Below are positions 1-64,000 of a stretch of DNA of 64,000 nt, piece after piece. Source of the DNA: Thermodesulfobium sp. 4217-1. GTDB lineage: Bacteria > Thermodesulfobiota > Thermodesulfobiia > Thermodesulfobiales > Thermodesulfobiaceae. The DNA lies in the NCBI RefSeq assembly GCF_039822205.1, contig NZ_JBAGBW010000010.1, positions 7,742 to 71,741 of the forward strand. The letters run 5' to 3'. Below the pieces are notes generated by a model, which did no database searches, was not told where the DNA came from, and saw nothing but the letters and a program-made list of their open reading frames with translations. The stretch's first letter is position 1. Each line of letters starts with the position of its first letter. A program made the translations under genes and the position numbers.

Positions 1-301
1 TCATATTAGATCCGCCGCTAACATGAATGGTCAGCATATCAATATCCAGAGCTGAAAGATTCTTAACCGCTTTAGCGACAGTATTTGGAATATCATATAA
101 TTTCATATCTAAAAAAACCTTGCAATTATAAGACTTTACAATCTTCACTGATTCCTTCACGCCAATAGAAGTTAACATCTGATAGCCTACTTTATACCAG
201 CTCGTAAAAGCAGAAAGCTCTTTAATTTTCTTATTAATTTCATCAACATCATCCAGGTCAAGTGCTACTATTACATTAGAATCCAATTTATCACCATCCA
301 A
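1..301 (-). CDS. pyrF: Orotidine 5'-phosphate decarboxylase, 5' part (gene runs off the window)
   Basis: Decarboxylates OMP to UMP in the last step of pyrimidine synthesis. The first 100 residues are visible: the VALD strand that opens the TIM barrel, then the catalytic D-x-K-x-x-D signature at residues 65-70 (FLDMKLYDIPNT), and a strand ending TIHVSGG. The frame is closed by a TAA directly upstream of TTG 301. A second in-frame TTG at 286 has GGTGAT just upstream and would give a more usual short N-terminus, so the start is either 301 or 286. No ATG is available. The 3' end lies outside the window. Confidence 0.9.
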   Translation of the reverse strand, partial: MDGDKLDSNVIVALDLDDVDEINKKIKELSAFTSWYKVGYQMLTSIGVKESVKIVKSYNCKVFLDMKLYDIPNTVAKAVKNLSALDIDMLTIHVSGGSNM

Positions 302-376
302 TTATTTTCTCATCTAAATCAAAACAAACAATAGTAAGCAATATAATAATTTTTATCTTGCTATCGACCTAAGTAT

Positions 377-1438
377 TTAGAGAATGCTTCCAAGTATGCC
401 AATAGCTTTACCTAAAATACCACCTACTCCAGGGGAAGACTGTTTAGCTTTTCTTGTCTCACTTGTAGAATTGGATGTGGGGTTAACTACGGGGTGTACC
501 GATTCGGTTGAATTAGAAGCAATATAATTTGATGTGGAGTGTTGCAAAATAGAGTCGTTGATTAAAGCAATCCTTTGTTGGCTCGAGAGAGTTTTGGTTG
601 CGTTTAGCCAATCTCTATTTCCTTCTTCATTAAAAATAGCGCTTAATACTATTTCTTGCTGTTCCAACGATAAACTTGAAAAATTTGTATCTTCGTTTAT
701 ATTTAGGCCAGATCTATTGCAATACATAATTACATCATTTAAATATCGAGAAGAATTGTTTTCTCGAGGCGGCGCCCAAGTAAAAATAATATTTCTAATT
801 GACTCATTGCCACCATTGTAATAGCCTGGTTTTCGAATAATGTTGTAATATGCAGCATATATACCGCAATTTATATCTCTATAGCTATTGAATCCCCCGT
901 AAACAGATCTTAGATTGCCTGGATTGTTCACATCTGAATTGCCAACTATATCTGATTGAGTGTCGTTAAAACCTGTTCTTATGTTTTGAGTATTTAAAGA
1001 GTTGTTTTGAATCCTTGTTATAGGAGAGCTACTTTGAATCCTATTTGAACTGTAATCTGAAACTTTGAAACTCCCTACATTAACCTCCAAACCACCTGCG
1101 ACTCTTGAAACAATATATGGATAATTTTTATCGCTTTCGATAACCACCCTAACTTTATCAGGTGTATTTTGTGCAAAATGTATTCCAGTTACCATTGGTG
1201 AGATAGTTGATATATCACCTTTCTTAGAAATGATTGATTTATCGATGTCCAATACTATTCTACCGTCTGCCATTCTAAAATAATTGAAATTTGGATTGCC
1301 CTGAACATTGACGAAAACCTCTACTCCATTTTCCGTAGTCTTGTAAGAAACATTTTGCACCTTTGGCAGTGTATCAGCATAGGCAATGCCTACAGTAGTT
1401 AGAAGAAACAAAAATATAAAAGCTAAAAAAAACTTCAT
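377..1438 (-). CDS. Secreted AMIN-domain protein with a phage virion-type (NNPGN) C-terminal domain
   Basis: 353 residues. A signal peptide is clear (hydrophobic residues 4-20, cleavage after IAYA). Residues about 25-122 look like an AMIN domain, the beta-rich module that targets envelope proteins to peptidoglycan (V-x-NV start, F-x-MADGRIVLDI, then a VRVVIE strand). After a Ser/Asn-rich linker, residues 171-274 carry NNPGNLR, WAPPRENNSSRY and EEGN, the signature order of a domain I know from phage structural/lysis-type proteins. The tail (330-353) is Gly-rich and hydrophobic. GGGGTGAG precedes the ATG. A wall-binding or wall-cleaving role is inference; no enzyme activity is proven for this domain. 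Confidence 0.75.
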   Translation of the reverse strand: MKFFLAFIFLFLLTTVGIAYADTLPKVQNVSYKTTENGVEVFVNVQGNPNFNYFRMADGRIVLDIDKSIISKKGDISTISPMVTGIHFAQNTPDKVRVVIESDKNYPYIVSRVAGGLEVNVGSFKVSDYSSNRIQSSSPITRIQNNSLNTQNIRTGFNDTQSDIVGNSDVNNPGNLRSVYGGFNSYRDINCGIYAAYYNIIRKPGYYNGGNESIRNIIFTWAPPRENNSSRYLNDVIMYCNRSGLNINEDTNFSSLSLEQQEIVLSAIFNEEGNRDWLNATKTLSSQQRIALINDSILQHSTSNYIASNSTESVHPVVNPTSNSTSETRKAKQSSPGVGGILGKAIGILGSIL

Positions 1439-1554
1439 CTCAATCTCACCCCGTGAATAAAAAAATATTTGAACATATTCCTACACAGGACTTATAAAAA
1501 TCCCTTGAAATAAACTCGATTTAGTCTATTATATCATTTTAACCGCTTAGAACA

Positions 1555-2697
1555 TTAAAAAACTTGGTTAAAAAAATATGTCTTCTGTATAAATAGCTCT
1601 TCGTCGAAATAAAATCCGACGAATTCAGAATTTAAGAAGTTGCATTGTTTTAGAATCAGCTTACCGTTTTCAATCTTCTCATTTTTATACCAATTGTTTC
1701 TGCCACTTCCAGGCTTTTCTGAAAGATCACAAAAATCAACAAGATTTTCCAATTGCAATCCTCTCTGCTTAAATATCAAATTTCGCAAAATTAAATGATA
1801 AAGAGCTACGCTTGCCTGAACGATTCCTGAAAAGCCCAATATAATTTTGTCTTCATATAAATAAGCATAGCTATTTTTGCCCACTGGCGTGTTAAACCTT
1901 TCAAATATTGGCTTAGAGTTTTTATTTAGAACCCTTCTTATAAGATCCTTTTTGCCCATGCCAGTGCCACCTATAAACAAGACGATATCGCTTTTTTTGT
2001 TTTCAATCAGAACCTCTTCCAGAAGAGATTCTTCATCTGCTATTGGACCTGATTGAATGACTTCAAAACCATCAAATTGTGCAACAGGCGAGATTATCCA
2101 GCTTGAGAGCGGCAAAGCTTTTTCTAAATCACCAGTATTGATTAACTCTGTTCCAGTGTTGATTATGCTAAGCTTGGGCCTTTTAAATACTTTGATAGAC
2201 CTAATGCCTAAAAGCTCTAAAGCGAATCTGTCTTTAACGGAAAGTTTTCTTCCCTTAGAGAAAAGCTTCTCACCATCAAGGATTTCACTCCCAGGTTTTA
2301 GCCAATTATTTTTAGTTTCTTCAGACGCAGGAAATATTAAATTATTTTCGAACTTTACGTCTTCCATCTTAAAGAATTTTAAGCCGTCATCTATTTTTTC
2401 TATAGAAGAGCCTGTTGCAAAAAATATGCAGGCATTATTATTTATGGAAAAATTTAGCTTGTCTCCAGGATATATTTCTTTAACCAGCTTAAATGGAGCA
2501 ACCCCTTTACACAAGTAGCCGTCAAACCTGCTGACAAAATATTTTGGATAATTTTCTTTCAAGATTACATCTTCACTTAATATCTCTCCAAGACAATCAG
2601 CAGACAAAATATCTTGTGAGTTAACGGATGGCAAATACTTTAAAAGCTCTTCGACTATCTCTGAATAGCGTCTTTTAGCCCTATCAAGTTCTTGCAC
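1555..2697 (-). CDS. MoeA-like protein, degenerate paralogue
   Basis: 380 residues with the MoeA layout. The N-terminal part has the SRFDGY version of the conserved D-G-(Y/F) motif; the later MPT-binding domain has INTGTEL (for STGDEL) and IGGTGMGKKD (for SGGxSxGxxD). The two signatures that normally follow are missing: PGKP is replaced by TPVGKN, and GLPGNP by LGFSGI. The usual Asp-x-Asn after TGDE is also not seen. It may therefore not insert metal itself, and could be a regulator, chaperone or variant enzyme. Its start overlaps the end of the MogA/MoaB gene by 14 bases, so the two are co-transcribed and perhaps translationally coupled. Confidence 0.8.
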   Translation of the reverse strand: MQELDRAKRRYSEIVEELLKYLPSVNSQDILSADCLGEILSEDVILKENYPKYFVSRFDGYLCKGVAPFKLVKEIYPGDKLNFSINNNACIFFATGSSIEKIDDGLKFFKMEDVKFENNLIFPASEETKNNWLKPGSEILDGEKLFSKGRKLSVKDRFALELLGIRSIKVFKRPKLSIINTGTELINTGDLEKALPLSSWIISPVAQFDGFEVIQSGPIADEESLLEEVLIENKKSDIVLFIGGTGMGKKDLIRRVLNKNSKPIFERFNTPVGKNSYAYLYEDKIILGFSGIVQASVALYHLILRNLIFKQRGLQLENLVDFCDLSEKPGSGRNNWYKNEKIENGKLILKQCNFLNSEFVGFYFDEELFIQKTYFFNQVF

Positions 2698-3181
2698 AAT
2701 TTTTGTCCCAGCCCATTAATATATCAATTCCATGTTCAAGAGGATCGATCACAAAGTTCAGACATTCATCTACCGCCTTTAAGCTACCGGGCAAATTTAA
2801 TATTATCGACTTTTTTCTAATTCCACATAAGCCTCTTGTGAGCATTGCCCTATTAGTTTTTTGGAGGCTAAGACTCCTCATAGCCTCAGGGATGCCAGGT
2901 ATTTCTTTTTCTATAACCTCTTTAGTGGCCTCAGGCGTATTGTCTCTATCAGAAAACCCAGTTCCGCCAGTTGTTAGTATTAAATTTATTTTTTGGTTGG
3001 AAAGCTCAATTAATTTTTCTATCAGTAAATTTTTTTCATCTGGCAAGATCTCGTAGGATGACAAGAAAAATCCTCTATTGTGACAAATTTCTATAATCTT
3101 TTTGCCGCTTAGATCTTCTCTTTCTCCTTTGTATCCAGAATCAGACAAGGTCAATACTGCAAACGTAACCTTTTTATCCAA
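2684..3181 (-). CDS. mogA: Molybdopterin adenylyltransferase / MoaB-type protein
   Basis: 165 residues, usual length for the MogA/MoaB family, which adenylylates molybdopterin before metal insertion by MoeA. Visible signatures are TLSDSGYKGEREDLSG near the N-terminus, the nucleotide/MPT loop TTGGTGFSDRDNTPEAT near residues 67-83, PG(I/M)PEAMR, and ILNLPGSLKAVDECL near the C-terminus. It lies between moaC and a MoeA-like gene, which supports cofactor synthesis. MogA and MoaB cannot be told apart reliably by eye. Confidence 0.93.
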   Translation of the reverse strand: MDKKVTFAVLTLSDSGYKGEREDLSGKKIIEICHNRGFFLSSYEILPDEKNLLIEKLIELSNQKINLILTTGGTGFSDRDNTPEATKEVIEKEIPGIPEAMRSLSLQKTNRAMLTRGLCGIRKKSIILNLPGSLKAVDECLNFVIDPLEHGIDILMGWDKNCART

Positions 3182-3217
3182 ATCAGCTCACCTCTAATAG
3201 GTTAATTTTTAATTAAA

Positions 3218-3682
3218 TCACACGTATTCATAAGTGCCAGACTTACCGCCTGATTTATACAAGAGCTTCACGTCTTCGATAACAGCTCCCTTTTCTACAG
3301 CCTTTATCATATCGTATATTGTAAGTGCTGCTATGTTAGCTGCTACCAATGCCTCCATCTCCACTCCAGTTTTAAAACTTGTCCTTGCCTGCGACAATAT
3401 TAAAATTCCATTATCTTTAACTTCAAAATCCAGATTTATTTGATTAATTGGTATTGGATGAGTCAAAGGTATTAGCTCCCAGGTCTTCTTCGCCGCTAAG
3501 ATGCCAGCTATTCTGGATGTAGAAAATATATCGCCCTTTGGAACTTTCTGATCGTTAATCAAGCTTAGAGTTTTATCTGACAAACGAATAAAAGCCTGTG
3601 CTTTCGCAACCCTAACTGTTTCAACCTTATCGCCGATGTCTACCATATAGGCCTTTCCCTCTTCATCTAAATGTGTAAACAT
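3218..3682 (-). CDS. moaC: Cyclic pyranopterin monophosphate synthase
   Basis: Works after MoaA to convert the 3',8-cyclo-GTP intermediate to cyclic pyranopterin monophosphate. The protein opens FTHLDEEGKAYMVDI, contains KGDIFSTSRIAGI, the family motif LTHPIPINQI, and FKTGVEMEALVA, and ends in the Lys-rich GAVIEDVKLLYKSGGKSG segment. The frame extends to a TTG at 3694, but ATG 3682 is preferred: GGAGG sits five bases before it and the TGA of moaA ends one base before it. That gives 154 residues, normal for the family. Translational coupling to moaA is likely. Confidence 0.96.
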   Translation of the reverse strand: MFTHLDEEGKAYMVDIGDKVETVRVAKAQAFIRLSDKTLSLINDQKVPKGDIFSTSRIAGILAAKKTWELIPLTHPIPINQINLDFEVKDNGILILSQARTSFKTGVEMEALVAANIAALTIYDMIKAVEKGAVIEDVKLLYKSGGKSGTYEYV

Positions 3683-3683
3683 C

Positions 3684-4658
3684 TCATCCTCCAATGGCTG
3701 ACATATTTCTGTGATAAATTTCTCTTGCTTCCTGAATATATGGGTGACCTTTTGGTTTAAGGGATAAAGTTTCTAAAATAAACTTCTTTATGTCATCATC
3801 AGCTAAACCTGATCTAAGTTTTTCTTTAAGATTGTATTCTACATCAGAGAATAGGCACAGTCTTATCATGCCATCTGAAGTAATTCTTATTCTGTTACAC
3901 TTTGCACAAAAGTGCTTGCTAAGAGGTGAAATAAAACCCAGTGTGCCCTTAGCATTTTCAAATTTATAGTATTCCGCAGGCCCGTTTCCGAAAGGACCTG
4001 TGACCATTTCGAGCTTAACTACCTTTGAAATATTATCTTTTATTTCATCGCAGCTGATAAATTTATCCTTTTGTTCGCTATCGCCAATAGGCATTATCTC
4101 GATAAATCTTACATGAATTTCTCTGTCCCTTGCAAGGTTTGCAAGAGCAATCAAATCGTCTTGATCGTTTATGCCCCTCATGACTACCACATTTAATTTT
4201 ACAGGGTTAAAACCTACTTCAATAGCCTTTTCAATACCATCCAAAACATTTACAAGATCGCCTTTTCGTGTAATACTTGCAAACCTTTCACAATTTAAGG
4301 TGTCAAGGCTAACGTTTAATCTTTTTAGGCCTGATTTATATAAATCTTCAGCATATCTATTTAAAAGAGAACCGTTCGTGGTAAGCGATACGTCATCCAA
4401 ACCTATTTTAGATATTTCTTTCACAAGCCCTACCACGTTTTTTCTAACTAATGGCTCACCGCCAGTCAACCTTACTTTTTTAATGCCCAATTCTTTTAAA
4501 ATCTTTATCGTTCTGACTATTTCTTCAAAACTCAATATCTCTTCATGTGGAATGAAGTTTACGCCCTGCTCGGGCATACAATAAATACATCTAAAATTGC
4601 ATCTATCAGTAATAGAAATCCTGACATAATCTATATTTCTTCCATATAAATCTGTCAC
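3684..4658 (-). CDS. moaA: GTP 3',8-cyclase (radical SAM)
   Basis: First enzyme of molybdopterin synthesis. The radical-SAM cluster motif CNFRCIYC is at residues 20-27 and is followed by KVRLTGGEPLVR. The second Fe-S cluster, which binds GTP, is CAKCNRIRITSDGMIRLC near residues 250-268. The chain ends in the double glycine typical of MoaA (SAIGG), which is needed for catalysis. 324 residues is the usual length. It starts two bases after the end of the MoeA-PBP gene and abuts moaC. Confidence 0.97.
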   Translation of the reverse strand: MTDLYGRNIDYVRISITDRCNFRCIYCMPEQGVNFIPHEEILSFEEIVRTIKILKELGIKKVRLTGGEPLVRKNVVGLVKEISKIGLDDVSLTTNGSLLNRYAEDLYKSGLKRLNVSLDTLNCERFASITRKGDLVNVLDGIEKAIEVGFNPVKLNVVVMRGINDQDDLIALANLARDREIHVRFIEIMPIGDSEQKDKFISCDEIKDNISKVVKLEMVTGPFGNGPAEYYKFENAKGTLGFISPLSKHFCAKCNRIRITSDGMIRLCLFSDVEYNLKEKLRSGLADDDIKKFILETLSLKPKGHPYIQEAREIYHRNMSAIGG

Positions 4659-4660
4659 TC

Positions 4661-6565
4661 CTACACCTCCTTTATCTTTCCTGTATCAGAAAAATCATAA
4701 CCAGTCATCTTCATATCTTCACTAATAAAAGATTTATTTTTAATTAAGTCAATTAAGCGTGCAATTTTAATATCATTTATGTTATTTCTATGAATGCATA
4801 GTTCAAAATTTTCTTTTTTCCATGGGATAAAGTCTAAGCCTAAATAATCTGCAGTATATTGAATGCCAAAGGCCACGTCAGCCACACCGCTAAGTATGCT
4901 GGTAGCAGCAGCATAATGAGTAAAGACTTCGTTTTCATAACCCAAAATCTGATTTGGCTTAATTCCAACTTTGCTCATTTCATAATCTAATAGCACTCTG
5001 GTACCAGCCCCTTTTTGTCTGTTTACTATCCTTAGTCCATTTGTAACTATGTCTGCAAGAGTTGATACATTAAAAGGATTGCCCTTTTTCGTCATCATCC
5101 CTTGCTGTCTATGTGCAAGCATTAATAAAATTGTATCACCTTTATCAAAATATTTTAATATATATGGAATATTATATTCTCCGCTTTGGCTATCAAATAA
5201 ATGGGTAGCGGCTACATGACAGAGCCCATCTTTCAATGCTGCAATTCCAGCCAAACTCCCAGAAGGAGAAGAGACAATCCTTAACTTAAAATCTTTATAT
5301 AGCTTAGATGAGATATATGGCAGCAGCGGGTCATTACTGCCAAGAACCACAATAGAATTTTCACTTAGATCGTCTTTTTTCCAGAATATAAATTCAAATT
5401 TTTCCTGACTGTTGCTTCCCTGAATTCCTTTTTCCATAATACACACGCCGTCAGCATATAATAAAGATGATACTGAACTCGAAGACCTATCCAACGGATA
5501 AAAATATCTTTTGTCATTAATTGTTGCAACTTGTCCCCTAATTCTCTCTTCTTCTCCTGAGCTTGAAGTTATAGGTTTGTAGATGCTTACAGGAACGCTC
5601 TTGGTAAACTCTACAGCACCAACCATCATATTTAGGGCAGGTTTAATAAAATAGTCCAGGACTACAGCGCCTGCCGCAGAGTATCCAGGCAGACCGACAA
5701 ATATTGCTTTATTGAAAGATCCGAGTATTACAGGCTTTCCTGGCCTTAGATAAACTCCATGCGCAAGAAGGTTTCCATTTTTTTCTAAAATACTTGCTGT
5801 ATAGTCATCTCTGCCAAATGAAGAGCCACCTATCATCAATATTAAGTCAAAATCACTATATTTGTTTAAATATTCTTCTAAGACTTCTATTTTATCTGGC
5901 AATATAGGAGTCTCTTCTACCAGAGCTCCATTCATTTCAAGATAATACGATATAGCTGGGCCGTTAAAGTTAAAATACATATTTTTATCGGTATTCTCAT
6001 AGCTATCTGTAATTTCATCCCCCGTAGCTATTATTACAGCCTTTGGCTTCTTATTTACCTTAACTGAGTCATTTCCAGTGGCAAGAAGAGCCATTATCTC
6101 AAAGTAAGAGATTTTTTGTCCCCCAAAAACTACTATTTCTCCAGGATTAAAGTCTTCCCCTATCAATCTAATATTTTCTCCAGGATGCATCGCTTCAAAT
6201 ATAGTTATAGAGCCATCTGGGTTTAATCTGTTTTTTTCTACCATAACTACACAATCATAAGGATGCGGGATAAAATCACCCGTATCAATTTCAATGAACA
6301 TTTCTTTGCTTATTGTCAAAGGAGAATGAACGCTGGCTTCTTTTGTAGATTTTGCCACAAGTGCATAGCCATCCATAGCAGAAGATTGAAAGTTTGGACT
6401 AGCTATTTTAGCTACTATATTCTCGCTAGCAATTCTGCCGCCAGAAATAGAAGTTGTTACCAGCTCAGAACCGATTGGGCCTTTATTCAATCTTTCTATT
6501 TCTTTAAGCAAAAGCCCCAAAGCGAGATTGGGCTCCATTAGCTTTCTATATAATTTCCTCGCCAT
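4661..6565 (-). CDS. moeA: MoeA fused to a periplasmic-binding-protein-like domain
   Basis: About 634 residues. The first ~400 are a MoeA molybdopterin molybdenumtransferase: SSAMDGYAL, VIIATGDE, IGGSSFGRDDY, LRPGKPVILG and VGLPGYS. Residues ~405-634 form a PBP-like domain (VLGSNDPLLPYISS start, then GLRIVNRQKGAGTRVLLDYE and ADVAFGIQ), the fold that binds molybdate or similar ligands in ModA/LysR-type proteins. The fusion is known in several anaerobes and archaea and may sense or deliver the metal. The frame reaches TTG 6580, but GAGGGG lies about seven bases before ATG 6565 (MARKLYRK), which I take as the start. Confidence 0.92.
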   Translation of the reverse strand: MARKLYRKLMEPNLALGLLLKEIERLNKGPIGSELVTTSISGGRIASENIVAKIASPNFQSSAMDGYALVAKSTKEASVHSPLTISKEMFIEIDTGDFIPHPYDCVVMVEKNRLNPDGSITIFEAMHPGENIRLIGEDFNPGEIVVFGGQKISYFEIMALLATGNDSVKVNKKPKAVIIATGDEITDSYENTDKNMYFNFNGPAISYYLEMNGALVEETPILPDKIEVLEEYLNKYSDFDLILMIGGSSFGRDDYTASILEKNGNLLAHGVYLRPGKPVILGSFNKAIFVGLPGYSAAGAVVLDYFIKPALNMMVGAVEFTKSVPVSIYKPITSSSGEEERIRGQVATINDKRYFYPLDRSSSSVSSLLYADGVCIMEKGIQGSNSQEKFEFIFWKKDDLSENSIVVLGSNDPLLPYISSKLYKDFKLRIVSSPSGSLAGIAALKDGLCHVAATHLFDSQSGEYNIPYILKYFDKGDTILLMLAHRQQGMMTKKGNPFNVSTLADIVTNGLRIVNRQKGAGTRVLLDYEMSKVGIKPNQILGYENEVFTHYAAATSILSGVADVAFGIQYTADYLGLDFIPWKKENFELCIHRNNINDIKIARLIDLIKNKSFISEDMKMTGYDFSDTGKIKEV

Positions 6566-6617
6566 TTTCACACCCCTCAAAATTATTTTATATCTTTAAA
6601 CTCAATATAGATGTAGG

Positions 6618-7820
6618 TCAGTCCCAAAGAAATATTTCTACCTCTTCACCTTCCAATATAATCTCTCTGTCTTCTGGAATCTTTATTATAAATTCAGCCT
6701 TCACTGCAGATGAAATATAATCTGACTTACTTAAGAGAGGAACCACAAGATCGTCTTGCTTGTAACCCATTATCAGATCTACTCTACCTGGCACCGAAAA
6801 AATAGGATCGCGCAAAATCGCCCTCTCAGATTTAGGATAAAAGTCGTTATCTCCTCCCAACTTTTTTAAGACTGGCAAACCGATAAGGTTTAGATGAACC
6901 ATCACTGGCAATGGATGACCAGGATACCCTATGATAGGCACCTTTCCACTCTTCCCAAGCAAAAGCGGCTTTCCTGGCTTAACAAGAAAGCCGTGATAGA
7001 TAATCTCACCTATATTGCCAATTATTTCTTCTATGTAGTCTCTCTCCCCAATTGAGCTCCCACCAGAAACAAATACACAATCATAGTTTTCCACTGCAAA
7101 CTTGATCTTTGATTCAAGTTCGTTTTTCATATCTTTAATAACGCCTAAAAAAATAGTATCTGCATAATCTTTTAGACCGTTCACGAGCAGTGGTCCATTT
7201 GCATCATATATTTTTGAAATTGTCAGCTCTTCATCATACGATATAATTTCATCGCCCGTCGAAATTATAGCCACATTAGGCTTTTTATAAACCTTGACCT
7301 CTTTAAAACCAGCAGACGCCAAAAGAGCACAATCTCTAAAATTAATTCTTTTGCCTTTATTTAAAAGTACAGCATCGTTTTTAAAATCTTCGCCTTTTCT
7401 TAATACATTTTCAAAATAAGAAATGGGCCTATATATCTCGACAAATTCACCCGAAATTTTTGCATTTTCTATCATAACCACACCGTTCGAGTTATTGGGA
7501 AGTGGGCTGCCCGTCGCAACCCTTACACAGCCTCCATTTTCAATAGTTAGCGGAGGATCGCTTACCCTTTGTTCGCCTAAGAATTTTAATAGCACAGGAG
7601 TATTCTCACTTGAGCCAAATGTTTCTTCAGAAAAAACTGCAAAGCCGTCTACGCTTGAGCGATCGGCTATAGGAAGTGAAAATCTTGAATGCATGTCTTC
7701 AAACAATACTCTATGGATAATATCAAAAATATTTATTTCCTCAAAGCGTTCAATCGGTGAAAAGATATCACAGTAATCCAATGCGTTCTGAAAAGATGAT
7801 AGTTTTAGAAATTTTGGCAT
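6618..7820 (-). CDS. moeA: Molybdopterin molybdenumtransferase (MoeA), standard paralogue
   Basis: 400 residues, normal MoeA length, with all domains: SSVDGFAV (conserved Asp), GCVRVATGSPLP and GVVMIENA, VAIISTGDEI, KIYDANGPLL, VSGGSSIGERDY, VKPGKPLLLG and GYPGHP. Of the three MoeA proteins in this cluster it is the most canonical and the best candidate for Mo or W insertion into adenylylated molybdopterin. It is first in the cluster; 53 bases separate it from the MoeA-PBP gene. Confidence 0.95.
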   Translation of the reverse strand: MPKFLKLSSFQNALDYCDIFSPIERFEEINIFDIIHRVLFEDMHSRFSLPIADRSSVDGFAVFSEETFGSSENTPVLLKFLGEQRVSDPPLTIENGGCVRVATGSPLPNNSNGVVMIENAKISGEFVEIYRPISYFENVLRKGEDFKNDAVLLNKGKRINFRDCALLASAGFKEVKVYKKPNVAIISTGDEIISYDEELTISKIYDANGPLLVNGLKDYADTIFLGVIKDMKNELESKIKFAVENYDCVFVSGGSSIGERDYIEEIIGNIGEIIYHGFLVKPGKPLLLGKSGKVPIIGYPGHPLPVMVHLNLIGLPVLKKLGGDNDFYPKSERAILRDPIFSVPGRVDLIMGYKQDDLVVPLLSKSDYISSAVKAEFIIKIPEDREIILEGEEVEIFLWD

Positions 7821-7857
7821 AATTTAAAATAACTCTCCCGTAAATTTCAAAGTAATA

Positions 7858-8478
7858 TTAGATAAATGACACAAAATAAGAATTGTTTTTTTGTTCATAC
7901 TTTAAAGAAGTCGATGGACCATGTCCAGGCAAAACAATATAATCTTCATCTATAAGCGATAGCTTTTTTAAAGTATTTTTCATTAACTTTTCGCTGCCTC
8001 CTGGCAAATCCATTCTGCCAATAGATCCTTTAAAAAGTGTATCGCCAGTAAACATATAATTTTCAATTATATATATGACAGAGCCCGGAGTGTGACCAGG
8101 AGTCTCCAAAACTCTAACTTCTTGATTGTTCAGCTTTATCGTACCCTCTTGCACATATTGATCTGCCTCAAAGCTATAAGGCTTTCCAAATTGGGTAGAG
8201 AGATTGAGATCTGGATTTTCAATCATATCTTTTTCTTTTATAGAAGCGATAATTTTAGGATTGCACTTATCCTTTATCATTTTTACAGCCATAATATGAT
8301 CGGCATGCCCATGGGTTAAAAGAATCCATTTCAAGTTATCTGCATCAAACTCACCTAAAATCTTATCCCCTTCATCACCAGGGTCCACTAAAGCTACACT
8401 TTTATCATCGAATTCCACTATATAGCAATTCGCTCCAATATAGCCCACGCTAAGAGTTTTTATCTTCAAATTAAACAC
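7858..8478 (-). CDS. MBL-fold metallo-hydrolase (glyoxalase II-like)
   Basis: 206 residues with the metallo-beta-lactamase fold. Metal ligands are visible: LTHGHADH, the HTPGS histidine, GDTLF and the final LPGHGPST. The short form resembles the YcbL-type hydroxyacylglutathione-hydrolase relatives found in many anaerobes; the true substrate cannot be read from sequence. It sits 14 bases after rph, and the molybdopterin genes follow, so it may be part of a longer transcript without sharing their role. Confidence 0.9.
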   Translation of the reverse strand: MFNLKIKTLSVGYIGANCYIVEFDDKSVALVDPGDEGDKILGEFDADNLKWILLTHGHADHIMAVKMIKDKCNPKIIASIKEKDMIENPDLNLSTQFGKPYSFEADQYVQEGTIKLNNQEVRVLETPGHTPGSVIYIIENYMFTGDTLFKGSIGRMDLPGGSEKLMKNTLKKLSLIDEDYIVLPGHGPSTSLKYEQKNNSYFVSFI

Positions 8479-8492
8479 CTCAAAATAAAATT

Positions 8493-9236
8493 TTAACGAG
8501 TAAGTTTTAAGACCTTTTTCTGAATAGCAATTATCTGTTCTATACCACTGTGGCCAATATAGAGTATTTCATTTAATTTTTCCCGAGAAAATGGCTTTTT
8601 CTCAGCAGTTCCCTGTATTTCTATTATCTCATTATTTTCATTTGCAATGATATTAAGATCCACATCAGCAACCACATCTTCTTCAAAGTTTGGATCTAAT
8701 ATAACCTCGTCATTCAAAACTGCAACCGATACCGCTGCTACATAATATTTTAAAGGACTAACTTTTATCAATCCGTACTCTTTCAGCTTCCTCAAAGCAA
8801 GCACCAATGCCACAAATCCACCAGTAATGCTCGCACATCTTGTTCCTGCATCAGCTTGAATTACTTCTGAATCAATATATATTGTTCTTTCGCCAAGAAG
8901 GCTCATATCCACAGCACTTCTTAATGACCTTCCTATAATTCTTTGAATTTCTTGATTCCTTCCAGAAACCCTGCCTGAGGTGCTCTCTCTTACATTCCTA
9001 TCCTGAGTCGCACGCGGTATCATACTGTATTCGCTAGTAATCCATCCATTGCCAGAACCTTTTAAAAAGGGGGGTACCCTGTCCTCTACTGAAGCGTTAC
9101 ATATTACCTTTGTGTTACCAAAAGAAATTAACGCGCTCCCTTCAGGGTAAAGTAAAAAATTTTTTGTAATTTCAATAGATCTTAATTCATCATTTTTTCT
9201 GGATTTATCAAGTCTGATTGTTAACACCTCTCTCAA
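8493..9236 (-). CDS. rph: Ribonuclease PH
   Basis: Phosphorolytic 3'-5' exonuclease that trims tRNA 3' ends. 247 residues, the normal length. The N-terminal arm has GNTKVICNASVE and TSEYSMIPRAT; the central signature SGRNQEIQRIIGRSLRSAVD is followed by IDSEVIQADAGTRCASITG with the phosphate-binding residues. The ATG overlaps the stop of the recombinase gene by four bases, a coupling arrangement repeated often in this window. Confidence 0.97.
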   Translation of the reverse strand: MREVLTIRLDKSRKNDELRSIEITKNFLLYPEGSALISFGNTKVICNASVEDRVPPFLKGSGNGWITSEYSMIPRATQDRNVRESTSGRVSGRNQEIQRIIGRSLRSAVDMSLLGERTIYIDSEVIQADAGTRCASITGGFVALVLALRKLKEYGLIKVSPLKYYVAAVSVAVLNDEVILDPNFEEDVVADVDLNIIANENNEIIEIQGTAEKKPFSREKLNEILYIGHSGIEQIIAIQKKVLKLTR

Positions 9237-10135
9237 ATATTATTTTCTAAATTTTCCAATGACCTATAGTACTCTTTTTTAAGAGTCGTCTCAGATAGCT
9301 TAGCATAGACATTTGTAGTGTTTATGCTCTCGTGACCCAAGATCTCTTGAATGTATTTCAATTCTACCCCTTGATTGAGCAGATAGGTTGCCAGAGAATG
9401 CCTGAGCTGATGAGGAGTAATTTTCTTTCCAGTCTGCTCTTTCCAAATATTTGAAACCACATATCTTATCATTCTTTCACTTATTCCCTTTTTCAATCTT
9501 GAAATAAAAAGATATCTGTTTTCTGTTTTTATCTTGCTCCTTTTTATAAGGTAGCTCTTCAAGAGATCGCCAGTCAAACCTGTAAAAAATACAATTCTTT
9601 CTTTATTTCCCTTGCCAATAATCTTTATTTCATTTCTATCTAAGTTTATATCATCCAATTTTACACTTTTCAATTCGCTTATTCTCATACCAGTATTGAA
9701 AAACAACAAAACAATTAGAGAGTTCCTGATTGCAAAAAGATCGTCTGATAAAAGATTTTTGTTAATTACATCTGATACCTCAGAGGAATTCAAATATTTA
9801 GGCAATAATCTATCTTTTTTTGGAAGTTTCAAGGTCAAAGCCAATTTATTCTCGATAATTTTAAACTTGTATAGATAATTTAAAAATGACTTTACTGCCG
9901 ATATCTTCCTAGAAATTGAAGACTTCTTTAAAACTTTAGAGCTTGAAGAATTCATTACCCAATTGTAGGTTAGACTTGTTATTTCAAATTCTTTAAAATC
10001 TTTATGAGTACCTTCCAAAAAGGCAATCCATTCAAAGAGGTCATTTGTGTAAGCTCTTAAAGTGTTTTGAGAATACAATTTGTTATATCGTAGATAGTCT
10101 AAAAATTCATAGATTTGTGATTTACTTATCTTCAT
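9233..10135 (-). CDS. xerC: Tyrosine recombinase XerC/XerD family
   Basis: Site-specific recombinase, by position probably the one that resolves chromosome dimers. It has an N-terminal SAM-like core-binding domain (FLDYLRYNKLYSQNTLRAYTNDL) and a catalytic domain with the full R-K-H-R-H-Y set: TGMRISEL, GKGNKER, HQLRHSLATYLL, LGHESINTTNVYAKL. The frame can begin at TTG 10153, but ATG 10135 (MKISKSQIYEF) is more likely and leaves a 14-base overlap with trmFO. The order topA-trmFO-xerC matches Firmicutes and supports a Xer role rather than a mobile-element integrase. Confidence 0.93.
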   Translation of the reverse strand: MKISKSQIYEFLDYLRYNKLYSQNTLRAYTNDLFEWIAFLEGTHKDFKEFEITSLTYNWVMNSSSSKVLKKSSISRKISAVKSFLNYLYKFKIIENKLALTLKLPKKDRLLPKYLNSSEVSDVINKNLLSDDLFAIRNSLIVLLFFNTGMRISELKSVKLDDINLDRNEIKIIGKGNKERIVFFTGLTGDLLKSYLIKRSKIKTENRYLFISRLKKGISERMIRYVVSNIWKEQTGKKITPHQLRHSLATYLLNQGVELKYIQEILGHESINTTNVYAKLSETTLKKEYYRSLENLENNI

Positions 10136-11462
10136 AACTATATTGTAAATCAAAAAGACATTTATTTAAATCAAATAGCGATCTATTCACATATTCAGCA
10201 TATCTCATTTTCTTGCCCATATTCTTACTTAGAGGCTCCAATAGGCCAAAAGATACGTGCATGGGTGCAGGCTTTTCAGTCGTATCATTGATAATGTGAT
10301 TTATTAAAGAACCCAATGCGGTAGTCCTTGGCAAGATAAGAGGCTTTTTATTATTAATTTTTAAATCTAAATTTATAGCCGCCAACAATCCAGTAGCAAC
10401 TGCTTCAATATAACCCTCTGTTCCTGTAATCTGCCCAGCAAAAAACAAATTTTCAACCTTCTTTGATTCCAAATTTTCATTAATCAGTGAAGAGGACTTA
10501 AAATATATATTTCTATGCATTACTCCATATCTTACAAACTCAGCATTTTTTAAAGCTGGGATAAGCCTGAAAATTCTATTTTGCTCTTTAAAAGGCAGCC
10601 TTGTTTGAAATCCGACCATATTAAATAATGTATTGCCTTTATTCTCCGCCCTTAATTGCACGGCACAAAATGGTTGTTTAAGAGTCTTTGGATCTATCAA
10701 TCCTCGCGGTTTCATAGGACCATACAAAAGAGTCTGTTTTCCTCTCCTAGCCAGTTCTTCCACTGGCATACAACCCTCAAAATACCTTTCTTCGTCTGAA
10801 AAGTGGCCCTTTATACTGTCTGCTTTTATAAGCTCATCATAAAAATTGTTATAGTCTTCTTCGTTCATAGGACAATTTATATATGCACTATCGCCTTTGT
10901 TGTATCTATTGGCACAAAATGCCTTGTCCATATCAATAGAGTCAAAAGATATAATAGGAGATGTAGCATCATAAAAATATAGTTCCATTACGTCCAAAAA
11001 TTCCCTAAGATTGTTAAATAATTTATCTGATGTAAGAGGTCCTGTAGCGACAATAGCAAAGCTGTTCTTTGGGATAGATTCTACTTCGTCTATAATCACA
11101 TTTATATTGGGGTCAAAAATAATCTTTTCTGTAATGTATTGTGAAAACTTCTCTCTATCAACTGCAAGCGCCTGACCAGCTTCAACAGAACAATCAGCAG
11201 CAATTTTTAATAAACTCGAACCTAAAATTCGCATTTCTTCTTTTAGCAATCCTGATGCAGAAAAAATATTTGTCGTCCCAAGAGAATTGCTACACACCAG
11301 TTCAGCAAATAGATCTGTCTTGTGAATAGGAGTCTTAACCTTTGGTCTCATTTCATATAAGTCAATCAGATATCCTTTTTTAGATAAAAAAAGTGCTGCC
11401 TCACTACCAGCCAAACCTGCACCTATTATTTTTATCCTGGTAGAATTTTTATTAAAAACCAT
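10122..11462 (-). CDS. trmFO: Methylenetetrahydrofolate-tRNA-(uracil-5)-methyltransferase
   Basis: Makes m5U54 in the T-loop of tRNA using 5,10-methylene-THF and FADH2. 446 residues; the N-terminal FAD motif is GAGLAGSEAALFL. Family signatures follow: YEMRP, ELVCSNSLG, SVEAGQALAVDR, PIISFDSIDMD, CPMNEEDY, and a second dinucleotide-type segment FAGQITGTEGYIEAVATGL. Neighbours topA and xerC are the classic context. Folate dependence agrees with the formate-THF ligase gene elsewhere in the window. Confidence 0.97.
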   Translation of the reverse strand: MVFNKNSTRIKIIGAGLAGSEAALFLSKKGYLIDLYEMRPKVKTPIHKTDLFAELVCSNSLGTTNIFSASGLLKEEMRILGSSLLKIAADCSVEAGQALAVDREKFSQYITEKIIFDPNINVIIDEVESIPKNSFAIVATGPLTSDKLFNNLREFLDVMELYFYDATSPIISFDSIDMDKAFCANRYNKGDSAYINCPMNEEDYNNFYDELIKADSIKGHFSDEERYFEGCMPVEELARRGKQTLLYGPMKPRGLIDPKTLKQPFCAVQLRAENKGNTLFNMVGFQTRLPFKEQNRIFRLIPALKNAEFVRYGVMHRNIYFKSSSLINENLESKKVENLFFAGQITGTEGYIEAVATGLLAAINLDLKINNKKPLILPRTTALGSLINHIINDTTEKPAPMHVSFGLLEPLSKNMGKKMRYAEYVNRSLFDLNKCLFDLQYSYEDK

Positions 11463-11466
11463 ACAG

Positions 11467-13653
11467 CTAAGATTTTGTTTTCAAAACTTTTTTGGCTGCA
11501 CCCTCATCAATATCTGTAAGTTTAAAGCTATAAAAATCGCATTCTTTATTTACACATTTAAAATATGGCTTGCCTTTTTTGCTGAAAGTTCTGATTAACT
11601 GCCCACCACATTTTGGACACTTTTTCTCAACCTTTTTACCATATGGCAAAGTTCCCTTGCATTCTGGATATCTTGAACAAGCTAAAAATTTTCCAAACCT
11701 ACTCTTTTTTACCACCATTTTGCTGCCACATATCGGGCAGTCAATATCAGACTCCTCAACTGCAGCGTTAACTTTTTTTACAGGTTGCTCTGTATTACCC
11801 TCTGAATCGGTAGGAGTGTCTTCAAATGGCAATTTCCCTTTACATTCTGGATATTTAGTACAAGAATAAAATCTGCCAAATTTACTAATTCGCAATTTCA
11901 TTTCAGACCCACATATAGGGCACTTTTTCTCTGAAGTTAAAGAGTTCAATATTTCGTTTGAATTTTCTTCAAAATTGTGAAGACTCTCCTCAAAAGGTTG
12001 ATAAAAGTCTTTTAAAAGTTTTATTCTATCCCCCTCATTGAAAACTTTGTCAAGGTCGTCTTCCATTTTGGCTGTGAATTCAAAATCGACGATGTTTGGA
12101 AAATATTTAATCAACATATCTGTAACTTCTTCGCCAATTTTTGTAGGGAACAGCAATCTTCCTTCTCTTTCAATATAATTTCTATCTTGGAGAGTAATTA
12201 TTGTTGGAGCATAGGTGGATGGTCTTCCAATTCCGAGCTCTTCCAACTTCTTTACAAGACTTGCCTCTGAATACCTTGGGGGCGGAGAAAGAGCGCCCTC
12301 AATCTTTTCTACTGAGGATATTTTATAAGTCTTACCAGCGGTTAAAACAGGGAAAATTTCATCGTTCTCGTCTAACTCTTTTTCTTCTTCCCACAAAACC
12401 ATATATCCCGGAAATTTCAAGTTCATAAATCGCGCAAAAAAGTAGTAGTTATCAACTTCGCCCTTTATCTCAAGGGCATCATAGACAGCATTTGCCATTT
12501 GACTGGCCATAAACCTTTTCCAAATTAGATCGTATAAGAGATAGTATTCTTTGTTAATATATTGTCTTATTTCATCAGGCTGTCTAAAGATAGAGGCAGG
12601 CCTAATCGCCTCGTGAGCTTCCTGGCTGCCCTTTATTTTTTTTGGAGAATATTTCTTGTGAAAGTTTTCTCCAAACAACTTTGCAATCAACTCTTTGGCA
12701 TTCTCTTGAGCCTCCATAGAGACATTAAAAGAATCTGTTCTCATATAAGTAATCAGTCCTACGCTTCCCTCATCGCCAATTTGCAAACCCTCATACAATG
12801 TTTGTGCTAATTTCATTGTTCTTTTTACGCTAAAACCGTGTTTTCTTTGAGCCTCTTGCTGCAAAGAGCTTGTAATAAAAGGAAATGGTGGACTTTTCTT
12901 CTTTTCTTTGATATCTAAGTTGTTTATGTTTAGATTTGAATTTTCCAGCTTTTTTAAAACTTCATTGGCTTCGTTTTCATCGAAAAATTTTATTGGACTA
13001 TTTTTTTTATCACAAAGCTTTAGAGTAAATTCTTTGTTATTGTCATCCAAACATTTAACTTGAAATGTATAATATTTCTTTATCTCAAAGCTTCTAATCT
13101 CCCTTTCTCTTTCAACCACTATTCTCAAGGCTACTGACTGGACTCTGCCAGCCGAAAGACCTCTTTGTATTGTTTTCCACAGAAAAGGCGATATCTTATA
13201 GCCTATGATCCTGTCCAATATCCTTCTTGTTTTCTGAGCTTCAATAAGTTTTATGTCTAAATCACGAGAGTTTTTCATTGCTTCTTTTACTGCTTTTTCA
13301 GTAATTTCGTTGAAATACACCCTCTTGTACTGCCCTTCTTTTAGCTTAAGCACTTCTTTTAAGTGCCAGGCTATTGCCTCACCCTCCCTATCGGGGTCTG
13401 GTGCAAGATAAACCACCTTTGCATCCTTTATTTCCTTTTTCAGACTTTCAATAAGCTTGCTTTTTTCTTTCATAATTCTAAATGTGGGATCAAAATTGTT
13501 TTCAATATCAATACCCAAACGCGTTTTTGGCAAATCACGAACGTGACCCTTAGAGGCCAATATTTTAAGTGATTTTCCTAATATTTTAGAAAGAGTCTTA
13601 GTTTTAGAAGGCGACTCAACAATCATGACCTTTTTCTTATTTTCAGACATCAA
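11467..13653 (-). CDS. topA: DNA topoisomerase I
   Basis: Type IA topoisomerase that relaxes negative supercoils. 728 residues. The Toprim domain opens VMIVESPSKTKTL and holds APDPDREGEAIAWH; the active-site Tyr is in GLITYMRTDS near residue 303; GIGRPSTYAPTI follows. The C-terminus carries three zinc ribbons, two close to each other (CPICGSEM...CTKYPEC and CPICGSKM...CSRYPEC) and a last one (CPKCGGQL...CVNKEC). The start overlaps the stop of the gene upstream (ILEI-like protein) by four bases. Confidence 0.97.
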   Translation of the reverse strand: MMSENKKKVMIVESPSKTKTLSKILGKSLKILASKGHVRDLPKTRLGIDIENNFDPTFRIMKEKSKLIESLKKEIKDAKVVYLAPDPDREGEAIAWHLKEVLKLKEGQYKRVYFNEITEKAVKEAMKNSRDLDIKLIEAQKTRRILDRIIGYKISPFLWKTIQRGLSAGRVQSVALRIVVEREREIRSFEIKKYYTFQVKCLDDNNKEFTLKLCDKKNSPIKFFDENEANEVLKKLENSNLNINNLDIKEKKKSPPFPFITSSLQQEAQRKHGFSVKRTMKLAQTLYEGLQIGDEGSVGLITYMRTDSFNVSMEAQENAKELIAKLFGENFHKKYSPKKIKGSQEAHEAIRPASIFRQPDEIRQYINKEYYLLYDLIWKRFMASQMANAVYDALEIKGEVDNYYFFARFMNLKFPGYMVLWEEEKELDENDEIFPVLTAGKTYKISSVEKIEGALSPPPRYSEASLVKKLEELGIGRPSTYAPTIITLQDRNYIEREGRLLFPTKIGEEVTDMLIKYFPNIVDFEFTAKMEDDLDKVFNEGDRIKLLKDFYQPFEESLHNFEENSNEILNSLTSEKKCPICGSEMKLRISKFGRFYSCTKYPECKGKLPFEDTPTDSEGNTEQPVKKVNAAVEESDIDCPICGSKMVVKKSRFGKFLACSRYPECKGTLPYGKKVEKKCPKCGGQLIRTFSKKGKPYFKCVNKECDFYSFKLTDIDEGAAKKVLKTKS

Positions 13654-14678
13654 AACCTCCTATTTTGCGGCAATGAGAAAACTAAAATTTTCGAATCAGA
13701 ATTCAAACCATCAAGATAGATTGTTGGAAGTGGTTTCTTGTTAATTAGCTTAATAAAACCAGATTCATCAAGTTTTTCGGGAGGAATATAATACAATTCT
13801 GATACAGTTGCCGATCTGTCTTCAAGGGCTTGCCTATTTTTTACATTTAATATGAAGGCATGACTCCAACCGTAATATCCAAGAGGAACCAGATGCAACC
13901 CCATCTGGTTTAAAAGTGTATAGGAATCGCTATCCATCTTCCTGGTCGCCTCTATATTTATTACCCCCAATAAAAACGAGTTTTTGGGAACAGATTGAAG
14001 ATAGCCCACTAAAGCAGCATTTTCTCTATGATGAAAAGAGGTATCAAAATTGCCCTGGCTAATTACCTTTCCATCGTTCGGATCTATAGCAATTAAAAAA
14101 TAGCCTAAATTTTTAGGAAAATATTTTTTTTCATTAATCTCAATATAGCTTCCAGTTTTGAGACCATAGCTCACAAGCCTCACTTCGCAGTTTAGTTTGC
14201 TTTCAAATGGGTAAACCCCAGGACCAAATATCACGTTATATCCAAAATTCTCCAGAAATTCTCTTGCTTGAGAGAAAGTTATATTGCTTGGCAGGTAAGG
14301 AATTATACCTTTGTCAATAGCATCTTTCAAAGTTCCATCAAAGACCTTTTTTACGTTTTCATCGGGTTGAAGATTGTCAGATACAAAAAGTCCAATTTCT
14401 TTAATTCCTTCTATATGCTCACTTGAAATAAAATCTGCAAGGTCCTGAACAGTTTGGAACTTTTTCTGGTTGGCTAAAATTAGCTCTTTAATTTTGCTAA
14501 GCGATGGCTGCTCGCCTAATACCACTACCATACCATTTCCCAACTTCAAGCTCAATGTGTTCTCCTGTGCTTGTGCGTTAGCGCTAAAGAAAAGCAAGCT
14601 TAATACAATTACAAATGCAACAGGTTGAATAAAATATATGAAAAATTTATTACGAAAAAAGTTTCTTATAAATTTCAT
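13650..14678 (-). CDS. Secreted protein with an ILEI/PANDER-like domain
   Basis: 342 residues from ATG 14678, chosen because GAGG lies six bases upstream; the frame itself reaches 14717 inside hemC. The N-terminus is a basic stretch, then a long hydrophobic segment ending SANAQA, a likely signal peptide. Residues about 165-290 match the pattern of the ILEI/PANDER (FAM3-type) domain: GSYIEINEKKYF, GYFLIAIDPNDGKV, NFDTSFHH, AALVGYLQSVPKNSFLLGVI, EATRKMD, and a GWSHAFIL strand. The domain is a carbohydrate-binding-type beta fold; the role here is unknown. The preceding 120 residues are unrecognised. Assignment rests on pattern memory, not a search. Confidence 0.7.
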   Translation of the reverse strand: MKFIRNFFRNKFFIYFIQPVAFVIVLSLLFFSANAQAQENTLSLKLGNGMVVVLGEQPSLSKIKELILANQKKFQTVQDLADFISSEHIEGIKEIGLFVSDNLQPDENVKKVFDGTLKDAIDKGIIPYLPSNITFSQAREFLENFGYNVIFGPGVYPFESKLNCEVRLVSYGLKTGSYIEINEKKYFPKNLGYFLIAIDPNDGKVISQGNFDTSFHHRENAALVGYLQSVPKNSFLLGVINIEATRKMDSDSYTLLNQMGLHLVPLGYYGWSHAFILNVKNRQALEDRSATVSELYYIPPEKLDESGFIKLINKKPLPTIYLDGLNSDSKILVFSLPQNRRF

Positions 14679-15558
14679 CCGCAACCTCATTCTTATTTTT
14701 ATTGGAATCCACTTCAAATAAAACTTGTTTTATATTATCATATTTATTTATAAATGCTGCAACCTTAAAAATTTTATTATTAATTGGATGTACATAACAG
14801 CCAAATGGGATCTGACATCCTCCTCCAATTAACTCCAATACTCTTCTCTCAATATCTGTAGATCTCTTGGTATCAAAATCATCTAAAAATTTTATTATTC
14901 CCGCATAATCGTCCAGGTCTTTCTTCCTTCCCTGTATAGCAAGAGCACCCTGACCAACTGCTGGCACAAATTCAAACGGATCAAGAGAAAGAGTGCGTCT
15001 CTCAATCTTTAGCCTTCTTAAAGCAGCATTAGCCATTAAAAGATAGTCACAAAGCCCATCGTCGAGTTTTTTCAACCGGGTATCAATATTACCCCTAATG
15101 TCTACAACCTTAAACTCATTGGATAGCTTGCTAATTAGAGATATCCTCCTTAGACTGCTCGTTGCAAATATAGAATTAGGCAAAATGTCTTTTATATTAT
15201 CTATACTAATGCCTTTTCGTGGAACTATTACATCCGATGGGTCCTCCCTCACTGGCACTGCAAATATCGCAAGATCGTCTGGACTCTCAGAGGGTATATC
15301 CTTCATGCTATGTACGGCCAGATCTATATCCTTGTTTAAGAGAGCCTCTTCAATCTCTTTAACAAATAGACCTCTTTCTGGCGCCTTATGTAGAGCGACC
15401 ATAAGTTTATCGCCGGTAGTTTTTATAATTTTTATTTCAATTTCAATTTCATTATCATATTTTCTAATCTGTTCTGCTACATATTTTGTTTGTGTAATTG
15501 CAAGTTTACTGCCTCGCGAGCCTATTGTAATTTTTTTAGTCAAAAGTGCACTCCTCAT
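14650..15558 (-). CDS. hemC: Hydroxymethylbilane synthase (porphobilinogen deaminase)
   Basis: Joins four porphobilinogen units into hydroxymethylbilane. 302 residues: IGSRGSKLAITQT at the N-terminus, HSMKDIPSE (substrate-binding), FATSSLRRISL, VDIRGNIDTRL, VGQGALAIQ, and the cofactor-binding cysteine in GGGCQIPFGC. ATG 15558 overlaps the stop of the HemX/CcsA-like gene as ATGA. A TTG five codons in, with AGGAG seven bases before it, is an alternative start. It is part of a hemA-hemX-hemC operon. Confidence 0.96.
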   Translation of the reverse strand: MRSALLTKKITIGSRGSKLAITQTKYVAEQIRKYDNEIEIEIKIIKTTGDKLMVALHKAPERGLFVKEIEEALLNKDIDLAVHSMKDIPSESPDDLAIFAVPVREDPSDVIVPRKGISIDNIKDILPNSIFATSSLRRISLISKLSNEFKVVDIRGNIDTRLKKLDDGLCDYLLMANAALRRLKIERRTLSLDPFEFVPAVGQGALAIQGRKKDLDDYAGIIKFLDDFDTKRSTDIERRVLELIGGGCQIPFGCYVHPINNKIFKVAAFINKYDNIKQVLFEVDSNKNKNEVADEIYKKLFS

Positions 15559-16367
15559 CTGAAATTATGAAATGTTACGGTAAAGTAGCTAAGAAAGATA
15601 GAGAAAAAGGTTAAAATAGTTGATATCAATACTAACAGAGAAAGTCTCTCAGTCATAACCTTTGTTCTCTTTCTTACTACAATATATATTAGGAACATTA
15701 ACCACAAAGTAACATTTAATAAATTATTTGGATCAAATATATAGAAATTTTTAAAAACTTCCTTTGCGATTAGAAAGCCAGGTATCAATGATATGGTCAG
15801 AAAGCCAAATCCCAAAGATATAAAAAGCAAAATCTTCTTGTCTAATTCTGGCAATGAAGGGAGCAGCTTTATAAACGGACCGAACCTTTTATTTTTTACC
15901 CTCCACCTCTCATAAAAGAAGAAGAAGGAAATAATAAAAGAGGACAAGAATAAAGATTGGGCAATGGAAGCAAATATATAGTGAAAAAACAAAAGAATCT
16001 GAGGAAAGCTATTAATATAAATGCTGCTGATTTCAGTAGCAGTTGAAATGTCAAAAACTGCTGAATGGACAAGAAAGAACGCCGCAAATGCTATAACAAA
16101 CAATGCGATAATTCGCCAATGTTCTTTGTTGTTAAAATAGATAAAAATAGTTAACAGAAATGCACAAATCAACTTTTCATAGATAAAAATATTAATATAA
16201 AAACTATCGGTAATTAAATATGACTTTGTAATAAAATAAGCTAAGTCAAAAAAACATAATAAAGCAAAAATATCTGCAAGATATATATAAAATTTATTTT
16301 TCCTAAAAATATTTAAAATAGAGAAAAAGAAAGACAAAAATAGGGTGTCAATGGCAAATAAAATCAT
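15555..16367 (-). CDS. hemX: HemX / CcsA-type cytochrome c assembly membrane protein
   Basis: 270 residues, almost entirely hydrophobic, with about eight predicted membrane segments. The position between hemA and hemC is that of Bacillus hemX, a CcsA-family protein that affects glutamyl-tRNA reductase level. CcsA relatives carry haem to cytochrome c maturation and have a WWD tryptophan-rich loop; I do not see a clear WWD here, so HemX is favoured over a true CcsA. The ATG overlaps the hemA stop by four bases. Confidence 0.75.
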   Translation of the reverse strand: MILFAIDTLFLSFFFSILNIFRKNKFYIYLADIFALLCFFDLAYFITKSYLITDSFYINIFIYEKLICAFLLTIFIYFNNKEHWRIIALFVIAFAAFFLVHSAVFDISTATEISSIYINSFPQILLFFHYIFASIAQSLFLSSFIISFFFFYERWRVKNKRFGPFIKLLPSLPELDKKILLFISLGFGFLTISLIPGFLIAKEVFKNFYIFDPNNLLNVTLWLMFLIYIVVRKRTKVMTERLSLLVLISTILTFFSIFLSYFTVTFHNFR

Positions 16368-17659
16368 TTTATCTCCTGATGTTTACCAAAATTTAATAAT
16401 AATGAGTCAGAATTTAAATTAAAGAGAAGCTCGGTTATGTTTATAATATTTTCTAAATTTTTGTCGTCAATATGCCTTTTTAGTTGAACGGTCGGGTTAT
16501 GCAATAGTCTTTTCACTATAGCTTTGGTCATTGCATCTATCTGTTCAATCTCTTTCTCTGAAAGCTTGTTCTCCAGCTTTGAAAGGGTCTTCTCCAATTC
16601 ACCCTTTCTAATTTTTTCAGCATCGATTCTTATCTTTGAAATTGTAGGAATTATTTTATTAAGATAGCACCAGTGATTAAATATCTTCAGCTCTTCTTCA
16701 ATTATTTCTTCAATTCTTGGGACCTCTTTTAGTCTTCTTGACTTATTTTTTTTTACAACCTTAGCTAAGTCATCAATATTGTATAAAAAAATATTTTCAA
16801 TATTGTTGATTTTGGGATCTATATCTCTTGGGATAGCAATATCGATCATAAACAAAGGATCAGATCTTTTCTTAGTGCTTGTTCTTACCTGATCATAAGA
16901 AAAAATATAATCACATGAACCAGTAGATGAGAGCACGACATCAACATCGTTTAAGATATCAAATCTTTTTTCAAATTCAAAAAATTTCCCACCAAATTCA
17001 TTTGAAACCTCTTCTCCCTTTTGTCTGCTGCGATTGCTGATAAATATATCTGAAACGCCATGATTTTTCAGAGTTTTCAAGAAAAGAGTGGACATCTTGC
17101 CTGCACCCACCACTAATATCTTCTTTTTTTCTATAGATCCGAAAATTGAATTTGCCAGCTCTATTGCAACCGTTGCTACGCTAAGGTTCCCTCTGCCTAT
17201 TTCTGTCTCCGTTCTCACTCTCTTTCCAACTCGGATAGCTTGAGAAATTAAGTGATTCAATACCAAACCGCAAAAATTATTTTCATTTGAAACTTGCAAG
17301 GCATCTTTAATCTGAGAAAGAATCTGACTCTCACCAACCACCAGCGAGTCAAGGCTGGAAGCGACAAGAAACAGGTGCCTTGCTACCTGGATGTCTGAAA
17401 ACGAGTAGGTACAACCCTTTATAGACTCTATTGGAATATTTGCAATGTGCGAAAAGAATTCAATTATATCTTTCTTTGGATTCACGCATACCACTTCAGT
17501 TCTATTACAGGTGGAGATTATAATTGCCTCATCTGGTTCGACTATATCAAAGAGCTTCCCTAACCCTGAAATCAGTTCATTATGATTTGGCAAAGAAATT
17601 TTCTCTCTAACATCTAACGGAGCACTTTTATAGTTAAGACCTAATAATCTTAATTGCAA
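16364..17659 (-). CDS. hemA: Glutamyl-tRNA reductase
   Basis: First committed step of C5-pathway tetrapyrrole synthesis. 431 residues: GLNYKSAPLDVREKI, the nucleophilic Cys in ISTCNRTEV (about residue 51), SLVVGESQILSQIKDA, and the NADPH-binding ILVVGAGKMSTLFLKTL. The C-terminal dimerisation region is coiled-coil-like. It overlaps the siroheme dehydrogenase gene by ten bases and heads the hemA-hemX-hemC run, a sign that haem and siroheme branches are co-regulated. Confidence 0.97.
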   Translation of the reverse strand: MQLRLLGLNYKSAPLDVREKISLPNHNELISGLGKLFDIVEPDEAIIISTCNRTEVVCVNPKKDIIEFFSHIANIPIESIKGCTYSFSDIQVARHLFLVASSLDSLVVGESQILSQIKDALQVSNENNFCGLVLNHLISQAIRVGKRVRTETEIGRGNLSVATVAIELANSIFGSIEKKKILVVGAGKMSTLFLKTLKNHGVSDIFISNRSRQKGEEVSNEFGGKFFEFEKRFDILNDVDVVLSSTGSCDYIFSYDQVRTSTKKRSDPLFMIDIAIPRDIDPKINNIENIFLYNIDDLAKVVKKNKSRRLKEVPRIEEIIEEELKIFNHWCYLNKIIPTISKIRIDAEKIRKGELEKTLSKLENKLSEKEIEQIDAMTKAIVKRLLHNPTVQLKRHIDDKNLENIINITELLFNLNSDSLLLNFGKHQEIK

Positions 17660-18270
17660 TTTTCAATCATCGCCTTAATTTCTGTTATGCTCTTCCCATC
17701 CCTAAAGTATTCAAATGCCTTGCGCGAGCATTCTATCAAGATCCTTTCTCTGTCCTTCGATGAATAATCTTTCTTTTTCATATTATCTCTCAATGATTGA
17801 AGATATTCAACAATGATATTAAAGTCAGAGTCAAAATTCTTCTCTGCCTCTTCCCTAAAGACTCTTGACAATGAAGGGGCCTTGCCAAAGGTAGAAAAGG
17901 CAATCAAAAAGTTTTCATCACATATCACAGACGGTACTATAAAACCACACAGCTCAGGATCGTCAACCACGTTTACCAGCTTATTATATTTTTTGGACTC
18001 AAAAGACACCATTTTGTTCACATCCCTATTGTCAGTTGCAGCAATAACTATATCAAAGTTAAGAGTATCACCATTTTCAAAACATTTATTCAAATAGCTA
18101 AGATTGCATTTCTTAATTTCTGCTTCCATCTCAGGACATATTTCAGGTGCCATAATAGTTATATTGTTAGTAAACTTCTTAAATAGAAGCACCTTCCTGT
18201 AAGCAACTCTGCCTGCGCCGACGATTAATAGGGCTTTGTCAGTTAAATTAACTAAAAAGGGGAAGTACAA
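17650..18270 (-). CDS. Precorrin-2 dehydrogenase / sirohydrochlorin ferrochelatase-type protein
   Basis: 206 residues matching the CysG N-terminal (Met8p-like) module that oxidises precorrin-2 with NAD and often inserts iron to give siroheme. FPFLVNLTDKALLIVGAGRVAYRKV is the NAD-binding start; AATDNRDVNKMV, NVVDDPELCGFIVPS and FSTFGKAPSLSRVFRE are family signatures. In an anaerobe using siroheme for sulfite reduction, or as a precursor for haem by the siroheme route, this gene is expected beside hemA. The gene is stand-alone, without the methyltransferase half of CysG. Confidence 0.9.
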   Translation of the reverse strand: MYFPFLVNLTDKALLIVGAGRVAYRKVLLFKKFTNNITIMAPEICPEMEAEIKKCNLSYLNKCFENGDTLNFDIVIAATDNRDVNKMVSFESKKYNKLVNVVDDPELCGFIVPSVICDENFLIAFSTFGKAPSLSRVFREEAEKNFDSDFNIIVEYLQSLRDNMKKKDYSSKDRERILIECSRKAFEYFRDGKSITEIKAMIENCN

Positions 18271-18274
18271 TTAT

Positions 18275-18955
18275 TTACTCTTTTTTCCAATCGTAGACCA
18301 CCATATTAGACGGAATTTTAAAATAATCATCAGAAACTGGGAAACCCCAGACAAGATCGGTAATAGTTATGTGAGTTGTCCCCTTTGTAGATGTAAGGTC
18401 TGCCTTTCTTACGTAGTGAGTCCACTTACCAACCCATACAGTTAATTCTTTGCCTTCAACCTTCTTTTGCATTTCATAGCAGGTTTCACCTTCTACATCT
18501 TCTTCGCCGATCTTTGTGAAATTACCATCCTTCATGACCTGTTCCCCATAGGTTGGCAGTATGAAAAATTCATTTAATTCCTTTGTATATTTAGGAAATT
18601 TATCGGCCTCAAACCTTACTGCCCTTTGTTGAACTGGTAACATAAAATAAACTGATCTGTCTTTACTAAGAGCAAGGATTTGAGTCTGTTGACCTAAAAA
18701 TAGGGGGCCATTAAAGCTGATTAAAATCTTCCCCGATTTAAGATAAATATTTGCCGATGTAGCCTTCTTATATTTAAATGAGTCAAAGTTAATCTTAAAG
18801 GTCATATCAGGAACGTTTTCTAACTTGCTAAATACATCAGGAGCGCTTTGTTCTACTTTTGGAGCTTCTTCAGTCTTTGAATTGTTTTCTGCATAAACAA
18901 GGTTAGTTGAAAATAGCAAACCTATCATTAAAAACAAAATAATAAAGAATCTCAT
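18275..18955 (-). CDS. LolA-like exported protein
   Basis: 226 residues with a signal peptide (FIILFLMIGLLFSTNLVYA). The rest is beta-rich and resembles the LolA/outer-membrane-lipoprotein-sorting fold: a strand DMTFKINFDSFKYKKA, YFMLPVQQRAVRF, VEGETCYEMQKKVEGKELTVWVG, and a closing DDYFKIPSNMVVYDW. It could carry lipoproteins or act as a DUF4412-type envelope protein. It sits between argF and the hem genes, and no other Lol gene is present here. Confidence 0.65.
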   Translation of the reverse strand: MRFFIILFLMIGLLFSTNLVYAENNSKTEEAPKVEQSAPDVFSKLENVPDMTFKINFDSFKYKKATSANIYLKSGKILISFNGPLFLGQQTQILALSKDRSVYFMLPVQQRAVRFEADKFPKYTKELNEFFILPTYGEQVMKDGNFTKIGEEDVEGETCYEMQKKVEGKELTVWVGKWTHYVRKADLTSTKGTTHITITDLVWGFPVSDDYFKIPSNMVVYDWKKE

Positions 18956-18978
18956 AAATCAATTACCTCCATCATGGA

Positions 18979-19911
18979 CTATTTTAATAAAATTTTATCA
19001 GATAGATATCCACTGTATATAGACCACAGCAAAGCCTTTTCGCTATGAAGTCTATTGTGGGCCTCTTTGAAAACCCTGGATCTTTCGCCTTCAATTATAT
19101 CTTCGCTAACCTCCAAACCTCTGTAGGCCGGTAAACAATGTAAAAATATAGCATCCTCTCTCGCATAAGAAAAAAGCTCTTTGTTTATTATATAATCTTT
19201 AAAGTCTGATATTCTTTTTTCTTTTTCTGCCTCTTGCCCCATACTAATCCATGTATCCGTGTAAACTACCGATGCTCCCTTTACAGAGGAAACTGGATCG
19301 TTTGTAAAGGTTATAAAATCAAAATATTTATACTTTTCTTTGAACTCTGACTCAAGCTCATAGCCCTGCGGAGATGCGATTGATATTGGAAAACCAATTA
19401 TACTTGCGGCCTCTACTAAAGATCTTGTAACGTTGTTGCCATCTCCCACATAAGCCCATTTTACATTTAAAGTTTTAAACTCTTGGTAAACTGTAAGCAA
19501 GTCAGCAAGGATCTGGACAGGATGATTGTAGTCAGTTAATGCATTTATAATAGGTATAGTTGAATATTTTGCAAGCTCAATCAAGGACTCATGACTATAC
19601 AGTCTTGCTACTATACCATGAACATATCCGCTCAACACTCTGGCAGTATCCTTTATAGGTTCGCCTCTCCCAATCTGCGATTCGTCCTTGCCAAGAAACA
19701 TAGCGCTGCCTCCGAGATCTCTAATTGCAACCTCGAACGAGACCCTTGTCCTGGTGGAGTGCTTTAAGAAAATTAAAGCAATAATCTTTTGTTTTAAGAC
19801 GTCACCAAGCAAAAATCTATTTGTAGAAAGCTTATCTGAAAGTTTAACCATTTCTTTTAAGGAATGGTTGTCAAAAACTGTTAAATCCAAGAAAGATCTC
19901 TTATTCATCAT
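18979..19911 (-). CDS. argF: Ornithine carbamoyltransferase
   Basis: Forms citrulline from ornithine and carbamoyl phosphate in arginine synthesis. 310 residues with the carbamoyl-phosphate motif HSTRTRVSFE, GRGEPIKDTARVLS, HPVQILADLLT, the NxxxS-type domain-2 region beginning WAYVGDGNNV, and the ornithine-loop HCLPAYRGLEVSEDII. It abuts the queD stop by one base, so both are one transcript. No other arg gene is near. Confidence 0.95.
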   Translation of the reverse strand: MMNKRSFLDLTVFDNHSLKEMVKLSDKLSTNRFLLGDVLKQKIIALIFLKHSTRTRVSFEVAIRDLGGSAMFLGKDESQIGRGEPIKDTARVLSGYVHGIVARLYSHESLIELAKYSTIPIINALTDYNHPVQILADLLTVYQEFKTLNVKWAYVGDGNNVTRSLVEAASIIGFPISIASPQGYELESEFKEKYKYFDFITFTNDPVSSVKGASVVYTDTWISMGQEAEKEKRISDFKDYIINKELFSYAREDAIFLHCLPAYRGLEVSEDIIEGERSRVFKEAHNRLHSEKALLWSIYSGYLSDKILLK

Positions 19912-20283
19912 TTACACCTCTTTTTGATATTTTGCACAAGCTTTTTGAGATTCCCATACTGTTGCAGAATTTACTCTTATGCCATTATGATTTTCTAAAA
20001 ATTTTTCAATTTCTTCAAATACATATTTCGATAAATTCTCTGAAGTTGGACTAAAAGTAACAACTTCGTTTATAAGTTTATGATCAAAAACATCCAATAT
20101 TTCTTTTAATTTTTTCTTTATCATCCTAAAGTCAATTAACATACCGCAATCGTCAAGCACATCTCCCGATATCTCTACGCTAACCTTAAAGGTATGTCCA
20201 TGAAGAGGCTCGTATTCAACGTTCCCTTTACAGGTGAGAAAATGAGCCGATGAAAAACTGTCTTCAACAGTAAGAGTATACAT
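19912..20283 (-). CDS. queD: 6-carboxytetrahydropterin synthase (PTPS/QueD family)
   Basis: 123 residues, normal for QueD, which turns dihydroneopterin triphosphate into 6-carboxy-tetrahydropterin for queuosine. Zinc ligands are SSAHFL and HGHTFKV; the catalytic Cys is C18 (FLTCKG), and FDHKLINEV plus PTSENLSKYVFEEIE complete the family pattern. The C-terminus ESQKACAKY carries the pterin-anchoring Glu. No other que gene is in the window. It is cotranscribed with argF. Confidence 0.9.
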   Translation of the reverse strand: MYTLTVEDSFSSAHFLTCKGNVEYEPLHGHTFKVSVEISGDVLDDCGMLIDFRMIKKKLKEILDVFDHKLINEVVTFSPTSENLSKYVFEEIEKFLENHNGIRVNSATVWESQKACAKYQKEV

Positions 20284-20368
20284 ACACCTTCTCCATTTCG
20301 TTGTTAAAATTTAATTCTTAAAACAATATTTGGTTTTAAAAAAGTATACCTTGATAATATAACATATT

Positions 20369-23300
20369 CTATGGGAGATAGACTCCCATACTTTTCAAAA
20401 TATCCTTAATCTTGGCTCCATTTACATCTTTTACAGGCAGGTTTGATTTTATTGATTCGGCAGCTAATAGACCTCCAGCTTCACCAACGCTCATCATGGT
20501 TGACTGGACTCTAAAAGAAGCCATTGCAAGGGGCTGTGCGCTAATAGTTCGACCAACTAAAATTATGTTATCTACACCTTGTGGGATCAGTGTCCTTAGA
20601 GGTATTTCATAAGGAATAATGGGCAACTGAAAACCTCCTGGACCTCCATAGGGATTATGAATATCTACCCCATAAAAACATAGTGCAATTCCATCATAAA
20701 AATGTCTTCCTACAAGTATATCTTTTTCCTGCAAAGTATATTCACCAAGAAAATGTCTAGACTCTCTAACGCCAATTTGAGGACCTGACGATAAAATTCT
20801 ATAGTCATAATTTTTTTGGATTTTTGAAAAATCATCCCACATCTGCTCTCTGCCAATCATTTCTGCGTTAGAAAAATTATCGATATTCAACGGGTTTGCA
20901 TATACCCTAGTTTCGTTTACCAAAACCTTACCACTTGAAAGCACCCATATTCCTTTTTCCTTTTTAGGACCCGTTGGATACATCGTAAACATGGTTGTTA
21001 AGGGCATAATCTTGTGGTCCCAAGTTCTACCAAATACATATTTGGCACCCGCTTTAGCGGCAATATCGCCATCGCCAGTAGCATCAATTATCCTTTTTCC
21101 CAAAATAGCTGCGCTGTCCCATGGCCTTTTAATTACCACTCCTAATACCTTATTTGACTCCATTACAGGCATTAGCGCAAAAGAATCAAAATAAACAGTA
21201 ATATTTTTTTCACTGTGAACCATATTTTGATATATTGATTTTGCAACCTCAGTATCAAAAAGTCTACCAATATTTGGCAAATTTTCTGATCCGTAAAGCC
21301 TTGTCCTCAACTGCTTAAATATCACTCCGAGCGACCCAGGTTCAAAATAGCTAACTCCCCCTGCAGTCCCCATCCCGCCAAAAAATGGATATTGCTCTAT
21401 GAGAGCTACCTTCATACCTCTCCTGGCAGCCATTACCGATGCAGCAAATCCGCTAGGACCTCCGCCAACCACCACAACATCATATCTGCCTAAAACTGGA
21501 ATTTCTTCTTCGTCCACATGAAAAGAGTCTTCAGGGGTATTAGATTCGGAACTTTGTAATGAAGTTAGAATATCTTTTATGTCATCCTCTGGAGTATAAG
21601 GATTGTCGGGCAATAAAAACTCGCCATTTTGAATTTCTTTAAACTTAATATTGGGTCTTTTTAAAACCAGACTTATCGGCGATACTCCTGGAACAAATGA
21701 ATGATTTGACAGGATATAGTTTGCATACATATTTCTAAGATATTCTTCAGCAGCAAGGTATTCGTTAGAATTGTCTATTGGCTTTGTTACGCTAAAAGAT
21801 AAAACCTTTTGGCTATTGAATGAGGTATTAGTATTCTTGTAATTAGGATTTATTACTGAAAAATTTAATACTGCCCTATTAAAATCTAAAGCAGAAGGAT
21901 TAGCAGTACCTAACAGAAGAGAATTATTTGAAGCGTCAATGACAATTTTAGAGCGGACTATCTGATGGCCGCCTTTCGAAATAAATAGAGTATATTTATA
22001 GCCATCCTTACTAAATACGTTTAATGGATATGAGTGGAATAAGACAGATATCTTATTTTCTCTTGCGAATTTATCAAGAGCAAATTTCAATATTTCTGTA
22101 TCCACATACTTATCGTTTGCAATATTTTTATAATATGTGTCTTGAACATGTCTTACAAAGTTTCCAAAATTGGTAGAAAGCTCAGAAAAAGGTAGCGGTG
22201 AAAATCCCTGGGTAAACTTTCCACCAAGAAATGGAGCGCTATCAATTATCATTACGCTTTTGCCTGAATCTTTAATCTGTTTTGCAACAGTAAGAGCACT
22301 GATAGAGCCTCCGAAAATTAAAACATCGACCTTGTCAGCACATTTCAGGTTTTCAGAAGGAATGACGACTTTGTTCCCATCCAATTTCGCAGATGAGACT
22401 TTATCTTGAGTATATGATATTATTTTTTTATCAGCAGGCAGCGTTCCGTCATCAGCAAAAGCATATACCTTGCCATCATCAGATCCAGCAATAATCATAT
22501 TATTTATTGGCACAACATTTGATCTGATGGGCCCACCTGCATACTCTCTCCATATCAATTTACCATCTGTCGCATTTACAGCATAAATTCCTCCCTCATA
22601 AGTACCAAACAACACACTATCTTTGGCGGCCGTGACAGACGAGGATGGATAACTATTTGTTTTGAACTTCCACAATAACTTTCCTGATGGATCTAATGCA
22701 TATACAAAACCGTCAAAAGAAGGCAGATAAATATCCCCATTGGGACTAACAGAGGCAGAATTTGCAATTGCATCGCCAGTCTTATAGGTCCACAAAATTT
22801 TTCCGTTTTGAAGATCTATACAATAAAAGTTGCCCGAAAAATCGCCAATATAAATTTTATTGTCAAAAATAGCAGGATCTGCCCTGATAATATTTGATAA
22901 TTTTAATTTCCATAAAATCTCGCCATTTTTTTCAGATAAACAGTATAGAATTTTATTTTCACTGCCTACAACTACTCTACCCTGTGAAACAGCAGGAGAA
23001 GCCATCTCGTGTTCTCCTAAAAATCTTGACCAGATCTTTTTTCCTGTAGTTGAATTATATGAATAGATGTTCCCATCTAAAGAAGTTATGAAAACCATAT
23101 CGCCATCTAAAACAGGGCTAGATCGTATCCCTCTCCACAAAGGACTGGAAAAATAAACATATCCATTTTTCGGGTCAATTGATGAAAGCCCATATTTGCC
23201 AACCATGCCTGCATAAACCCTATCTTTATATATAGCTACCGATCCAAACCCACCCTCGCCCATAGACCATGCCAGGTTGCCGTCGTTTAAATTTAATTTG

Positions 23301-23581
23301 AGAAGTTCACCGCCCAATACATTTACATAAGCAAATCCATTGTCTATTGCAGGACAGCCAATGATCCAGCCTTTAGCGTTATATGACCATTTTATTTTAG
23401 GATGAAGAGGAATGCTTACATTAGAGTATCGGGTACCCTCTTGATTATATCCCGATTGCAGCCAACTACCAGAGTATACAACGTTATTGTTTTTGTTCAA
23501 GAAAAAGTTTAAGGAAAATATTAAAATCATCGTAATACAAAGGGATAAAAATATTAATAAATTGTTTTTGAAATTTGTCAT
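20369..23581 (-). CDS. Membrane-anchored PQQ-propeller protein with two FAD-oxidoreductase modules
   Basis: 1070 residues, large for this window. Residues 7-27 form a membrane anchor or uncleaved signal. Residues ~40-385 are a PQQ-type beta-propeller of about eight repeats (GYNQEGTRYSN, DLQNGKILWTYKTG, NATDGKLIWREYAGG). From ~415 a Rossmann-like FAD module begins VLIFGGSISAL, missing the usual G-x-G-x-x-G. A second, canonical module begins near 700 with VVVVGGGPSGFAA, FFGGMGTAGG, DATGDGDIAAKAG, GVRESRHFLGEY and ILVGRTISAQPLA, matching the FAD_oxidored family. The catalysed reaction is unknown. The gene overlaps the dprA stop by four bases. Confidence 0.85.
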   Translation of the reverse strand: MTNFKNNLLIFLSLCITMILIFSLNFFLNKNNNVVYSGSWLQSGYNQEGTRYSNVSIPLHPKIKWSYNAKGWIIGCPAIDNGFAYVNVLGGELLKLNLNDGNLAWSMGEGGFGSVAIYKDRVYAGMVGKYGLSSIDPKNGYVYFSSPLWRGIRSSPVLDGDMVFITSLDGNIYSYNSTTGKKIWSRFLGEHEMASPAVSQGRVVVGSENKILYCLSEKNGEILWKLKLSNIIRADPAIFDNKIYIGDFSGNFYCIDLQNGKILWTYKTGDAIANSASVSPNGDIYLPSFDGFVYALDPSGKLLWKFKTNSYPSSSVTAAKDSVLFGTYEGGIYAVNATDGKLIWREYAGGPIRSNVVPINNMIIAGSDDGKVYAFADDGTLPADKKIISYTQDKVSSAKLDGNKVVIPSENLKCADKVDVLIFGGSISALTVAKQIKDSGKSVMIIDSAPFLGGKFTQGFSPLPFSELSTNFGNFVRHVQDTYYKNIANDKYVDTEILKFALDKFARENKISVLFHSYPLNVFSKDGYKYTLFISKGGHQIVRSKIVIDASNNSLLLGTANPSALDFNRAVLNFSVINPNYKNTNTSFNSQKVLSFSVTKPIDNSNEYLAAEEYLRNMYANYILSNHSFVPGVSPISLVLKRPNIKFKEIQNGEFLLPDNPYTPEDDIKDILTSLQSSESNTPEDSFHVDEEEIPVLGRYDVVVVGGGPSGFAASVMAARRGMKVALIEQYPFFGGMGTAGGVSYFEPGSLGVIFKQLRTRLYGSENLPNIGRLFDTEVAKSIYQNMVHSEKNITVYFDSFALMPVMESNKVLGVVIKRPWDSAAILGKRIIDATGDGDIAAKAGAKYVFGRTWDHKIMPLTTMFTMYPTGPKKEKGIWVLSSGKVLVNETRVYANPLNIDNFSNAEMIGREQMWDDFSKIQKNYDYRILSSGPQIGVRESRHFLGEYTLQEKDILVGRHFYDGIALCFYGVDIHNPYGGPGGFQLPIIPYEIPLRTLIPQGVDNIILVGRTISAQPLAMASFRVQSTMMSVGEAGGLLAAESIKSNLPVKDVNGAKIKDILKSMGVYLP

Positions 23582-24618
23582 AAAATCTTGTAACTCCCCC
23601 CACGTTCTGCAATTTTATTTTTCAATGTAAGCTCTGTCAAAACCAATAGTAGATCTTGTACCGCTATGTCTTCAATCTTAGTTGAAATTAACTCAAAGGG
23701 TATAAATTCAGAAGAACTCAAAAAAGACAAAACCCTTTCTTCCTGGGACGTAAGAATATCGAGTTGATCAGTTATATATTTTTCTTTTTCAATTTTATAT
23801 CCAAATTCTTCTAATATGTCCTCAAAAGTTCTCACTAAAATGGCGCCATTTCTAATTAATGTATTTGTGCCAAAACTTTTTGGAGAGCTTACTGGACCAG
23901 GAAGCGAAAAAACATCCTTTCCAAGATCTACACAAAGATTGGCAGTTAGAAGGGCACCGCTCTTCTTTTCAGCCTCAATTACCAATGTGCCTCTTGAGAG
24001 AGCTGCTATTATCCGGTTTCTTTGTGGAAAAGAATATACAGTAGGGCTCTCTTGGAATGGGTATTCACTGAGCACCAGACCATTCTCAGATATCTCTATT
24101 TGGAGCTCTCTATTTTCTTGAGGATAAAAAACATCCAACCCGTTTCCAAGAACTGCAATAGTTTTGCCTCCTACCTCCAAACACGATCTGTGCGCAAACT
24201 CATCGATACCTCTGGCTAAACCAGAAAGAATTATAAATCCAAAGCTTGTAAGCTGCTTGGAAAACTCTGATGCCTGAGATTTTCCATATGAAGTAGCTCT
24301 TCTGGAGCCCACAATGGATATAATCTTTTCACTCCTTAATAAGCTCGTGTCTCCTTTAGAATAAAGCAAGACTGGCGGATCGCTTAAATGTCTTAGATTT
24401 TCGGGGTAATCTTTAGAATTATATGTAATTAATTTAATATTATTTTTTTCAGCAAAAGAAAAGGTTTTTCTAATTTTTTCATCTAAATTTGTTTTATTTT
24501 TATTCAGAAGTTCATTAGCAAAAAAATTTAGGAAACTTTTATCATCAATTTTATCTTTAATTTTTTTAAAAGAGACCTTGCAAAGAGAGAGTATTAGCCA
24601 TAAATCAATATCAGTCAT
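23578..24618 (-). CDS. dprA: DNA-processing protein DprA
   Basis: Loads RecA on incoming single-stranded DNA during transformation. 346 residues: VGSRRATSYGK (Rossmann core), LSGLARGIDEFAHR, FPQRNRIIAALSRGTLVIEAEKKSGALLTA, and a C-terminal winged-helix-like region (SSEFIPFELI). It overlaps comM by eight bases. The pairing dprA-comM suggests transformation or recombination of foreign DNA, but no other competence gene is in the window. Confidence 0.95.
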   Translation of the reverse strand: MTDIDLWLILSLCKVSFKKIKDKIDDKSFLNFFANELLNKNKTNLDEKIRKTFSFAEKNNIKLITYNSKDYPENLRHLSDPPVLLYSKGDTSLLRSEKIISIVGSRRATSYGKSQASEFSKQLTSFGFIILSGLARGIDEFAHRSCLEVGGKTIAVLGNGLDVFYPQENRELQIEISENGLVLSEYPFQESPTVYSFPQRNRIIAALSRGTLVIEAEKKSGALLTANLCVDLGKDVFSLPGPVSSPKSFGTNTLIRNGAILVRTFEDILEEFGYKIEKEKYITDQLDILTSQEERVLSFLSSSEFIPFELISTKIEDIAVQDLLLVLTELTLKNKIAERGGSYKIL

Positions 24619-26137
24619 AAGGATCCCATTTTATATTCCTTAATGAAATAGCTTCTGCAATATGTTGAGAAGAAACTATTTCTTCTTCGCTTAAATCAGC
24701 TATGGTTCGAGCAAGTTTCAAAATTTTATCATACGCTCTGGCAGAAAAATGATGACTATCAATTGCCGCAGCCAAAATCTTTTTTGCTTTATCGTCTAAA
24801 ACTATATATTTTCTAATTTCTTTCGGACTTAATTCAGAATTATTTTTTGTAAACCCATTTGTTCTAACTGATTGAAATTCTTTAGCTCTCACAACTTCAT
24901 TTCTCATCTCTTCCGATGTCTTACCAGGCTTCATGCCCAACAGCTCTTCGTTTGAAAGTCTAGGGACCTCCATCATAATGTCAAATCTATCGCGAATAGG
25001 CCCTGAGAGCTTGCTCCTATATTTCTTGATGTCGTTGATAGCACAAGTGCAAGGATTGAACCTGTCCTTGAAGTATCCGCACTTACACGGGTTAGAACAG
25101 GCCGCTAAAAGAAATTGAGCAGGAAATGTTAAGGAAGATGACGCCCTACTTATCGTAATCTCTCCATCTTCCAGGGGCTGCCTTAGAGATTCGATCAAAT
25201 CTTTCCTAAATTCAAGTATTTCATCAAGAAATAATATTCCTCGATGAGAAAGGCTCATCTCTCCAGGTCTAGGAGGCGATCCTCCACCAGCAAGGCCAGC
25301 AGGTGAAATTGAATGATGAGGACTTCTAAATGGTCTCTTTCTTATAAGGTTCTTTCTATTCTTCATCGCGCCTATCAGGCTATAAATCTGAGTTACAATT
25401 ATACTTTCTTCATCGCTTAATTCAGAAATAATAGTAGGGAATCTCTTCATTAACATTGATTTCCCTGAACCAGGAGGACCCATTAAAAGTATGTTGTGCC
25501 CACCGGCAGCAGATATCACCATTGCCCTTTTTGCTCTTTCCTGACCCTTTACGTCAGAGTAATCAACCTCATAAACAATTTCATCTTCTACTTCGGCATC
25601 ATTTTTTGCAAGAAAGCTTTCAATAGGGATATCCCCTCGAAAGACCTCAAGGACTTGATTGAGGTTTGAAAAACTATATGTCTTTATCTCAGGAACTATT
25701 GCGCCTTCGTGTGCATTTTCTTCAGATAGAACAAGCGATTCAATACCCAGATTTTTAGCCCCAAGAGCCAAAGAAATTGCTCCAGATACCCCACGAATCT
25801 GACCATCAAGACCCAATTCACCGATGAATGCCATATTTTCTGGAACCTTTTTAATAATCCCTGCTGCCTCAAGGATACCCATTGCAACAGGTAAATCCAG
25901 ATAAGATCCTTCTTTCCTAAGGTCTGCAGGAGCGAGGTTAACAGTAATCTTCTTTACGGGTATCTCACTATATACATGCTTAAGTGCAGTTTTTATCCTC
26001 TCTCTGGATTCCTGAATAACTGCGTCAGGCAGACCCACGATAGTAAAACCAGGATACCCAGTAGTAAAGCTAACCTCAATATCTACAAGGTATGCATCCA
26101 AACCATTTAAAGTAACGCTCTTAATTTTAGCTATCAC
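24611..26137 (-). CDS. comM: YifB/ComM family Mg-chelatase-like AAA+ ATPase
   Basis: 508 residues, the usual length. An N-terminal LonB-like domain (VDIEVSFTTGYPGFTIVGLPD) is followed by the AAA+ core: Walker A GPPGSGKSMLMKR, HRGILFLDEILEF for Walker B, and a Cys-rich insertion CSNPCKCGYFKDRFNPCTC. The C-terminal ARAYDKILKLARTIADL is the Mg_chelatase-C region. ComM drives branch migration of transformation recombination intermediates. It overlaps yraN by four bases. Confidence 0.95.
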   Translation of the reverse strand: MIAKIKSVTLNGLDAYLVDIEVSFTTGYPGFTIVGLPDAVIQESRERIKTALKHVYSEIPVKKITVNLAPADLRKEGSYLDLPVAMGILEAAGIIKKVPENMAFIGELGLDGQIRGVSGAISLALGAKNLGIESLVLSEENAHEGAIVPEIKTYSFSNLNQVLEVFRGDIPIESFLAKNDAEVEDEIVYEVDYSDVKGQERAKRAMVISAAGGHNILLMGPPGSGKSMLMKRFPTIISELSDEESIIVTQIYSLIGAMKNRKNLIRKRPFRSPHHSISPAGLAGGGSPPRPGEMSLSHRGILFLDEILEFRKDLIESLRQPLEDGEITISRASSSLTFPAQFLLAACSNPCKCGYFKDRFNPCTCAINDIKKYRSKLSGPIRDRFDIMMEVPRLSNEELLGMKPGKTSEEMRNEVVRAKEFQSVRTNGFTKNNSELSPKEIRKYIVLDDKAKKILAAAIDSHHFSARAYDKILKLARTIADLSEEEIVSSQHIAEAISLRNIKWDPYD

Positions 26138-26487
26138 AAGATCCAGTCATCTCCTATAATGTGTACACACTCACTGTTCGGTTTAAAATAAATCAAATCT
26201 ACCCTTACCACGTCATGCTCTGGCAATACTCCTTGAGAAAGCAATATATTATAAGTTCTCTTAATTTTCAATAGCTTACCCTTGGTTATGGACTCTAATG
26301 GATGTCCGAATTGATCTGAGCTCTTTCCCTTAACCTCAACCAATACCAATATTTCATCTTTTTTTGCCAAGATGTCTATCTCCCCGACATTCGTAGATAG
26401 ATTTCTATCACAAATGGCATAGCCGATGCCCAAAAGATAATTGCAAGCAATGCTCTCAAATATATTGCCTTTGTCGCGGCTACTCAA
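26134..26487 (-). CDS. YraN-family (UPF0102) nuclease-like protein
   Basis: 117 residues with the small restriction-endonuclease-like fold of the YraN family: ACNYLLGIGYAICDRN, VGEIDILAKKDEILVLVEVKGKS (the E-x-K/D metal motif), and KLLKIKRTYNILLS. Function is uncertain, with a probable role in DNA repair. Its usual partner rnhB lies directly upstream, overlapping by eight bases. Confidence 0.92.
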   Translation of the reverse strand: MSSRDKGNIFESIACNYLLGIGYAICDRNLSTNVGEIDILAKKDEILVLVEVKGKSSDQFGHPLESITKGKLLKIKRTYNILLSQGVLPEHDVVRVDLIYFKPNSECVHIIGDDWIL

Positions 26488-27151
26488 AGCACAGCCTTTG
26501 TTTGTCTAAAAATTTACAAAATGTTTTTCTGTGAATATTTGACAAACCATTTTTTTCAAGGATATCAATATGAGCTTTGGTACCATAACCCTTGTGCTTG
26601 TCAAATAAATAATCAGGGTAAAATTTTGAAATCTTAATCATATAATCATCCCTTGCAACTTTTGCAATGATAGACGCAGCAGAAACGGATGGCACAATAT
26701 TGTCAGCTTTTGGAAATACAATATGCCTAAGAGGAAAAGTTCTTAATTTCAAACTACCATCGAAAAAGGTCTTTTCAGGAAAAAAGTCCAGTTTTAATAT
26801 AGCTCTTTTACATGCAAGTACAAGAGCGCTATATATATTTAATCTATCTATCTCCCAATGATATGCCCAACCTATAGAGCAAAAAGCAGCTTTGTCTCTT
26901 ATAATCTCACAAAGCCTTCTTCTCTGGGCATCCTTTAAAAGCTTCGAATCCTTTAATCCGTCAATACAATAATTTTTGTCAAAGTAGACAGCTCCAACCA
27001 CTAATGGGCCAGCTAGAGCACCCCGCCCCACCTCATCAATCCCTAATGATGGGAAAAAATCGATTATTTTGGAATTATCCCTATCCTTCCAGGTGGCCAA
27101 ATAATAAACCAAGCCTTTCCAATAATATTCTGCTTTGGCACAAAGCCCCAA
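26480..27151 (-). CDS. rnhB: Ribonuclease HII
   Basis: Removes misincorporated ribonucleotides from DNA. Core motifs are GIDEVGRGALAGP (catalytic Asp and Glu), DSKLL, FFDGSLKL and ASIIAKVARDDYM, in 223 residues. No ATG or GTG exists before GIDEVGRG. The frame opens at TTG 27151, inside lepB by 88 bases, with only AAGG close upstream; TTG at 27112 or 27100 would give a more usual 20-30 residue lead. The end (Q-rich, CFE) is complete. Gene certain, start uncertain. Confidence 0.93.
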   Translation of the reverse strand: MGLCAKAEYYWKGLVYYLATWKDRDNSKIIDFFPSLGIDEVGRGALAGPLVVGAVYFDKNYCIDGLKDSKLLKDAQRRRLCEIIRDKAAFCSIGWAYHWEIDRLNIYSALVLACKRAILKLDFFPEKTFFDGSLKLRTFPLRHIVFPKADNIVPSVSAASIIAKVARDDYMIKISKFYPDYLFDKHKGYGTKAHIDILEKNGLSNIHRKTFCKFLDKQRLCFE

Positions 27152-27579
27152 AACCTTGAATCATCAGAGTTACCCCTGTTATCTCCCAATACAAAATAAT
27201 AATTTTCGGGAACTTTTGTAGCTGGATAGCTAAAATTATCCTTATACATAGGATGATTTTCAACTAACTTTTGCCCATTTACGTATATAACACCATCTTT
27301 TTCTTGAACTGTATCGCCTGGCAATCCAATTACTCTTTTTATAAAGTCTTTAGAAGGGTCTACCGGATACCTAAAAACTATCACATCAAATCTTTGGATT
27401 GGAACAAAGTGATAATCAATTTTTGAAACTAAAACTCTATCTCCAGGCATCAAGGTAGGTTCCATAGAACCGCTTGGAATATAAAATATCTGAAATAGAA
27501 AAGTTCTAACAAAAAAAGCCAAAACAAGAGCAATTACAAGAGATTCAAGCGTTTCTCTCCAAAAAGGTTTTTTCTTCAA
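27064..27579 (-). CDS. lepB: Signal peptidase I
   Basis: Cleaves signal peptides on the outer face of the membrane. 171 residues: an N-terminal membrane helix (SLVIALVLAFFVRTFLFQI), the serine nucleophile at S38 in PSGSMEPTL, and the Lys general base K81 in DFIKRVIGLPGD. DNRGNSDDSRFWG is box E. The position between rplS and rnhB is the common Firmicutes-like arrangement. Confidence 0.95.
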   Translation of the reverse strand: MKKKPFWRETLESLVIALVLAFFVRTFLFQIFYIPSGSMEPTLMPGDRVLVSKIDYHFVPIQRFDVIVFRYPVDPSKDFIKRVIGLPGDTVQEKDGVIYVNGQKLVENHPMYKDNFSYPATKVPENYYFVLGDNRGNSDDSRFWGFVPKQNIIGKAWFIIWPPGRIGIIPK

Positions 27580-27588
27580 TTTTCTACC

Positions 27589-27939
27589 TTAAAACTTTTC
27601 TTTCACATGAGATGCAAGCTTTCCAATCTTATCTCTAAGAAAATAAAGTTTTGCCTTTTTTGCTTTACCTTTTCTAATTACTTCAATCTTCTCGACATTA
27701 GATGAGTGAAGCATAAAGTTTTTCTCGACACCTACACCATAAGACATCTTTCTTACAATAAATGTCTCTTGTAAGCCACCATTTTTCTTTGCGATTACGA
27801 TTCCCTCGAAAACCTGAGTTCTTTCCTTTTCACCCTCTATAACCTTGACGTACACCTTGACCGTATCGCCAACGTTGAAAACAGGTACAGTTTCCTTAAG
27901 AAATTTCGCTTCAACTTTTTTAATCAATTCCTGTGACAT
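27589..27939 (-). CDS. rplS: Ribosomal protein L19
   Basis: 116 residues, typical L19. It has [51 protein letters not shown] and [16 protein letters not shown]19 sits at the 30S-50S interface. It follows trmD by two bases, the conserved rpsP-trmD-rplS cluster. Confidence 0.97.
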
Positions 27940-27941
27940 TT

Positions 27942-28703
27942 CTAACCTCCAGAATACAATTCTTTTAATATTTCTGCCTTTGCTTGGCCAAAAGCAGCCT
28001 TTTCATGCTTATCCAAGTTCTTACCCAGAATCAAATAAGGTTTTGATTCTACTGCCTTCTTAAAAGATTCTTTTAACTGCCAAAATCTAATATTTTCATG
28101 ATGTCCGCTTAATAAAACATCAGGTACTGCTTCACCAAATATTTCTCTTGGTTTTGTATAATTTGGAGATTCCAATAAACAATTTGAAATTGAATCTTCC
28201 ATTATACATTCTTCATTACCAATAAAACCAGGAATCAGTCTTAATAAACCGTCCAACAAAACCAATGTCGCAACTTCACCAGAATTCAAAACATAATCGC
28301 CAATTGAGATTTCTTCAATCTTTTTTACTTTAAATATTCTCTCATCGACACCTTTATAGTGTCCACATAGAAAACATATTTTATCAAATTTCTCAGAAAT
28401 TTCAAAAAGTTTCTTTTGCTTTAGAACGCTTCCTCTCGGAGACGGATAGAAAAAAACAACTCCAGGACAAAGCTTATCAACGAAATTCATAGCGTCAATT
28501 AAGGGTTGAGCTTGCAAAACCAAACCCGAAGAGCCTCCAAACGGATAATCGTCTACTTTTTTAAACTTACTCTTGGTAAAATCCCTGATATTTATAATTT
28601 TTACATCGAAAAGCTGCTTATCTAATCCCTTTTCTGCAAGACTAGTTGAAAAATAATTACTAAATATTTCAGGAAAAAGAGTTAAGATATAAAAAGATCT
28701 CAA
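27942..28703 (-). CDS. trmD: tRNA (guanine-N1)-methyltransferase
   Basis: Methylates G37 of tRNAs to prevent frameshifts. 253 residues with the SPOUT trefoil-knot motifs [51 protein letters not shown] and the C-terminal [16 protein letters not shown]. RimM, which normally lies just upstream, is absent here: only ten bases separate it from khpA. Confidence 0.97.
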
Positions 28704-28713
28704 ATTATATTTC

Positions 28714-28959
28714 TCAGGTTTGAGTTGATTGTTCTTTAATCTCTAAGAAATAATTTATACCCTTTTGCTTTCCCAATGCCTTTAATATCTGTCTAATAGA
28801 GCTAATTATGTGTCCATGTTTTCCGATTACTCTTCCTACATCCTCAGTTTTTACAAAAACTTCATAAAAAACGTCATTGCCTTCTACAGATTCATTAATT
28901 ACTACATCAGCAGGATTGCTTACTAGATTTTTAATAAGGACTTCGAGAAAGTCTGTCAA
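28714..28959 (-). CDS. khpA: KH-domain RNA-binding protein KhpA
   Basis: 81 residues forming one KH domain. The G-x-x-G loop is VIGKHGHIISSI near residues 39-50, followed by QILKALGKQKGI. KhpA partners KhpB in RNA binding and control of cell elongation. It follows rpsP by one base, the usual place. Confidence 0.93.
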   Translation of the reverse strand: MTDFLEVLIKNLVSNPADVVINESVEGNDVFYEVFVKTEDVGRVIGKHGHIISSIRQILKALGKQKGINYFLEIKEQSTQT

Positions 28960-28960
28960 A

Positions 28961-29206
28961 TTACCCTACAGAGTTTACATATTTTGAAAAAAGTTTTCCT
29001 ACTGTTTCTGATGGCTTGGCTCCCTTTGCAATATAACTATTGTATTTTTCTACATCAATTTTTACTATTGCCTTTTCTGGTAATGGATTGTAAAAGCCTA
29101 ACACCTCCTGAGTCTTACCATTTAATGGATCCTTTGCCTCAGCAACCACTATTCGATATGATGGTTGGTTCTTTGCACCTACACGTTGAAGACGAATTCT
29201 AACCAC
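28961..29206 (-). CDS. rpsP: Ribosomal protein S16
   Basis: 81 residues, normal for S16: VRIRLQRVGAKNQPSYRIVVAEA, then the helix VLGFYNPLPEK and GAKPSETVGKLFS. It begins the conserved rpsP-khpA-(rimM)-trmD-rplS cluster and lies 26 bases after ffh. Confidence 0.97.
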   Translation of the reverse strand: MVRIRLQRVGAKNQPSYRIVVAEAKDPLNGKTQEVLGFYNPLPEKAIVKIDVEKYNSYIAKGAKPSETVGKLFSKYVNSVG

Positions 29207-29232
29207 TAATAATCCTCCTAAAATTATATATT

Positions 29233-30546
29233 TTAAATTCTTCCTACTGGAAAGTTTGGTAATTTCATTCCCTTTTTCAAATTCTTTGATTTAAACATCT
29301 TTTTAAACATTTCATATTGTTTCAAAAGCTGATTTACCTCTTGAATTGTCGTACCGGACCCTTTTGAGATCCTCCTTTTTCTACTAGCATCTATTATTTC
29401 AGGCTTCTTTCTTTCTTTTGCAGTCATAGAGAGCATCACCGCTTCGATCCTTTTCATCTGTTTTTCATCTGGTACCATATCTTTCATCTGTTTAATATTT
29501 GAAAAACCAGGAATCATTGATAAAAGATCTTCCAAAGGACCCATTTTTCTAACTTGACGTAAACTATCTAAAAATGTATCGAAGTTCCACTTTTCGATTT
29601 CCTGAGGCGGTTTTTTGTTTACATCAATTTTAATGTCTGACACTTTTTCCATAAGACCTTCGATGTCGCCCATACCAATAATTCGATTTACTACCCTGGT
29701 AGGATCAAATTTCTCTAAGTTCTGGATTTTCTCACCTATGCCCAAGAAAACCAAGGGCACGCCAGTAACTTCTCTTAGAGAAAATGCGGCTCCACCTCTT
29801 GCATCACCATCAAACTTTGTCAGAATAGCACCCGTCAAAGGTATGGTCTCAAAAAAAGATTTTGCAACCTTTGTAGCTTCTTGACCCATCATTGAGTCTA
29901 TTACTAAGATATTGTTCTTTGGCTGAAATCTATCGTTTAATAATTTTAGCTCATTGAGAAGCTCCTCATCAACATGGGTACGACCAGCGGTATCTATTAT
30001 TACCAAGTCGTTTCCGTTGGTCTTTGCAAGTTTCAATGCACCCTCAAAAGCCAAAAAAGGATCTTTGTCAGTAAAAAATGGCACCTTAATAGACTGTGCA
30101 AGTTTTTCTAATTGTAGCTGCGCAGCAGGTCTTCTAACGTCAGCCCCTACAAGTATCGGCCTTTTGTTCTCTTTTGTAGCAAAGTAATTCGCAATCTTGG
30201 CAGAAGTGGTAGTTTTACCGCTTCCCTGGATGCCCACCATCATTATGACGGAAGGCTTATCAGAAAAGTCAATATTGCCAGGTTTTCCAAGTAAATTGAC
30301 CAGTTCTTCTCTAACCACGTTTGAAACCAATGTGCCAGGTGAGGTTTCAGTAGTAAATTCTAAACCGTTTAAACGGGTCTTTATCTCTTCAACAATTTTT
30401 TTTGCGGCAGATAAGGCAATGTCAGATTCAAGGAATACAAGTCTTATATCACGGCATATTTCGTTAATTTCTTTATCAGTTAGTTTGCCATAACCTCTAA
30501 ATTTTCTAAAAAGCCCTTGAATCTTCTCACTGAAGTCAGAAAGCAT
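29233..30546 (-). CDS. ffh: Signal recognition particle protein Ffh
   Basis: 437 residues. The N-domain, then the GTPase with GIQGSGKTTTSAKIA (G1), VDGADVRRPAAQLQLE-type DVRRPAA, IIDTAGRTHVDEEL (G3) and TKFDGDARGGAA (G4), and a Met-rich M domain with GSGTTIQEVNQLLKQYEMF that binds 4.5S RNA. It begins one base after ftsY ends, so both SRP partners are coexpressed. Confidence 0.97.
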   Translation of the reverse strand: MLSDFSEKIQGLFRKFRGYGKLTDKEINEICRDIRLVFLESDIALSAAKKIVEEIKTRLNGLEFTTETSPGTLVSNVVREELVNLLGKPGNIDFSDKPSVIMMVGIQGSGKTTTSAKIANYFATKENKRPILVGADVRRPAAQLQLEKLAQSIKVPFFTDKDPFLAFEGALKLAKTNGNDLVIIDTAGRTHVDEELLNELKLLNDRFQPKNNILVIDSMMGQEATKVAKSFFETIPLTGAILTKFDGDARGGAAFSLREVTGVPLVFLGIGEKIQNLEKFDPTRVVNRIIGMGDIEGLMEKVSDIKIDVNKKPPQEIEKWNFDTFLDSLRQVRKMGPLEDLLSMIPGFSNIKQMKDMVPDEKQMKRIEAVMLSMTAKERKKPEIIDASRKRRISKGSGTTIQEVNQLLKQYEMFKKMFKSKNLKKGMKLPNFPVGRI

Positions 30547-30547
30547 T

Positions 30548-31423
30548 TTACGGGATCAACCCTTCAGCATATTGAGTCTTATCAAAAGGCACTAAGTCTT
30601 CAATGCCCTCTCCTACGCCTATAAATTTAACAGGAATATTAAATTTTTTTGAAATATTCAATACATAACCACCTTTTGCAGAACTATCTAATTTTGTAAG
30701 TATAATACCAGTTACCTTCAAAGACTGTCCGAATACCTCAGCCTGTTTTACAGCATTATATCCTGTAGAAGCATCCAAAACCAAAAGAACTTCGGAGGGC
30801 TCACCTTCAATCTCTTTTCCTATTACCCTTTCAATCTTTTTAAGCTCTTCCATTAAATTATCTTTAGTATGAAGTCTGCCAGCAGTATCTATAATAATAG
30901 GGCTCTTCTTCCTACCCTTACTAGCCTTTAGACCATCAAATACTACTGCTGCGGGGTCTGAGTTTTCTTTTTGGGAAATTACATCTAAGTTCAATCTCTC
31001 GCCCCAAATTTTCAACTGGTCAATTGCGGCAGCCCTGAAAGTATCGGCAGCCACAAGTATAGGACTTGCATTAAATTCTTCAATAGAGTATTTTGCAAGT
31101 TTAGCACAAGTAGTAGTTTTCCCACTACCATTTACACCTATTAGAAGCCATACGCATGGACGCTCTTCTGTAAAAAAGAGCTGTGGCTTCCCCTCAGGCA
31201 GAAAATCTTCTATAGCATCTTTCAAAGCAATCTCAATAGGAGCAGCATTGAGCCATCTTTTCTTAGCATCTTTAACAATCTCAGTTGCCACATCAGAGCC
31301 AACATCTACGAGTAGGAATTTTTCCAATATTTCATCCCAATCAATGTTTTCCATGCCAACAACAGAGCTAAAAACCCTTCTTGTTCTAGTAAGTGCTTCT
31401 TTAACCTTGTCAAATAGGAACAA
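30548..31423 (-). CDS. ftsY: Signal recognition particle receptor FtsY
   Basis: 291 residues; the NG core only, without a long acidic A domain. GTPase motifs are GVNGSGKTTTCAKLA, DTFRAAAIDQLKIWGE, IIDTAGRLHTKDNLMEELKK and TKLDSSAKGG. It docks Ffh-ribosome complexes at the membrane. It is the first gene of the minus-strand run that continues at least to dprA; the 266-base gap upstream should hold its promoter. Confidence 0.96.
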   Translation of the reverse strand: MFLFDKVKEALTRTRRVFSSVVGMENIDWDEILEKFLLVDVGSDVATEIVKDAKKRWLNAAPIEIALKDAIEDFLPEGKPQLFFTEERPCVWLLIGVNGSGKTTTCAKLAKYSIEEFNASPILVAADTFRAAAIDQLKIWGERLNLDVISQKENSDPAAVVFDGLKASKGRKKSPIIIDTAGRLHTKDNLMEELKKIERVIGKEIEGEPSEVLLVLDASTGYNAVKQAEVFGQSLKVTGIILTKLDSSAKGGYVLNISKKFNIPVKFIGVGEGIEDLVPFDKTQYAEGLIP

Positions 31424-31689
31424 CTATTAACTTTCCTCCTTTTGAATAAAAAAGATTAAGAAATTTTTGACTCATAGTGGCTAATTTTAACATAAAAATT
31501 AGTATTTTGTTTGAAATTTATTTTAAAATATTTAATCATGATTTAACTATATTAATAATAGAAAATATGAACGAATTGTTCAAGTGTCTTTATTTTCTCT
31601 AAACCATTTTTTAACCAATAACTATAGGCAAGTAATAAAAAATACAAATTACAAAACTTCTCATAACAAATTTCTCTCTAAAACAGAAA
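31424..31689 (-). other. Intergenic region upstream of ftsY
   Basis: A 266-base AT-rich gap between the ferredoxin pair and ftsY, both on the minus strand. It holds an inverted repeat TGAAC-N5-GTTCA at 31568-31582 and an AT-rich hairpin (CTAATTTT, 6-base loop, AAAATTAG) at 31481-31502. No confident -35/-10 pair, open reading frame or structured RNA is seen. It likely carries the start of the ftsY transcript and the end of the ferredoxin transcript. Confidence 0.4.
31568..31582. promoter_or_regulatory. Candidate operator palindrome TGAAC-N5-GTTCA
   Basis: A perfect 5-base inverted repeat with a 5-base spacer in the middle of the intergenic region before ftsY. It resembles the Gram-positive LexA/DinR box GAAC-N4-GTTC but has one more spacer base, so that assignment is not supported. 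Could be chance in AT-rich DNA. Confidence 0.25.
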
Positions 31690-31902
31690 CTAAGATTCGT
31701 TTATCTTTTCTTTGACTGCTCCATTGGGGCACACAATTGCACAAACTCCACAACCTTGACATTTATCTGGATCTATAACCGAAAATTCTACATCCTTTTC
31801 GCTTATAAAAATAGCGCCTGTTGGGCAGATAAGAACACATGCACCACATGCCTCACATAACTCTGGATCTATTGCAAAAACTACAGCTATCCCTTTAGCC
31901 AA
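31690..31902 (-). CDS. 2[4Fe-4S] ferredoxin-like protein
   Basis: 70 residues with two complete C-x2-C-x2-C-x3-C-P motifs: ELCEACGACVLICPTGA and DKCQGCGVCAIVCPNGA. It is a low-potential electron carrier of the clostridial type or a subunit of a larger complex. It lies 17 bases after a second ferredoxin gene on the same strand. No obvious redox partner is near. Confidence 0.93.
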   Translation of the reverse strand: MAKGIAVVFAIDPELCEACGACVLICPTGAIFISEKDVEFSVIDPDKCQGCGVCAIVCPNGAVKEKINES

Positions 31903-31919
31903 ATTTTCCTCCTTTAGCT

Positions 31920-32102
31920 TTAATCCTTAAATTCTATGGCACCCATTGGACAGATCAACTCACAAACTTTGCATTTGACACATTTATCGTGATCAAAAAA
32001 AACCTTAAAATTTAATAATTTAATAGCATTAACAGGGCACAACAAAACACAGGCTTCACAACCAACACAAATATATGCTTTAAAATCAAACTTAATACTC
32101 AA
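31920..32102 (-). CDS. Short 2[4Fe-4S] ferredoxin-like protein
   Basis: 60 residues with two Cys motifs: YICVGCEACVLLCPVNA and DKCVKCKVCELICPMGA. Eight cysteines are spaced for two cubane clusters. It faces the smc gene across a 70-base divergent region and is probably cotranscribed with the following ferredoxin gene. Confidence 0.92.
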   Translation of the reverse strand: MSIKFDFKAYICVGCEACVLLCPVNAIKLLNFKVFFDHDKCVKCKVCELICPMGAIEFKD

Positions 32103-32161
32103 ATATATACCTCATTTATATGTTATCATTATATTTCATTATATCAAAACATATAATTTTC

Positions 32162-32166
32162 GGAGG
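32162..32166 (+). promoter_or_regulatory. Ribosome-binding site that fixes the smc start
   Basis: A perfect GGAGG six bases before ATT 32173. It defines the non-standard start of smc, since the frame has no ATG, GTG or TTG until codon 62. Confidence 0.8.
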
Positions 32167-32172
32167 AAAAAG

Positions 32173-35100
32173 ATTTATCTTCAGAATTTAAAAATATTTG
32201 GTTTCAAAAGCTTTTACAGAGAGTTTATATTTGAATTTGACAAAAACCTAAATATTATAGTTGGACCAAATGGTTCTGGAAAAAGCAATATAGGTGAGAG
32301 CATAAAATGGGCTCTTGGTGGAAAGATTTCTTCTATCAGAGCGGATTCTTCTTTAGAATTGTTGTTTTCTGGATTCAAAAATATTAAACCAGTAAACTAT
32401 TGTGAAGTTGAGATTGGCTTCATTAATGAGTTCGAAACGACAAATTCTGAAACTATCGTTAAAAGGTCTATGTCCAGGGGAGGAAATAATACATACTTCA
32501 TAAATGGAAAAGAAGTCCAAAGAAAGAACATGATAAACGCCCTAAGACCATTTGGACTAGGTGCAACTTTGTTTCTAATTATAGATCAAGGAACAGTAGA
32601 TAAAATTTTGGATTTAGATCCAAACCAGCTTTGTCAAATATTCTTAGAGTCTTTAGGCTATGGTAACTATAAAGCAGAAAAAGTCGATCTTGAATCAAAG
32701 ATTTTAGAAAAAGAAGAACAAATAGAAAGATTTCAAACAGAATTAAGAAAAAATAGATCCAGATTGGAAGTCCTATACAACGATTTAAAAATATATGACA
32801 TATACTCCGAAATTTCTAATAAGATCGATATCATTTCTAAAGAGATAGTAATAAGACAGTTTAATAATTTAACTAAGGAAAGATTAATTATAGAAAAAGA
32901 GCAATTCGATATTGAAAAAGAGCTAAAACAGATCGCGGAGCACAAAAAAGCTCGTGAAAGTAAATATATTGAAATTAAAGATAAGATTAATGCTCTTGAA
33001 GGAGAGCTAACTACAAAAAATATTATTTTAGAAAAAGTAAACAGTGAGATTCATGAGCATGAAATATCCCTTGAAAGGTTAGAAGGCCAATTTACACTTT
33101 ATGAATCAAAATTAAACACAAATAAAAGTGCATTAAATTCCAAAAAGGATGAGATTGAGCTTACAAACTTAGAAAATCAGAATAATATAAAAAAATTAGA
33201 TAATTTAAAGAGTTCACTACCAGATTCTCTTATAGAAAGGGATCCAAAAGAGCTTTTAAGTTTGCTCAACTATTATGAAAAAAATATTGTTGAAAATGAA
33301 AAAAATAATCTTTTATTAAAAGAGCTGGAGTCAAAGGAAAAGTCTTTAAATTATTTTAACTCAGAGCTTAATTTAAATAAAAACTCTTTAGCTGATATTT
33401 CATTTAAATTAAACGAGAGTCAAAAAGAGCTTAAAAATATGGAAGAAAAATTCAATAATAATATTTTGAAAATCCAAAATATAAGTAAAACATTTGAAAA
33501 AGATCAAATATTAAATGAGAAGAGAAAAAATGAGAACAAAGAACTTCTTGGCTACTTAACCACAAAAGTAGATGGAATTTTAGGTTATATAGAAGATCTA
33601 TATGATACCGATGAAAGATATAAGACAGCGGTAAGCGTGTCGCTCGGAAGTTATCAAAGATCCTTAGTTTTACAAAACAAAAAAGATCTCAGTAGCCTAA
33701 AGCACTTCTTAAAAAAGATTAACAAGATGATTAATGTTTTCGTATTAGATCTGCTGCCGACTTTCAAGCACCAAGTTCTTACAGAAGATATTTTACAGAA
33801 AAACCGCTCTCAATACTTGATAAGTCTTATTACTTTCGACAAAAAACTATCAATTCTTTTTAACAACCTTCTTGGCAATACCCTTTTGTTGAATTCGTTT
33901 GATGATGCGATTAAGTTAAGAGAGAATGAATCATTGTGGAAATACAGACTGGTAACCCTTGAAGGTGAAATCTTCTCATCAAATGGACAGATACAAATCG
34001 GCGACAAAACAGCAAAGAATTCAATTAGCACAAGCGAATACAATGATTTAAAGGCTATCACAGAAGGATTACATAATAGGATTCAAGAGCAAAAAGAGAT
34101 TACCCATAGCCTGATCCTTGAACAAAATTCACTTAATGCCCAGATTAAAATTATTTTACGTGAGAGAGAAAGAATTGAAAATGAACTTGTATCTATAAAA
34201 TCTAAATTATCAAAAACAAAGAATTTTTCCGATGATGCATTCTACCAATCTGGGGAAGTTTCTGATAATTTAAGAGAAAATGTCCAACTTATTTTTGAAA
34301 TAAACACCATAAATGAGAGCATTTTGAACTACCAGAACAGAATTCTTAAATTAAATAAAGATCTGGAAGTCCTGGAATCTGAAGTAATAGAAATTAATGA
34401 TAAAATAGATAAAATCAAAATAGAGCTAACGGTAATAAAGGATAATATACGATCATCTTTAAATAGAAAAAGCATCCTTGAAACAGAAATAAAAAAATTA
34501 AAAGATAATCTGCAAAGATACAAAGAAGTAAGCATTTTATTGGACTCAAATAAGTCGACCGAAAAAGAATCGGAAGTTTTAAAGTTATCTTATGAAATAA
34601 AAAATAAAAAGGATTTATTAGAAAGAAATTTATCCGAATTAATAAGCAATAATGATTTTCTAAATAGTTTTGTTGATAAAAAATTAGAAATAGAAGGAAA
34701 CAAGACTTATAGAAATCATGCAATTCAAGAGCTTCAGAGTAACTTTAACAATCTTTTGAAACAAAAAAACGACTTGGGACCGATTAATTTTAAGGCTAAA
34801 GAAAGCTATAATCAGTTAAAGGATGAAATTATCGAGCAAGAGTCAAAGATAAAAAGCATACAAGACATCCTAAAGGAATCAAATTTAGCACTCAAATCGT
34901 TAGACTATCACGTAAATTGTGAAGTTATAAACTCTGTACAGAAAATAAACGAAAAGTTGGGCACATATTTCAATGAAATTTTTAATGGGAGCGCTTCACT
35001 AATACCGACTAAAAGCCCCATTACGAATGGAATAACTTTAGAAGTGAAGCTGCCAGGAAGAAGATTTCTAAACTTAGGCATGCTTTCTGGCGGAGAGCGA

Positions 35101-35355
35101 GCTATGATATCGATTTTACTTTATGTGGCACTGATGGAGAACAACCAGACACCATTTTGTTATTTTGATGAAGTAGATGCTTCATTAGATGAAGCAAACC
35201 TTGTAAGATTTATAAATTTGCTCCATATTTTGAAAAAGAGTAAACAACTGATCGTAGTTACACATCAGCGTCTTACAATGGAAGCGGCAGACAATTTGAT
35301 TGGCATTTCCAAAAACCAGGAGGGAGAAATAAACTGTATAACGACAAAGAGATAG
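32173..35355 (+). CDS. smc: Chromosome segregation protein SMC, probable ATT start
   Basis: 1060 residues. Reading from ATT 32173 gives YLQNLKIFGFKSF, exactly where SMC proteins begin, then Walker A GPNGSGKS at residues 31-38. A long coiled coil follows, a hinge near the middle (LGYLTTKVDGILGYIEDLY), a second coiled coil, the signature MLSGGERAMISILLYVAL and Walker B FCYFDEVDASLDEAN. The chain is shorter than the ~1180 usual for SMC. In frame, no ATG, GTG or TTG occurs before 32356, and starting there would remove the Walker A. The SD at 32162-32166 supports ATT. A sequence error is the alternative explanation. Confidence 0.9.
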   Translation: MYLQNLKIFGFKSFYREFIFEFDKNLNIIVGPNGSGKSNIGESIKWALGGKISSIRADSSLELLFSGFKNIKPVNYCEVEIGFINEFETTNSETIVKRSMSRGGNNTYFINGKEVQRKNMINALRPFGLGATLFLIIDQGTVDKILDLDPNQLCQIFLESLGYGNYKAEKVDLESKILEKEEQIERFQTELRKNRSRLEVLYNDLKIYDIYSEISNKIDIISKEIVIRQFNNLTKERLIIEKEQFDIEKELKQIAEHKKARESKYIEIKDKINALEGELTTKNIILEKVNSEIHEHEISLERLEGQFTLYESKLNTNKSALNSKKDEIELTNLENQNNIKKLDNLKSSLPDSLIERDPKELLSLLNYYEKNIVENEKNNLLLKELESKEKSLNYFNSELNLNKNSLADISFKLNESQKELKNMEEKFNNNILKIQNISKTFEKDQILNEKRKNENKELLGYLTTKVDGILGYIEDLYDTDERYKTAVSVSLGSYQRSLVLQNKKDLSSLKHFLKKINKMINVFVLDLLPTFKHQVLTEDILQKNRSQYLISLITFDKKLSILFNNLLGNTLLLNSFDDAIKLRENESLWKYRLVTLEGEIFSSNGQIQIGDKTAKNSISTSEYNDLKAITEGLHNRIQEQKEITHSLILEQNSLNAQIKIILRERERIENELVSIKSKLSKTKNFSDDAFYQSGEVSDNLRENVQLIFEINTINESILNYQNRILKLNKDLEVLESEVIEINDKIDKIKIELTVIKDNIRSSLNRKSILETEIKKLKDNLQRYKEVSILLDSNKSTEKESEVLKLSYEIKNKKDLLERNLSELISNNDFLNSFVDKKLEIEGNKTYRNHAIQELQSNFNNLLKQKNDLGPINFKAKESYNQLKDEIIEQESKIKSIQDILKESNLALKSLDYHVNCEVINSVQKINEKLGTYFNEIFNGSASLIPTKSPITNGITLEVKLPGRRFLNLGMLSGGERAMISILLYVALMENNQTPFCYFDEVDASLDEANLVRFINLLHILKKSKQLIVVTHQRLTMEAADNLIGISKNQEGEINCITTKR
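35318..35326 (+). promoter_or_regulatory. Ribosome-binding site for the polyprenyl synthase gene
   Basis: AGGAGGGAG inside the 3' end of smc. Its distal GGAG lies seven bases before CTG 35334, the best available start of the next gene. Confidence 0.6.
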
Positions 35356-36191
35356 AAAAAATTTATCAAAAACAAATTAGTTATGTAGAAAAAATTTTAA
35401 ACACTTTTGTTTACAATTTAGATAACATATCGGAGCAAGCAAAAGAATTCATAGTATACAGCATTGCAAGTGGCGGAAAGAGAATAAGACCTATTTTTCT
35501 AATTAATGTTCTGTCAAATTACAATTATGAAACCATAGCTGGTCTTAGTGAGGCTGTTTTATCATTGGAGTTAATGCACTGCGCCTCTCTGATACACGAT
35601 GATCTGCCTGCCATTGACAATGATGATTTTAGACGTGGCAAGTTAACTTTACATAAAAAATATGGCGAGGGTGAAGCAATCTTGACTGGAGATGCGTTAC
35701 AAATAATGTCATTTGATATATTATCTAATATATCAAATAAGGAAATTGCTATAGAGTTGGTTAAGGTATTATCGTCGAAATCTGGTATCAGAGGTATGAT
35801 TGGCGGACAAATTTTAGATATATCAAAAATTGAAAATTTTGAACAAATGTACAATATAATGATCCTTAAAACAGCAGCCTTATTTGAAGCGAGCCTTATG
35901 ATGGGAGGCATCATTGGAAAACTTTCAGATAATCAGATAAAAAGTTTAGAAAATTTTGGAAGAGATGTAGGCTTGCTTTTCCAGATATTGGACGACGAAA
36001 AAGACTTAGAAAGCGATCAGGGCGCAAACATATTTAAATATGCCACCAGGAATGATATAGAAAATTTAAAAATAAAGCTTATTGAATCTATAATATTATG
36101 TATGAATAAAAATTTTGATGATAGGTTCTTTGATAGATTCAAATGGTTGTTTGTAAATAAATTAGGTTTTAGTGGAGATATATTTGGATGA
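35334..36191 (+). CDS. ispA: Polyprenyl (geranyl/farnesyl) diphosphate synthase, probable CTG start
   Basis: About 285 residues. Motifs: GGKRIRP at 47-53 (pyrophosphate binding), the first Asp-rich motif HDDLPAIDNDD near 88-98, and the second, QILDDEKDLESD. The first standard start in frame is TTG 35565, which would lose GGKRIRP; between the smc stop region and it there is no ATG/GTG/TTG. CTG 35334 behind AGGAGGGAG is the best start and overlaps smc by 22 bases. It condenses IPP with allylic diphosphates for quinones or undecaprenyl; dxs follows closely. Confidence 0.9.
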   Translation: MYNDKEIEKIYQKQISYVEKILNTFVYNLDNISEQAKEFIVYSIASGGKRIRPIFLINVLSNYNYETIAGLSEAVLSLELMHCASLIHDDLPAIDNDDFRRGKLTLHKKYGEGEAILTGDALQIMSFDILSNISNKEIAIELVKVLSSKSGIRGMIGGQILDISKIENFEQMYNIMILKTAALFEASLMMGGIIGKLSDNQIKSLENFGRDVGLLFQILDDEKDLESDQGANIFKYATRNDIENLKIKLIESIILCMNKNFDDRFFDRFKWLFVNKLGFSGDIFG

Positions 36192-36624
36192 ATTTTTATC
36201 AAACAAATTAATATGGATACCATTTACAGCTAGCCTTTTAGCTCAAGTTCTTAAGATGTTCTATTATTGGAAGAAGAACCACAAAGTAAATCTTAGACAT
36301 CTTACAGAGGCTGGAGGGATGCCATCCTCTCACAGCGCACTTGTAAGCTCTCTGGCTACAGTTATAGGCATAAAAGAAGGCTTAGATAGCTCATTATTTG
36401 CAATAAGTATTATTTTTGCTTTCATAGTAATGTATGATGCTGCAGGAGTAAGGCAGGCAGCAGGAAAACAGGCAAAGGTCTTAAACAAAATAATAAACGA
36501 GCTCAGTCATAAATATTATTTTAGAGAAGAACATCTTAGAGAACTTATAGGTCATACCCCAGTTGAAGTTATCGCTGGTTGTTTCTTGGGAATACTTGTT
36601 AGTCTGATATTAATGAAATATTGA
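36184..36624 (+). CDS. DUF212 (divergent PAP2) membrane protein
   Basis: 146 residues from TTG 36184, which has GGAG six bases upstream; GTG 36172 is an alternative. It carries RHLTEAGGMPSSHSALVSSLA, the PAP2-like active-site pattern, and YDAAGVRQAAGKQA, plus about four hydrophobic segments. The family is thought to act as a membrane phosphatase, but function is unproven. Its place between a prenyl synthase and dxs suggests work on prenyl phosphates. Confidence 0.85.
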   Translation: MDEFLSNKLIWIPFTASLLAQVLKMFYYWKKNHKVNLRHLTEAGGMPSSHSALVSSLATVIGIKEGLDSSLFAISIIFAFIVMYDAAGVRQAAGKQAKVLNKIINELSHKYYFREEHLRELIGHTPVEVIAGCFLGILVSLILMKY

Positions 36625-36658
36625 TTAAGTTTTACGCAAGGTTCGAAAGGAGTTTACT

Positions 36659-38530
36659 TTGGATATTGAGATTTTAAATAAATTAGAAAATCCGAAACAA
36701 ATTGCAAGCTTAAGTATAGATGAAAAGAGAAAATTAGCCAAAGAAATTAGAAAAACAATTATCAAAACTGTCAGCAAAAATGGCGGTCATCTATCTTCAA
36801 ATCTTGGAGTAGTGGAGCTGACTATCGCACTGCTTTCAAAATTAGACCTGACAAAGGACTTTATTGTTTTTGATGTTGGACACCAAATATACCCTTATAA
36901 ATTAATGACCAACAGATTCGAAAGATTTTCAACCCTAAGACAATACAATGGAATAAGCGGCTTTCCAAAAAGAGAAGAGAGTCCTTATGATTTCTTTGGA
37001 ACAGGGCATGCTGGAACTTCTATATCAGCTGGTTTAGGCGCATGTATCGGCAAAGAGATATTAAATAAAGAAGGCAAAGTAGTGGCAGTAATTGGCGATG
37101 GAGCGATGACCTGCGGGATGGCGCTTGAGGCATTCAATTATCTTGGACACACAAAATCAGATCTAACAGTAATATTAAATCATAATGAAATGTCAATCTC
37201 ACCAAATGTGGGCGCACTATCCAAAACCTTATTAGAGCTTAGAACCCACACCTTATATAAAAATTTCAAGTCAACCATAGAAACTCTTAGCAATAGACTG
37301 CCAAACGGAAAAACCTTTTTAGATTTTGCTCTCAGATTTAGGGATGCTTTTAAAGAAGTGCTTATAGGAAAATGCTTTTTCGAAGAGCTCGGCATAAACT
37401 ATTACGGCCCTATTGATGGACATAACATAAATCTTTTAGAGTTTACAATTGAGAGGACTTTGAATCATCCAGGGCCAAAGGTATTACACGTAGTCACTAA
37501 AAAGGGTTATGGATACAAAATGTCAGAAGAAAATCCAACCTTTTTTCACAGTGCTCCAAAATTCGAAATTTCTACTGGAAAACCATTTGAAAAAAAGATA
37601 TCTTTTACAAAAATATTCTCTGACACAATAGTCGAAATAGCCAAAAAGGATAAAAATGTGGTTGCTATCACTGCAGCAATGCCAGATGGCACTGGTTTAA
37701 CAAAATTTGCAAATGAATTCCCAGATAGATTTTTCGATGTTGGCATTGCAGAGCAATTTGCAGCTACCTTTGCAGCGGGCTTGTCTACTCAGGGTTTGAA
37801 ACCAGTTGTAGCAATTTATTCTACTTTTCTACAAAGAGCCTATGATCAGCTAATCCACGACGTGGCACTTCAAAACCTACCGATAACATTTGTTTTAGAC
37901 AGGGCTGGGCTGTGTGGCCCTGACGGACCCACCCATCATGGAGCATTTGATTTATCGTTTTTATTGCCAATACCAAACTTACACATACTTGTGCCATCTG
38001 ATGAAATTGATTTACAAAATATGCTCAACTATTCGGTTAAGTTAAATGCACCTGCAGTCATCAGATATCCAAAGGGAGAGATTGTAGGCAAGAGGCAAAG
38101 TGCCCCATCGAATTTCGATGAGCCTGAATTTATAAATAGAGGAAACAAAATAGCAATTTTAGCAATTGGACCTATTGTATGGAAATGCATCAAAATAATT
38201 GAAGAAAACAATCTGACAAATGAAGTCAGCATAGTCGCTTTTAAGAAAATAAAACCATGGACTGAAAAAACATTTGAGACATTCGAAAAAATATTAAAAT
38301 CACACACAAAAATATTCACCGTAGAAGAGAATTCAGCTATTGGAGGTTTTGGATCGTATTGCCTACTTATGGCCTCAAGATCGGGGCAAGCCGAAAAATT
38401 TTCAGATATTTTGGGATTTCCAGATTACTTTATGCCCCATGGAGATAATAACTCTATAATGAAACAAATAAAAATGAGCGATGATGACATTCTAAAAACT
38501 ATTAATCGTCTCTTAGTCGATCGGACTTAA
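36659..38530 (+). CDS. dxs: 1-Deoxy-D-xylulose-5-phosphate synthase
   Basis: First enzyme of the MEP isoprenoid pathway; uses thiamine diphosphate to join pyruvate and glyceraldehyde 3-phosphate. 623 residues: HLSSNLGVVELTIAL, VFDVGHQIYPYKLM, GDGAMTCGMALEAFN (ThDP motif), YYGPIDGHN, RFFDVGIAEQFAATFAAG and DRAGLCGPDGPTHHG. It starts with TTG behind AAAGGAG. Confidence 0.97.
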   Translation: MDIEILNKLENPKQIASLSIDEKRKLAKEIRKTIIKTVSKNGGHLSSNLGVVELTIALLSKLDLTKDFIVFDVGHQIYPYKLMTNRFERFSTLRQYNGISGFPKREESPYDFFGTGHAGTSISAGLGACIGKEILNKEGKVVAVIGDGAMTCGMALEAFNYLGHTKSDLTVILNHNEMSISPNVGALSKTLLELRTHTLYKNFKSTIETLSNRLPNGKTFLDFALRFRDAFKEVLIGKCFFEELGINYYGPIDGHNINLLEFTIERTLNHPGPKVLHVVTKKGYGYKMSEENPTFFHSAPKFEISTGKPFEKKISFTKIFSDTIVEIAKKDKNVVAITAAMPDGTGLTKFANEFPDRFFDVGIAEQFAATFAAGLSTQGLKPVVAIYSTFLQRAYDQLIHDVALQNLPITFVLDRAGLCGPDGPTHHGAFDLSFLLPIPNLHILVPSDEIDLQNMLNYSVKLNAPAVIRYPKGEIVGKRQSAPSNFDEPEFINRGNKIAILAIGPIVWKCIKIIEENNLTNEVSIVAFKKIKPWTEKTFETFEKILKSHTKIFTVEENSAIGGFGSYCLLMASRSGQAEKFSDILGFPDYFMPHGDNNSIMKQIKMSDDDILKTINRLLVDRT

Positions 38531-38580
38531 AATATTGAAAATTATATTATGCAAAAAAATCTTTTTTAAGGTGATAAAAA

Positions 38581-39378
38581 ATGGTAGATCATATTTTTTT
38601 GATTAAAGTAAACCCAAAAAAGCAATATAACTTGGATTTTCTTTATCGTTTAAGTAAAAAGTATACATTTTTTTCTATTGATAAAGAAACGCATGATATT
38701 ACAAATTTTCCAATTAGAGGGGACGGAGATGCAATAATAACTTTTGGCGGCGATGGAACGTTGCTAAGGTTGATCCATGAAATTAATTTAGATAAAAATA
38801 TTCCAATATTCGTACTGGATCTTGGAAGGCTTGGGTTTTTGTCTACTGGTTCTGTAGACGAATTAGAAGAATTTTTAATAAAATTCCCTGATGTATATTC
38901 AGAAAAAATCAGCCTTCTTGAGATAATGACTTTGGATAAGATAAAATATGCGCTAAATGAAATAATATTTTCAAGATCAGACCCTTTGATGGTTCCCTGG
39001 ATATTGAAAATCGACGGTACAACATTTAAAGTATTTTCTGATGGAATTATAGTTTCATCATCTATCGGCTCCACAGCATATTCATATTCTGCTGGAGGTC
39101 CAATAGTTGAACATTTTTTTGATTGTATGGTAGTCACTCCCATTTCTTCCAGAGATCCCCGCTGCAAACCAATGGTCATTAAAAGAAAAGCGATTGAAAT
39201 AGAATTCGATCTTAAATACAAAACGCTTTATTACAGCGTAGACGGACAATGCATAACCCCATTGAAAGGCGTTGAAAAATCAATAATTACACCTTCTGCA
39301 AAGTCAATAACCCTTTTGTTCAGTAAAAAAACCTCTTTTTTTAAAAAACTTAAGGAAAAGATGTCGTGGGGAACATGA
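38581..39378 (+). CDS. nadK: NAD kinase
   Basis: Phosphorylates NAD to NADP. 265 residues: ITFGGDGTLLRLIHE (GGDG motif), VLDLGRLGFLS, NEIIFSR (NE motif), GSTAYSYSAGGPIV and PISSRDPRCKPMVI. AAGGTGAT lies close to the ATG. RecN follows after 51 bases; nadK-recN pairing is common in bacteria. Confidence 0.96.
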   Translation: MVDHIFLIKVNPKKQYNLDFLYRLSKKYTFFSIDKETHDITNFPIRGDGDAIITFGGDGTLLRLIHEINLDKNIPIFVLDLGRLGFLSTGSVDELEEFLIKFPDVYSEKISLLEIMTLDKIKYALNEIIFSRSDPLMVPWILKIDGTTFKVFSDGIIVSSSIGSTAYSYSAGGPIVEHFFDCMVVTPISSRDPRCKPMVIKRKAIEIEFDLKYKTLYYSVDGQCITPLKGVEKSIITPSAKSITLLFSKKTSFFKKLKEKMSWGT

Positions 39379-39429
39379 AAATCTTATTTAGCTATAGATA
39401 TAAAACTGGCTTTAAAGGAAATAAGTAAT

Positions 39430-41100
39430 ATGCCAAATGACATATCAGAATTATATTTTGATTCAGGAATAATTAAAAAAATCACAATTGATAATACTCT
39501 AATAATCGATAATATTACTATCGAATTTACAAAAAAAATAAATGCTTTAACTGGAGAGACTGGCGCAGGCAAATCGCTTATAACAGGAGCTATCGCATCA
39601 TTCTTAGGAGAAAAAGTTATCTTTGTGCCAAAAAATCCAGATAAACCCTCAATTATAACTATTGAAATAAATGGACTTCACAAAGAAGGCTCAAAAGATA
39701 TAAAAATAAAAAAGGTTACAAATCAGAGTGGCAAAAGTTCAACTTATATTGACGACAAGATATCAAACCAAAAAGCCATAAAATCTATTCTTAAATTTAT
39801 AGAGCTAACAGGCCAACATGCCAATCAGTCACTCCTTAAGAAGTCATATCAAAATGAAGTTTTCGATTCCTTCTCAGAAAATACTGAGCTGAAAAAGTCA
39901 TATCAAAAGGCCTTTGAGCGATATAGGGGATGTATACAAAAATTATCTGAGTTAAATACAAATTTAAAAGACATAAAGAATAGAAAAGAGATTTTACAAG
40001 ATCTTTTGAAGATAATAGACAATGAAAATTTTTATAAAGGCGAGATTGCAAAACTATTAGAAGAAAGAGATATACTTAAGCAAAGCGAATTAGTCAACGA
40101 AAAATTGCAAAAAATATCTGGCATTATTTCATATCCATCAAGCTTATATGATTATATATCATCTCTTTCTGTTGAGATAAAAAATCTATCAAAATATGAA
40201 CAAATCAATGACCTATTTGATTCTTTTATGAATCTAAAATCTTCTTATGAAACTTTTTGCGAACAAGTAGAGGCCAAGATTCTTAAAATGCCAGATTTTG
40301 CTGAAAGGTTTTTATATATACAAGATAGATTGGCAGCCGCTGAGAAAATAAGAAGAATCTTAAAGCTTCAAGAAATTGCACAAATAGAGACAGCAAGAGT
40401 TGATATAGAGTCAGAGATAAACAAAATTTTTGATTTAGAACAGGAAAAAGAGTTATTAGAATTAAATTTAGAAAATTTTAAAAATGAAGTTATAAGATTG
40501 GCCGATGAGCTCAGCAAGAAAAGATCTGACAATATTGATATCTTCTCGCAAAGCGTAGAAAACGAACTTAAAGAGCTTGATATTCCAAATGCAAAGTTTA
40601 AGGTAATCTTCAATGAACCATCTGGCGACATTGTAATAAACGGCAAATCATTTTCAAGATACGGTGCCGAAGAAATTGAATTTTACTTTAGCGCAAATCC
40701 TGAAATACCTCTTGAAACTCTTGAAAAAGTAGCATCAGGAGGAGAGCTTTCAAGAATTATGTTGGCCTTAGAACTATTGAACAATGACGAAAATAAAAAT
40801 TCCAAAACATTTATATTCGACGAGATAGATTCTGGTATCGGAGGTTTCGCAGCAGTAAAATTAAGAGAGAAGTTGTTAGAGCTGTCAAATTTCAACCAAA
40901 TTTTTATAATTACTCATCAAGCCAATCTTGCAGCTTGTGCAGATCTTCATTACAAAATCATAAAAGAGCAGAAAGATGATGTAACACATGTGACGGTTAA
41001 AGCGCTATATGAAAATGAAAGGTTAGAAGAACTTTCTCGAATGTTATCGGGTAATATTAGCGAATATGGACTAAAACACGCAAAGGAGCTTTTAAAATGA
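39430..41100 (+). CDS. recN: DNA repair protein RecN
   Basis: SMC-like ATPase for double-strand break repair. 556 residues: Walker A GETGAGKSLITGAI near residue 45, a central coiled coil, ELTGQHANQSLL (Q-loop region), the signature VASGGELSRIMLALELL and FIFDEIDSGIGGFAAVKL. Start preceded by AAGGAAATAAGTAAT, a moderate site. It overlaps pgeF by four bases (ATGA). Confidence 0.95.
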   Translation: MPNDISELYFDSGIIKKITIDNTLIIDNITIEFTKKINALTGETGAGKSLITGAIASFLGEKVIFVPKNPDKPSIITIEINGLHKEGSKDIKIKKVTNQSGKSSTYIDDKISNQKAIKSILKFIELTGQHANQSLLKKSYQNEVFDSFSENTELKKSYQKAFERYRGCIQKLSELNTNLKDIKNRKEILQDLLKIIDNENFYKGEIAKLLEERDILKQSELVNEKLQKISGIISYPSSLYDYISSLSVEIKNLSKYEQINDLFDSFMNLKSSYETFCEQVEAKILKMPDFAERFLYIQDRLAAAEKIRRILKLQEIAQIETARVDIESEINKIFDLEQEKELLELNLENFKNEVIRLADELSKKRSDNIDIFSQSVENELKELDIPNAKFKVIFNEPSGDIVINGKSFSRYGAEEIEFYFSANPEIPLETLEKVASGGELSRIMLALELLNNDENKNSKTFIFDEIDSGIGGFAAVKLREKLLELSNFNQIFIITHQANLAACADLHYKIIKEQKDDVTHVTVKALYENERLEELSRMLSGNISEYGLKHAKELLK

Positions 41101-41864
41101 GTGAACAATTACCCTATCCCTTTATTTTTAAATCTCAATCACTAATACAGGATGAGAGATTATTGCGACTAGGCATAAAGCATGGTTTTTCAACGAGACT
41201 TTCTGGTGTAAGTGAGAAACCATATGACAGTCTAAACCTATCTTTTCAAACGAATGACATTCGCGAAAATATTGTTGAAAACCGCAAAATACTTTGTGCA
41301 GAAACGCAAGTTGGTCCAGAATGGTGCGAAGCAGAACAAATTCATTCATTTTATACAAAACAAACTCTTGCTCCTGGTATTGTGAGAAAAACTGATGGTC
41401 TCATAACTTCAAAAAATAATTTGCCATTGTTTATAAAAACTGCAGATTGTTATCCTGTATTAATAACAGAAAAGAAAAAGAGCTTCATAGCAGTTCTTCA
41501 CATTGGCTGGAGGGGACTGTATAAGGGTATAATAGAGTCATTTTTTGACATAATAAAATTCGGCAGGGTTAAACCTCAAAATCTTATTGTATCTGTAGGA
41601 CCAGGCATATCATGGCAACACCTTGAAGTGGAGAAAGATATAGCGGAATCCTTCGAAGCTCACGAAGATCTATCCTTTCACATAAAGAAAAGCCAAAATA
41701 AATATTATATCGATATTGCAGGCGGTATAGAACACATATTTAGAAAATACGACGTTTTTGATATTTGTATATTGAAACTCTGTACTTATGAAAGAGATGA
41801 TTTGTTCTATTCATACCGTAGAGACAATGTTACCGGCAGACAGGGAACAATAATTTCTTTTTAG
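41097..41864 (+). CDS. pgeF: PgeF/YfiH-type purine nucleoside phosphorylase (laccase-domain protein)
   Basis: 255 residues. Family signatures are HGFSTRLSGVSEKPYDSLNLSFQTND, HSFYTKQT, LFIKTADCYPVLI, LHIGWRGLYKGII (metal His) and SVGPGISWQHLEV. The family acts in purine salvage or in removing erroneous muropeptides. It overlaps recN and ends only five bases from the opposing hom gene, with no room for a separate terminator. Confidence 0.92.
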   Translation: MSEQLPYPFIFKSQSLIQDERLLRLGIKHGFSTRLSGVSEKPYDSLNLSFQTNDIRENIVENRKILCAETQVGPEWCEAEQIHSFYTKQTLAPGIVRKTDGLITSKNNLPLFIKTADCYPVLITEKKKSFIAVLHIGWRGLYKGIIESFFDIIKFGRVKPQNLIVSVGPGISWQHLEVEKDIAESFEAHEDLSFHIKKSQNKYYIDIAGGIEHIFRKYDVFDICILKLCTYERDDLFYSYRRDNVTGRQGTIISF

Positions 41865-41869
41865 ACGCT

Positions 41870-43135
41870 TTAATCTTGATAAACTCTCAATGTAAGAGCT
41901 ATCTTTTTCACGCTTTCAATAGAGTTTAGCTTTTCAATAGCAGTATAAAAATTTTGTTCATTGCACTGGTGAAGGATAAAAACTAACTCAGCAAAACCTT
42001 CTTCACTAGTTTTTTGAACCATACTTTTTATGCTTACACTGTGATCAGCTAAAACCTTAGCAATTTTTGCAAGAACGCCCGGATTGTCGTTAACAATAGC
42101 CCTTAAATAAAATCTTGAAAACAACTCATCTGGTTTTAAGATTGCAGCCTTCGATCTAATGTTTCCAGAGAGTCTATGAGTGTGAGAATTTCTTATATGC
42201 CAGCTTATATCCATTATATCGCTTGCTACTGCTGATGCTGTAGGATTCCCTCCTGCCCCCTGACCATAAAACATAACCGAACCTACATAATCTCCCTTAA
42301 CTAATATAGAGTTCATATTATTATTTACCGAAGCCAATGGATGAGAATAAGGCAGTAACATTGGATATACTCTAATATCGTATTTGTCGTCTTTTACGCA
42401 CGCTCTTGCAATTAGCTTGATCTTGTATCCAAGGTCTTTGGCATACAGAACATCTTTAAGGCTAACATTATTTATTCCCTCAAATGAAAGTTCTTTTAGA
42501 TCGATCAATTTTCCAAAAGATACCGAAGACAAAATAGCTATCTTATATAGCGCATCCATTCCAGACAGATCAGAATCTGGATTTGCTTCAGCATAACCTT
42601 TTTGCTGAGCCTCTTTTAAAGCATCCTCAAATTCTTTTCCGTTATCAAGCTTGGTCAATATATAATTTGTGGTACCGTTCAAGATTCCAACAATTTCTTC
42701 AATTCTATTCGCTGATAAACAAACCTTTAAGGGTCTTACTATGGGGATACCGCCTCCAACAGCAGCTTCAAAGTATATTGGGACTCTCTTTCTATCTGCA
42801 AGAGAGAATATTTCTTCTGGATGTTTTGCCAAAACTTCTTTATTTGCTGTTACAACTGGAATACCGTTTTCAATTGATTTAGTAATGTATTCGAGTGCAG
42901 GATGCACAGATCCAATTAACTCTAAAATTATATCTGGCTTTAAAGATAAGATCTCTTCAAACGATGAGGCTAAATATATATTTTTATCTGAATGTTTTGC
43001 CTTGTCTCTGACAAGTGCCCCTACCAAATCAAATTTTTCTCCAATTTTGTGAAAAATTACATCTTGATTATTTCTTATTATGCTTAGAACGCTGCTGCCA
43101 ACATTCCCAAGACCTAAAATAGCAATTTTTATCAT
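41870..43135 (-). CDS. hom: Homoserine dehydrogenase
   Basis: Reduces aspartate semialdehyde to homoserine for methionine and threonine. 421 residues: the NAD-binding GLGNVGSSVL, TANKEVLAKHP, EAAVGGGIPIVRPL, LNGTTNYILTKLD, DSDLSGMDALYKIAIL, and a C-terminal ACT domain (AIVNDNPGVLAKIAKVLADHSVSI) that likely senses threonine or similar. Convergent with pgeF. Confidence 0.96.
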   Translation of the reverse strand: MIKIAILGLGNVGSSVLSIIRNNQDVIFHKIGEKFDLVGALVRDKAKHSDKNIYLASSFEEILSLKPDIILELIGSVHPALEYITKSIENGIPVVTANKEVLAKHPEEIFSLADRKRVPIYFEAAVGGGIPIVRPLKVCLSANRIEEIVGILNGTTNYILTKLDNGKEFEDALKEAQQKGYAEANPDSDLSGMDALYKIAILSSVSFGKLIDLKELSFEGINNVSLKDVLYAKDLGYKIKLIARACVKDDKYDIRVYPMLLPYSHPLASVNNNMNSILVKGDYVGSVMFYGQGAGGNPTASAVASDIMDISWHIRNSHTHRLSGNIRSKAAILKPDELFSRFYLRAIVNDNPGVLAKIAKVLADHSVSIKSMVQKTSEEGFAELVFILHQCNEQNFYTAIEKLNSIESVKKIALTLRVYQD

Positions 43136-43154
43136 TGAAAAACCTCCTTGTTTT

Positions 43155-44813
43155 CTATAGATCCTCCAACTTTGGTTTCATTGCAATTGGATATCTTCTG
43201 CCATAACCAAAGGCTTTTCCGCTGACCTTCAGGGTGGGCGGAGCTTGCCTCCTTTTATATTCATTTCTAACAACCATTGAAACGACTTCAGAAACTATTT
43301 TTTGATCAAATCCACAAGAAACAATTTCTTTTATCGATTGTGCATTCTCGATAAACAATTTTAAAATTTTATCTAAAATTTCATAAGGAGGCAACTTTTC
43401 TTGATCGTATTGGCCAGGTCTTAGCTCTGCTGATGGTTTTTTTGTAAGAACCCTATCTGGTATAACTTTTCTCTTTGTGTTTAACCATCTTGAGATATTA
43501 TAAACGTCTTCCTTATAAATATCTGAAATCACAGCTAAACCACCAGTAAGGTCACCATATAAAGTAGTGTAACCAACTGCCATTTCAGATTTGTTTCCTG
43601 TGCTTAACAAAAGCTTGTTAAATTTGTTCGAAACTGCCATAAGCAAATTCCCTCTTATTCTTGCTTGCAGATTTTCTTCTGTAACATCTTTATTATAACC
43701 TTTAAAGACATCCATCAAAGATATGTCAAAAGATTTCATTAAAGATTCTATAGGAATTACTACTGTTTTAATGTTAAGATTCTTTGACAACTCCATAGCA
43801 TCCTCAAGACTTTCATTTGAGTTATATGGTGAGTTCATAATTAGCCCTATTACGTTCTCACAACCAAAAGCATCAACAGCTATACAAGCAGTTATAGAAG
43901 AATCTATTCCCCCGCTAAGGCCTAAAACTGCTCCGCTAAAACAGGTCTTTCGACCATATTCTTTAAGGCCAAATACTAAAGCCCTGTACATTAACTCTGT
44001 TAAGTCGTAATCTTCATTTACACAGACTTTACCTGAAATAAGCTCGTCTGTATCAATAGAAAAAATATTTTCTTCAAAAAAGGGCGCTAAATATTTTATC
44101 TGTCCTAACTTTGACATATAAAAACTCGCACCATCGAATATCAACTCATCATTTGCTCCAACACAATTTACATATAGCAGATCAAAATCAAAATTTTTAG
44201 TAATTTTAGAAAAAATATCTTTTCTCTGATTAAATTTTATAGAATGGTAAGGAGATGCAGAAATATTTATTACAAAATCTATTTTCTGACTTTCTTTATT
44301 TTTTGTTATTGCATCCTTGAGCGGATTTTCGCCATATAAATTACATTCATCGCCCAATCCCCAAAGATCCTCACACACAGTTACAAGTATATTTTTACCA
44401 TCTATATTTATAAAAAATGGACTCTGGCCTGGTTCAAAATACCTGGTCTCATCAAATACGTCGTAATAAGGCAAAAGCATTTTCTTTGCAAGACCGATAA
44501 TTTTTTTATTTTTTGCTAAGATGCCCACATTATGAATCTTTCTACCAACTTCTTTGTTTTTTTGGATAGAACCAAAAAGAATCGGGATATCTTGAGTCAA
44601 CTCAACAACCATTTCGTTGTACTCAAATGCTCTTGCACAAAAGTTTTCCCTTTCCAATAAATCTTTTGGGGGATAACCTGTAATTACCATTTCAGGCAAG
44701 ACCACTAAATCAGCATTGATTTCTAAGCCCTTTTTATACGTCTTCTCGATTAACACAAAATTATGCTCAAAGTCTCCAATAACGGGGTTAACCTGACCTA
44801 CAACTATCCTCAA
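43155..44813 (-). CDS. nadE: NAD+ synthetase, glutamine-hydrolysing
   Basis: 552 residues in two parts. The N-terminal ~270 form a nitrilase-type glutaminase: VLPEMVITGYPPKDLL (Glu), KMLLPYYDVFDE (Lys) and VTVCEDLWG (Cys). The C-terminal ammonia-dependent NAD synthetase has the P-loop GLSGGIDSSITACIA and STGNKSEMAVGYTTLYGDLTGG. Full length, so it can use glutamine. Confidence 0.96.
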   Translation of the reverse strand: MRIVVGQVNPVIGDFEHNFVLIEKTYKKGLEINADLVVLPEMVITGYPPKDLLERENFCARAFEYNEMVVELTQDIPILFGSIQKNKEVGRKIHNVGILAKNKKIIGLAKKMLLPYYDVFDETRYFEPGQSPFFINIDGKNILVTVCEDLWGLGDECNLYGENPLKDAITKNKESQKIDFVINISASPYHSIKFNQRKDIFSKITKNFDFDLLYVNCVGANDELIFDGASFYMSKLGQIKYLAPFFEENIFSIDTDELISGKVCVNEDYDLTELMYRALVFGLKEYGRKTCFSGAVLGLSGGIDSSITACIAVDAFGCENVIGLIMNSPYNSNESLEDAMELSKNLNIKTVVIPIESLMKSFDISLMDVFKGYNKDVTEENLQARIRGNLLMAVSNKFNKLLLSTGNKSEMAVGYTTLYGDLTGGLAVISDIYKEDVYNISRWLNTKRKVIPDRVLTKKPSAELRPGQYDQEKLPPYEILDKILKLFIENAQSIKEIVSCGFDQKIVSEVVSMVVRNEYKRRQAPPTLKVSGKAFGYGRRYPIAMKPKLEDL

Positions 44814-44856
44814 TATATTCCTCCAGTTTTAGAATCTTTGTATTTATATATTTATG

Positions 44857-45975
44857 TTAATTATATTCTACAAGAGAGGTAACCAATACATCATTGCCTA
44901 TTTTTTTTGTTTTAAGCGGATTCAATATCACTATGTTTTGATCGATTTCATATCCGGGACCAGAAAAAGGTGTAGGAGAATTTCTCCCACCTAATATCTT
45001 AGGAGCTATAAAAAAGTTTAACTCATCTATCAATTTTTCTTTTAGAATATGGAAGGCAAGGGATCCGCCGCCTTCAAGCAAAACTTTTATAATATTTCTC
45101 TTACAAAGCTCTCTCATAAGATTCGTATAAAATTTCTTTTCGTCTAATTCAAGGATCTGTACGCCCTGACTTTCAATCTGATCAGAAATTTTGTTTCTTG
45201 AACCTTTTTGAATTGCAAGTATGGTATCGCCCTCGTTAGGAGTGTTAAAAACCATCAAATCTTTTGGCAGAGCAGCCCTGGGATCTACTATAACCCTTGC
45301 TAATTTTTTCTCTACACCCTTAAGTCTCACATTTAAAAGTGGATCATCAAAAATTGCAGTCCTATAGCCAACCATAATAGCATCGCATTCAGCTCTAAGT
45401 TCATGAACATATTTTCGAGACTTTTCAGAGGAAATATATTTACTCTTGAAATTATGATCCGCTGTCTTGCCATCCAAGGTCATTGCACATTTATATATCA
45501 CCCATGGTAGGGATCTATTCATAGCTTTAAAAAAGTGTCTATTTATAAATTGGGCTTCTTTCTCTAAAATTCCATTTACAACTTTTATTCCTGCATACCT
45601 TAGTATCTCGACTGATTTCCCACTCATTTTCGGATTTGGATCTAATGTGGCAATAAACACTCTTTTTATCCCTGAAGAAACTATTTTTGAAGTACAAGAA
45701 GGAGTTTTACCATAATGAAGACATGGTTCCAATGTAACATATAAGTCAGCACCACTAAAATCTATATCTTTCGACTTCAATGCATTTGCCTCCGCATGGG
45801 GCTCGCCGAAAGCCATATGATAACCTTCTGAGATAATCTTTTTATCTTTTACAATCACACATCCAACCATAGGATTTGGAGAAGTAAAGTATTTCCCATT
45901 TAAGGCTAATTCCAAAGCCCTTTTCATAAAAGATTCATGTAAGTTCATTTCATCTTCAACATCCGTATCTAACAT
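44857..45975 (-). CDS. ribD: Riboflavin biosynthesis deaminase/reductase RibD
   Basis: Bifunctional enzyme of the riboflavin pathway. The deaminase half has SPNPMVGCVIVKD, HAEANAL and the zinc motif EPCLHYGKTPSC; the reductase half has KCAMTLDGKTA, SEKSRKYVHELRAECDAIMVG and LLEGGGSLAFHIL. The frame opens at GTG 45990; ATG 45975 is chosen because GAGGG lies eight bases before it, giving 372 residues. No other rib gene is seen here. Confidence 0.95.
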   Translation of the reverse strand: MLDTDVEDEMNLHESFMKRALELALNGKYFTSPNPMVGCVIVKDKKIISEGYHMAFGEPHAEANALKSKDIDFSGADLYVTLEPCLHYGKTPSCTSKIVSSGIKRVFIATLDPNPKMSGKSVEILRYAGIKVVNGILEKEAQFINRHFFKAMNRSLPWVIYKCAMTLDGKTADHNFKSKYISSEKSRKYVHELRAECDAIMVGYRTAIFDDPLLNVRLKGVEKKLARVIVDPRAALPKDLMVFNTPNEGDTILAIQKGSRNKISDQIESQGVQILELDEKKFYTNLMRELCKRNIIKVLLEGGGSLAFHILKEKLIDELNFFIAPKILGGRNSPTPFSGPGYEIDQNIVILNPLKTKKIGNDVLVTSLVEYN

Positions 45976-46010
45976 AAGTATATCCCTCACTCCCTTTCTC
46001 TATCTCGAAC

Positions 46011-47078
46011 TCATTCATCTTCTACAATATTTTCCTTTGCAAGCTGTTCGGTCAAGAGTGCCAGCTGACCACAGGCTCCATTTATATCTTCACCCTTAGA
46101 TATCCTTATGGTGGTTTTTATGCCAAAATTATTAAGCGACTCCTCAAAGATTTTAATCCTTTGCATTTTAGATTTTATTGTAACATTAGAATTCGACTGG
46201 TTATATTTTACAAGATTAACGTGAGCATGAAGTCCTCTTAAAAGATCTTTTAATCTAATAATATCCTGATCGCTGTCGTTTATGGCGTCCATCAAAATAT
46301 ACTCATAGGTTACTCGCCTTTTCGAACTTATGGCGTATTCTTCTGCTGCCCTAAGAAGTCTTTCAATATTAAAAATATTATTTACAGGAATAAGCTTAGA
46401 TCTAACCTCGTCAGTAGTTGCATGAAGAGAAATAGCCAATTTTATTGGAAGATTTTCATCTTTAAGCTTTCTAATGCCATCTACATATCCGCTAGTAGAA
46501 ATTACCATTCTCCTTGGGCTCATTGCTCTCCCACTCTTATCGGTTAATATTCTAATAGCCTTAATTACATTGTCAAAGTTCAGCATGGGCTCGCCCATTC
46601 CCATAAAAACAATATTATCAATTTTCCCAGATTTAGGCATGATAACATTTTCAACAGAAAGAACTTGAAGAATAATCTCTGATGCTTTCAAATTTCTTTT
46701 AAAGCCGATCTTCCCAGTCGAACACATTGCACATCCCACAGGGCAGCCTATCTGAGAAGAAACACATATTGTATTTCTATTGTTATGTTTTATATAAACG
46801 CTTTCAATAAATTCTGAATTCCCAAGATCAAACAAGAATTTCATGCTCATATCTTTCGATTGGACAACATTCTCTGCTAATAAAAAAGATATATCAAAGT
46901 GCGACTCTAAATATTTTCTTAAATCCAAGCTAAGGTTAGACATAAGTTGAAAATCATAAATATTATTCTTATAGACCCATGAAAAAATTTGTTTCGCTCT
47001 GTATTTTGGCAAACCTAAATCTAAAAAATATTTTTCAAGCTCACTTAAAGAAAAATCAAAAAACTTTTCTTTATTCAC
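46011..47078 (-). CDS. rlmN: 23S rRNA (adenine2503-C2)/tRNA methyltransferase RlmN
   Basis: Radical SAM methylase. 355 residues with CPVGCAMCSTGKIG (cluster Cys), NIVFMGMGEPMLNFDNV, STSGYVDGI, LAISLHATTDEVRSKL and the C-terminal GACGQL that bears the conserved second cysteine. Overlaps rsmB by eight bases. Part of a def-fmt-rsmB-rlmN group. Confidence 0.96.
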   Translation of the reverse strand: MNKEKFFDFSLSELEKYFLDLGLPKYRAKQIFSWVYKNNIYDFQLMSNLSLDLRKYLESHFDISFLLAENVVQSKDMSMKFLFDLGNSEFIESVYIKHNNRNTICVSSQIGCPVGCAMCSTGKIGFKRNLKASEIILQVLSVENVIMPKSGKIDNIVFMGMGEPMLNFDNVIKAIRILTDKSGRAMSPRRMVISTSGYVDGIRKLKDENLPIKLAISLHATTDEVRSKLIPVNNIFNIERLLRAAEEYAISSKRRVTYEYILMDAINDSDQDIIRLKDLLRGLHAHVNLVKYNQSNSNVTIKSKMQRIKIFEESLNNFGIKTTIRISKGEDINGACGQLALLTEQLAKENIVEDE

Positions 47079-48327
47079 AATATTTCTCTAAACAGCAAAT
47101 AAAAAAAGGCTCTAAGTTGAGACCAACCCAGTCTATTTTCGGAATTGAGTTCTCTATAATTATATCCTGATGTATATATTTAGAAGATATAACACCATTT
47201 ATAGTTCTAAAATTTTTGTTCTTTTGTAAAAATTTATCAATTTGGTTCTTTCCTTCAAATGCTGTAAAAGTACAAACAGAATATACAACTCTGCCATTAA
47301 TTTTTAAAAATTTCTTAAAAAAGTCTAAAATAGTTTCTTGTTTTTCAGACAATAACTTTATATCATTCTCTTTTAAATGAAAAATAATATCAGGTTTGCT
47401 TCCTATTGTAGCAAGTCCGCTGCAAGGGGCATCTATTAGAATTTTATCCGAGATAGCGAAAACAGTATCATAATTATATAGAGTTGGGGTAATTAGTTCT
47501 AAATTATATTCTTCGCAAGTTTTTTTGAGAGCGCTAATTCTGTTATTTGAGATATCGACAGAGACTATCTTTTCAGGCTTATTTGAATCAGAAGTATAAT
47601 CTTTCAATATGTATTCTAAAAACACGCTCTTGCCACCGGGAGACGCTCCAACCTCGATAATATGCTCCCCAGGTTTTGGATCAAGGATTAAAACTGATAA
47701 CATAGAGCTCTCGGATATAACAAGATAGCTTTCTTTAGGTAATTTTTCCAATATCTCAGAAAAAGAATCAGTGTAATAGTAATTCTTAAAAATTTTGCCA
47801 GGATAAAGTTTATCTGAAAGAGAATTTATTATATTAGAAATCTCAATGTCCTTGGAGAGAACAAAAAAACCTGGCAATGGAATAAGTTTAAAGTTATTTA
47901 AACTTTTTATATCCAATTTTGCATCAACAACTTGATTATTTAAAAAATCTGGCAAACTTATATCGCTATCTATACAGTCATCATTTTCGAGCGAAGTTAA
48001 GATTTTGTAAAATCTTTTCGTATAGAAATCCTTTTCAGTTATTGATCCGTATTGGCTGAAAACTATATGTCTTTCTTTATTAAGAAGTTTTAGTTCCACG
48101 ATTGCCATCAACAATGCAATCACTTCACTTTTGGACAATCTTTCCTTTGACAATTTCTCAAATAATTTATAACCATTTTTTAAAACAGAATTTACAATTA
48201 GCTTAAAAAAAGCTCTATCTCTTCCATACAAATCAATATTTTTGGTAACAAGGTGAAGGTATGCACCCTGATAAATTATTCTCTTTAATATTTTAAAAGC
48301 ATATAGCCTTGAATTAGTAATGCCCAA
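47071..48327 (-). CDS. rsmB: 16S rRNA (cytosine967-C5)-methyltransferase RsmB
   Basis: 418 residues. The N-terminal part resembles the NusB fold; the C-terminal SAM domain has EVGASPGGKSVFLEYIL, DAPCSGLATIGSKPD, and the catalytic cysteine in VYSVCTFTAFEG. Lies between fmt and rlmN, as in many Firmicutes-like genomes. The N-terminal half is more divergent than the catalytic half. Confidence 0.93.
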   Translation of the reverse strand: MGITNSRLYAFKILKRIIYQGAYLHLVTKNIDLYGRDRAFFKLIVNSVLKNGYKLFEKLSKERLSKSEVIALLMAIVELKLLNKERHIVFSQYGSITEKDFYTKRFYKILTSLENDDCIDSDISLPDFLNNQVVDAKLDIKSLNNFKLIPLPGFFVLSKDIEISNIINSLSDKLYPGKIFKNYYYTDSFSEILEKLPKESYLVISESSMLSVLILDPKPGEHIIEVGASPGGKSVFLEYILKDYTSDSNKPEKIVSVDISNNRISALKKTCEEYNLELITPTLYNYDTVFAISDKILIDAPCSGLATIGSKPDIIFHLKENDIKLLSEKQETILDFFKKFLKINGRVVYSVCTFTAFEGKNQIDKFLQKNKNFRTINGVISSKYIHQDIIIENSIPKIDWVGLNLEPFFICCLEKYCE

Positions 48328-48330
48328 AAG

Positions 48331-49248
48331 TTATAAAAGGTCTCCAATTCTCAATCTCAAACCATTTAATAAGTCTTTACCTTTAATCCTTTTTTTCCCT
48401 GGAAATTGAACATCTACCAAAGATATTATCCCATCGCTTGTTCCGACCTTTAAAGCTTCTCCCTCCACACCCACGATTTCAAATGGCTTAGCACTGCCTT
48501 GAGATGAATATGCACTATAAACTAAAAGTTCACCCTTGCTGGAAGTTGTCCTAGCAATAGGATCTGGATTGGCCGACAAAACTTTTCTTTCTATATTTAT
48601 TGCAGAATCTTCAAATGAAAACTTTGCTTCATTAAATTCTAACAATTGGGCATAAGTAGCCTCAAAATTGTCTTGAGAATATTTTTTTGAAGAATTGTTT
48701 TCTATAGAATCTAAAACTTTAATCAATAGTTTCGAGCCCTCAATTGATAGAAAGTCTAATATCTCCTCAGTGTTTTTCTTTTCAGATATTTTAAAAGAAA
48801 TCTGGTCGTATATATCTCCTGAGTCTAATTCCTTTACTACCTCATGAATTGTGACTCCAAAAAGATCTTCTCCATTTAAGATCGTTCTGGGCACAGGAGC
48901 GATACCCCTATATTTGGGTAACAAGGATGGGTGAAGGTTTATCATCTTATATTTAAAAAGATCAATAACTCTCAAGGGTATGATCTCTCCAAAAAAGGCA
49001 ACGACTCCTATTTCTGGTTTCAAGGATGAATAAAAATCTAAAAAGTCAGGGTCTTTAGTTTTTCCACTATATAAGGGTATATTGTTCTCTCTGGCAAATA
49101 TCTCAACTGGAGAAGGTTTAAGAACCTTTTTCCTTCCATAGCAGGATGGCTTTTTGGTCACTATACCTAAAACATTATGCTTTGATTGAGTCAATACTTT
49201 TAGCACATTGACAGAGTAAACGGGGGTTCCAAGAAAAATCAAGTTCAA
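48331..49248 (-). CDS. fmt: Methionyl-tRNA formyltransferase
   Basis: Formylates initiator Met-tRNA with 10-formyl-THF, which fhs in this window can supply. 305 residues: FLGTPVYSVNVLK, FGEIIPLRVID, the active-site NLHPSLLPKYRGIAP, and VTIHEVVKELDSGDI. The C-terminal OB domain ends normally. Three bases after rsmB. Confidence 0.96.
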   Translation of the reverse strand: MNLIFLGTPVYSVNVLKVLTQSKHNVLGIVTKKPSCYGRKKVLKPSPVEIFARENNIPLYSGKTKDPDFLDFYSSLKPEIGVVAFFGEIIPLRVIDLFKYKMINLHPSLLPKYRGIAPVPRTILNGEDLFGVTIHEVVKELDSGDIYDQISFKISEKKNTEEILDFLSIEGSKLLIKVLDSIENNSSKKYSQDNFEATYAQLLEFNEAKFSFEDSAINIERKVLSANPDPIARTTSSKGELLVYSAYSSQGSAKPFEIVGVEGEALKVGTSDGIISLVDVQFPGKKRIKGKDLLNGLRLRIGDLL

Positions 49249-49282
49249 AAAGCATTTCCTCCTAAATTAATATATAAAAATT

Positions 49283-49777
49283 TTATTTTTCAAGTTTTTC
49301 TTTTTGTTTTTTGGATCTATCCTCAGCCGTTTCCAGATATTCAGCTTTATCTATAAAAAGACTGCCATTTAGATGATCGAATTCGTGCTGTATGACTCTT
49401 GCTTCATAGCCTTCTTTATTTAGAAGAATTGTTTCTCCATATAAATCTTGGGCTTGAACGATTATTTTAAAAGCCCTTTCTACGGGCCCGAAAACTCCAG
49501 GTACGCTTAAGCAACCTTCAGTGTCAACTTCTGAACCAACCTTTTCAATAATTTCGGGATTAACAACTACCTGCAAATTATCATCAATTTTGTAAATAAA
49601 AAATCTGCTAAGTTCACCTACCTGAGGCGCCGCCAGCCCTACTCCATTGTTTGAGATCATTATGTGTGCCATTTCTTCAACAAGAAATTCAAGATCTTTA
49701 TCAAACTTTAACACTGGAAGGCTTCGCATCTTCAATAGTGAATTTGGATGTGTTAATATCTTTCTCTTATAAATCAA
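49283..49777 (-). CDS. def: Peptide deformylase
   Basis: Removes formyl groups from new proteins. 164 residues with all three motifs: GVGLAAPQVGE, EGCLSVPG and HEFDHLNG (zinc ligands). It leads the def-fmt-rsmB-rlmN run. Confidence 0.96.
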   Translation of the reverse strand: MIYKRKILTHPNSLLKMRSLPVLKFDKDLEFLVEEMAHIMISNNGVGLAAPQVGELSRFFIYKIDDNLQVVVNPEIIEKVGSEVDTEGCLSVPGVFGPVERAFKIIVQAQDLYGETILLNKEGYEARVIQHEFDHLNGSLFIDKAEYLETAEDRSKKQKEKLEK

Positions 49778-49869
49778 TTAAAACTATCTCCTCTCAATTT
49801 ATATATCTTATTTTAACATGTGTATAATAATAAAAATGCTTAGGAATGTTTAAATAAAATATAAAAATT

Positions 49870-50808
49870 TTATCCCAAATCGTCTGGATATGGGTTTAAA
49901 ATAGTTTGTTCCAAGATATACTTGTCTTCGAATCTATAAGACCAAATTTTTAAGATTTCAATTAGAGTTTTTAAATCTACAATATTATTAAAATACTTTT
50001 CAGTTAAAGAAATAAAGTAATTTCTTTCATTTGGATTTAATTTATCTGAAAAATATCCAAAAATATGCTGTAATACATTTAAATACTTCCCCTTGCTAGT
50101 TCTACTAGCCAGAGAGCTTACAAATAGATCAAAATAAGTTTTTTTAGTCTCTTCAAAATCGCTATCCTTTTGATATTTGGCTATTAAAGATCCCATTGCT
50201 TTTAATTTCTGCTGATTGAACGCCATTAATAAATATTTATTCTCTCTGTGAAATTCCATTAATCCTTTAATATTGTTAATTTTAAGCATCGACTCTCTAA
50301 GGTTTGCGATAGAGAATATTCTTATTATATAATTTTGTTTAATATTTACATTTTTCAGTCTGCCTTCATCTTCTGTAGGAAAATTAGGGAATTTTTTTAT
50401 AACTTCGGCCCCAAACATCCCTCTCCCCTTCGCGTGATAGACTTTTGCCTCTTTATCCTTGTATACCAGTGCATTGCCTATTGCGCAGGAGGGAGACTTT
50501 CCCTTAAGGAGGAAGCCATCGAAACCGCTCAAAGAAGTCAAAAAATTATTTGAAAAAGAGCGCATTTCATCAGTTAAATCTCTATTTTTGGATGTTTGGT
50601 ACAGCCTAAAGTCGTCGTCTGACTTGTACACTATAATTCTATCCCTAGGGACGCCAAGATTTATTGATAACTCAGGACAAATCGTAATAAATTCGCAGTA
50701 ATTTTTAAGCTTGATAACAAAATCATCTTTAACAAATAATCCATTATAGCGAACTGGCTGCAAATCTAAACAGGCACTGACTACAATCTTTGGCTTTGCA
50801 ATATTCAT
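49870..50808 (-). CDS. DUF523-DUF1722 protein (YbgA-like)
   Basis: 312 residues. The N-terminal DUF523 half has KIVVSACLDLQPVRYNG, CPELSINLGVPRDRI and LKGKSPSCAIGNALVY, with three conserved cysteines that may bind metal. The C-terminal DUF1722 half has EFHRENKYLLMAFNQQKLKAMGSLIA. In E. coli the DUF1722 gene ybgA lies beside phrB (photolyase), and here a photolyase is two genes away. The molecular function is unknown. Confidence 0.88.
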   Translation of the reverse strand: MNIAKPKIVVSACLDLQPVRYNGLFVKDDFVIKLKNYCEFITICPELSINLGVPRDRIIVYKSDDDFRLYQTSKNRDLTDEMRSFSNNFLTSLSGFDGFLLKGKSPSCAIGNALVYKDKEAKVYHAKGRGMFGAEVIKKFPNFPTEDEGRLKNVNIKQNYIIRIFSIANLRESMLKINNIKGLMEFHRENKYLLMAFNQQKLKAMGSLIAKYQKDSDFEETKKTYFDLFVSSLASRTSKGKYLNVLQHIFGYFSDKLNPNERNYFISLTEKYFNNIVDLKTLIEILKIWSYRFEDKYILEQTILNPYPDDLG

Positions 50809-50857
50809 AGTTTACCTACCTCAAATTCTTAATTTTCAATATAATTAAAATTATATC

Positions 50858-52063
50858 TTACTTATTTTTAACTCCCCATACCGCAAAAACAGGATCTGAA
50901 AATTCCTCTCTGAAAAAATATTTATCACCTTCAGGACGAGGATACCCCCTTATAGACAAGGTGTTAATATTTCCAAACCCAGACTGTATAAAATACTCCA
51001 AAACCATACCAACTCTTTCAAATTCGTGCAAATCCTGCCATATCTTAATAGCCTTTGGGGCAAACCATCTGTTTGAAATGGTAACAATAAAAACTCCACC
51101 AGGTCTTAATATCCTAAGAATCTCATTAAATATTTTAAAGGGATTATTTAAGTATTCAATTGAAACGGTACATACAACCGAATCAAAGGAGCTATCCTCA
51201 TATGGCAGTATAGAATTAGAATTTAGATCCTGCAATGTCCAATCATCTAAAGCTTTGTTTTCTGATAATTCCTTTTCGTTTAATCCAAGACCACTGACTC
51301 TATTGAACTTAACATTTTTAGGAAGATGAGAATCCCAGCTACACATAAAATCAAGAATATCAGTATTTGGTTTCAGTAATGAGCCATAAATTGAAGAAAT
51401 ATGTTCTATAGCAGTAAGGTCAATATGATTTACAAATCTTGGAGACGAATAAAAAACTAAATCGTCATTTTCATCTGCCCTTTCAAGCGATTCACCAGAA
51501 AAGAAATCGGTTGGAGTGTTGTTCCACCTTGCTTGTATCCCTGCGTCAAATGCAACTTTGTCAAACCAATCAATGCACTTACCGCCAATCTCAGGGTTTT
51601 TCGGTCTTAGATCGATAAAGTTGGCCCTTGCGACAAAATCATACCTTGAAAAGGGGTGATTAAAGTCAACTAAAATTTTGTCATTCTCTATCCCTACTAA
51701 CCTAAAAGGTTCAAAATTATCTTTAAATATATTTGAAACTCCATCAATAATTCCTTTTGGATAAAATCTACCAATTTTTGGCTCAATTATTCTATCTTTT
51801 ATAAACTTTTTATTGAACTGAGAATAATTTATAAAAAAAGTTTTTTTTGGATCATATCTTTCAATATATTCTCCTTGCAAATACTCTCCTTCTATCAGAG
51901 ATCCTACATCAGAATTTATAAATTTTTCATAAAATTCTTTAGGGAAAATATCCCTCCAAAGGTTTAACTTAGAAATATAATATCTATCTTCATGTAAGAT
52001 ATTATATGCTTCCCATCTAAGAGAAAGCTCAACAACTGCGTTAAATGAAGAAATATCTATCAT
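50858..52063 (-). CDS. SAM-dependent methyltransferase with FKBP/SlyD-like N-terminus
   Basis: 401 residues. The C-terminal part is a class I SAM methyltransferase (DILDFMCSWDSH, FDSVVCTVSIEYLNNPFKIF, ILRILRPGGVFIVTISNRW). The N-terminal ~155 residues end in KILVDFNHPFSRYDFVARANFIDLR, close in pattern to the NHPLAG strand of SlyD-type FKBP prolyl isomerases. Substrate is unknown. It lies between a class II photolyase and a YbgA-like gene, so a link to DNA damage or stress is possible. Confidence 0.72.
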   Translation of the reverse strand: MIDISSFNAVVELSLRWEAYNILHEDRYYISKLNLWRDIFPKEFYEKFINSDVGSLIEGEYLQGEYIERYDPKKTFFINYSQFNKKFIKDRIIEPKIGRFYPKGIIDGVSNIFKDNFEPFRLVGIENDKILVDFNHPFSRYDFVARANFIDLRPKNPEIGGKCIDWFDKVAFDAGIQARWNNTPTDFFSGESLERADENDDLVFYSSPRFVNHIDLTAIEHISSIYGSLLKPNTDILDFMCSWDSHLPKNVKFNRVSGLGLNEKELSENKALDDWTLQDLNSNSILPYEDSSFDSVVCTVSIEYLNNPFKIFNEILRILRPGGVFIVTISNRWFAPKAIKIWQDLHEFERVGMVLEYFIQSGFGNINTLSIRGYPRPEGDKYFFREEFSDPVFAVWGVKNK

Positions 52064-52097
52064 AGCAGCCTCCAGAAAAGTATTAAGTATTTAATTT

Positions 52098-52124
52098 AGA
52101 TACCTAATAAATATTATAGTATCT
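52098..52124. other. Intercistronic hairpin between photolyase and methyltransferase genes
   Basis: A 27-base inverted repeat: AGATAC paired with GTATCT, with TAATA/TATTA inside. There is no T-tract, so attenuation or RNA processing is as likely as termination. AT-rich and of modest strength. Confidence 0.3.
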
Positions 52125-52128
52125 ATTC

Positions 52129-53460
52129 TCAGTTTTTTATATATTTATTTAAATCAAACTTTCTAATTAAAGAGCCCTGTGACATCCACCTAACCTTGCC
52201 AAATATTTTTCTCTCCTTAAAGGCCCTATCGTGTAAGCCAAAACACCAGAGTATGCCCACATAACTATTTGGATCTCTGCCATCAAGAGCGTATTTGTTA
52301 TTTAGATAAATCATAGCGTCATAGGCATCCTCAATATTCTTAGACCATTCAATTATCTTTTTGCCCCAATACATTCTCATATAGTTATGAATTTTGCCTC
52401 TTTTTTTCAATTCTCGCTGAGATGCGTTCCAGATCTCATCATGGGTCTTGCTGTCTTCAAACTCTTCTAATGAATAAACATATTCTCTTTTATCATCCTC
52501 GTGTTCATCAAAAGTCTTAATGGCCCAAGAAGGCAATAAGTTTTCTAAATTATTTAGATCATTTGAATAATAAGTGAAGTTGTGAGACAGTTCTCTTCTA
52601 ACTACCAATTCCTCTTGAAACGAATAATAGTTTTCAGGATTTCCTTCCACCTTTTCTAATTCATTTAAAATCTCAATTGGGCTAATATTCCCAAAGTGCA
52701 AGTATGGGCTAAGGTTGCTCTCAATGTCTTTATTCGGGTCGCTCCTACAGTCTTTGTAGTATTTAAGCTTGTTCCCAATAAAGTCATCAAGGTTTTTTTT
52801 AGCTTCTTTGTAGCCACCTACATATGGCGCAGGCGAAACAAAAATTAAATTTTGTCTGATTAATTCGTTCTCAATGTTATCTAAATCAATCTCGATCTTT
52901 GGATGTAAAAAAGCACCATTATATTTAACCTCTTCGAAATCATGTCTATGTTCTTCAAGATGTTTTAGAATTTTTGGTCTAATAGTATATGCTGCGTATT
53001 CTCTTTTTGGACTAGCCAGATTTACTGGCAAGACTAGATTGGTATCAACCTGATAAACTGTAATCTTATTTTCATCATAAATAGCATTTTTAATGTTTAT
53101 CAAATTCGGCAGATAAGATTTATCGGTAACCATCATTTTTGCATTATCAATATAAGGCCTCAAAATGTCTTGAAACCTTCCAACTACTATGTCTATTCCA
53201 ATTTGTTGTGATATCAGTTCGTCAGAAACGTCTTTTAGCCCTTCAAGAAAAAATTTGAAACTTCTAAAATTTCCCTCAGGATAAGAAAAATCTATCACAA
53301 CCAAGACCATTAGCGGAAGAGATTGTTCATTTGATAAATATTTAGCATATTCAAGACTGTGATTATACGTTGTCCTAAAAGCTCCCTGCATCCAATACAA
53401 AATATACTTGCCAGGTTTATCAAAAGCCTGAACTTCTTCTACTCTTCTATCAAACTTCAT
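52129..53460 (-). CDS. phrB: Deoxyribodipyrimidine photolyase, class II
   Basis: Repairs cyclobutane pyrimidine dimers with blue light and FADH-. 443 residues; class II signatures are ILYWMQGAFRTTYNHSLEYA, LSPYLHFGNISP, WDEIWNASQRELKKRGKIHNYMRMYWGKKI-type QRELKKRGKIHNYMRMYW, and DGRDPNSYVGILWCFGLHDR. Unusual but not unknown for an anaerobe. The organism may therefore live in lit, shallow or hot-spring sites. Confidence 0.93.
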   Translation of the reverse strand: MKFDRRVEEVQAFDKPGKYILYWMQGAFRTTYNHSLEYAKYLSNEQSLPLMVLVVIDFSYPEGNFRSFKFFLEGLKDVSDELISQQIGIDIVVGRFQDILRPYIDNAKMMVTDKSYLPNLINIKNAIYDENKITVYQVDTNLVLPVNLASPKREYAAYTIRPKILKHLEEHRHDFEEVKYNGAFLHPKIEIDLDNIENELIRQNLIFVSPAPYVGGYKEAKKNLDDFIGNKLKYYKDCRSDPNKDIESNLSPYLHFGNISPIEILNELEKVEGNPENYYSFQEELVVRRELSHNFTYYSNDLNNLENLLPSWAIKTFDEHEDDKREYVYSLEEFEDSKTHDEIWNASQRELKKRGKIHNYMRMYWGKKIIEWSKNIEDAYDAMIYLNNKYALDGRDPNSYVGILWCFGLHDRAFKERKIFGKVRWMSQGSLIRKFDLNKYIKN

Positions 53461-53542
53461 AAAGCCCCCGATCTGAAAAGTTATAATTCAATTATAATAA
53501 AATATATTTTATAATCTTTTATAAAATTTTAAGGAGTAAAAA

Positions 53543-54106
53543 ATGTTAAATTTCTCAAAAGAAAAGATTCTTGGTGGAGTAGGCTCTGGTTTAATCGCGT
53601 TTACTTTAATTCCTGGTATAGGTCATATATTTTTCATAATCGGTGTAATAATGTTTGTTATATCTATATACAACATATCTAAACTCTTGAAAGAGAGCGA
53701 TATCTATTCAAATATTGTAAAATCTTTTTTAATAGGAATTGTAGGGACTGCTATTTCTCTTTTTCTTGGGCTATACACATTCGTCTCGGTATTTTCGGGA
53801 CATTGGAATTTTGGAGCAAATATATTTTTAAGCCTTATAATTTTTTATTCATTTATAATCGCCTCTGCTGTTTTTTTTCGAAAGAGCTTAATTTTAATTA
53901 CTTCATTTACAGACAATGAACTTTTCAAAACATCGGGAGACGTAATGTTCTGGGGTGCAATATTGACAATTTTTGCTATAGGATTTATTGGAATGTTTAT
54001 ATCATGGATTCTATTAGCTATTGCTTTTTTTACTATGCCAGACTCTATCAAGACTCCAAAATCCGAAAATTCAGTATTTGATTCAGATTATTATAGAGTT
54101 AGTTAA
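53543..54106 (+). CDS. DUF996 membrane protein
   Basis: 187 residues, mostly hydrophobic with about five or six membrane segments. The start FSKEKILGGVGSGLIAFTLIPGIGH is typical of the DUF996 family, of unknown function. AAGGAG precedes the ATG by six bases. It is divergent from the photolyase gene. Confidence 0.8.
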   Translation: MLNFSKEKILGGVGSGLIAFTLIPGIGHIFFIIGVIMFVISIYNISKLLKESDIYSNIVKSFLIGIVGTAISLFLGLYTFVSVFSGHWNFGANIFLSLIIFYSFIIASAVFFRKSLILITSFTDNELFKTSGDVMFWGAILTIFAIGFIGMFISWILLAIAFFTMPDSIKTPKSENSVFDSDYYRVS

Positions 54107-54265
54107 AATTTAATAATTAAAATATTATTAAAATACAATTAATATTTAAAACACTATTTTCTAATATGAAATTAAATTAATTTTAATTGGATTCTAATTC
54201 AAATTTCATAAATTAAGCATAGTTTAGTTTTAAGGTAATTTAAATAAAACAAAGGGGACAGGTTT

Positions 54266-55765
54266 ATGACGAAAAAAATGGTGTTTCCTCATCCTTACTT
54301 CTCTTCAAATCCAAAATGGAAATGGTTTATCCTCTTAACTGTTCTAATCGGAGCCACAATGTCTGCATTAGACGTAAGCATTGTAAACGTAGCTACTCCA
54401 ACAATTGAAAATAGATTCCAAGTACCAATGTCAATGATTGAATGGGTTGTAATGGGATATATGTTAACCCTAACGGTTTTTCTACCATTTTTTGGAAGAC
54501 TTGCCGATATGTTCGGAAGAACCAAGATGTATAACATAGGATTTATCATATTTACAATAGGTTCAGCTCTTTGTGGAATTTCACCAAATGCGTATTTTTT
54601 GATATTCTCTCGGGTATTTCAGGCAGTAGGTGCTGGCATGCTCCAGGCAAACTCAGTAGCTATCATAACACAGTCATTTCCAAAGAATGAGTTAGGCAGA
54701 GCCATAGGAATACAAGGTGCAGTTCAGGCAATAGCAATGTCTATAGGTCCGTTTATCAGCGGTATACTTATCTCTCTTTTAAATTGGAGGCTGATATTTT
54801 ACATTAATGTACCAATAGGCATTATTGGCACATTAATGGCACTATTTATCTTGCCAGCCAGCAAACCCAGCTTAAAGAAGAACCACAAAATTGACTTTCT
54901 CGGGGTTATTTTGTGCGCTACGGGGTTGGGATTTCTTGTGTTGGCAATAGATCAGGGAACGAAAATAGGCTGGACATCACCATTTATTATATTTTGCTTT
55001 TTAGCTTTCCTTATAATACTGCCTTTGTTTATATTAAGGGAATTGAAAACTGCTAATCCCATGTTAGACTTAAGAATTTTTAAAAATTGGGATTTTTCTA
55101 CTGGAAACATTACAGGCTTTTTATCATATTATGTGCTTTTTGCAGTTCTGTTCTTGATGCCATTTTATCTAGAAGACATAATGCACTACGATGCAGAAAT
55201 CGTAGGATCTATATTGACACCTATACCGCTTGCCATGGCTTTGATAGCTCCATTCGCAGGAGCCATATCTGATAAAATTGGTTCAAGATTTATGACTACT
55301 CTGGGAATGATCATTTGTGCAGTAGCTGTATTTCTTCTATCTTTTTTAAACGACATTATAAATATTTATTTTCTCACGTTAATATTTATAATACTTGGTT
55401 TAGGAATGGGCATTTTCACTCCACCCAACAACAGTGCAATAATGCTTTCGGCTCCAGAAGATAAGCTTGGCGTTGCAGGTGGCGTGTTAAACATGATGAG
55501 AGCACTTGGTCTTATATTCGGAGTAGACATATCAAGTATGATATTTACATCATTAAAACTAAATACTCTTGCACAACACGGGTATCTTATTGAATCAAAA
55601 GCTCCGTTTACAATTTATAGAATAGCATTTATGAACGGTTTCTCATTTGTAATGATCAGTCTCTTAGTAATGTGTGTAATTGCTGTAGTTATTTCCTTCA
55701 CAAAGAAAAGTATAAAGAGAAAAGAAGGGGTTGAAGAGAGCTTTGAAAGCATAGATCTACTGTAG
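54266..55765 (+). CDS. MFS drug exporter, DHA2 (EmrB/QacA) family, 14 TM
   Basis: 499 residues with about fourteen membrane segments. Motif A is FGRLADMFGRTKMY and the DHA2 opening is ATMSALDVSIVNVATPTIENRF. Substrate is unknown; such proteins export drugs or lipophilic compounds by proton antiport. It has its own leader of about 160 AT-rich bases and AAAGGGGA upstream of ATG. No adjoining regulator is present. Confidence 0.93.
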   Translation: MTKKMVFPHPYFSSNPKWKWFILLTVLIGATMSALDVSIVNVATPTIENRFQVPMSMIEWVVMGYMLTLTVFLPFFGRLADMFGRTKMYNIGFIIFTIGSALCGISPNAYFLIFSRVFQAVGAGMLQANSVAIITQSFPKNELGRAIGIQGAVQAIAMSIGPFISGILISLLNWRLIFYINVPIGIIGTLMALFILPASKPSLKKNHKIDFLGVILCATGLGFLVLAIDQGTKIGWTSPFIIFCFLAFLIILPLFILRELKTANPMLDLRIFKNWDFSTGNITGFLSYYVLFAVLFLMPFYLEDIMHYDAEIVGSILTPIPLAMALIAPFAGAISDKIGSRFMTTLGMIICAVAVFLLSFLNDIINIYFLTLIFIILGLGMGIFTPPNNSAIMLSAPEDKLGVAGGVLNMMRALGLIFGVDISSMIFTSLKLNTLAQHGYLIESKAPFTIYRIAFMNGFSFVMISLLVMCVIAVVISFTKKSIKRKEGVEESFESIDLL

Positions 55766-55767
55766 AA

Positions 55768-55809
55768 ATTCTTAGGGTCGCATTTTTCTTTTAATGCGAC
55801 CCTAAGAAT
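55768..55809. terminator. Bidirectional-type hairpin terminator between MFS and fhs genes
   Basis: A perfect 17-bp inverted repeat (ATTCTTAGGGTCGCATT ... AATGCGACCCTAAGAAT) with an 8-base T-rich loop. It lies between two convergent genes, with stops at 55765 and 55837. There is no long T-tract on either side, but the stem is strong. Confidence 0.8.
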
Positions 55810-55836
55810 AATAAAAAATTTACAATCTAAAAACGA

Positions 55837-57492
55837 TTAGTATATTCCTTGGATTTCTCCACTTTCAAATATATCAAACTTTACAGCCTGGGGCACCTTT
55901 GGAAGACCTGGCATAGTCATTATTTTACCAAGCACTGGAACGATAAAGTTAGCGCCGTGTGACATCCTGACCTCTCTAACCATAATCTTAAAATCTTCTG
56001 GCTTGCCAATCAATTTTGGATCTGCAGATAAGGACATTGGAGTCTTCGCCATACAAACAAATGAATTATCCATGTCCACCAGTGATACATCTTTCAGATC
56101 GGCCTCTGCCTCCTGAGAATATTCTACCGAACTTGCACCGTATATAGTCTTTGCAATTTTTTCGATCTTTTCCTTTGGGGTTTGTTCGAGCTTGTATATA
56201 AACCTTGGAACTCTCTCTTCCTCAATCTCAACAATTTTCTTTGCCAGCTCTTCTCCGCCCTTTCCTCCATTCGCCCAAACATCAGAAAGCGCAAATCCTA
56301 CTCCCATAGACTCTACAAAATCTCTTACAATTTTGATCTCTTCGTCTGTGTCGTCACTAAACTTATTCAATGCAACAACTACTTTCAAACCAAAAGCTTG
56401 CATATTCTCAATGTGTTTTTCAAGGTTTTGTAGGCCCCTTATAAGGTTCTTGTTACCGTCTTCAGCATAATCTGCCTTCAAACCGCCATGATATTTGATT
56501 GCCCTGGTAGTAGCTACTATTACAGTAGTACATATTTTCAGATCTCCAAGTCTTGCTATAATGTCCAGGAATTTCTCGCCTCCGAGATCGGTAGCAAAAC
56601 CACCCTCCACTACCGCATATTTTGCAAATTTTAAAGCAAGCTTTATGGATAGAATAGAAGACGTGCCATGAGCTATGTTTGCAAAAGGCCCACCGTGGAC
56701 AAATGCAAGATTGTTTTCAAGGGTTTGGACTATATTAGGATTAATTGCATTCCTTAGAATAGCAGCCATAGCTCCTTCTGCCTTCAAATCTCTTGCATAT
56801 ATAGGCTTTTTATCGTAAGAAAATCCAACCAAAATATTCCCTAGCTTCTTTTTAAGATCGTTTATGTTTAATGACAGACCAAATATAGCCATCACTTCAG
56901 ATGCAGCAGTAATATCAAAACCTGCCTCGCGTGGGAAGCCATTCACACTACCACCTAAGCCAGCTACGATACTCCTTAGCGATCTATCGTTCATATCCAT
57001 AACTCTTCTAAACTTTATTTTCCTAGAATCTATGCCCAATTGATTTCCATGGTAGATATGATTGTCTATAAGAGATGCCAGAAGATTATTGGCATATTCG
57101 ATTGCGGGGAAATCGCCTGTAAAGAGTAGGTTTATGTCATCCATAGGAACAACTTGAGCATACCCGCCACCTGCAGCGCCACCTTTAATTCCAAAAATTG
57201 GTCCCAAGGAAGGCTGTCTTATTGAAGCAAGAGACTTATGGCCTATTCTATTTAGAGCGTCTATGAGGCCAATTACAGTTGTAGTCTTACCTTCTCCGAA
57301 TGGAGTGGGAGTAATACCCGTTACGAATATAAGCTTGCCAAAATCCTTCTTTGACTCATAAAGAAGCCTGTAATCAACCTTGGCCATATAATCACCATAT
57401 GGTCTAAGGGATTCTTCAGGAATTTCATAACTCTTTGCAATATCAAAAACCTTTTTTAACTTAGCATTTTTTGAAATCTCATAATCAGTCAT
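55837..57492 (-). CDS. fhs: Formate-tetrahydrofolate ligase
   Basis: ATP-dependent formation of 10-formyl-THF, the entry of the methyl branch of the Wood-Ljungdahl pathway. 551 residues: the P-loop TPTPFGEGKTTTVIGL, RQPSLGPIFGIKGGAAGGGYAQ, GDFPAIEYANNLLAS, FVHGGPFANIAHGTSS and DLGGEKFLDI. Followed on its 3' side by a strong terminator. In this setting it could serve acetogenic-type C1 assimilation or just purine and fMet supply. Confidence 0.97.
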   Translation of the reverse strand: MTDYEISKNAKLKKVFDIAKSYEIPEESLRPYGDYMAKVDYRLLYESKKDFGKLIFVTGITPTPFGEGKTTTVIGLIDALNRIGHKSLASIRQPSLGPIFGIKGGAAGGGYAQVVPMDDINLLFTGDFPAIEYANNLLASLIDNHIYHGNQLGIDSRKIKFRRVMDMNDRSLRSIVAGLGGSVNGFPREAGFDITAASEVMAIFGLSLNINDLKKKLGNILVGFSYDKKPIYARDLKAEGAMAAILRNAINPNIVQTLENNLAFVHGGPFANIAHGTSSILSIKLALKFAKYAVVEGGFATDLGGEKFLDIIARLGDLKICTTVIVATTRAIKYHGGLKADYAEDGNKNLIRGLQNLEKHIENMQAFGLKVVVALNKFSDDTDEEIKIVRDFVESMGVGFALSDVWANGGKGGEELAKKIVEIEEERVPRFIYKLEQTPKEKIEKIAKTIYGASSVEYSQEAEADLKDVSLVDMDNSFVCMAKTPMSLSADPKLIGKPEDFKIMVREVRMSHGANFIVPVLGKIMTMPGLPKVPQAVKFDIFESGEIQGIY

Positions 57493-57647
57493 ATTCTATC
57501 TCCTATTTTAAAGATATATTAATAAATCTACATAGTTAATTTTAACAAATTTTTGTAATAATTAAAAAGTTTTTTATCATTAGAATATTTTATTGCTGGA
57601 GATAGTATTTTCTTATGAATAGAAAGCATTACTAAATTATCGATATA

Positions 57648-58220
57648 TTATAAAATAAGACCCTTTACAACTGGTATATAAAGCTCATTATCAGAAACTA
57701 TATTAATTTTCTCTATTTTATTAAATGTAGCATCTAAATCGTATCCATCAACCTTACCCAGTTTATAAGCCATATTTTTATAAAAATCAAACAATTCAAG
57801 GTTTAAATCGATTTTATAGATTATAGACAAATATGCTAAAAGCCTAAATTCATCACTAATTGAGAAATTATTTTTGTTAAATCGATAGAGGCTCGACATT
57901 TTTTGTGCCTCAAGATTTTCAACACATTTAATTAATAATTCTTTAGATAGATTTAGCCTATCTCTTCCAGCCTCACTCAATAAACCTATTACATAACCAT
58001 CTTCTTTGCTAATAATTTGAAAATTGTATTTAAAAACATGATTCAGAATCTTACTTGCGAAATTTAATAAGTTTTCTGGAAGAGATTGCTCTTTCTTTAA
58101 GATCTTCTTCATATCATATTTTTCAAAAGAGAAGGTTTTTGCCAATTCTAATTTCTTTGAAACACTAATTAGATCTTTTACTGAGTCTCTTAATTTTCTA
58201 TTGATCGGAACGCCATTCAT
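57648..58220 (-). CDS. Hypothetical protein, no recognised domain
   Basis: 190 residues, Leu/Ile/Lys-rich and probably all-helical (EFRLLAYLSIIYKIDLNLELFDFYKNMA). No signal peptide, membrane segment or motif is seen. AGGAG lies nine bases before the ATG, so translation is credible. It stands between fhs and the insertion sequence on the same strand, with AT-rich gaps on both sides. Confidence 0.65.
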   Translation of the reverse strand: MNGVPINRKLRDSVKDLISVSKKLELAKTFSFEKYDMKKILKKEQSLPENLLNFASKILNHVFKYNFQIISKEDGYVIGLLSEAGRDRLNLSKELLIKCVENLEAQKMSSLYRFNKNNFSISDEFRLLAYLSIIYKIDLNLELFDFYKNMAYKLGKVDGYDLDATFNKIEKINIVSDNELYIPVVKGLIL

Positions 58221-58316
58221 AATATCATTCTCCTAATCTTAGCAAATTCTTATACAAAAAATCACACTACTATATTTTAATTTAATATACAAATTTACAC
58301 AATTAAAAGTTCACAT

Positions 58317-58357
58317 GTTAAAAAGGCAAGCAGAAATTTCCTGCTTGCCTTTTTAAC
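58317..58357. terminator. Strong bidirectional terminator at the insertion-sequence edge
   Basis: A perfect 17-bp inverted repeat (GTTAAAAAGGCAAGCAG / CTGCTTGCCTTTTTAAC) with loop AAATTTC. The GC core and flanking A/T tracts make it a terminator for both strands. It lies just past the transposase stop on the minus strand. Confidence 0.82.
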
Positions 58358-58372
58358 CTACATTCCCTCCAC

Positions 58373-59971
58373 TCATAACGAGGCAGGCGGTTCAACACCA
58401 AGAGCCTCATATATTTCGTATTGTTTTTTTAGAATTTCTCCAAAACGAATATTATGTCCGGGTGTTTCAAAACATTCAATGAGGTCTAATTTATCAAGCA
58501 GCGTTGCAATAGTGTAGTCTTTAAAAAGATCGGCCTCCTGCATCTTTTTCTTGATATAAGATAGGTAAATTAGAGCAATGAATGCTACAAAAAGTTTACC
58601 TTCAAGGCTTTGCTCTGAGGATACCAAGAGCCTTCTTAAATTAAGACGTTCTTTGAGATTCCCAAAAGCTTTTTCAACAACATCCCTATTTCGATAAACC
58701 TGCAATGCTTCTTTAGTGCTCATCTTTTCATTAGTCATTAGAGCAAAAAAGCCATAGTAGCGTTTGGTCTTTGAAACAACATCCTTTTTGACTTCTACTT
58801 TAAGACCACCCCTTGGTGTTTGTATAAGATTAAAATACTTAGCGTAAAGTGCTTCATGTTCTTTGATGGTTTTGCCTTCAAGCAATTCATCTCTTAAAAG
58901 CACAAGAAGCTTATCAAGTCTTTTTTCGTCTTCAGCTGCTTTTTCTATATTGTAATAGTAGTGGATATAAACTTTGCGTTTCTCATTTAGCGTATCTTTC
59001 TTGTATGGCCTTTCACATTTATAAGTCAATGTTGTGTTTACGGTATGCATGTAGAGTTCATAGTCGCTGTCGTAGTGGTCGTATGTTTTGAAAGTATCAT
59101 AGATTGTCTCAAGATTATCCTTTATGAAATTGATTGAAAAAGGAACGGAGAGTAAAAACTTACGATGCTTGCTGTAGAGTTCATTTATGTTGCTTGTGCT
59201 GTAAAAGCCTCTGTCCATTACAAGTTTCACATTCTTAAAACCAAGCTGACTTAAATCAATCAAAAGGTTGTTTAGCGTTTTAGTATCTGGAATGTTTCCA
59301 GCAAGCTTGCGGTAATAAAATGGCAGATTGGATACTGTTCCAAAAACAACTGCTAGATTTAATTGTTCAAGTGCATCATGTTCTTTGTTGTGTCCATACT
59401 GCAGTTGAGCTAGTCCTTCAGAGTAGCTTGAAATGGATGTAATATCATAAGCCCAGTATTCATTATCTGCTTTGCGCTTGCCCCAGACAGTAAAGAAATG
59501 CTGTTTTTGACTTTCCGTGATTGATGAAAACAGCTCACTGCTTTTTTGAGAAGGGATATCTTTGCCGTATGGGTGGTGATGCAAAAGACCCCATTTTTCA
59601 AAACGATAAAGTGCTCCGCTTTCTTCCAGTATAAGATAATAGGCAATAGATAGTATCTGTTTGTATTTTTCAGGGAAGCATCGCTTTAGATCATCAATAA
59701 TGCCTAATTTATTTCCAATAGCATCAAAAAGGTAAGTAGCACCACAAAAACTCCTAGAAACATCTTTGCATGGAGCATTAGAATTATCATTGTTTTTTTT
59801 CTTGTGTCCTCTACCATCTGTAGGGATAATTTCTCCAGTATCTTTATCAACTCTGCCCACCAGAGTACGTCTTGCTCTTGATTGTTTCTTTTCTTTATCC
59901 CAGTATGAGAAAGATTTATATGCGTATGTAAGACCTGAGCGCTTATCATATTGGAAAACAATAGCCGCCAT
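58373..59971 (-). CDS. IS1634-family DDE transposase
   Basis: 532 residues, full length. DDE residues are likely in YDITSIS (first Asp), KLVMDRGFYS (second Asp) and the RDVVEKAFGNLKERLNLRRL (Glu) segment, the IS4-superfamily YREK-like motif. N-terminal AIVFQYDKRSGLTYAYKSFSYW is typical of the family. The start has AGGAGG before ATG. It looks intact and may be active. Confidence 0.93.
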   Translation of the reverse strand: MAAIVFQYDKRSGLTYAYKSFSYWDKEKKQSRARRTLVGRVDKDTGEIIPTDGRGHKKKNNDNSNAPCKDVSRSFCGATYLFDAIGNKLGIIDDLKRCFPEKYKQILSIAYYLILEESGALYRFEKWGLLHHHPYGKDIPSQKSSELFSSITESQKQHFFTVWGKRKADNEYWAYDITSISSYSEGLAQLQYGHNKEHDALEQLNLAVVFGTVSNLPFYYRKLAGNIPDTKTLNNLLIDLSQLGFKNVKLVMDRGFYSTSNINELYSKHRKFLLSVPFSINFIKDNLETIYDTFKTYDHYDSDYELYMHTVNTTLTYKCERPYKKDTLNEKRKVYIHYYYNIEKAAEDEKRLDKLLVLLRDELLEGKTIKEHEALYAKYFNLIQTPRGGLKVEVKKDVVSKTKRYYGFFALMTNEKMSTKEALQVYRNRDVVEKAFGNLKERLNLRRLLVSSEQSLEGKLFVAFIALIYLSYIKKKMQEADLFKDYTIATLLDKLDLIECFETPGHNIRFGEILKKQYEIYEALGVEPPASL

Positions 59972-59990
59972 AATATTACCTCCTTTAATA

Positions 59991-60014
59991 GTTATGTATA
60001 TAATAACACATAAC
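59991..60014. promoter_or_regulatory. Inverted repeat upstream of the transposase gene
   Basis: GTTATGT and ACATAAC separated by ten bases, 20 bases before the transposase start. It may be a promoter hairpin or transposase-binding site. Confidence 0.35.
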
Positions 60015-60191
60015 GATTAAATTTGCAAGCAAAATCTTTAATAAAATAATAGAGAATAATATTTTTGGAGTTATTTTATAGAATGCTCGTTAGGTAAGTG
60101 CGGAATGCAGGTTTTAAGTTTTATTAAAGATTTCAAATTTAATGAGAATTAAACTTATACTTCATTTTTATTACAGAAAGATCAACTATGA

Positions 60192-60605
60192 TTATTCTAA
60201 AATGAATGGCAGCTTCTTCTTCCAAAAAATCTTGACAACAGTAAAACTTCCAGGTCCTACGATAAATATGCTTAGTGCAATTAAAAATTCTGTAAGAGCA
60301 TACTCCATGCCGCCTTTTTGTAAATCAAACCCGTGCGGCAAATGAACAATCATAATAGCACCAAACATTACAAGCATGATGTTAAGCGCACCTACTCGCG
60401 TCAAGAGCCCTGTTAGCATTGCAAGACCACCGGTAAATTCAGCAATACCCACAAGAGCAGCAATTACAATAGGCATATGCATATGAAAAGAAAATTGATA
60501 TATACCAGGACCATCAAACCAATCAAACAATATACCACTTCCATGAAAAATAAAAGTCATTGCAAGAGCTAAGCGCAAAATGAATCTTGAAAGATCAAAT
60601 TTCAT
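60192..60605 (-). CDS. DoxX-family membrane protein
   Basis: 137 residues, with about four membrane segments. FILRLALAMTFIFHGSGILFDWFDGPG and IVIAALVGIAEFTGGLAMLTGLLTRVGA are family patterns. Start taken at ATG 60605, with AGGAGG nine bases upstream; the frame reaches 60635. DoxX proteins occur in redox-linked or stress operons; the exact role is uncertain. Confidence 0.88.
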   Translation of the reverse strand: MKFDLSRFILRLALAMTFIFHGSGILFDWFDGPGIYQFSFHMHMPIVIAALVGIAEFTGGLAMLTGLLTRVGALNIMLVMFGAIMIVHLPHGFDLQKGGMEYALTEFLIALSIFIVGPGSFTVVKIFWKKKLPFILE

Positions 60606-60640
60606 TTCAAGTACCCTCCTAAGTGTATAAGACAAAGTTT

Positions 60641-60673
60641 AATAATATATTATTATATATCTAATATTTAGAT
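60641..60673. promoter_or_regulatory. Pair of AT-rich palindromes upstream of the DoxX gene
   Basis: A perfect 14-base palindrome AATAATATATTATT at 60641-60654 and a hairpin ATCTAA-TAT-TTAGAT at 60659-60673, close to the doxX start. They could be operator sites; AT-rich palindromes also arise by chance. Confidence 0.3.
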
Positions 60674-60700
60674 TGGCTATTAAATTATTTTAAATTTGCA

Positions 60701-60907
60701 TTATGATGCGAAAGGTATTACCAAATATTCTTCTTCATCGGGCGAAGATGTATTTAAACACCAAGCTTCAACAGAAGAAGAATCACACTTAAAACCATTA
60801 GAACGTATTACATCCCAACCCTTCAGCTTTGCGCTATCTTCATCCTGTGCATTCACAACCACACAAATATCTGGATCGCACTTCAAACACACCATATAAA
60901 GATTCAC
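60701..60907 (-). CDS. Small Cys-containing protein, unknown
   Basis: 68 residues from GTG 60907, which has AGGAGG seven bases upstream; the frame reaches 60925. The chain begins NLYMVCLKCDPDIC, with three Cys in ten residues, then DEDSAKLKGWDVI and two more Cys (FKCDSS, AWCLN). The N-terminal C-x2-C-x4-C may bind metal. It ends with acidic SPDEEEYLVIPF. No family is recognised. Confidence 0.65.
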   Translation of the reverse strand: MNLYMVCLKCDPDICVVVNAQDEDSAKLKGWDVIRSNGFKCDSSSVEAWCLNTSSPDEEEYLVIPFAS

Positions 60908-60937
60908 CGTAATCCCTCCTTTCACCCTTCACTACAA

Positions 60938-60951
60938 TTATTATATAATAA
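60938..60951 (-). promoter_or_regulatory. Palindrome / possible -10 element before the small Cys protein gene
   Basis: TTATTATATAATAA, a perfect 14-base palindrome containing TATAAT on the minus strand. It stands about 30 bases before the GTG start, a suitable place for a -10 box. No good -35 is seen, so it may be an operator instead. Confidence 0.35.
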
Positions 60952-61131
60952 AAATTACTTATTAAACCATAAATATAACTTATCAAGTATTCAGAATATT
61001 CTACAAAATTTAAATACAGTGAAGTTATTTTTAAAATTTTATAGAAGAAATGAGAGAAAATTAATATTCATTAAAAGAATATTAAAAGGTGGGGTTCTAA
61101 AAAATGCAGTTAAATAGGAAGTTAATTAAGA

Positions 61132-61542
61132 TTATATTTCAAATCTATCCTCCTTTATGTATACCTGACCAGTAAATGAAGCAACGAGTTTCCTATTTTC
61201 ATCCTTATATATTTTCACATCATAGAGTCCCAATTTTCTTGACCTGCCAGCTTCTAAGCACTCAGCAATAAGCTCTTCTCCTAAAAGAGCTGGGTTTGAA
61301 TAGTTTATATTAGCAGATATCCCAACTGCAATCTTGCCATGGGAGTTCGAAGCTAAAGCGAAAGCAAAATCAGCAAATGAAAATATAGCCCCACCCTGAC
61401 AAATATTTACCGCATTTAGCATATCATCCCTTACAACCATAGAAATCCTTGAATATCCAATTCTTGCTTCAAGTACTTTAATATTAAGCCATACTGCAAC
61501 CTTATCATTGTCTCTCATAAACTGGACTACTTTCTCATTCAC
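61132..61542 (-). CDS. PaaI-type hotdog thioesterase
   Basis: 136 residues. VVRDDMLNAVNICQGGAIFSFADFAFALASN is the family active-site segment (for HGGxxFxLAD), followed by GISANINYSNPALLGEELIAECLEAGRSRKLG. Here the usual His of HGG is Gln, an active-site variant. It hydrolyses acyl-CoA thioesters, substrate unknown. Its neighbour TspO lies 23 bases upstream. Confidence 0.88.
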   Translation of the reverse strand: MNEKVVQFMRDNDKVAVWLNIKVLEARIGYSRISMVVRDDMLNAVNICQGGAIFSFADFAFALASNSHGKIAVGISANINYSNPALLGEELIAECLEAGRSRKLGLYDVKIYKDENRKLVASFTGQVYIKEDRFEI

Positions 61543-61565
61543 TTCATTATCTCCTACTCTAAAAA

Positions 61566-61964
61566 TTATTTATTCATTAAATAAATATTTAATTGTAAAA
61601 CAAAGGCAAATAAGACCCAAACAAGATAAAAAATATTCAGATATACCACATTTGGATATATCTCCCAGACCCCTAAGAGAGCCCAAACAAGAGTTATCAA
61701 AACGAGGAAAACATCAACCAAAGCCAGAAAATTGTTTTTTAATTTAAACTCGATTGGTGTATATAATACATTAAAAAATAAATTAAGCCCAAACGGAAGA
61801 AAAATTTGCCATGAATTAGAACCTGTTATCGTCTGAACGAAAAGATATCCAAATGACAAGAACATAAGAAAGTACAAGAAAGTCCACACAGGAGCAAAAA
61901 CTCCTTTAGGTGGAGCCCAGGAAGGTTTTTTCAATGATTTGTATCTTTCTTCATAATTGTTCAT
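61566..61964 (-). CDS. TspO/MBR family protein lacking the first helix
   Basis: 132 residues; the family normally has about 155 and five helices. The chain begins at the loop YKSLKKPSWAPPKGVFAPVWTFLYFLMF, i.e. after where helix 1 should be, and then shows four membrane segments. The ATG shares one base with the stop of the upstream gene. TspO binds porphyrins and related ligands; with helix 1 absent function is uncertain. Confidence 0.85.
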   Translation of the reverse strand: MNNYEERYKSLKKPSWAPPKGVFAPVWTFLYFLMFLSFGYLFVQTITGSNSWQIFLPFGLNLFFNVLYTPIEFKLKNNFLALVDVFLVLITLVWALLGVWEIYPNVVYLNIFYLVWVLFAFVLQLNIYLMNK

Positions 61965-63409
61965 TATATTGCTCTCCCTTCATATAAAGTCTTCGCACTT
62001 GATAATATTCTTTTAATCATTAATCTAAATATTATTTTATGAAATGGGATCATTGCATACCAATAAAGTCTGCCACCCAACCCATTTGGATAATAATAAG
62101 CAGTTTGAATCAGTGTGTCATAATTAATTATAAATTCAAGCCATCCCTTACCAGGAATAATCATCTGTGCCTCAAGCAATATTCTTTTACCAGGTTGAAA
62201 ATCTACCAATTTCCAAAAGTCTATTGCGTCACCAATTCTAAGATTGGAACTTTCTCTTCTTGACCTATTGGTACCGTATCCTCCAAAAAGCTTGTCGATA
62301 ACCCCTCGCAAAGCCCAGAGAAAATTTAGGGCGAACCAGCCATTTTTTCCACCCGCATTGGCGCAAACTTCGAAAACACTAAGTCCTAACTCGGGAGAAA
62401 ATGTCGATGAAAGGCTTTCCTTGTATATCGCCTTAGATATTTCAGGTATGTGTGGGACATCACATACTAAATCTTGAGAGCTATCGCACCACCTGCTTAA
62501 AACTTGATTGTTTTGAATTTCATGTATGGCCTTTCTCACTGAGGCTTCAAAATCTAAAGTTTTAATTTCAGGAAAATATATTTTTGCATTATCATTAATC
62601 TTTATAGTTTCACTTTTTAACCCCATTATAAGCTCTTTGGCGATCTTGAAATTTACAGGAGTCAGAAAAATAAGCCAATAAGCAGAAAGCCTTGGCGTAA
62701 GAAAATTAATAGTAAAAATATATCTTTTTAATCCCATTACTTTTGCAGTACTTAATATCATTTCCTTAAAACTCATCTGCTCTAAACCAATATCTATGAC
62801 TTCATTTATCTCATCTTTTAAAAAAATAGCAGCCTTTAGGTATTCTATTACGTCATCAATATAAATTGGACAGGTCTTTGTCTTGGTCCATTTTGGAGCT
62901 ATCATAATCGGAAGTTTTTCAACAAGGTTTCGTAAAATTTCAAAACTGGCACTCCCCGATCCAATTATTATCCCCGTTCTAAACCATATCAATTTTACGC
63001 TTTCATTAAACTTAGAAAGTATTTCGCCAGTCATAAGTCTGCTTCTGAGGTGTCTGCTTGCATCTTGATATCTACCTAAGCCACCAAGATATACAATTCT
63101 TTTCACACCATTTTCTTTTGCTATAGCAATGAAATTTTCAGCGCTTTTCTTCTCTGCACTAATATAATCATCATTTTCAGACATCATATGTATCAAATAT
63201 ACTGCAACATCTATACCTCTCAAAGCTTCATCAAGTTTTTTTAGATCAAAAGTATCCCCTTCTACAATTTCAAAATTCTCAATAAACGATTGATCAAGCT
63301 TTCTTTTATTTCTAACAAGACATCTAACTTTTATATTCTTATTTTCAATCAAAGAATATGCTAGTCTTCTGCCAACGAAACCTGTCACTCCAGTGAGCAA
63401 TATATTCAT
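61964..63409 (-). CDS. NAD(P)-binding SDR protein with C-terminal DUF2867
   Basis: 481 residues from ATG 63409. The N-terminal Rossmann domain has NILLTGVTGFVGRRLAYSLIE, DVAVYLIHMMSEND and VKRIVYLGGLGRY. The C-terminal ~150 residues (LRIGDAIDFWKLVDFQPGKRILLEAQMIIPG) match DUF2867. This is the YbjT-type fused protein common in anaerobes; the reaction is unknown. It precedes tspO. Confidence 0.88.
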   Translation of the reverse strand: MNILLTGVTGFVGRRLAYSLIENKNIKVRCLVRNKRKLDQSFIENFEIVEGDTFDLKKLDEALRGIDVAVYLIHMMSENDDYISAEKKSAENFIAIAKENGVKRIVYLGGLGRYQDASRHLRSRLMTGEILSKFNESVKLIWFRTGIIIGSGSASFEILRNLVEKLPIMIAPKWTKTKTCPIYIDDVIEYLKAAIFLKDEINEVIDIGLEQMSFKEMILSTAKVMGLKRYIFTINFLTPRLSAYWLIFLTPVNFKIAKELIMGLKSETIKINDNAKIYFPEIKTLDFEASVRKAIHEIQNNQVLSRWCDSSQDLVCDVPHIPEISKAIYKESLSSTFSPELGLSVFEVCANAGGKNGWFALNFLWALRGVIDKLFGGYGTNRSRRESSNLRIGDAIDFWKLVDFQPGKRILLEAQMIIPGKGWLEFIINYDTLIQTAYYYPNGLGGRLYWYAMIPFHKIIFRLMIKRILSSAKTLYEGRAI

Positions 63410-63453
63410 AATGAACAATTATAAATTAGTTTAATTAAATTTTTAAAATTATG

Positions 63454-64000
63454 TTAGATCCCTGAAATGATTTTACTTATTATCTCTATGCTATCAGGGT
63501 TTTCCAAACTTGTAGTATCGCTTACAATCTTGCCCTTTATAACCAATTCTCTTAAAAATCTTCTCATAATCTTTCCACTAGGAGTTTTTGGGGTAGTTGG
63601 AACACAGAAAATATCCCCAGGAAGTGCAATTTTTCCAATTTTTTCAATAATTTTTTCATTAATCTTTAATTTTATCTTCTCTTCATTACATTCTTCCCTT
63701 ACAGTAACAAATACAACAGGCACCATGCCCTTTACTTCATCAGGGGTGCCTATTACCGCTGACTCTACCACTCCCTCAACCTCCATAACAGCACTTTCAA
63801 TCTCCATAGTACTGATTCTATGCCCCGATACGTTTATAACGTCATCAGTTCGAGAAAGCACCCATATGTGGCCATCACTATCTCTCACAGCAGCATCATA
63901 AGTATAGTAAACGCCAGGGACTTTATAAAAATAGGTATCTAAATATCTTTCGTGGTCTTTCCAGAGATCTCGGATTAACATTGGTATGGGTTTATTGAAA
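63454..64000 (-). CDS. acsA: Acetyl-CoA synthetase, C-terminal part (5' end outside the window)
   Basis: About 182 residues of an AMP-forming acyl-CoA ligase. Signatures are DHERYLDTYF, YYTYDAAVRDSDGHIWVLSRTDDVINVSGHRIST, GIAIPDEVKG-like VIGTPDEVKGMVPVVFV, and the acetylatable-Lys region PKTPSGKIMRRFLREL. An ATG at 63981 is internal and not the start. Most likely acetate activation; propionate is possible. Confidence 0.9.
   Translation of the reverse strand, partial: FNKPIPMLIRDLWKDHERYLDTYFYKVPGVYYTYDAAVRDSDGHIWVLSRTDDVINVSGHRISTMEIESAVMEVEGVVESAVIGTPDEVKGMVPVVFVTVREECNEEKIKLKINEKIIEKIGKIALPGDIFCVPTTPKTPSGKIMRRFLRELVIKGKIVSDTTSLENPDSIEIISKIISGI

Follow-up and report, generated by a model that had tools for sequence, protein, structure and literature searches.

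A genus-conserved AUU as the probable start codon of smc in Thermodesulfobium, with candidate near-cognate starts elsewhere in the genome

Introduction

At which codon does translation of smc begin in Thermodesulfobium sp. 4217-1? The question arises from a window of 64,000 nucleotides, the whole stretch of DNA that was analysed (contig NZ_JBAGBW010000010.1, positions 7,742 to 71,741 of the forward strand; assembly GCF_039822205.1). The initial annotation, made from the letters alone, had placed the smc start at an ATT and had suggested that SMC levels may be under start-codon control or that translation is low. In this study, the locus was compared across four genomes of the genus, and near-cognate starts (ATT, ATA, ATC or CTG) were sought in other genes.

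Materials and methods

The genome that contains the window (G000) was compared with three congeners (G001, G002 and G003); the remaining relatives returned share only the rank of domain. Two of the four genus assemblies are single-contig (1,898,865 and 1,774,794 bp).

For the survey of start codons, about 790 kb of G000, the window included, was scanned against the whole of G001 using the stop-to-stop frames of 680 ortholog pairs. Candidates were read by eye for cases where conserved coding begins before any canonical codon, or where a Shine-Dalgarno sequence points solely at a near-cognate codon. Several scan settings were used, and the gene list was curated by hand after the output had been viewed.

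Results

The stop-to-stop frame of smc extends over 31993-35355, and the first ATG, GTG or TTG within it is TTG 32359-32361 (+), where a mechanical ORF call begins. Reading from ATT 32173-32175 (+) yields YLQNLKIFGFKSF at the N-terminus and a coding sequence of 1060 codons (32173..35355, +) that ends at TAG 35353-35355. In this translation the Walker A motif GPNGSGKS is encoded by 32263-32286 (+), ahead of TTG 32359, and it is lost from calls restricted to ATG, GTG and TTG, as the initial annotation had stated. That annotation was also right that canonical codons are missing in frame until the Walker A has been passed; the position it gave for the first of them, 32356, is off by 3 nt. A Shine-Dalgarno sequence, GGAGG, lies at 32162-32166 (+) and is separated from the ATT by the 6-nt spacer AAAAAG.

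Homology places the ATT at the beginning of the protein. When the ATT reading is searched against solved structures with phmmer, its residue 2 pairs with residue 2 of Bacillus subtilis Smc (3zgx, 5xg3); the ATT therefore stands where bacterial Smc has Met1. Similarly, residue 2 falls at profile position 1 in the alignment to NCBIfam SMC_prok_B. The match to this profile (E 1.1e-127) scores 427.5 bits, below the curated cut-off of 567 bits. The product carries the Walker A motif, the signature LSGGERA and a Walker B motif (FDEVDASLDEAN), and its head and hinge match PDB Smc structures. Homology to solved Smc structures across these two domains identifies it as an SMC, a short (1060 aa) and divergent one.

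Related genomes, in which the initial annotation had proposed to look for the ATT, all carry it. The SMC proteins of the three congeners are 97, 65 and 63% identical to that of the window, and in the alignment GGAGG followed by ATT, a one-base variant of ATG, was found in all four genomes, which are closely related and represent only about three independent lineages. ATG, GTG or TTG stands at this position in no lineage of the genus, and no such codon is able to start the conserved coding region of smc. Non-canonical starts are generally rare, which might favor a sequencing or assembly error that converted ATG, GTG or TTG to ATT, a worry behind the resequencing that had been suggested. The same codon in four assemblies, two of them single-contig, answers that worry; the error reading was rejected and retains a negligible probability.

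The alignment also bears on whether smc starts elsewhere, either at an upstream codon or through a leader ORF that frameshifts into smc. In G000 and G002, no stop interrupts the frame over the 60 codons upstream, and an out-of-frame ATG at 32120 precedes the gene. However, the upstream frame contains no canonical codon, and ATG 32120 has no Shine-Dalgarno sequence. In G003, a 1-nt indel shifts the leader frame relative to smc, and both G001 and G003 have a TAA in frame six codons 5' of the ATT. From this TAA to the ATT, the codons read TTT TGG AGG AGA/AAA AAA ATT; of these, ATT and AGG alone differ from ATG by a single base, and the AGG belongs to the Shine-Dalgarno sequence. With the TAA in place, the ATT is the only plausible start in these two genomes. 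The upstream start and the frameshifting leader were rejected on the basis of the TAA and the indel, and a start elsewhere is considered highly improbable.

The disputed stretch behaves as coding sequence. Over the 67 codons ahead of the first canonical start of G000, the substitutions between G000 and G001 number 5, 4 and 22 at codon positions 1, 2 and 3, and are thus mainly at third positions. Taken together, the ATT and GGAGG in four genomes, the TAA and the substitution pattern leave very little room for an error or for a start upstream or at TTG 32359. Between the same two species, 69% of ordinary aligned ATT isoleucine codons are unchanged, so that identity of ATT with ATT at a single site is weak evidence of selection on the codon itself. 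More weight falls on the fact that all four genomes have kept a non-canonical codon. The comparative evidence indicates that the ATT is probably the genuine start of smc, and the proposal of ATT 32173 with GGAGG six bases upstream agrees with the sequence, the homology register and the conservation.

The region upstream of smc is conserved as well. An intergenic block at 32100..32166, between smc and a divergent ferredoxin-like gene, is near-identical in the four genomes and contains the Shine-Dalgarno sequences of both genes. Between G000 and G001, the 70 nt 5' of the ATT are 97% identical. Among 248 intergenic upstream regions, for which the median is 76%, this is one of the five highest values, although SMC itself belongs to the least conserved 4.5% of 692 orthologues by protein identity. 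Such conservation would fit control specific to SMC, in which the AUU and the conserved block would tie the amount of SMC to IF3 or to the capacity for initiation, much as infC controls itself. The neighboring gene, a small 4Fe-4S ferredoxin-like gene at 31920..32102 (-), has a TTG start with its own GAGG; its ferredoxin-type matches in NCBIfam are all below cut-off. The start signals of this gene lie in the block too and could account for the conservation of the block, which is therefore not assignable to smc alone. The RNA folding of the smc start region, a further point against SMC-specific control, was unremarkable (z 0.83). A sigma-70 scan reported no convincing smc promoter; it was silent on a TATAAT at 32152-32157 that was spotted by eye. 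Inverted arms of 8 bp (TATATGTT/AACATATA) were also seen by eye within the block.

Downstream, ispA (farnesyl diphosphate synthase family; 35334..36191, +) overlaps the 3' end of smc by 22 nt and has a probable CTG start with the Shine-Dalgarno sequence AGGAGG at 35318-35323. Its frame contains no ATG, GTG or TTG until 35565, and the CTG is also found in G001; the NCBIfam FPPsyn match (E 3e-63) is below cut-off. Further along, dxs possibly starts at TTG 36659 or at an adjacent ATT (window 36659-36667, +); G001 has ATG aligned to this ATT. On the other side, a run of trmD, a KH-protein gene, rpsP, ffh and ftsY, named by eye from their translations, occupies 27942-31423 (-). It points away from smc, and two small ferredoxin-like genes separate the two. 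This arrangement differs from the rnc-smc-ftsY gene order of B. subtilis.

Smc is one of several genes with such starts. Canonical starts with Shine-Dalgarno sequences in both G000 and G001 comprised ATG (238), TTG (96) and GTG (47). Near-cognate starts in both genomes were accepted for 13 of the 680 pairs, smc included, or about 1.9%, a figure that is an estimate and not a test because curation followed inspection of the scan output. Besides smc, ATT was accepted for ispE and a GNAT gene. ATA was accepted for infC (codon at 36466 of G000 contig C16, -; GGAGGTGA upstream), a MscS-like channel, an ABC exporter and a small membrane ORF, in which it lies one codon past a stop in both genomes. The gene for RNase PH, rph (8493..9218, -), has a probable ATC in G000 and ATT in G001, where its frame shows no canonical start across 33 columns. 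The remaining genes are lpxC (ATC, weak Shine-Dalgarno sequence), an MFS protein (ATT/ATA), and ispA, a HIT protein and rsmI (all CTG, the last with a weak Shine-Dalgarno sequence). In four of these (lpxC, the MFS protein, rsmI and ispA), it is clearer that a suitable canonical codon is lacking than which near-cognate codon takes its place.

Upstream in-frame canonical codons are present for the HIT protein and rph in G000, and for the ABC exporter and the MFS protein in G001, in each case lacking a properly placed Shine-Dalgarno sequence. By homology, the registers of rph, rsmI and the HIT protein are consistent with their families. Residue 2 of the infC product aligns to the N-terminus of a solved IF3, which puts the ATA at Met1. 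The start of infC is most likely ATA, with GGAGGTGA ahead of it, in all four genus genomes, and near-cognate infC starts are likely in several other lineages, too. One scan hit, selD (contig C8 of G000, about 52854, +), was set aside as no start anomaly: in both genomes a TGA interrupts its frame where selenocysteine would be expected, which suggests a selenoprotein. Other matches were alignment artefacts or conserved non-coding DNA, e.g., 5' of leuC.

Features of the translation apparatus were then considered as a source of relaxed starts. The only initiator-type tRNA of G001 is normal, with C1:A72 and GGG/CCC in its anticodon stem, and an abnormal initiator tRNA was rejected on this basis. 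IF3 is encoded in all four genus genomes, by an infC with a probable non-canonical ATA start of its own. At positions known from Escherichia coli, the IF3 residues of the genus vary; most of these positions also vary among 31 IF3s of other lineages, and the inspected residues are mostly within their range. The idea of an impaired IF3 was therefore dropped. A search for the anti-Shine-Dalgarno sequence gave no exact GGATCACCTCC match; 7,500 bases of G001 are masked.

Discussion

The best explanation, with a probability of about 0.9, is that smc is translated from a genuine, genus-conserved, weak AUU, which would give a low rate of SMC synthesis that is sensitive to IF3, within a wider set of genes with near-cognate starts. 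We infer that ribosomes use this AUU. The 30S subunit would be positioned by the GGAGG 6 nt upstream, the initiator tRNA (anticodon CAU) would pair with AUU with a mismatch at the third position, and SMC would begin with formyl-Met, not Ile. Initiation at AUU would be weak and proofread by IF3, so that SMC output would be low and should rise as IF3 activity falls. In Staphylococcus aureus reporters in poor medium, expression from AUU/AUA starts was about 10% of that from AUG (PMC13009471), which makes the proposed low translation of smc reasonable by analogy; ccpN reached up to 30% in rich medium (PMC13009471).

Within this explanation, the AUU may simply be a weak start tolerated by a permissive genus that needs few SMC copies, with no regulatory meaning. 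Near-cognate starts in about 1.9% of the sampled genes are in line with this, as is the variability of the codon in some of them: rph has ATC or ATT, and dxs possibly ATT or ATG, the dxs of G000 also having a usable TTG. Conversely, ATT is kept between species whose SMCs are 63-65% identical, the Shine-Dalgarno sequence is kept with it, and no lineage has ATG, GTG or TTG instead. On the whole, we lean slightly toward the tolerated start. SMC-specific regulation through the AUU is possible, and its odds are somewhat poor. The ATT in four genomes, the conserved block and the action of IF3 on non-canonical starts elsewhere (PMC5472188) speak for it; twelve unrelated genes share the trait, hence smc is not singled out. 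Since other genes of G000 use AUU, AUA, AUC or CUG, the ATT of smc may reflect a general start repertoire and not an SMC control circuit.

Most deserving of follow-up is the apparent reliance of many genes in the genus on near-cognate starts. In E. coli, two genes with non-canonical starts are known. In S. aureus, four non-canonical start sites have been reported (PMC13009471). Given the gene totals of these two species, at least 10 in 680 would be very unlikely under their counts, which come from other methods, and the enrichment in the genus relative to such published counts is a lead only. It is doubtful, though conceivable, that the genus uses AUU, AUA, AUC and CUG far more than model bacteria do (~2% of genes) and that the set is jointly sensitive to IF3, hence to ribosome supply. 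If so, chromosome organisation and isoprenoid and envelope synthesis would be tied to translation capacity through smc, ispE, ispA, rph, lpxC and infC. Judging by the comparative scan, this lineage may have more non-canonical starts than one would expect from the few cases known by experiment, and a pairwise scan of this kind can be applied to any genus with two moderately diverged genomes. In practice, a gene caller limited to ATG, GTG and TTG would strip the ATP-binding motif from the SMC of the genus.

IF3-sensitive non-AUG starts are already known in infC, pcnB and sigR, and smc would be an added case; our literature search returned no paper on non-AUG smc starts in bacteria. Smc would also join the few bacterial genes in which an AUU start is conserved. 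Non-canonical infC starts with translational autoregulation include AUU in E. coli (the ATT was confirmed in the present analysis), AUA in S. aureus and ATC in Streptomyces. Similar to smc, infC has a one-base variant of AUG with a Shine-Dalgarno sequence that is kept across species; however, smc encodes a chromosome protein with no evident autoregulatory loop. The pcnB gene of E. coli is, like smc, an ordinary gene with AUU, and this start limits its translation according to PMC13009471, which cites Binns and Masters (2002); the effect was measured experimentally in pcnB, whereas the case for smc is a comparative one. The S. aureus genes ccpN (AUA) and cvfC1 (AUU) share with smc a conserved non-canonical start with a Shine-Dalgarno sequence, but they belong to another phylum, were found by ribosome profiling and have an extended Shine-Dalgarno sequence, whereas that of smc is a plain GGAGG (PMC13009471). 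Finally, sigR of Streptomyces resembles smc in having a conserved non-canonical start that gene callers misannotate; its codon, however, is GTC, repressed by IF3 as demonstrated genetically (PMC5472188).
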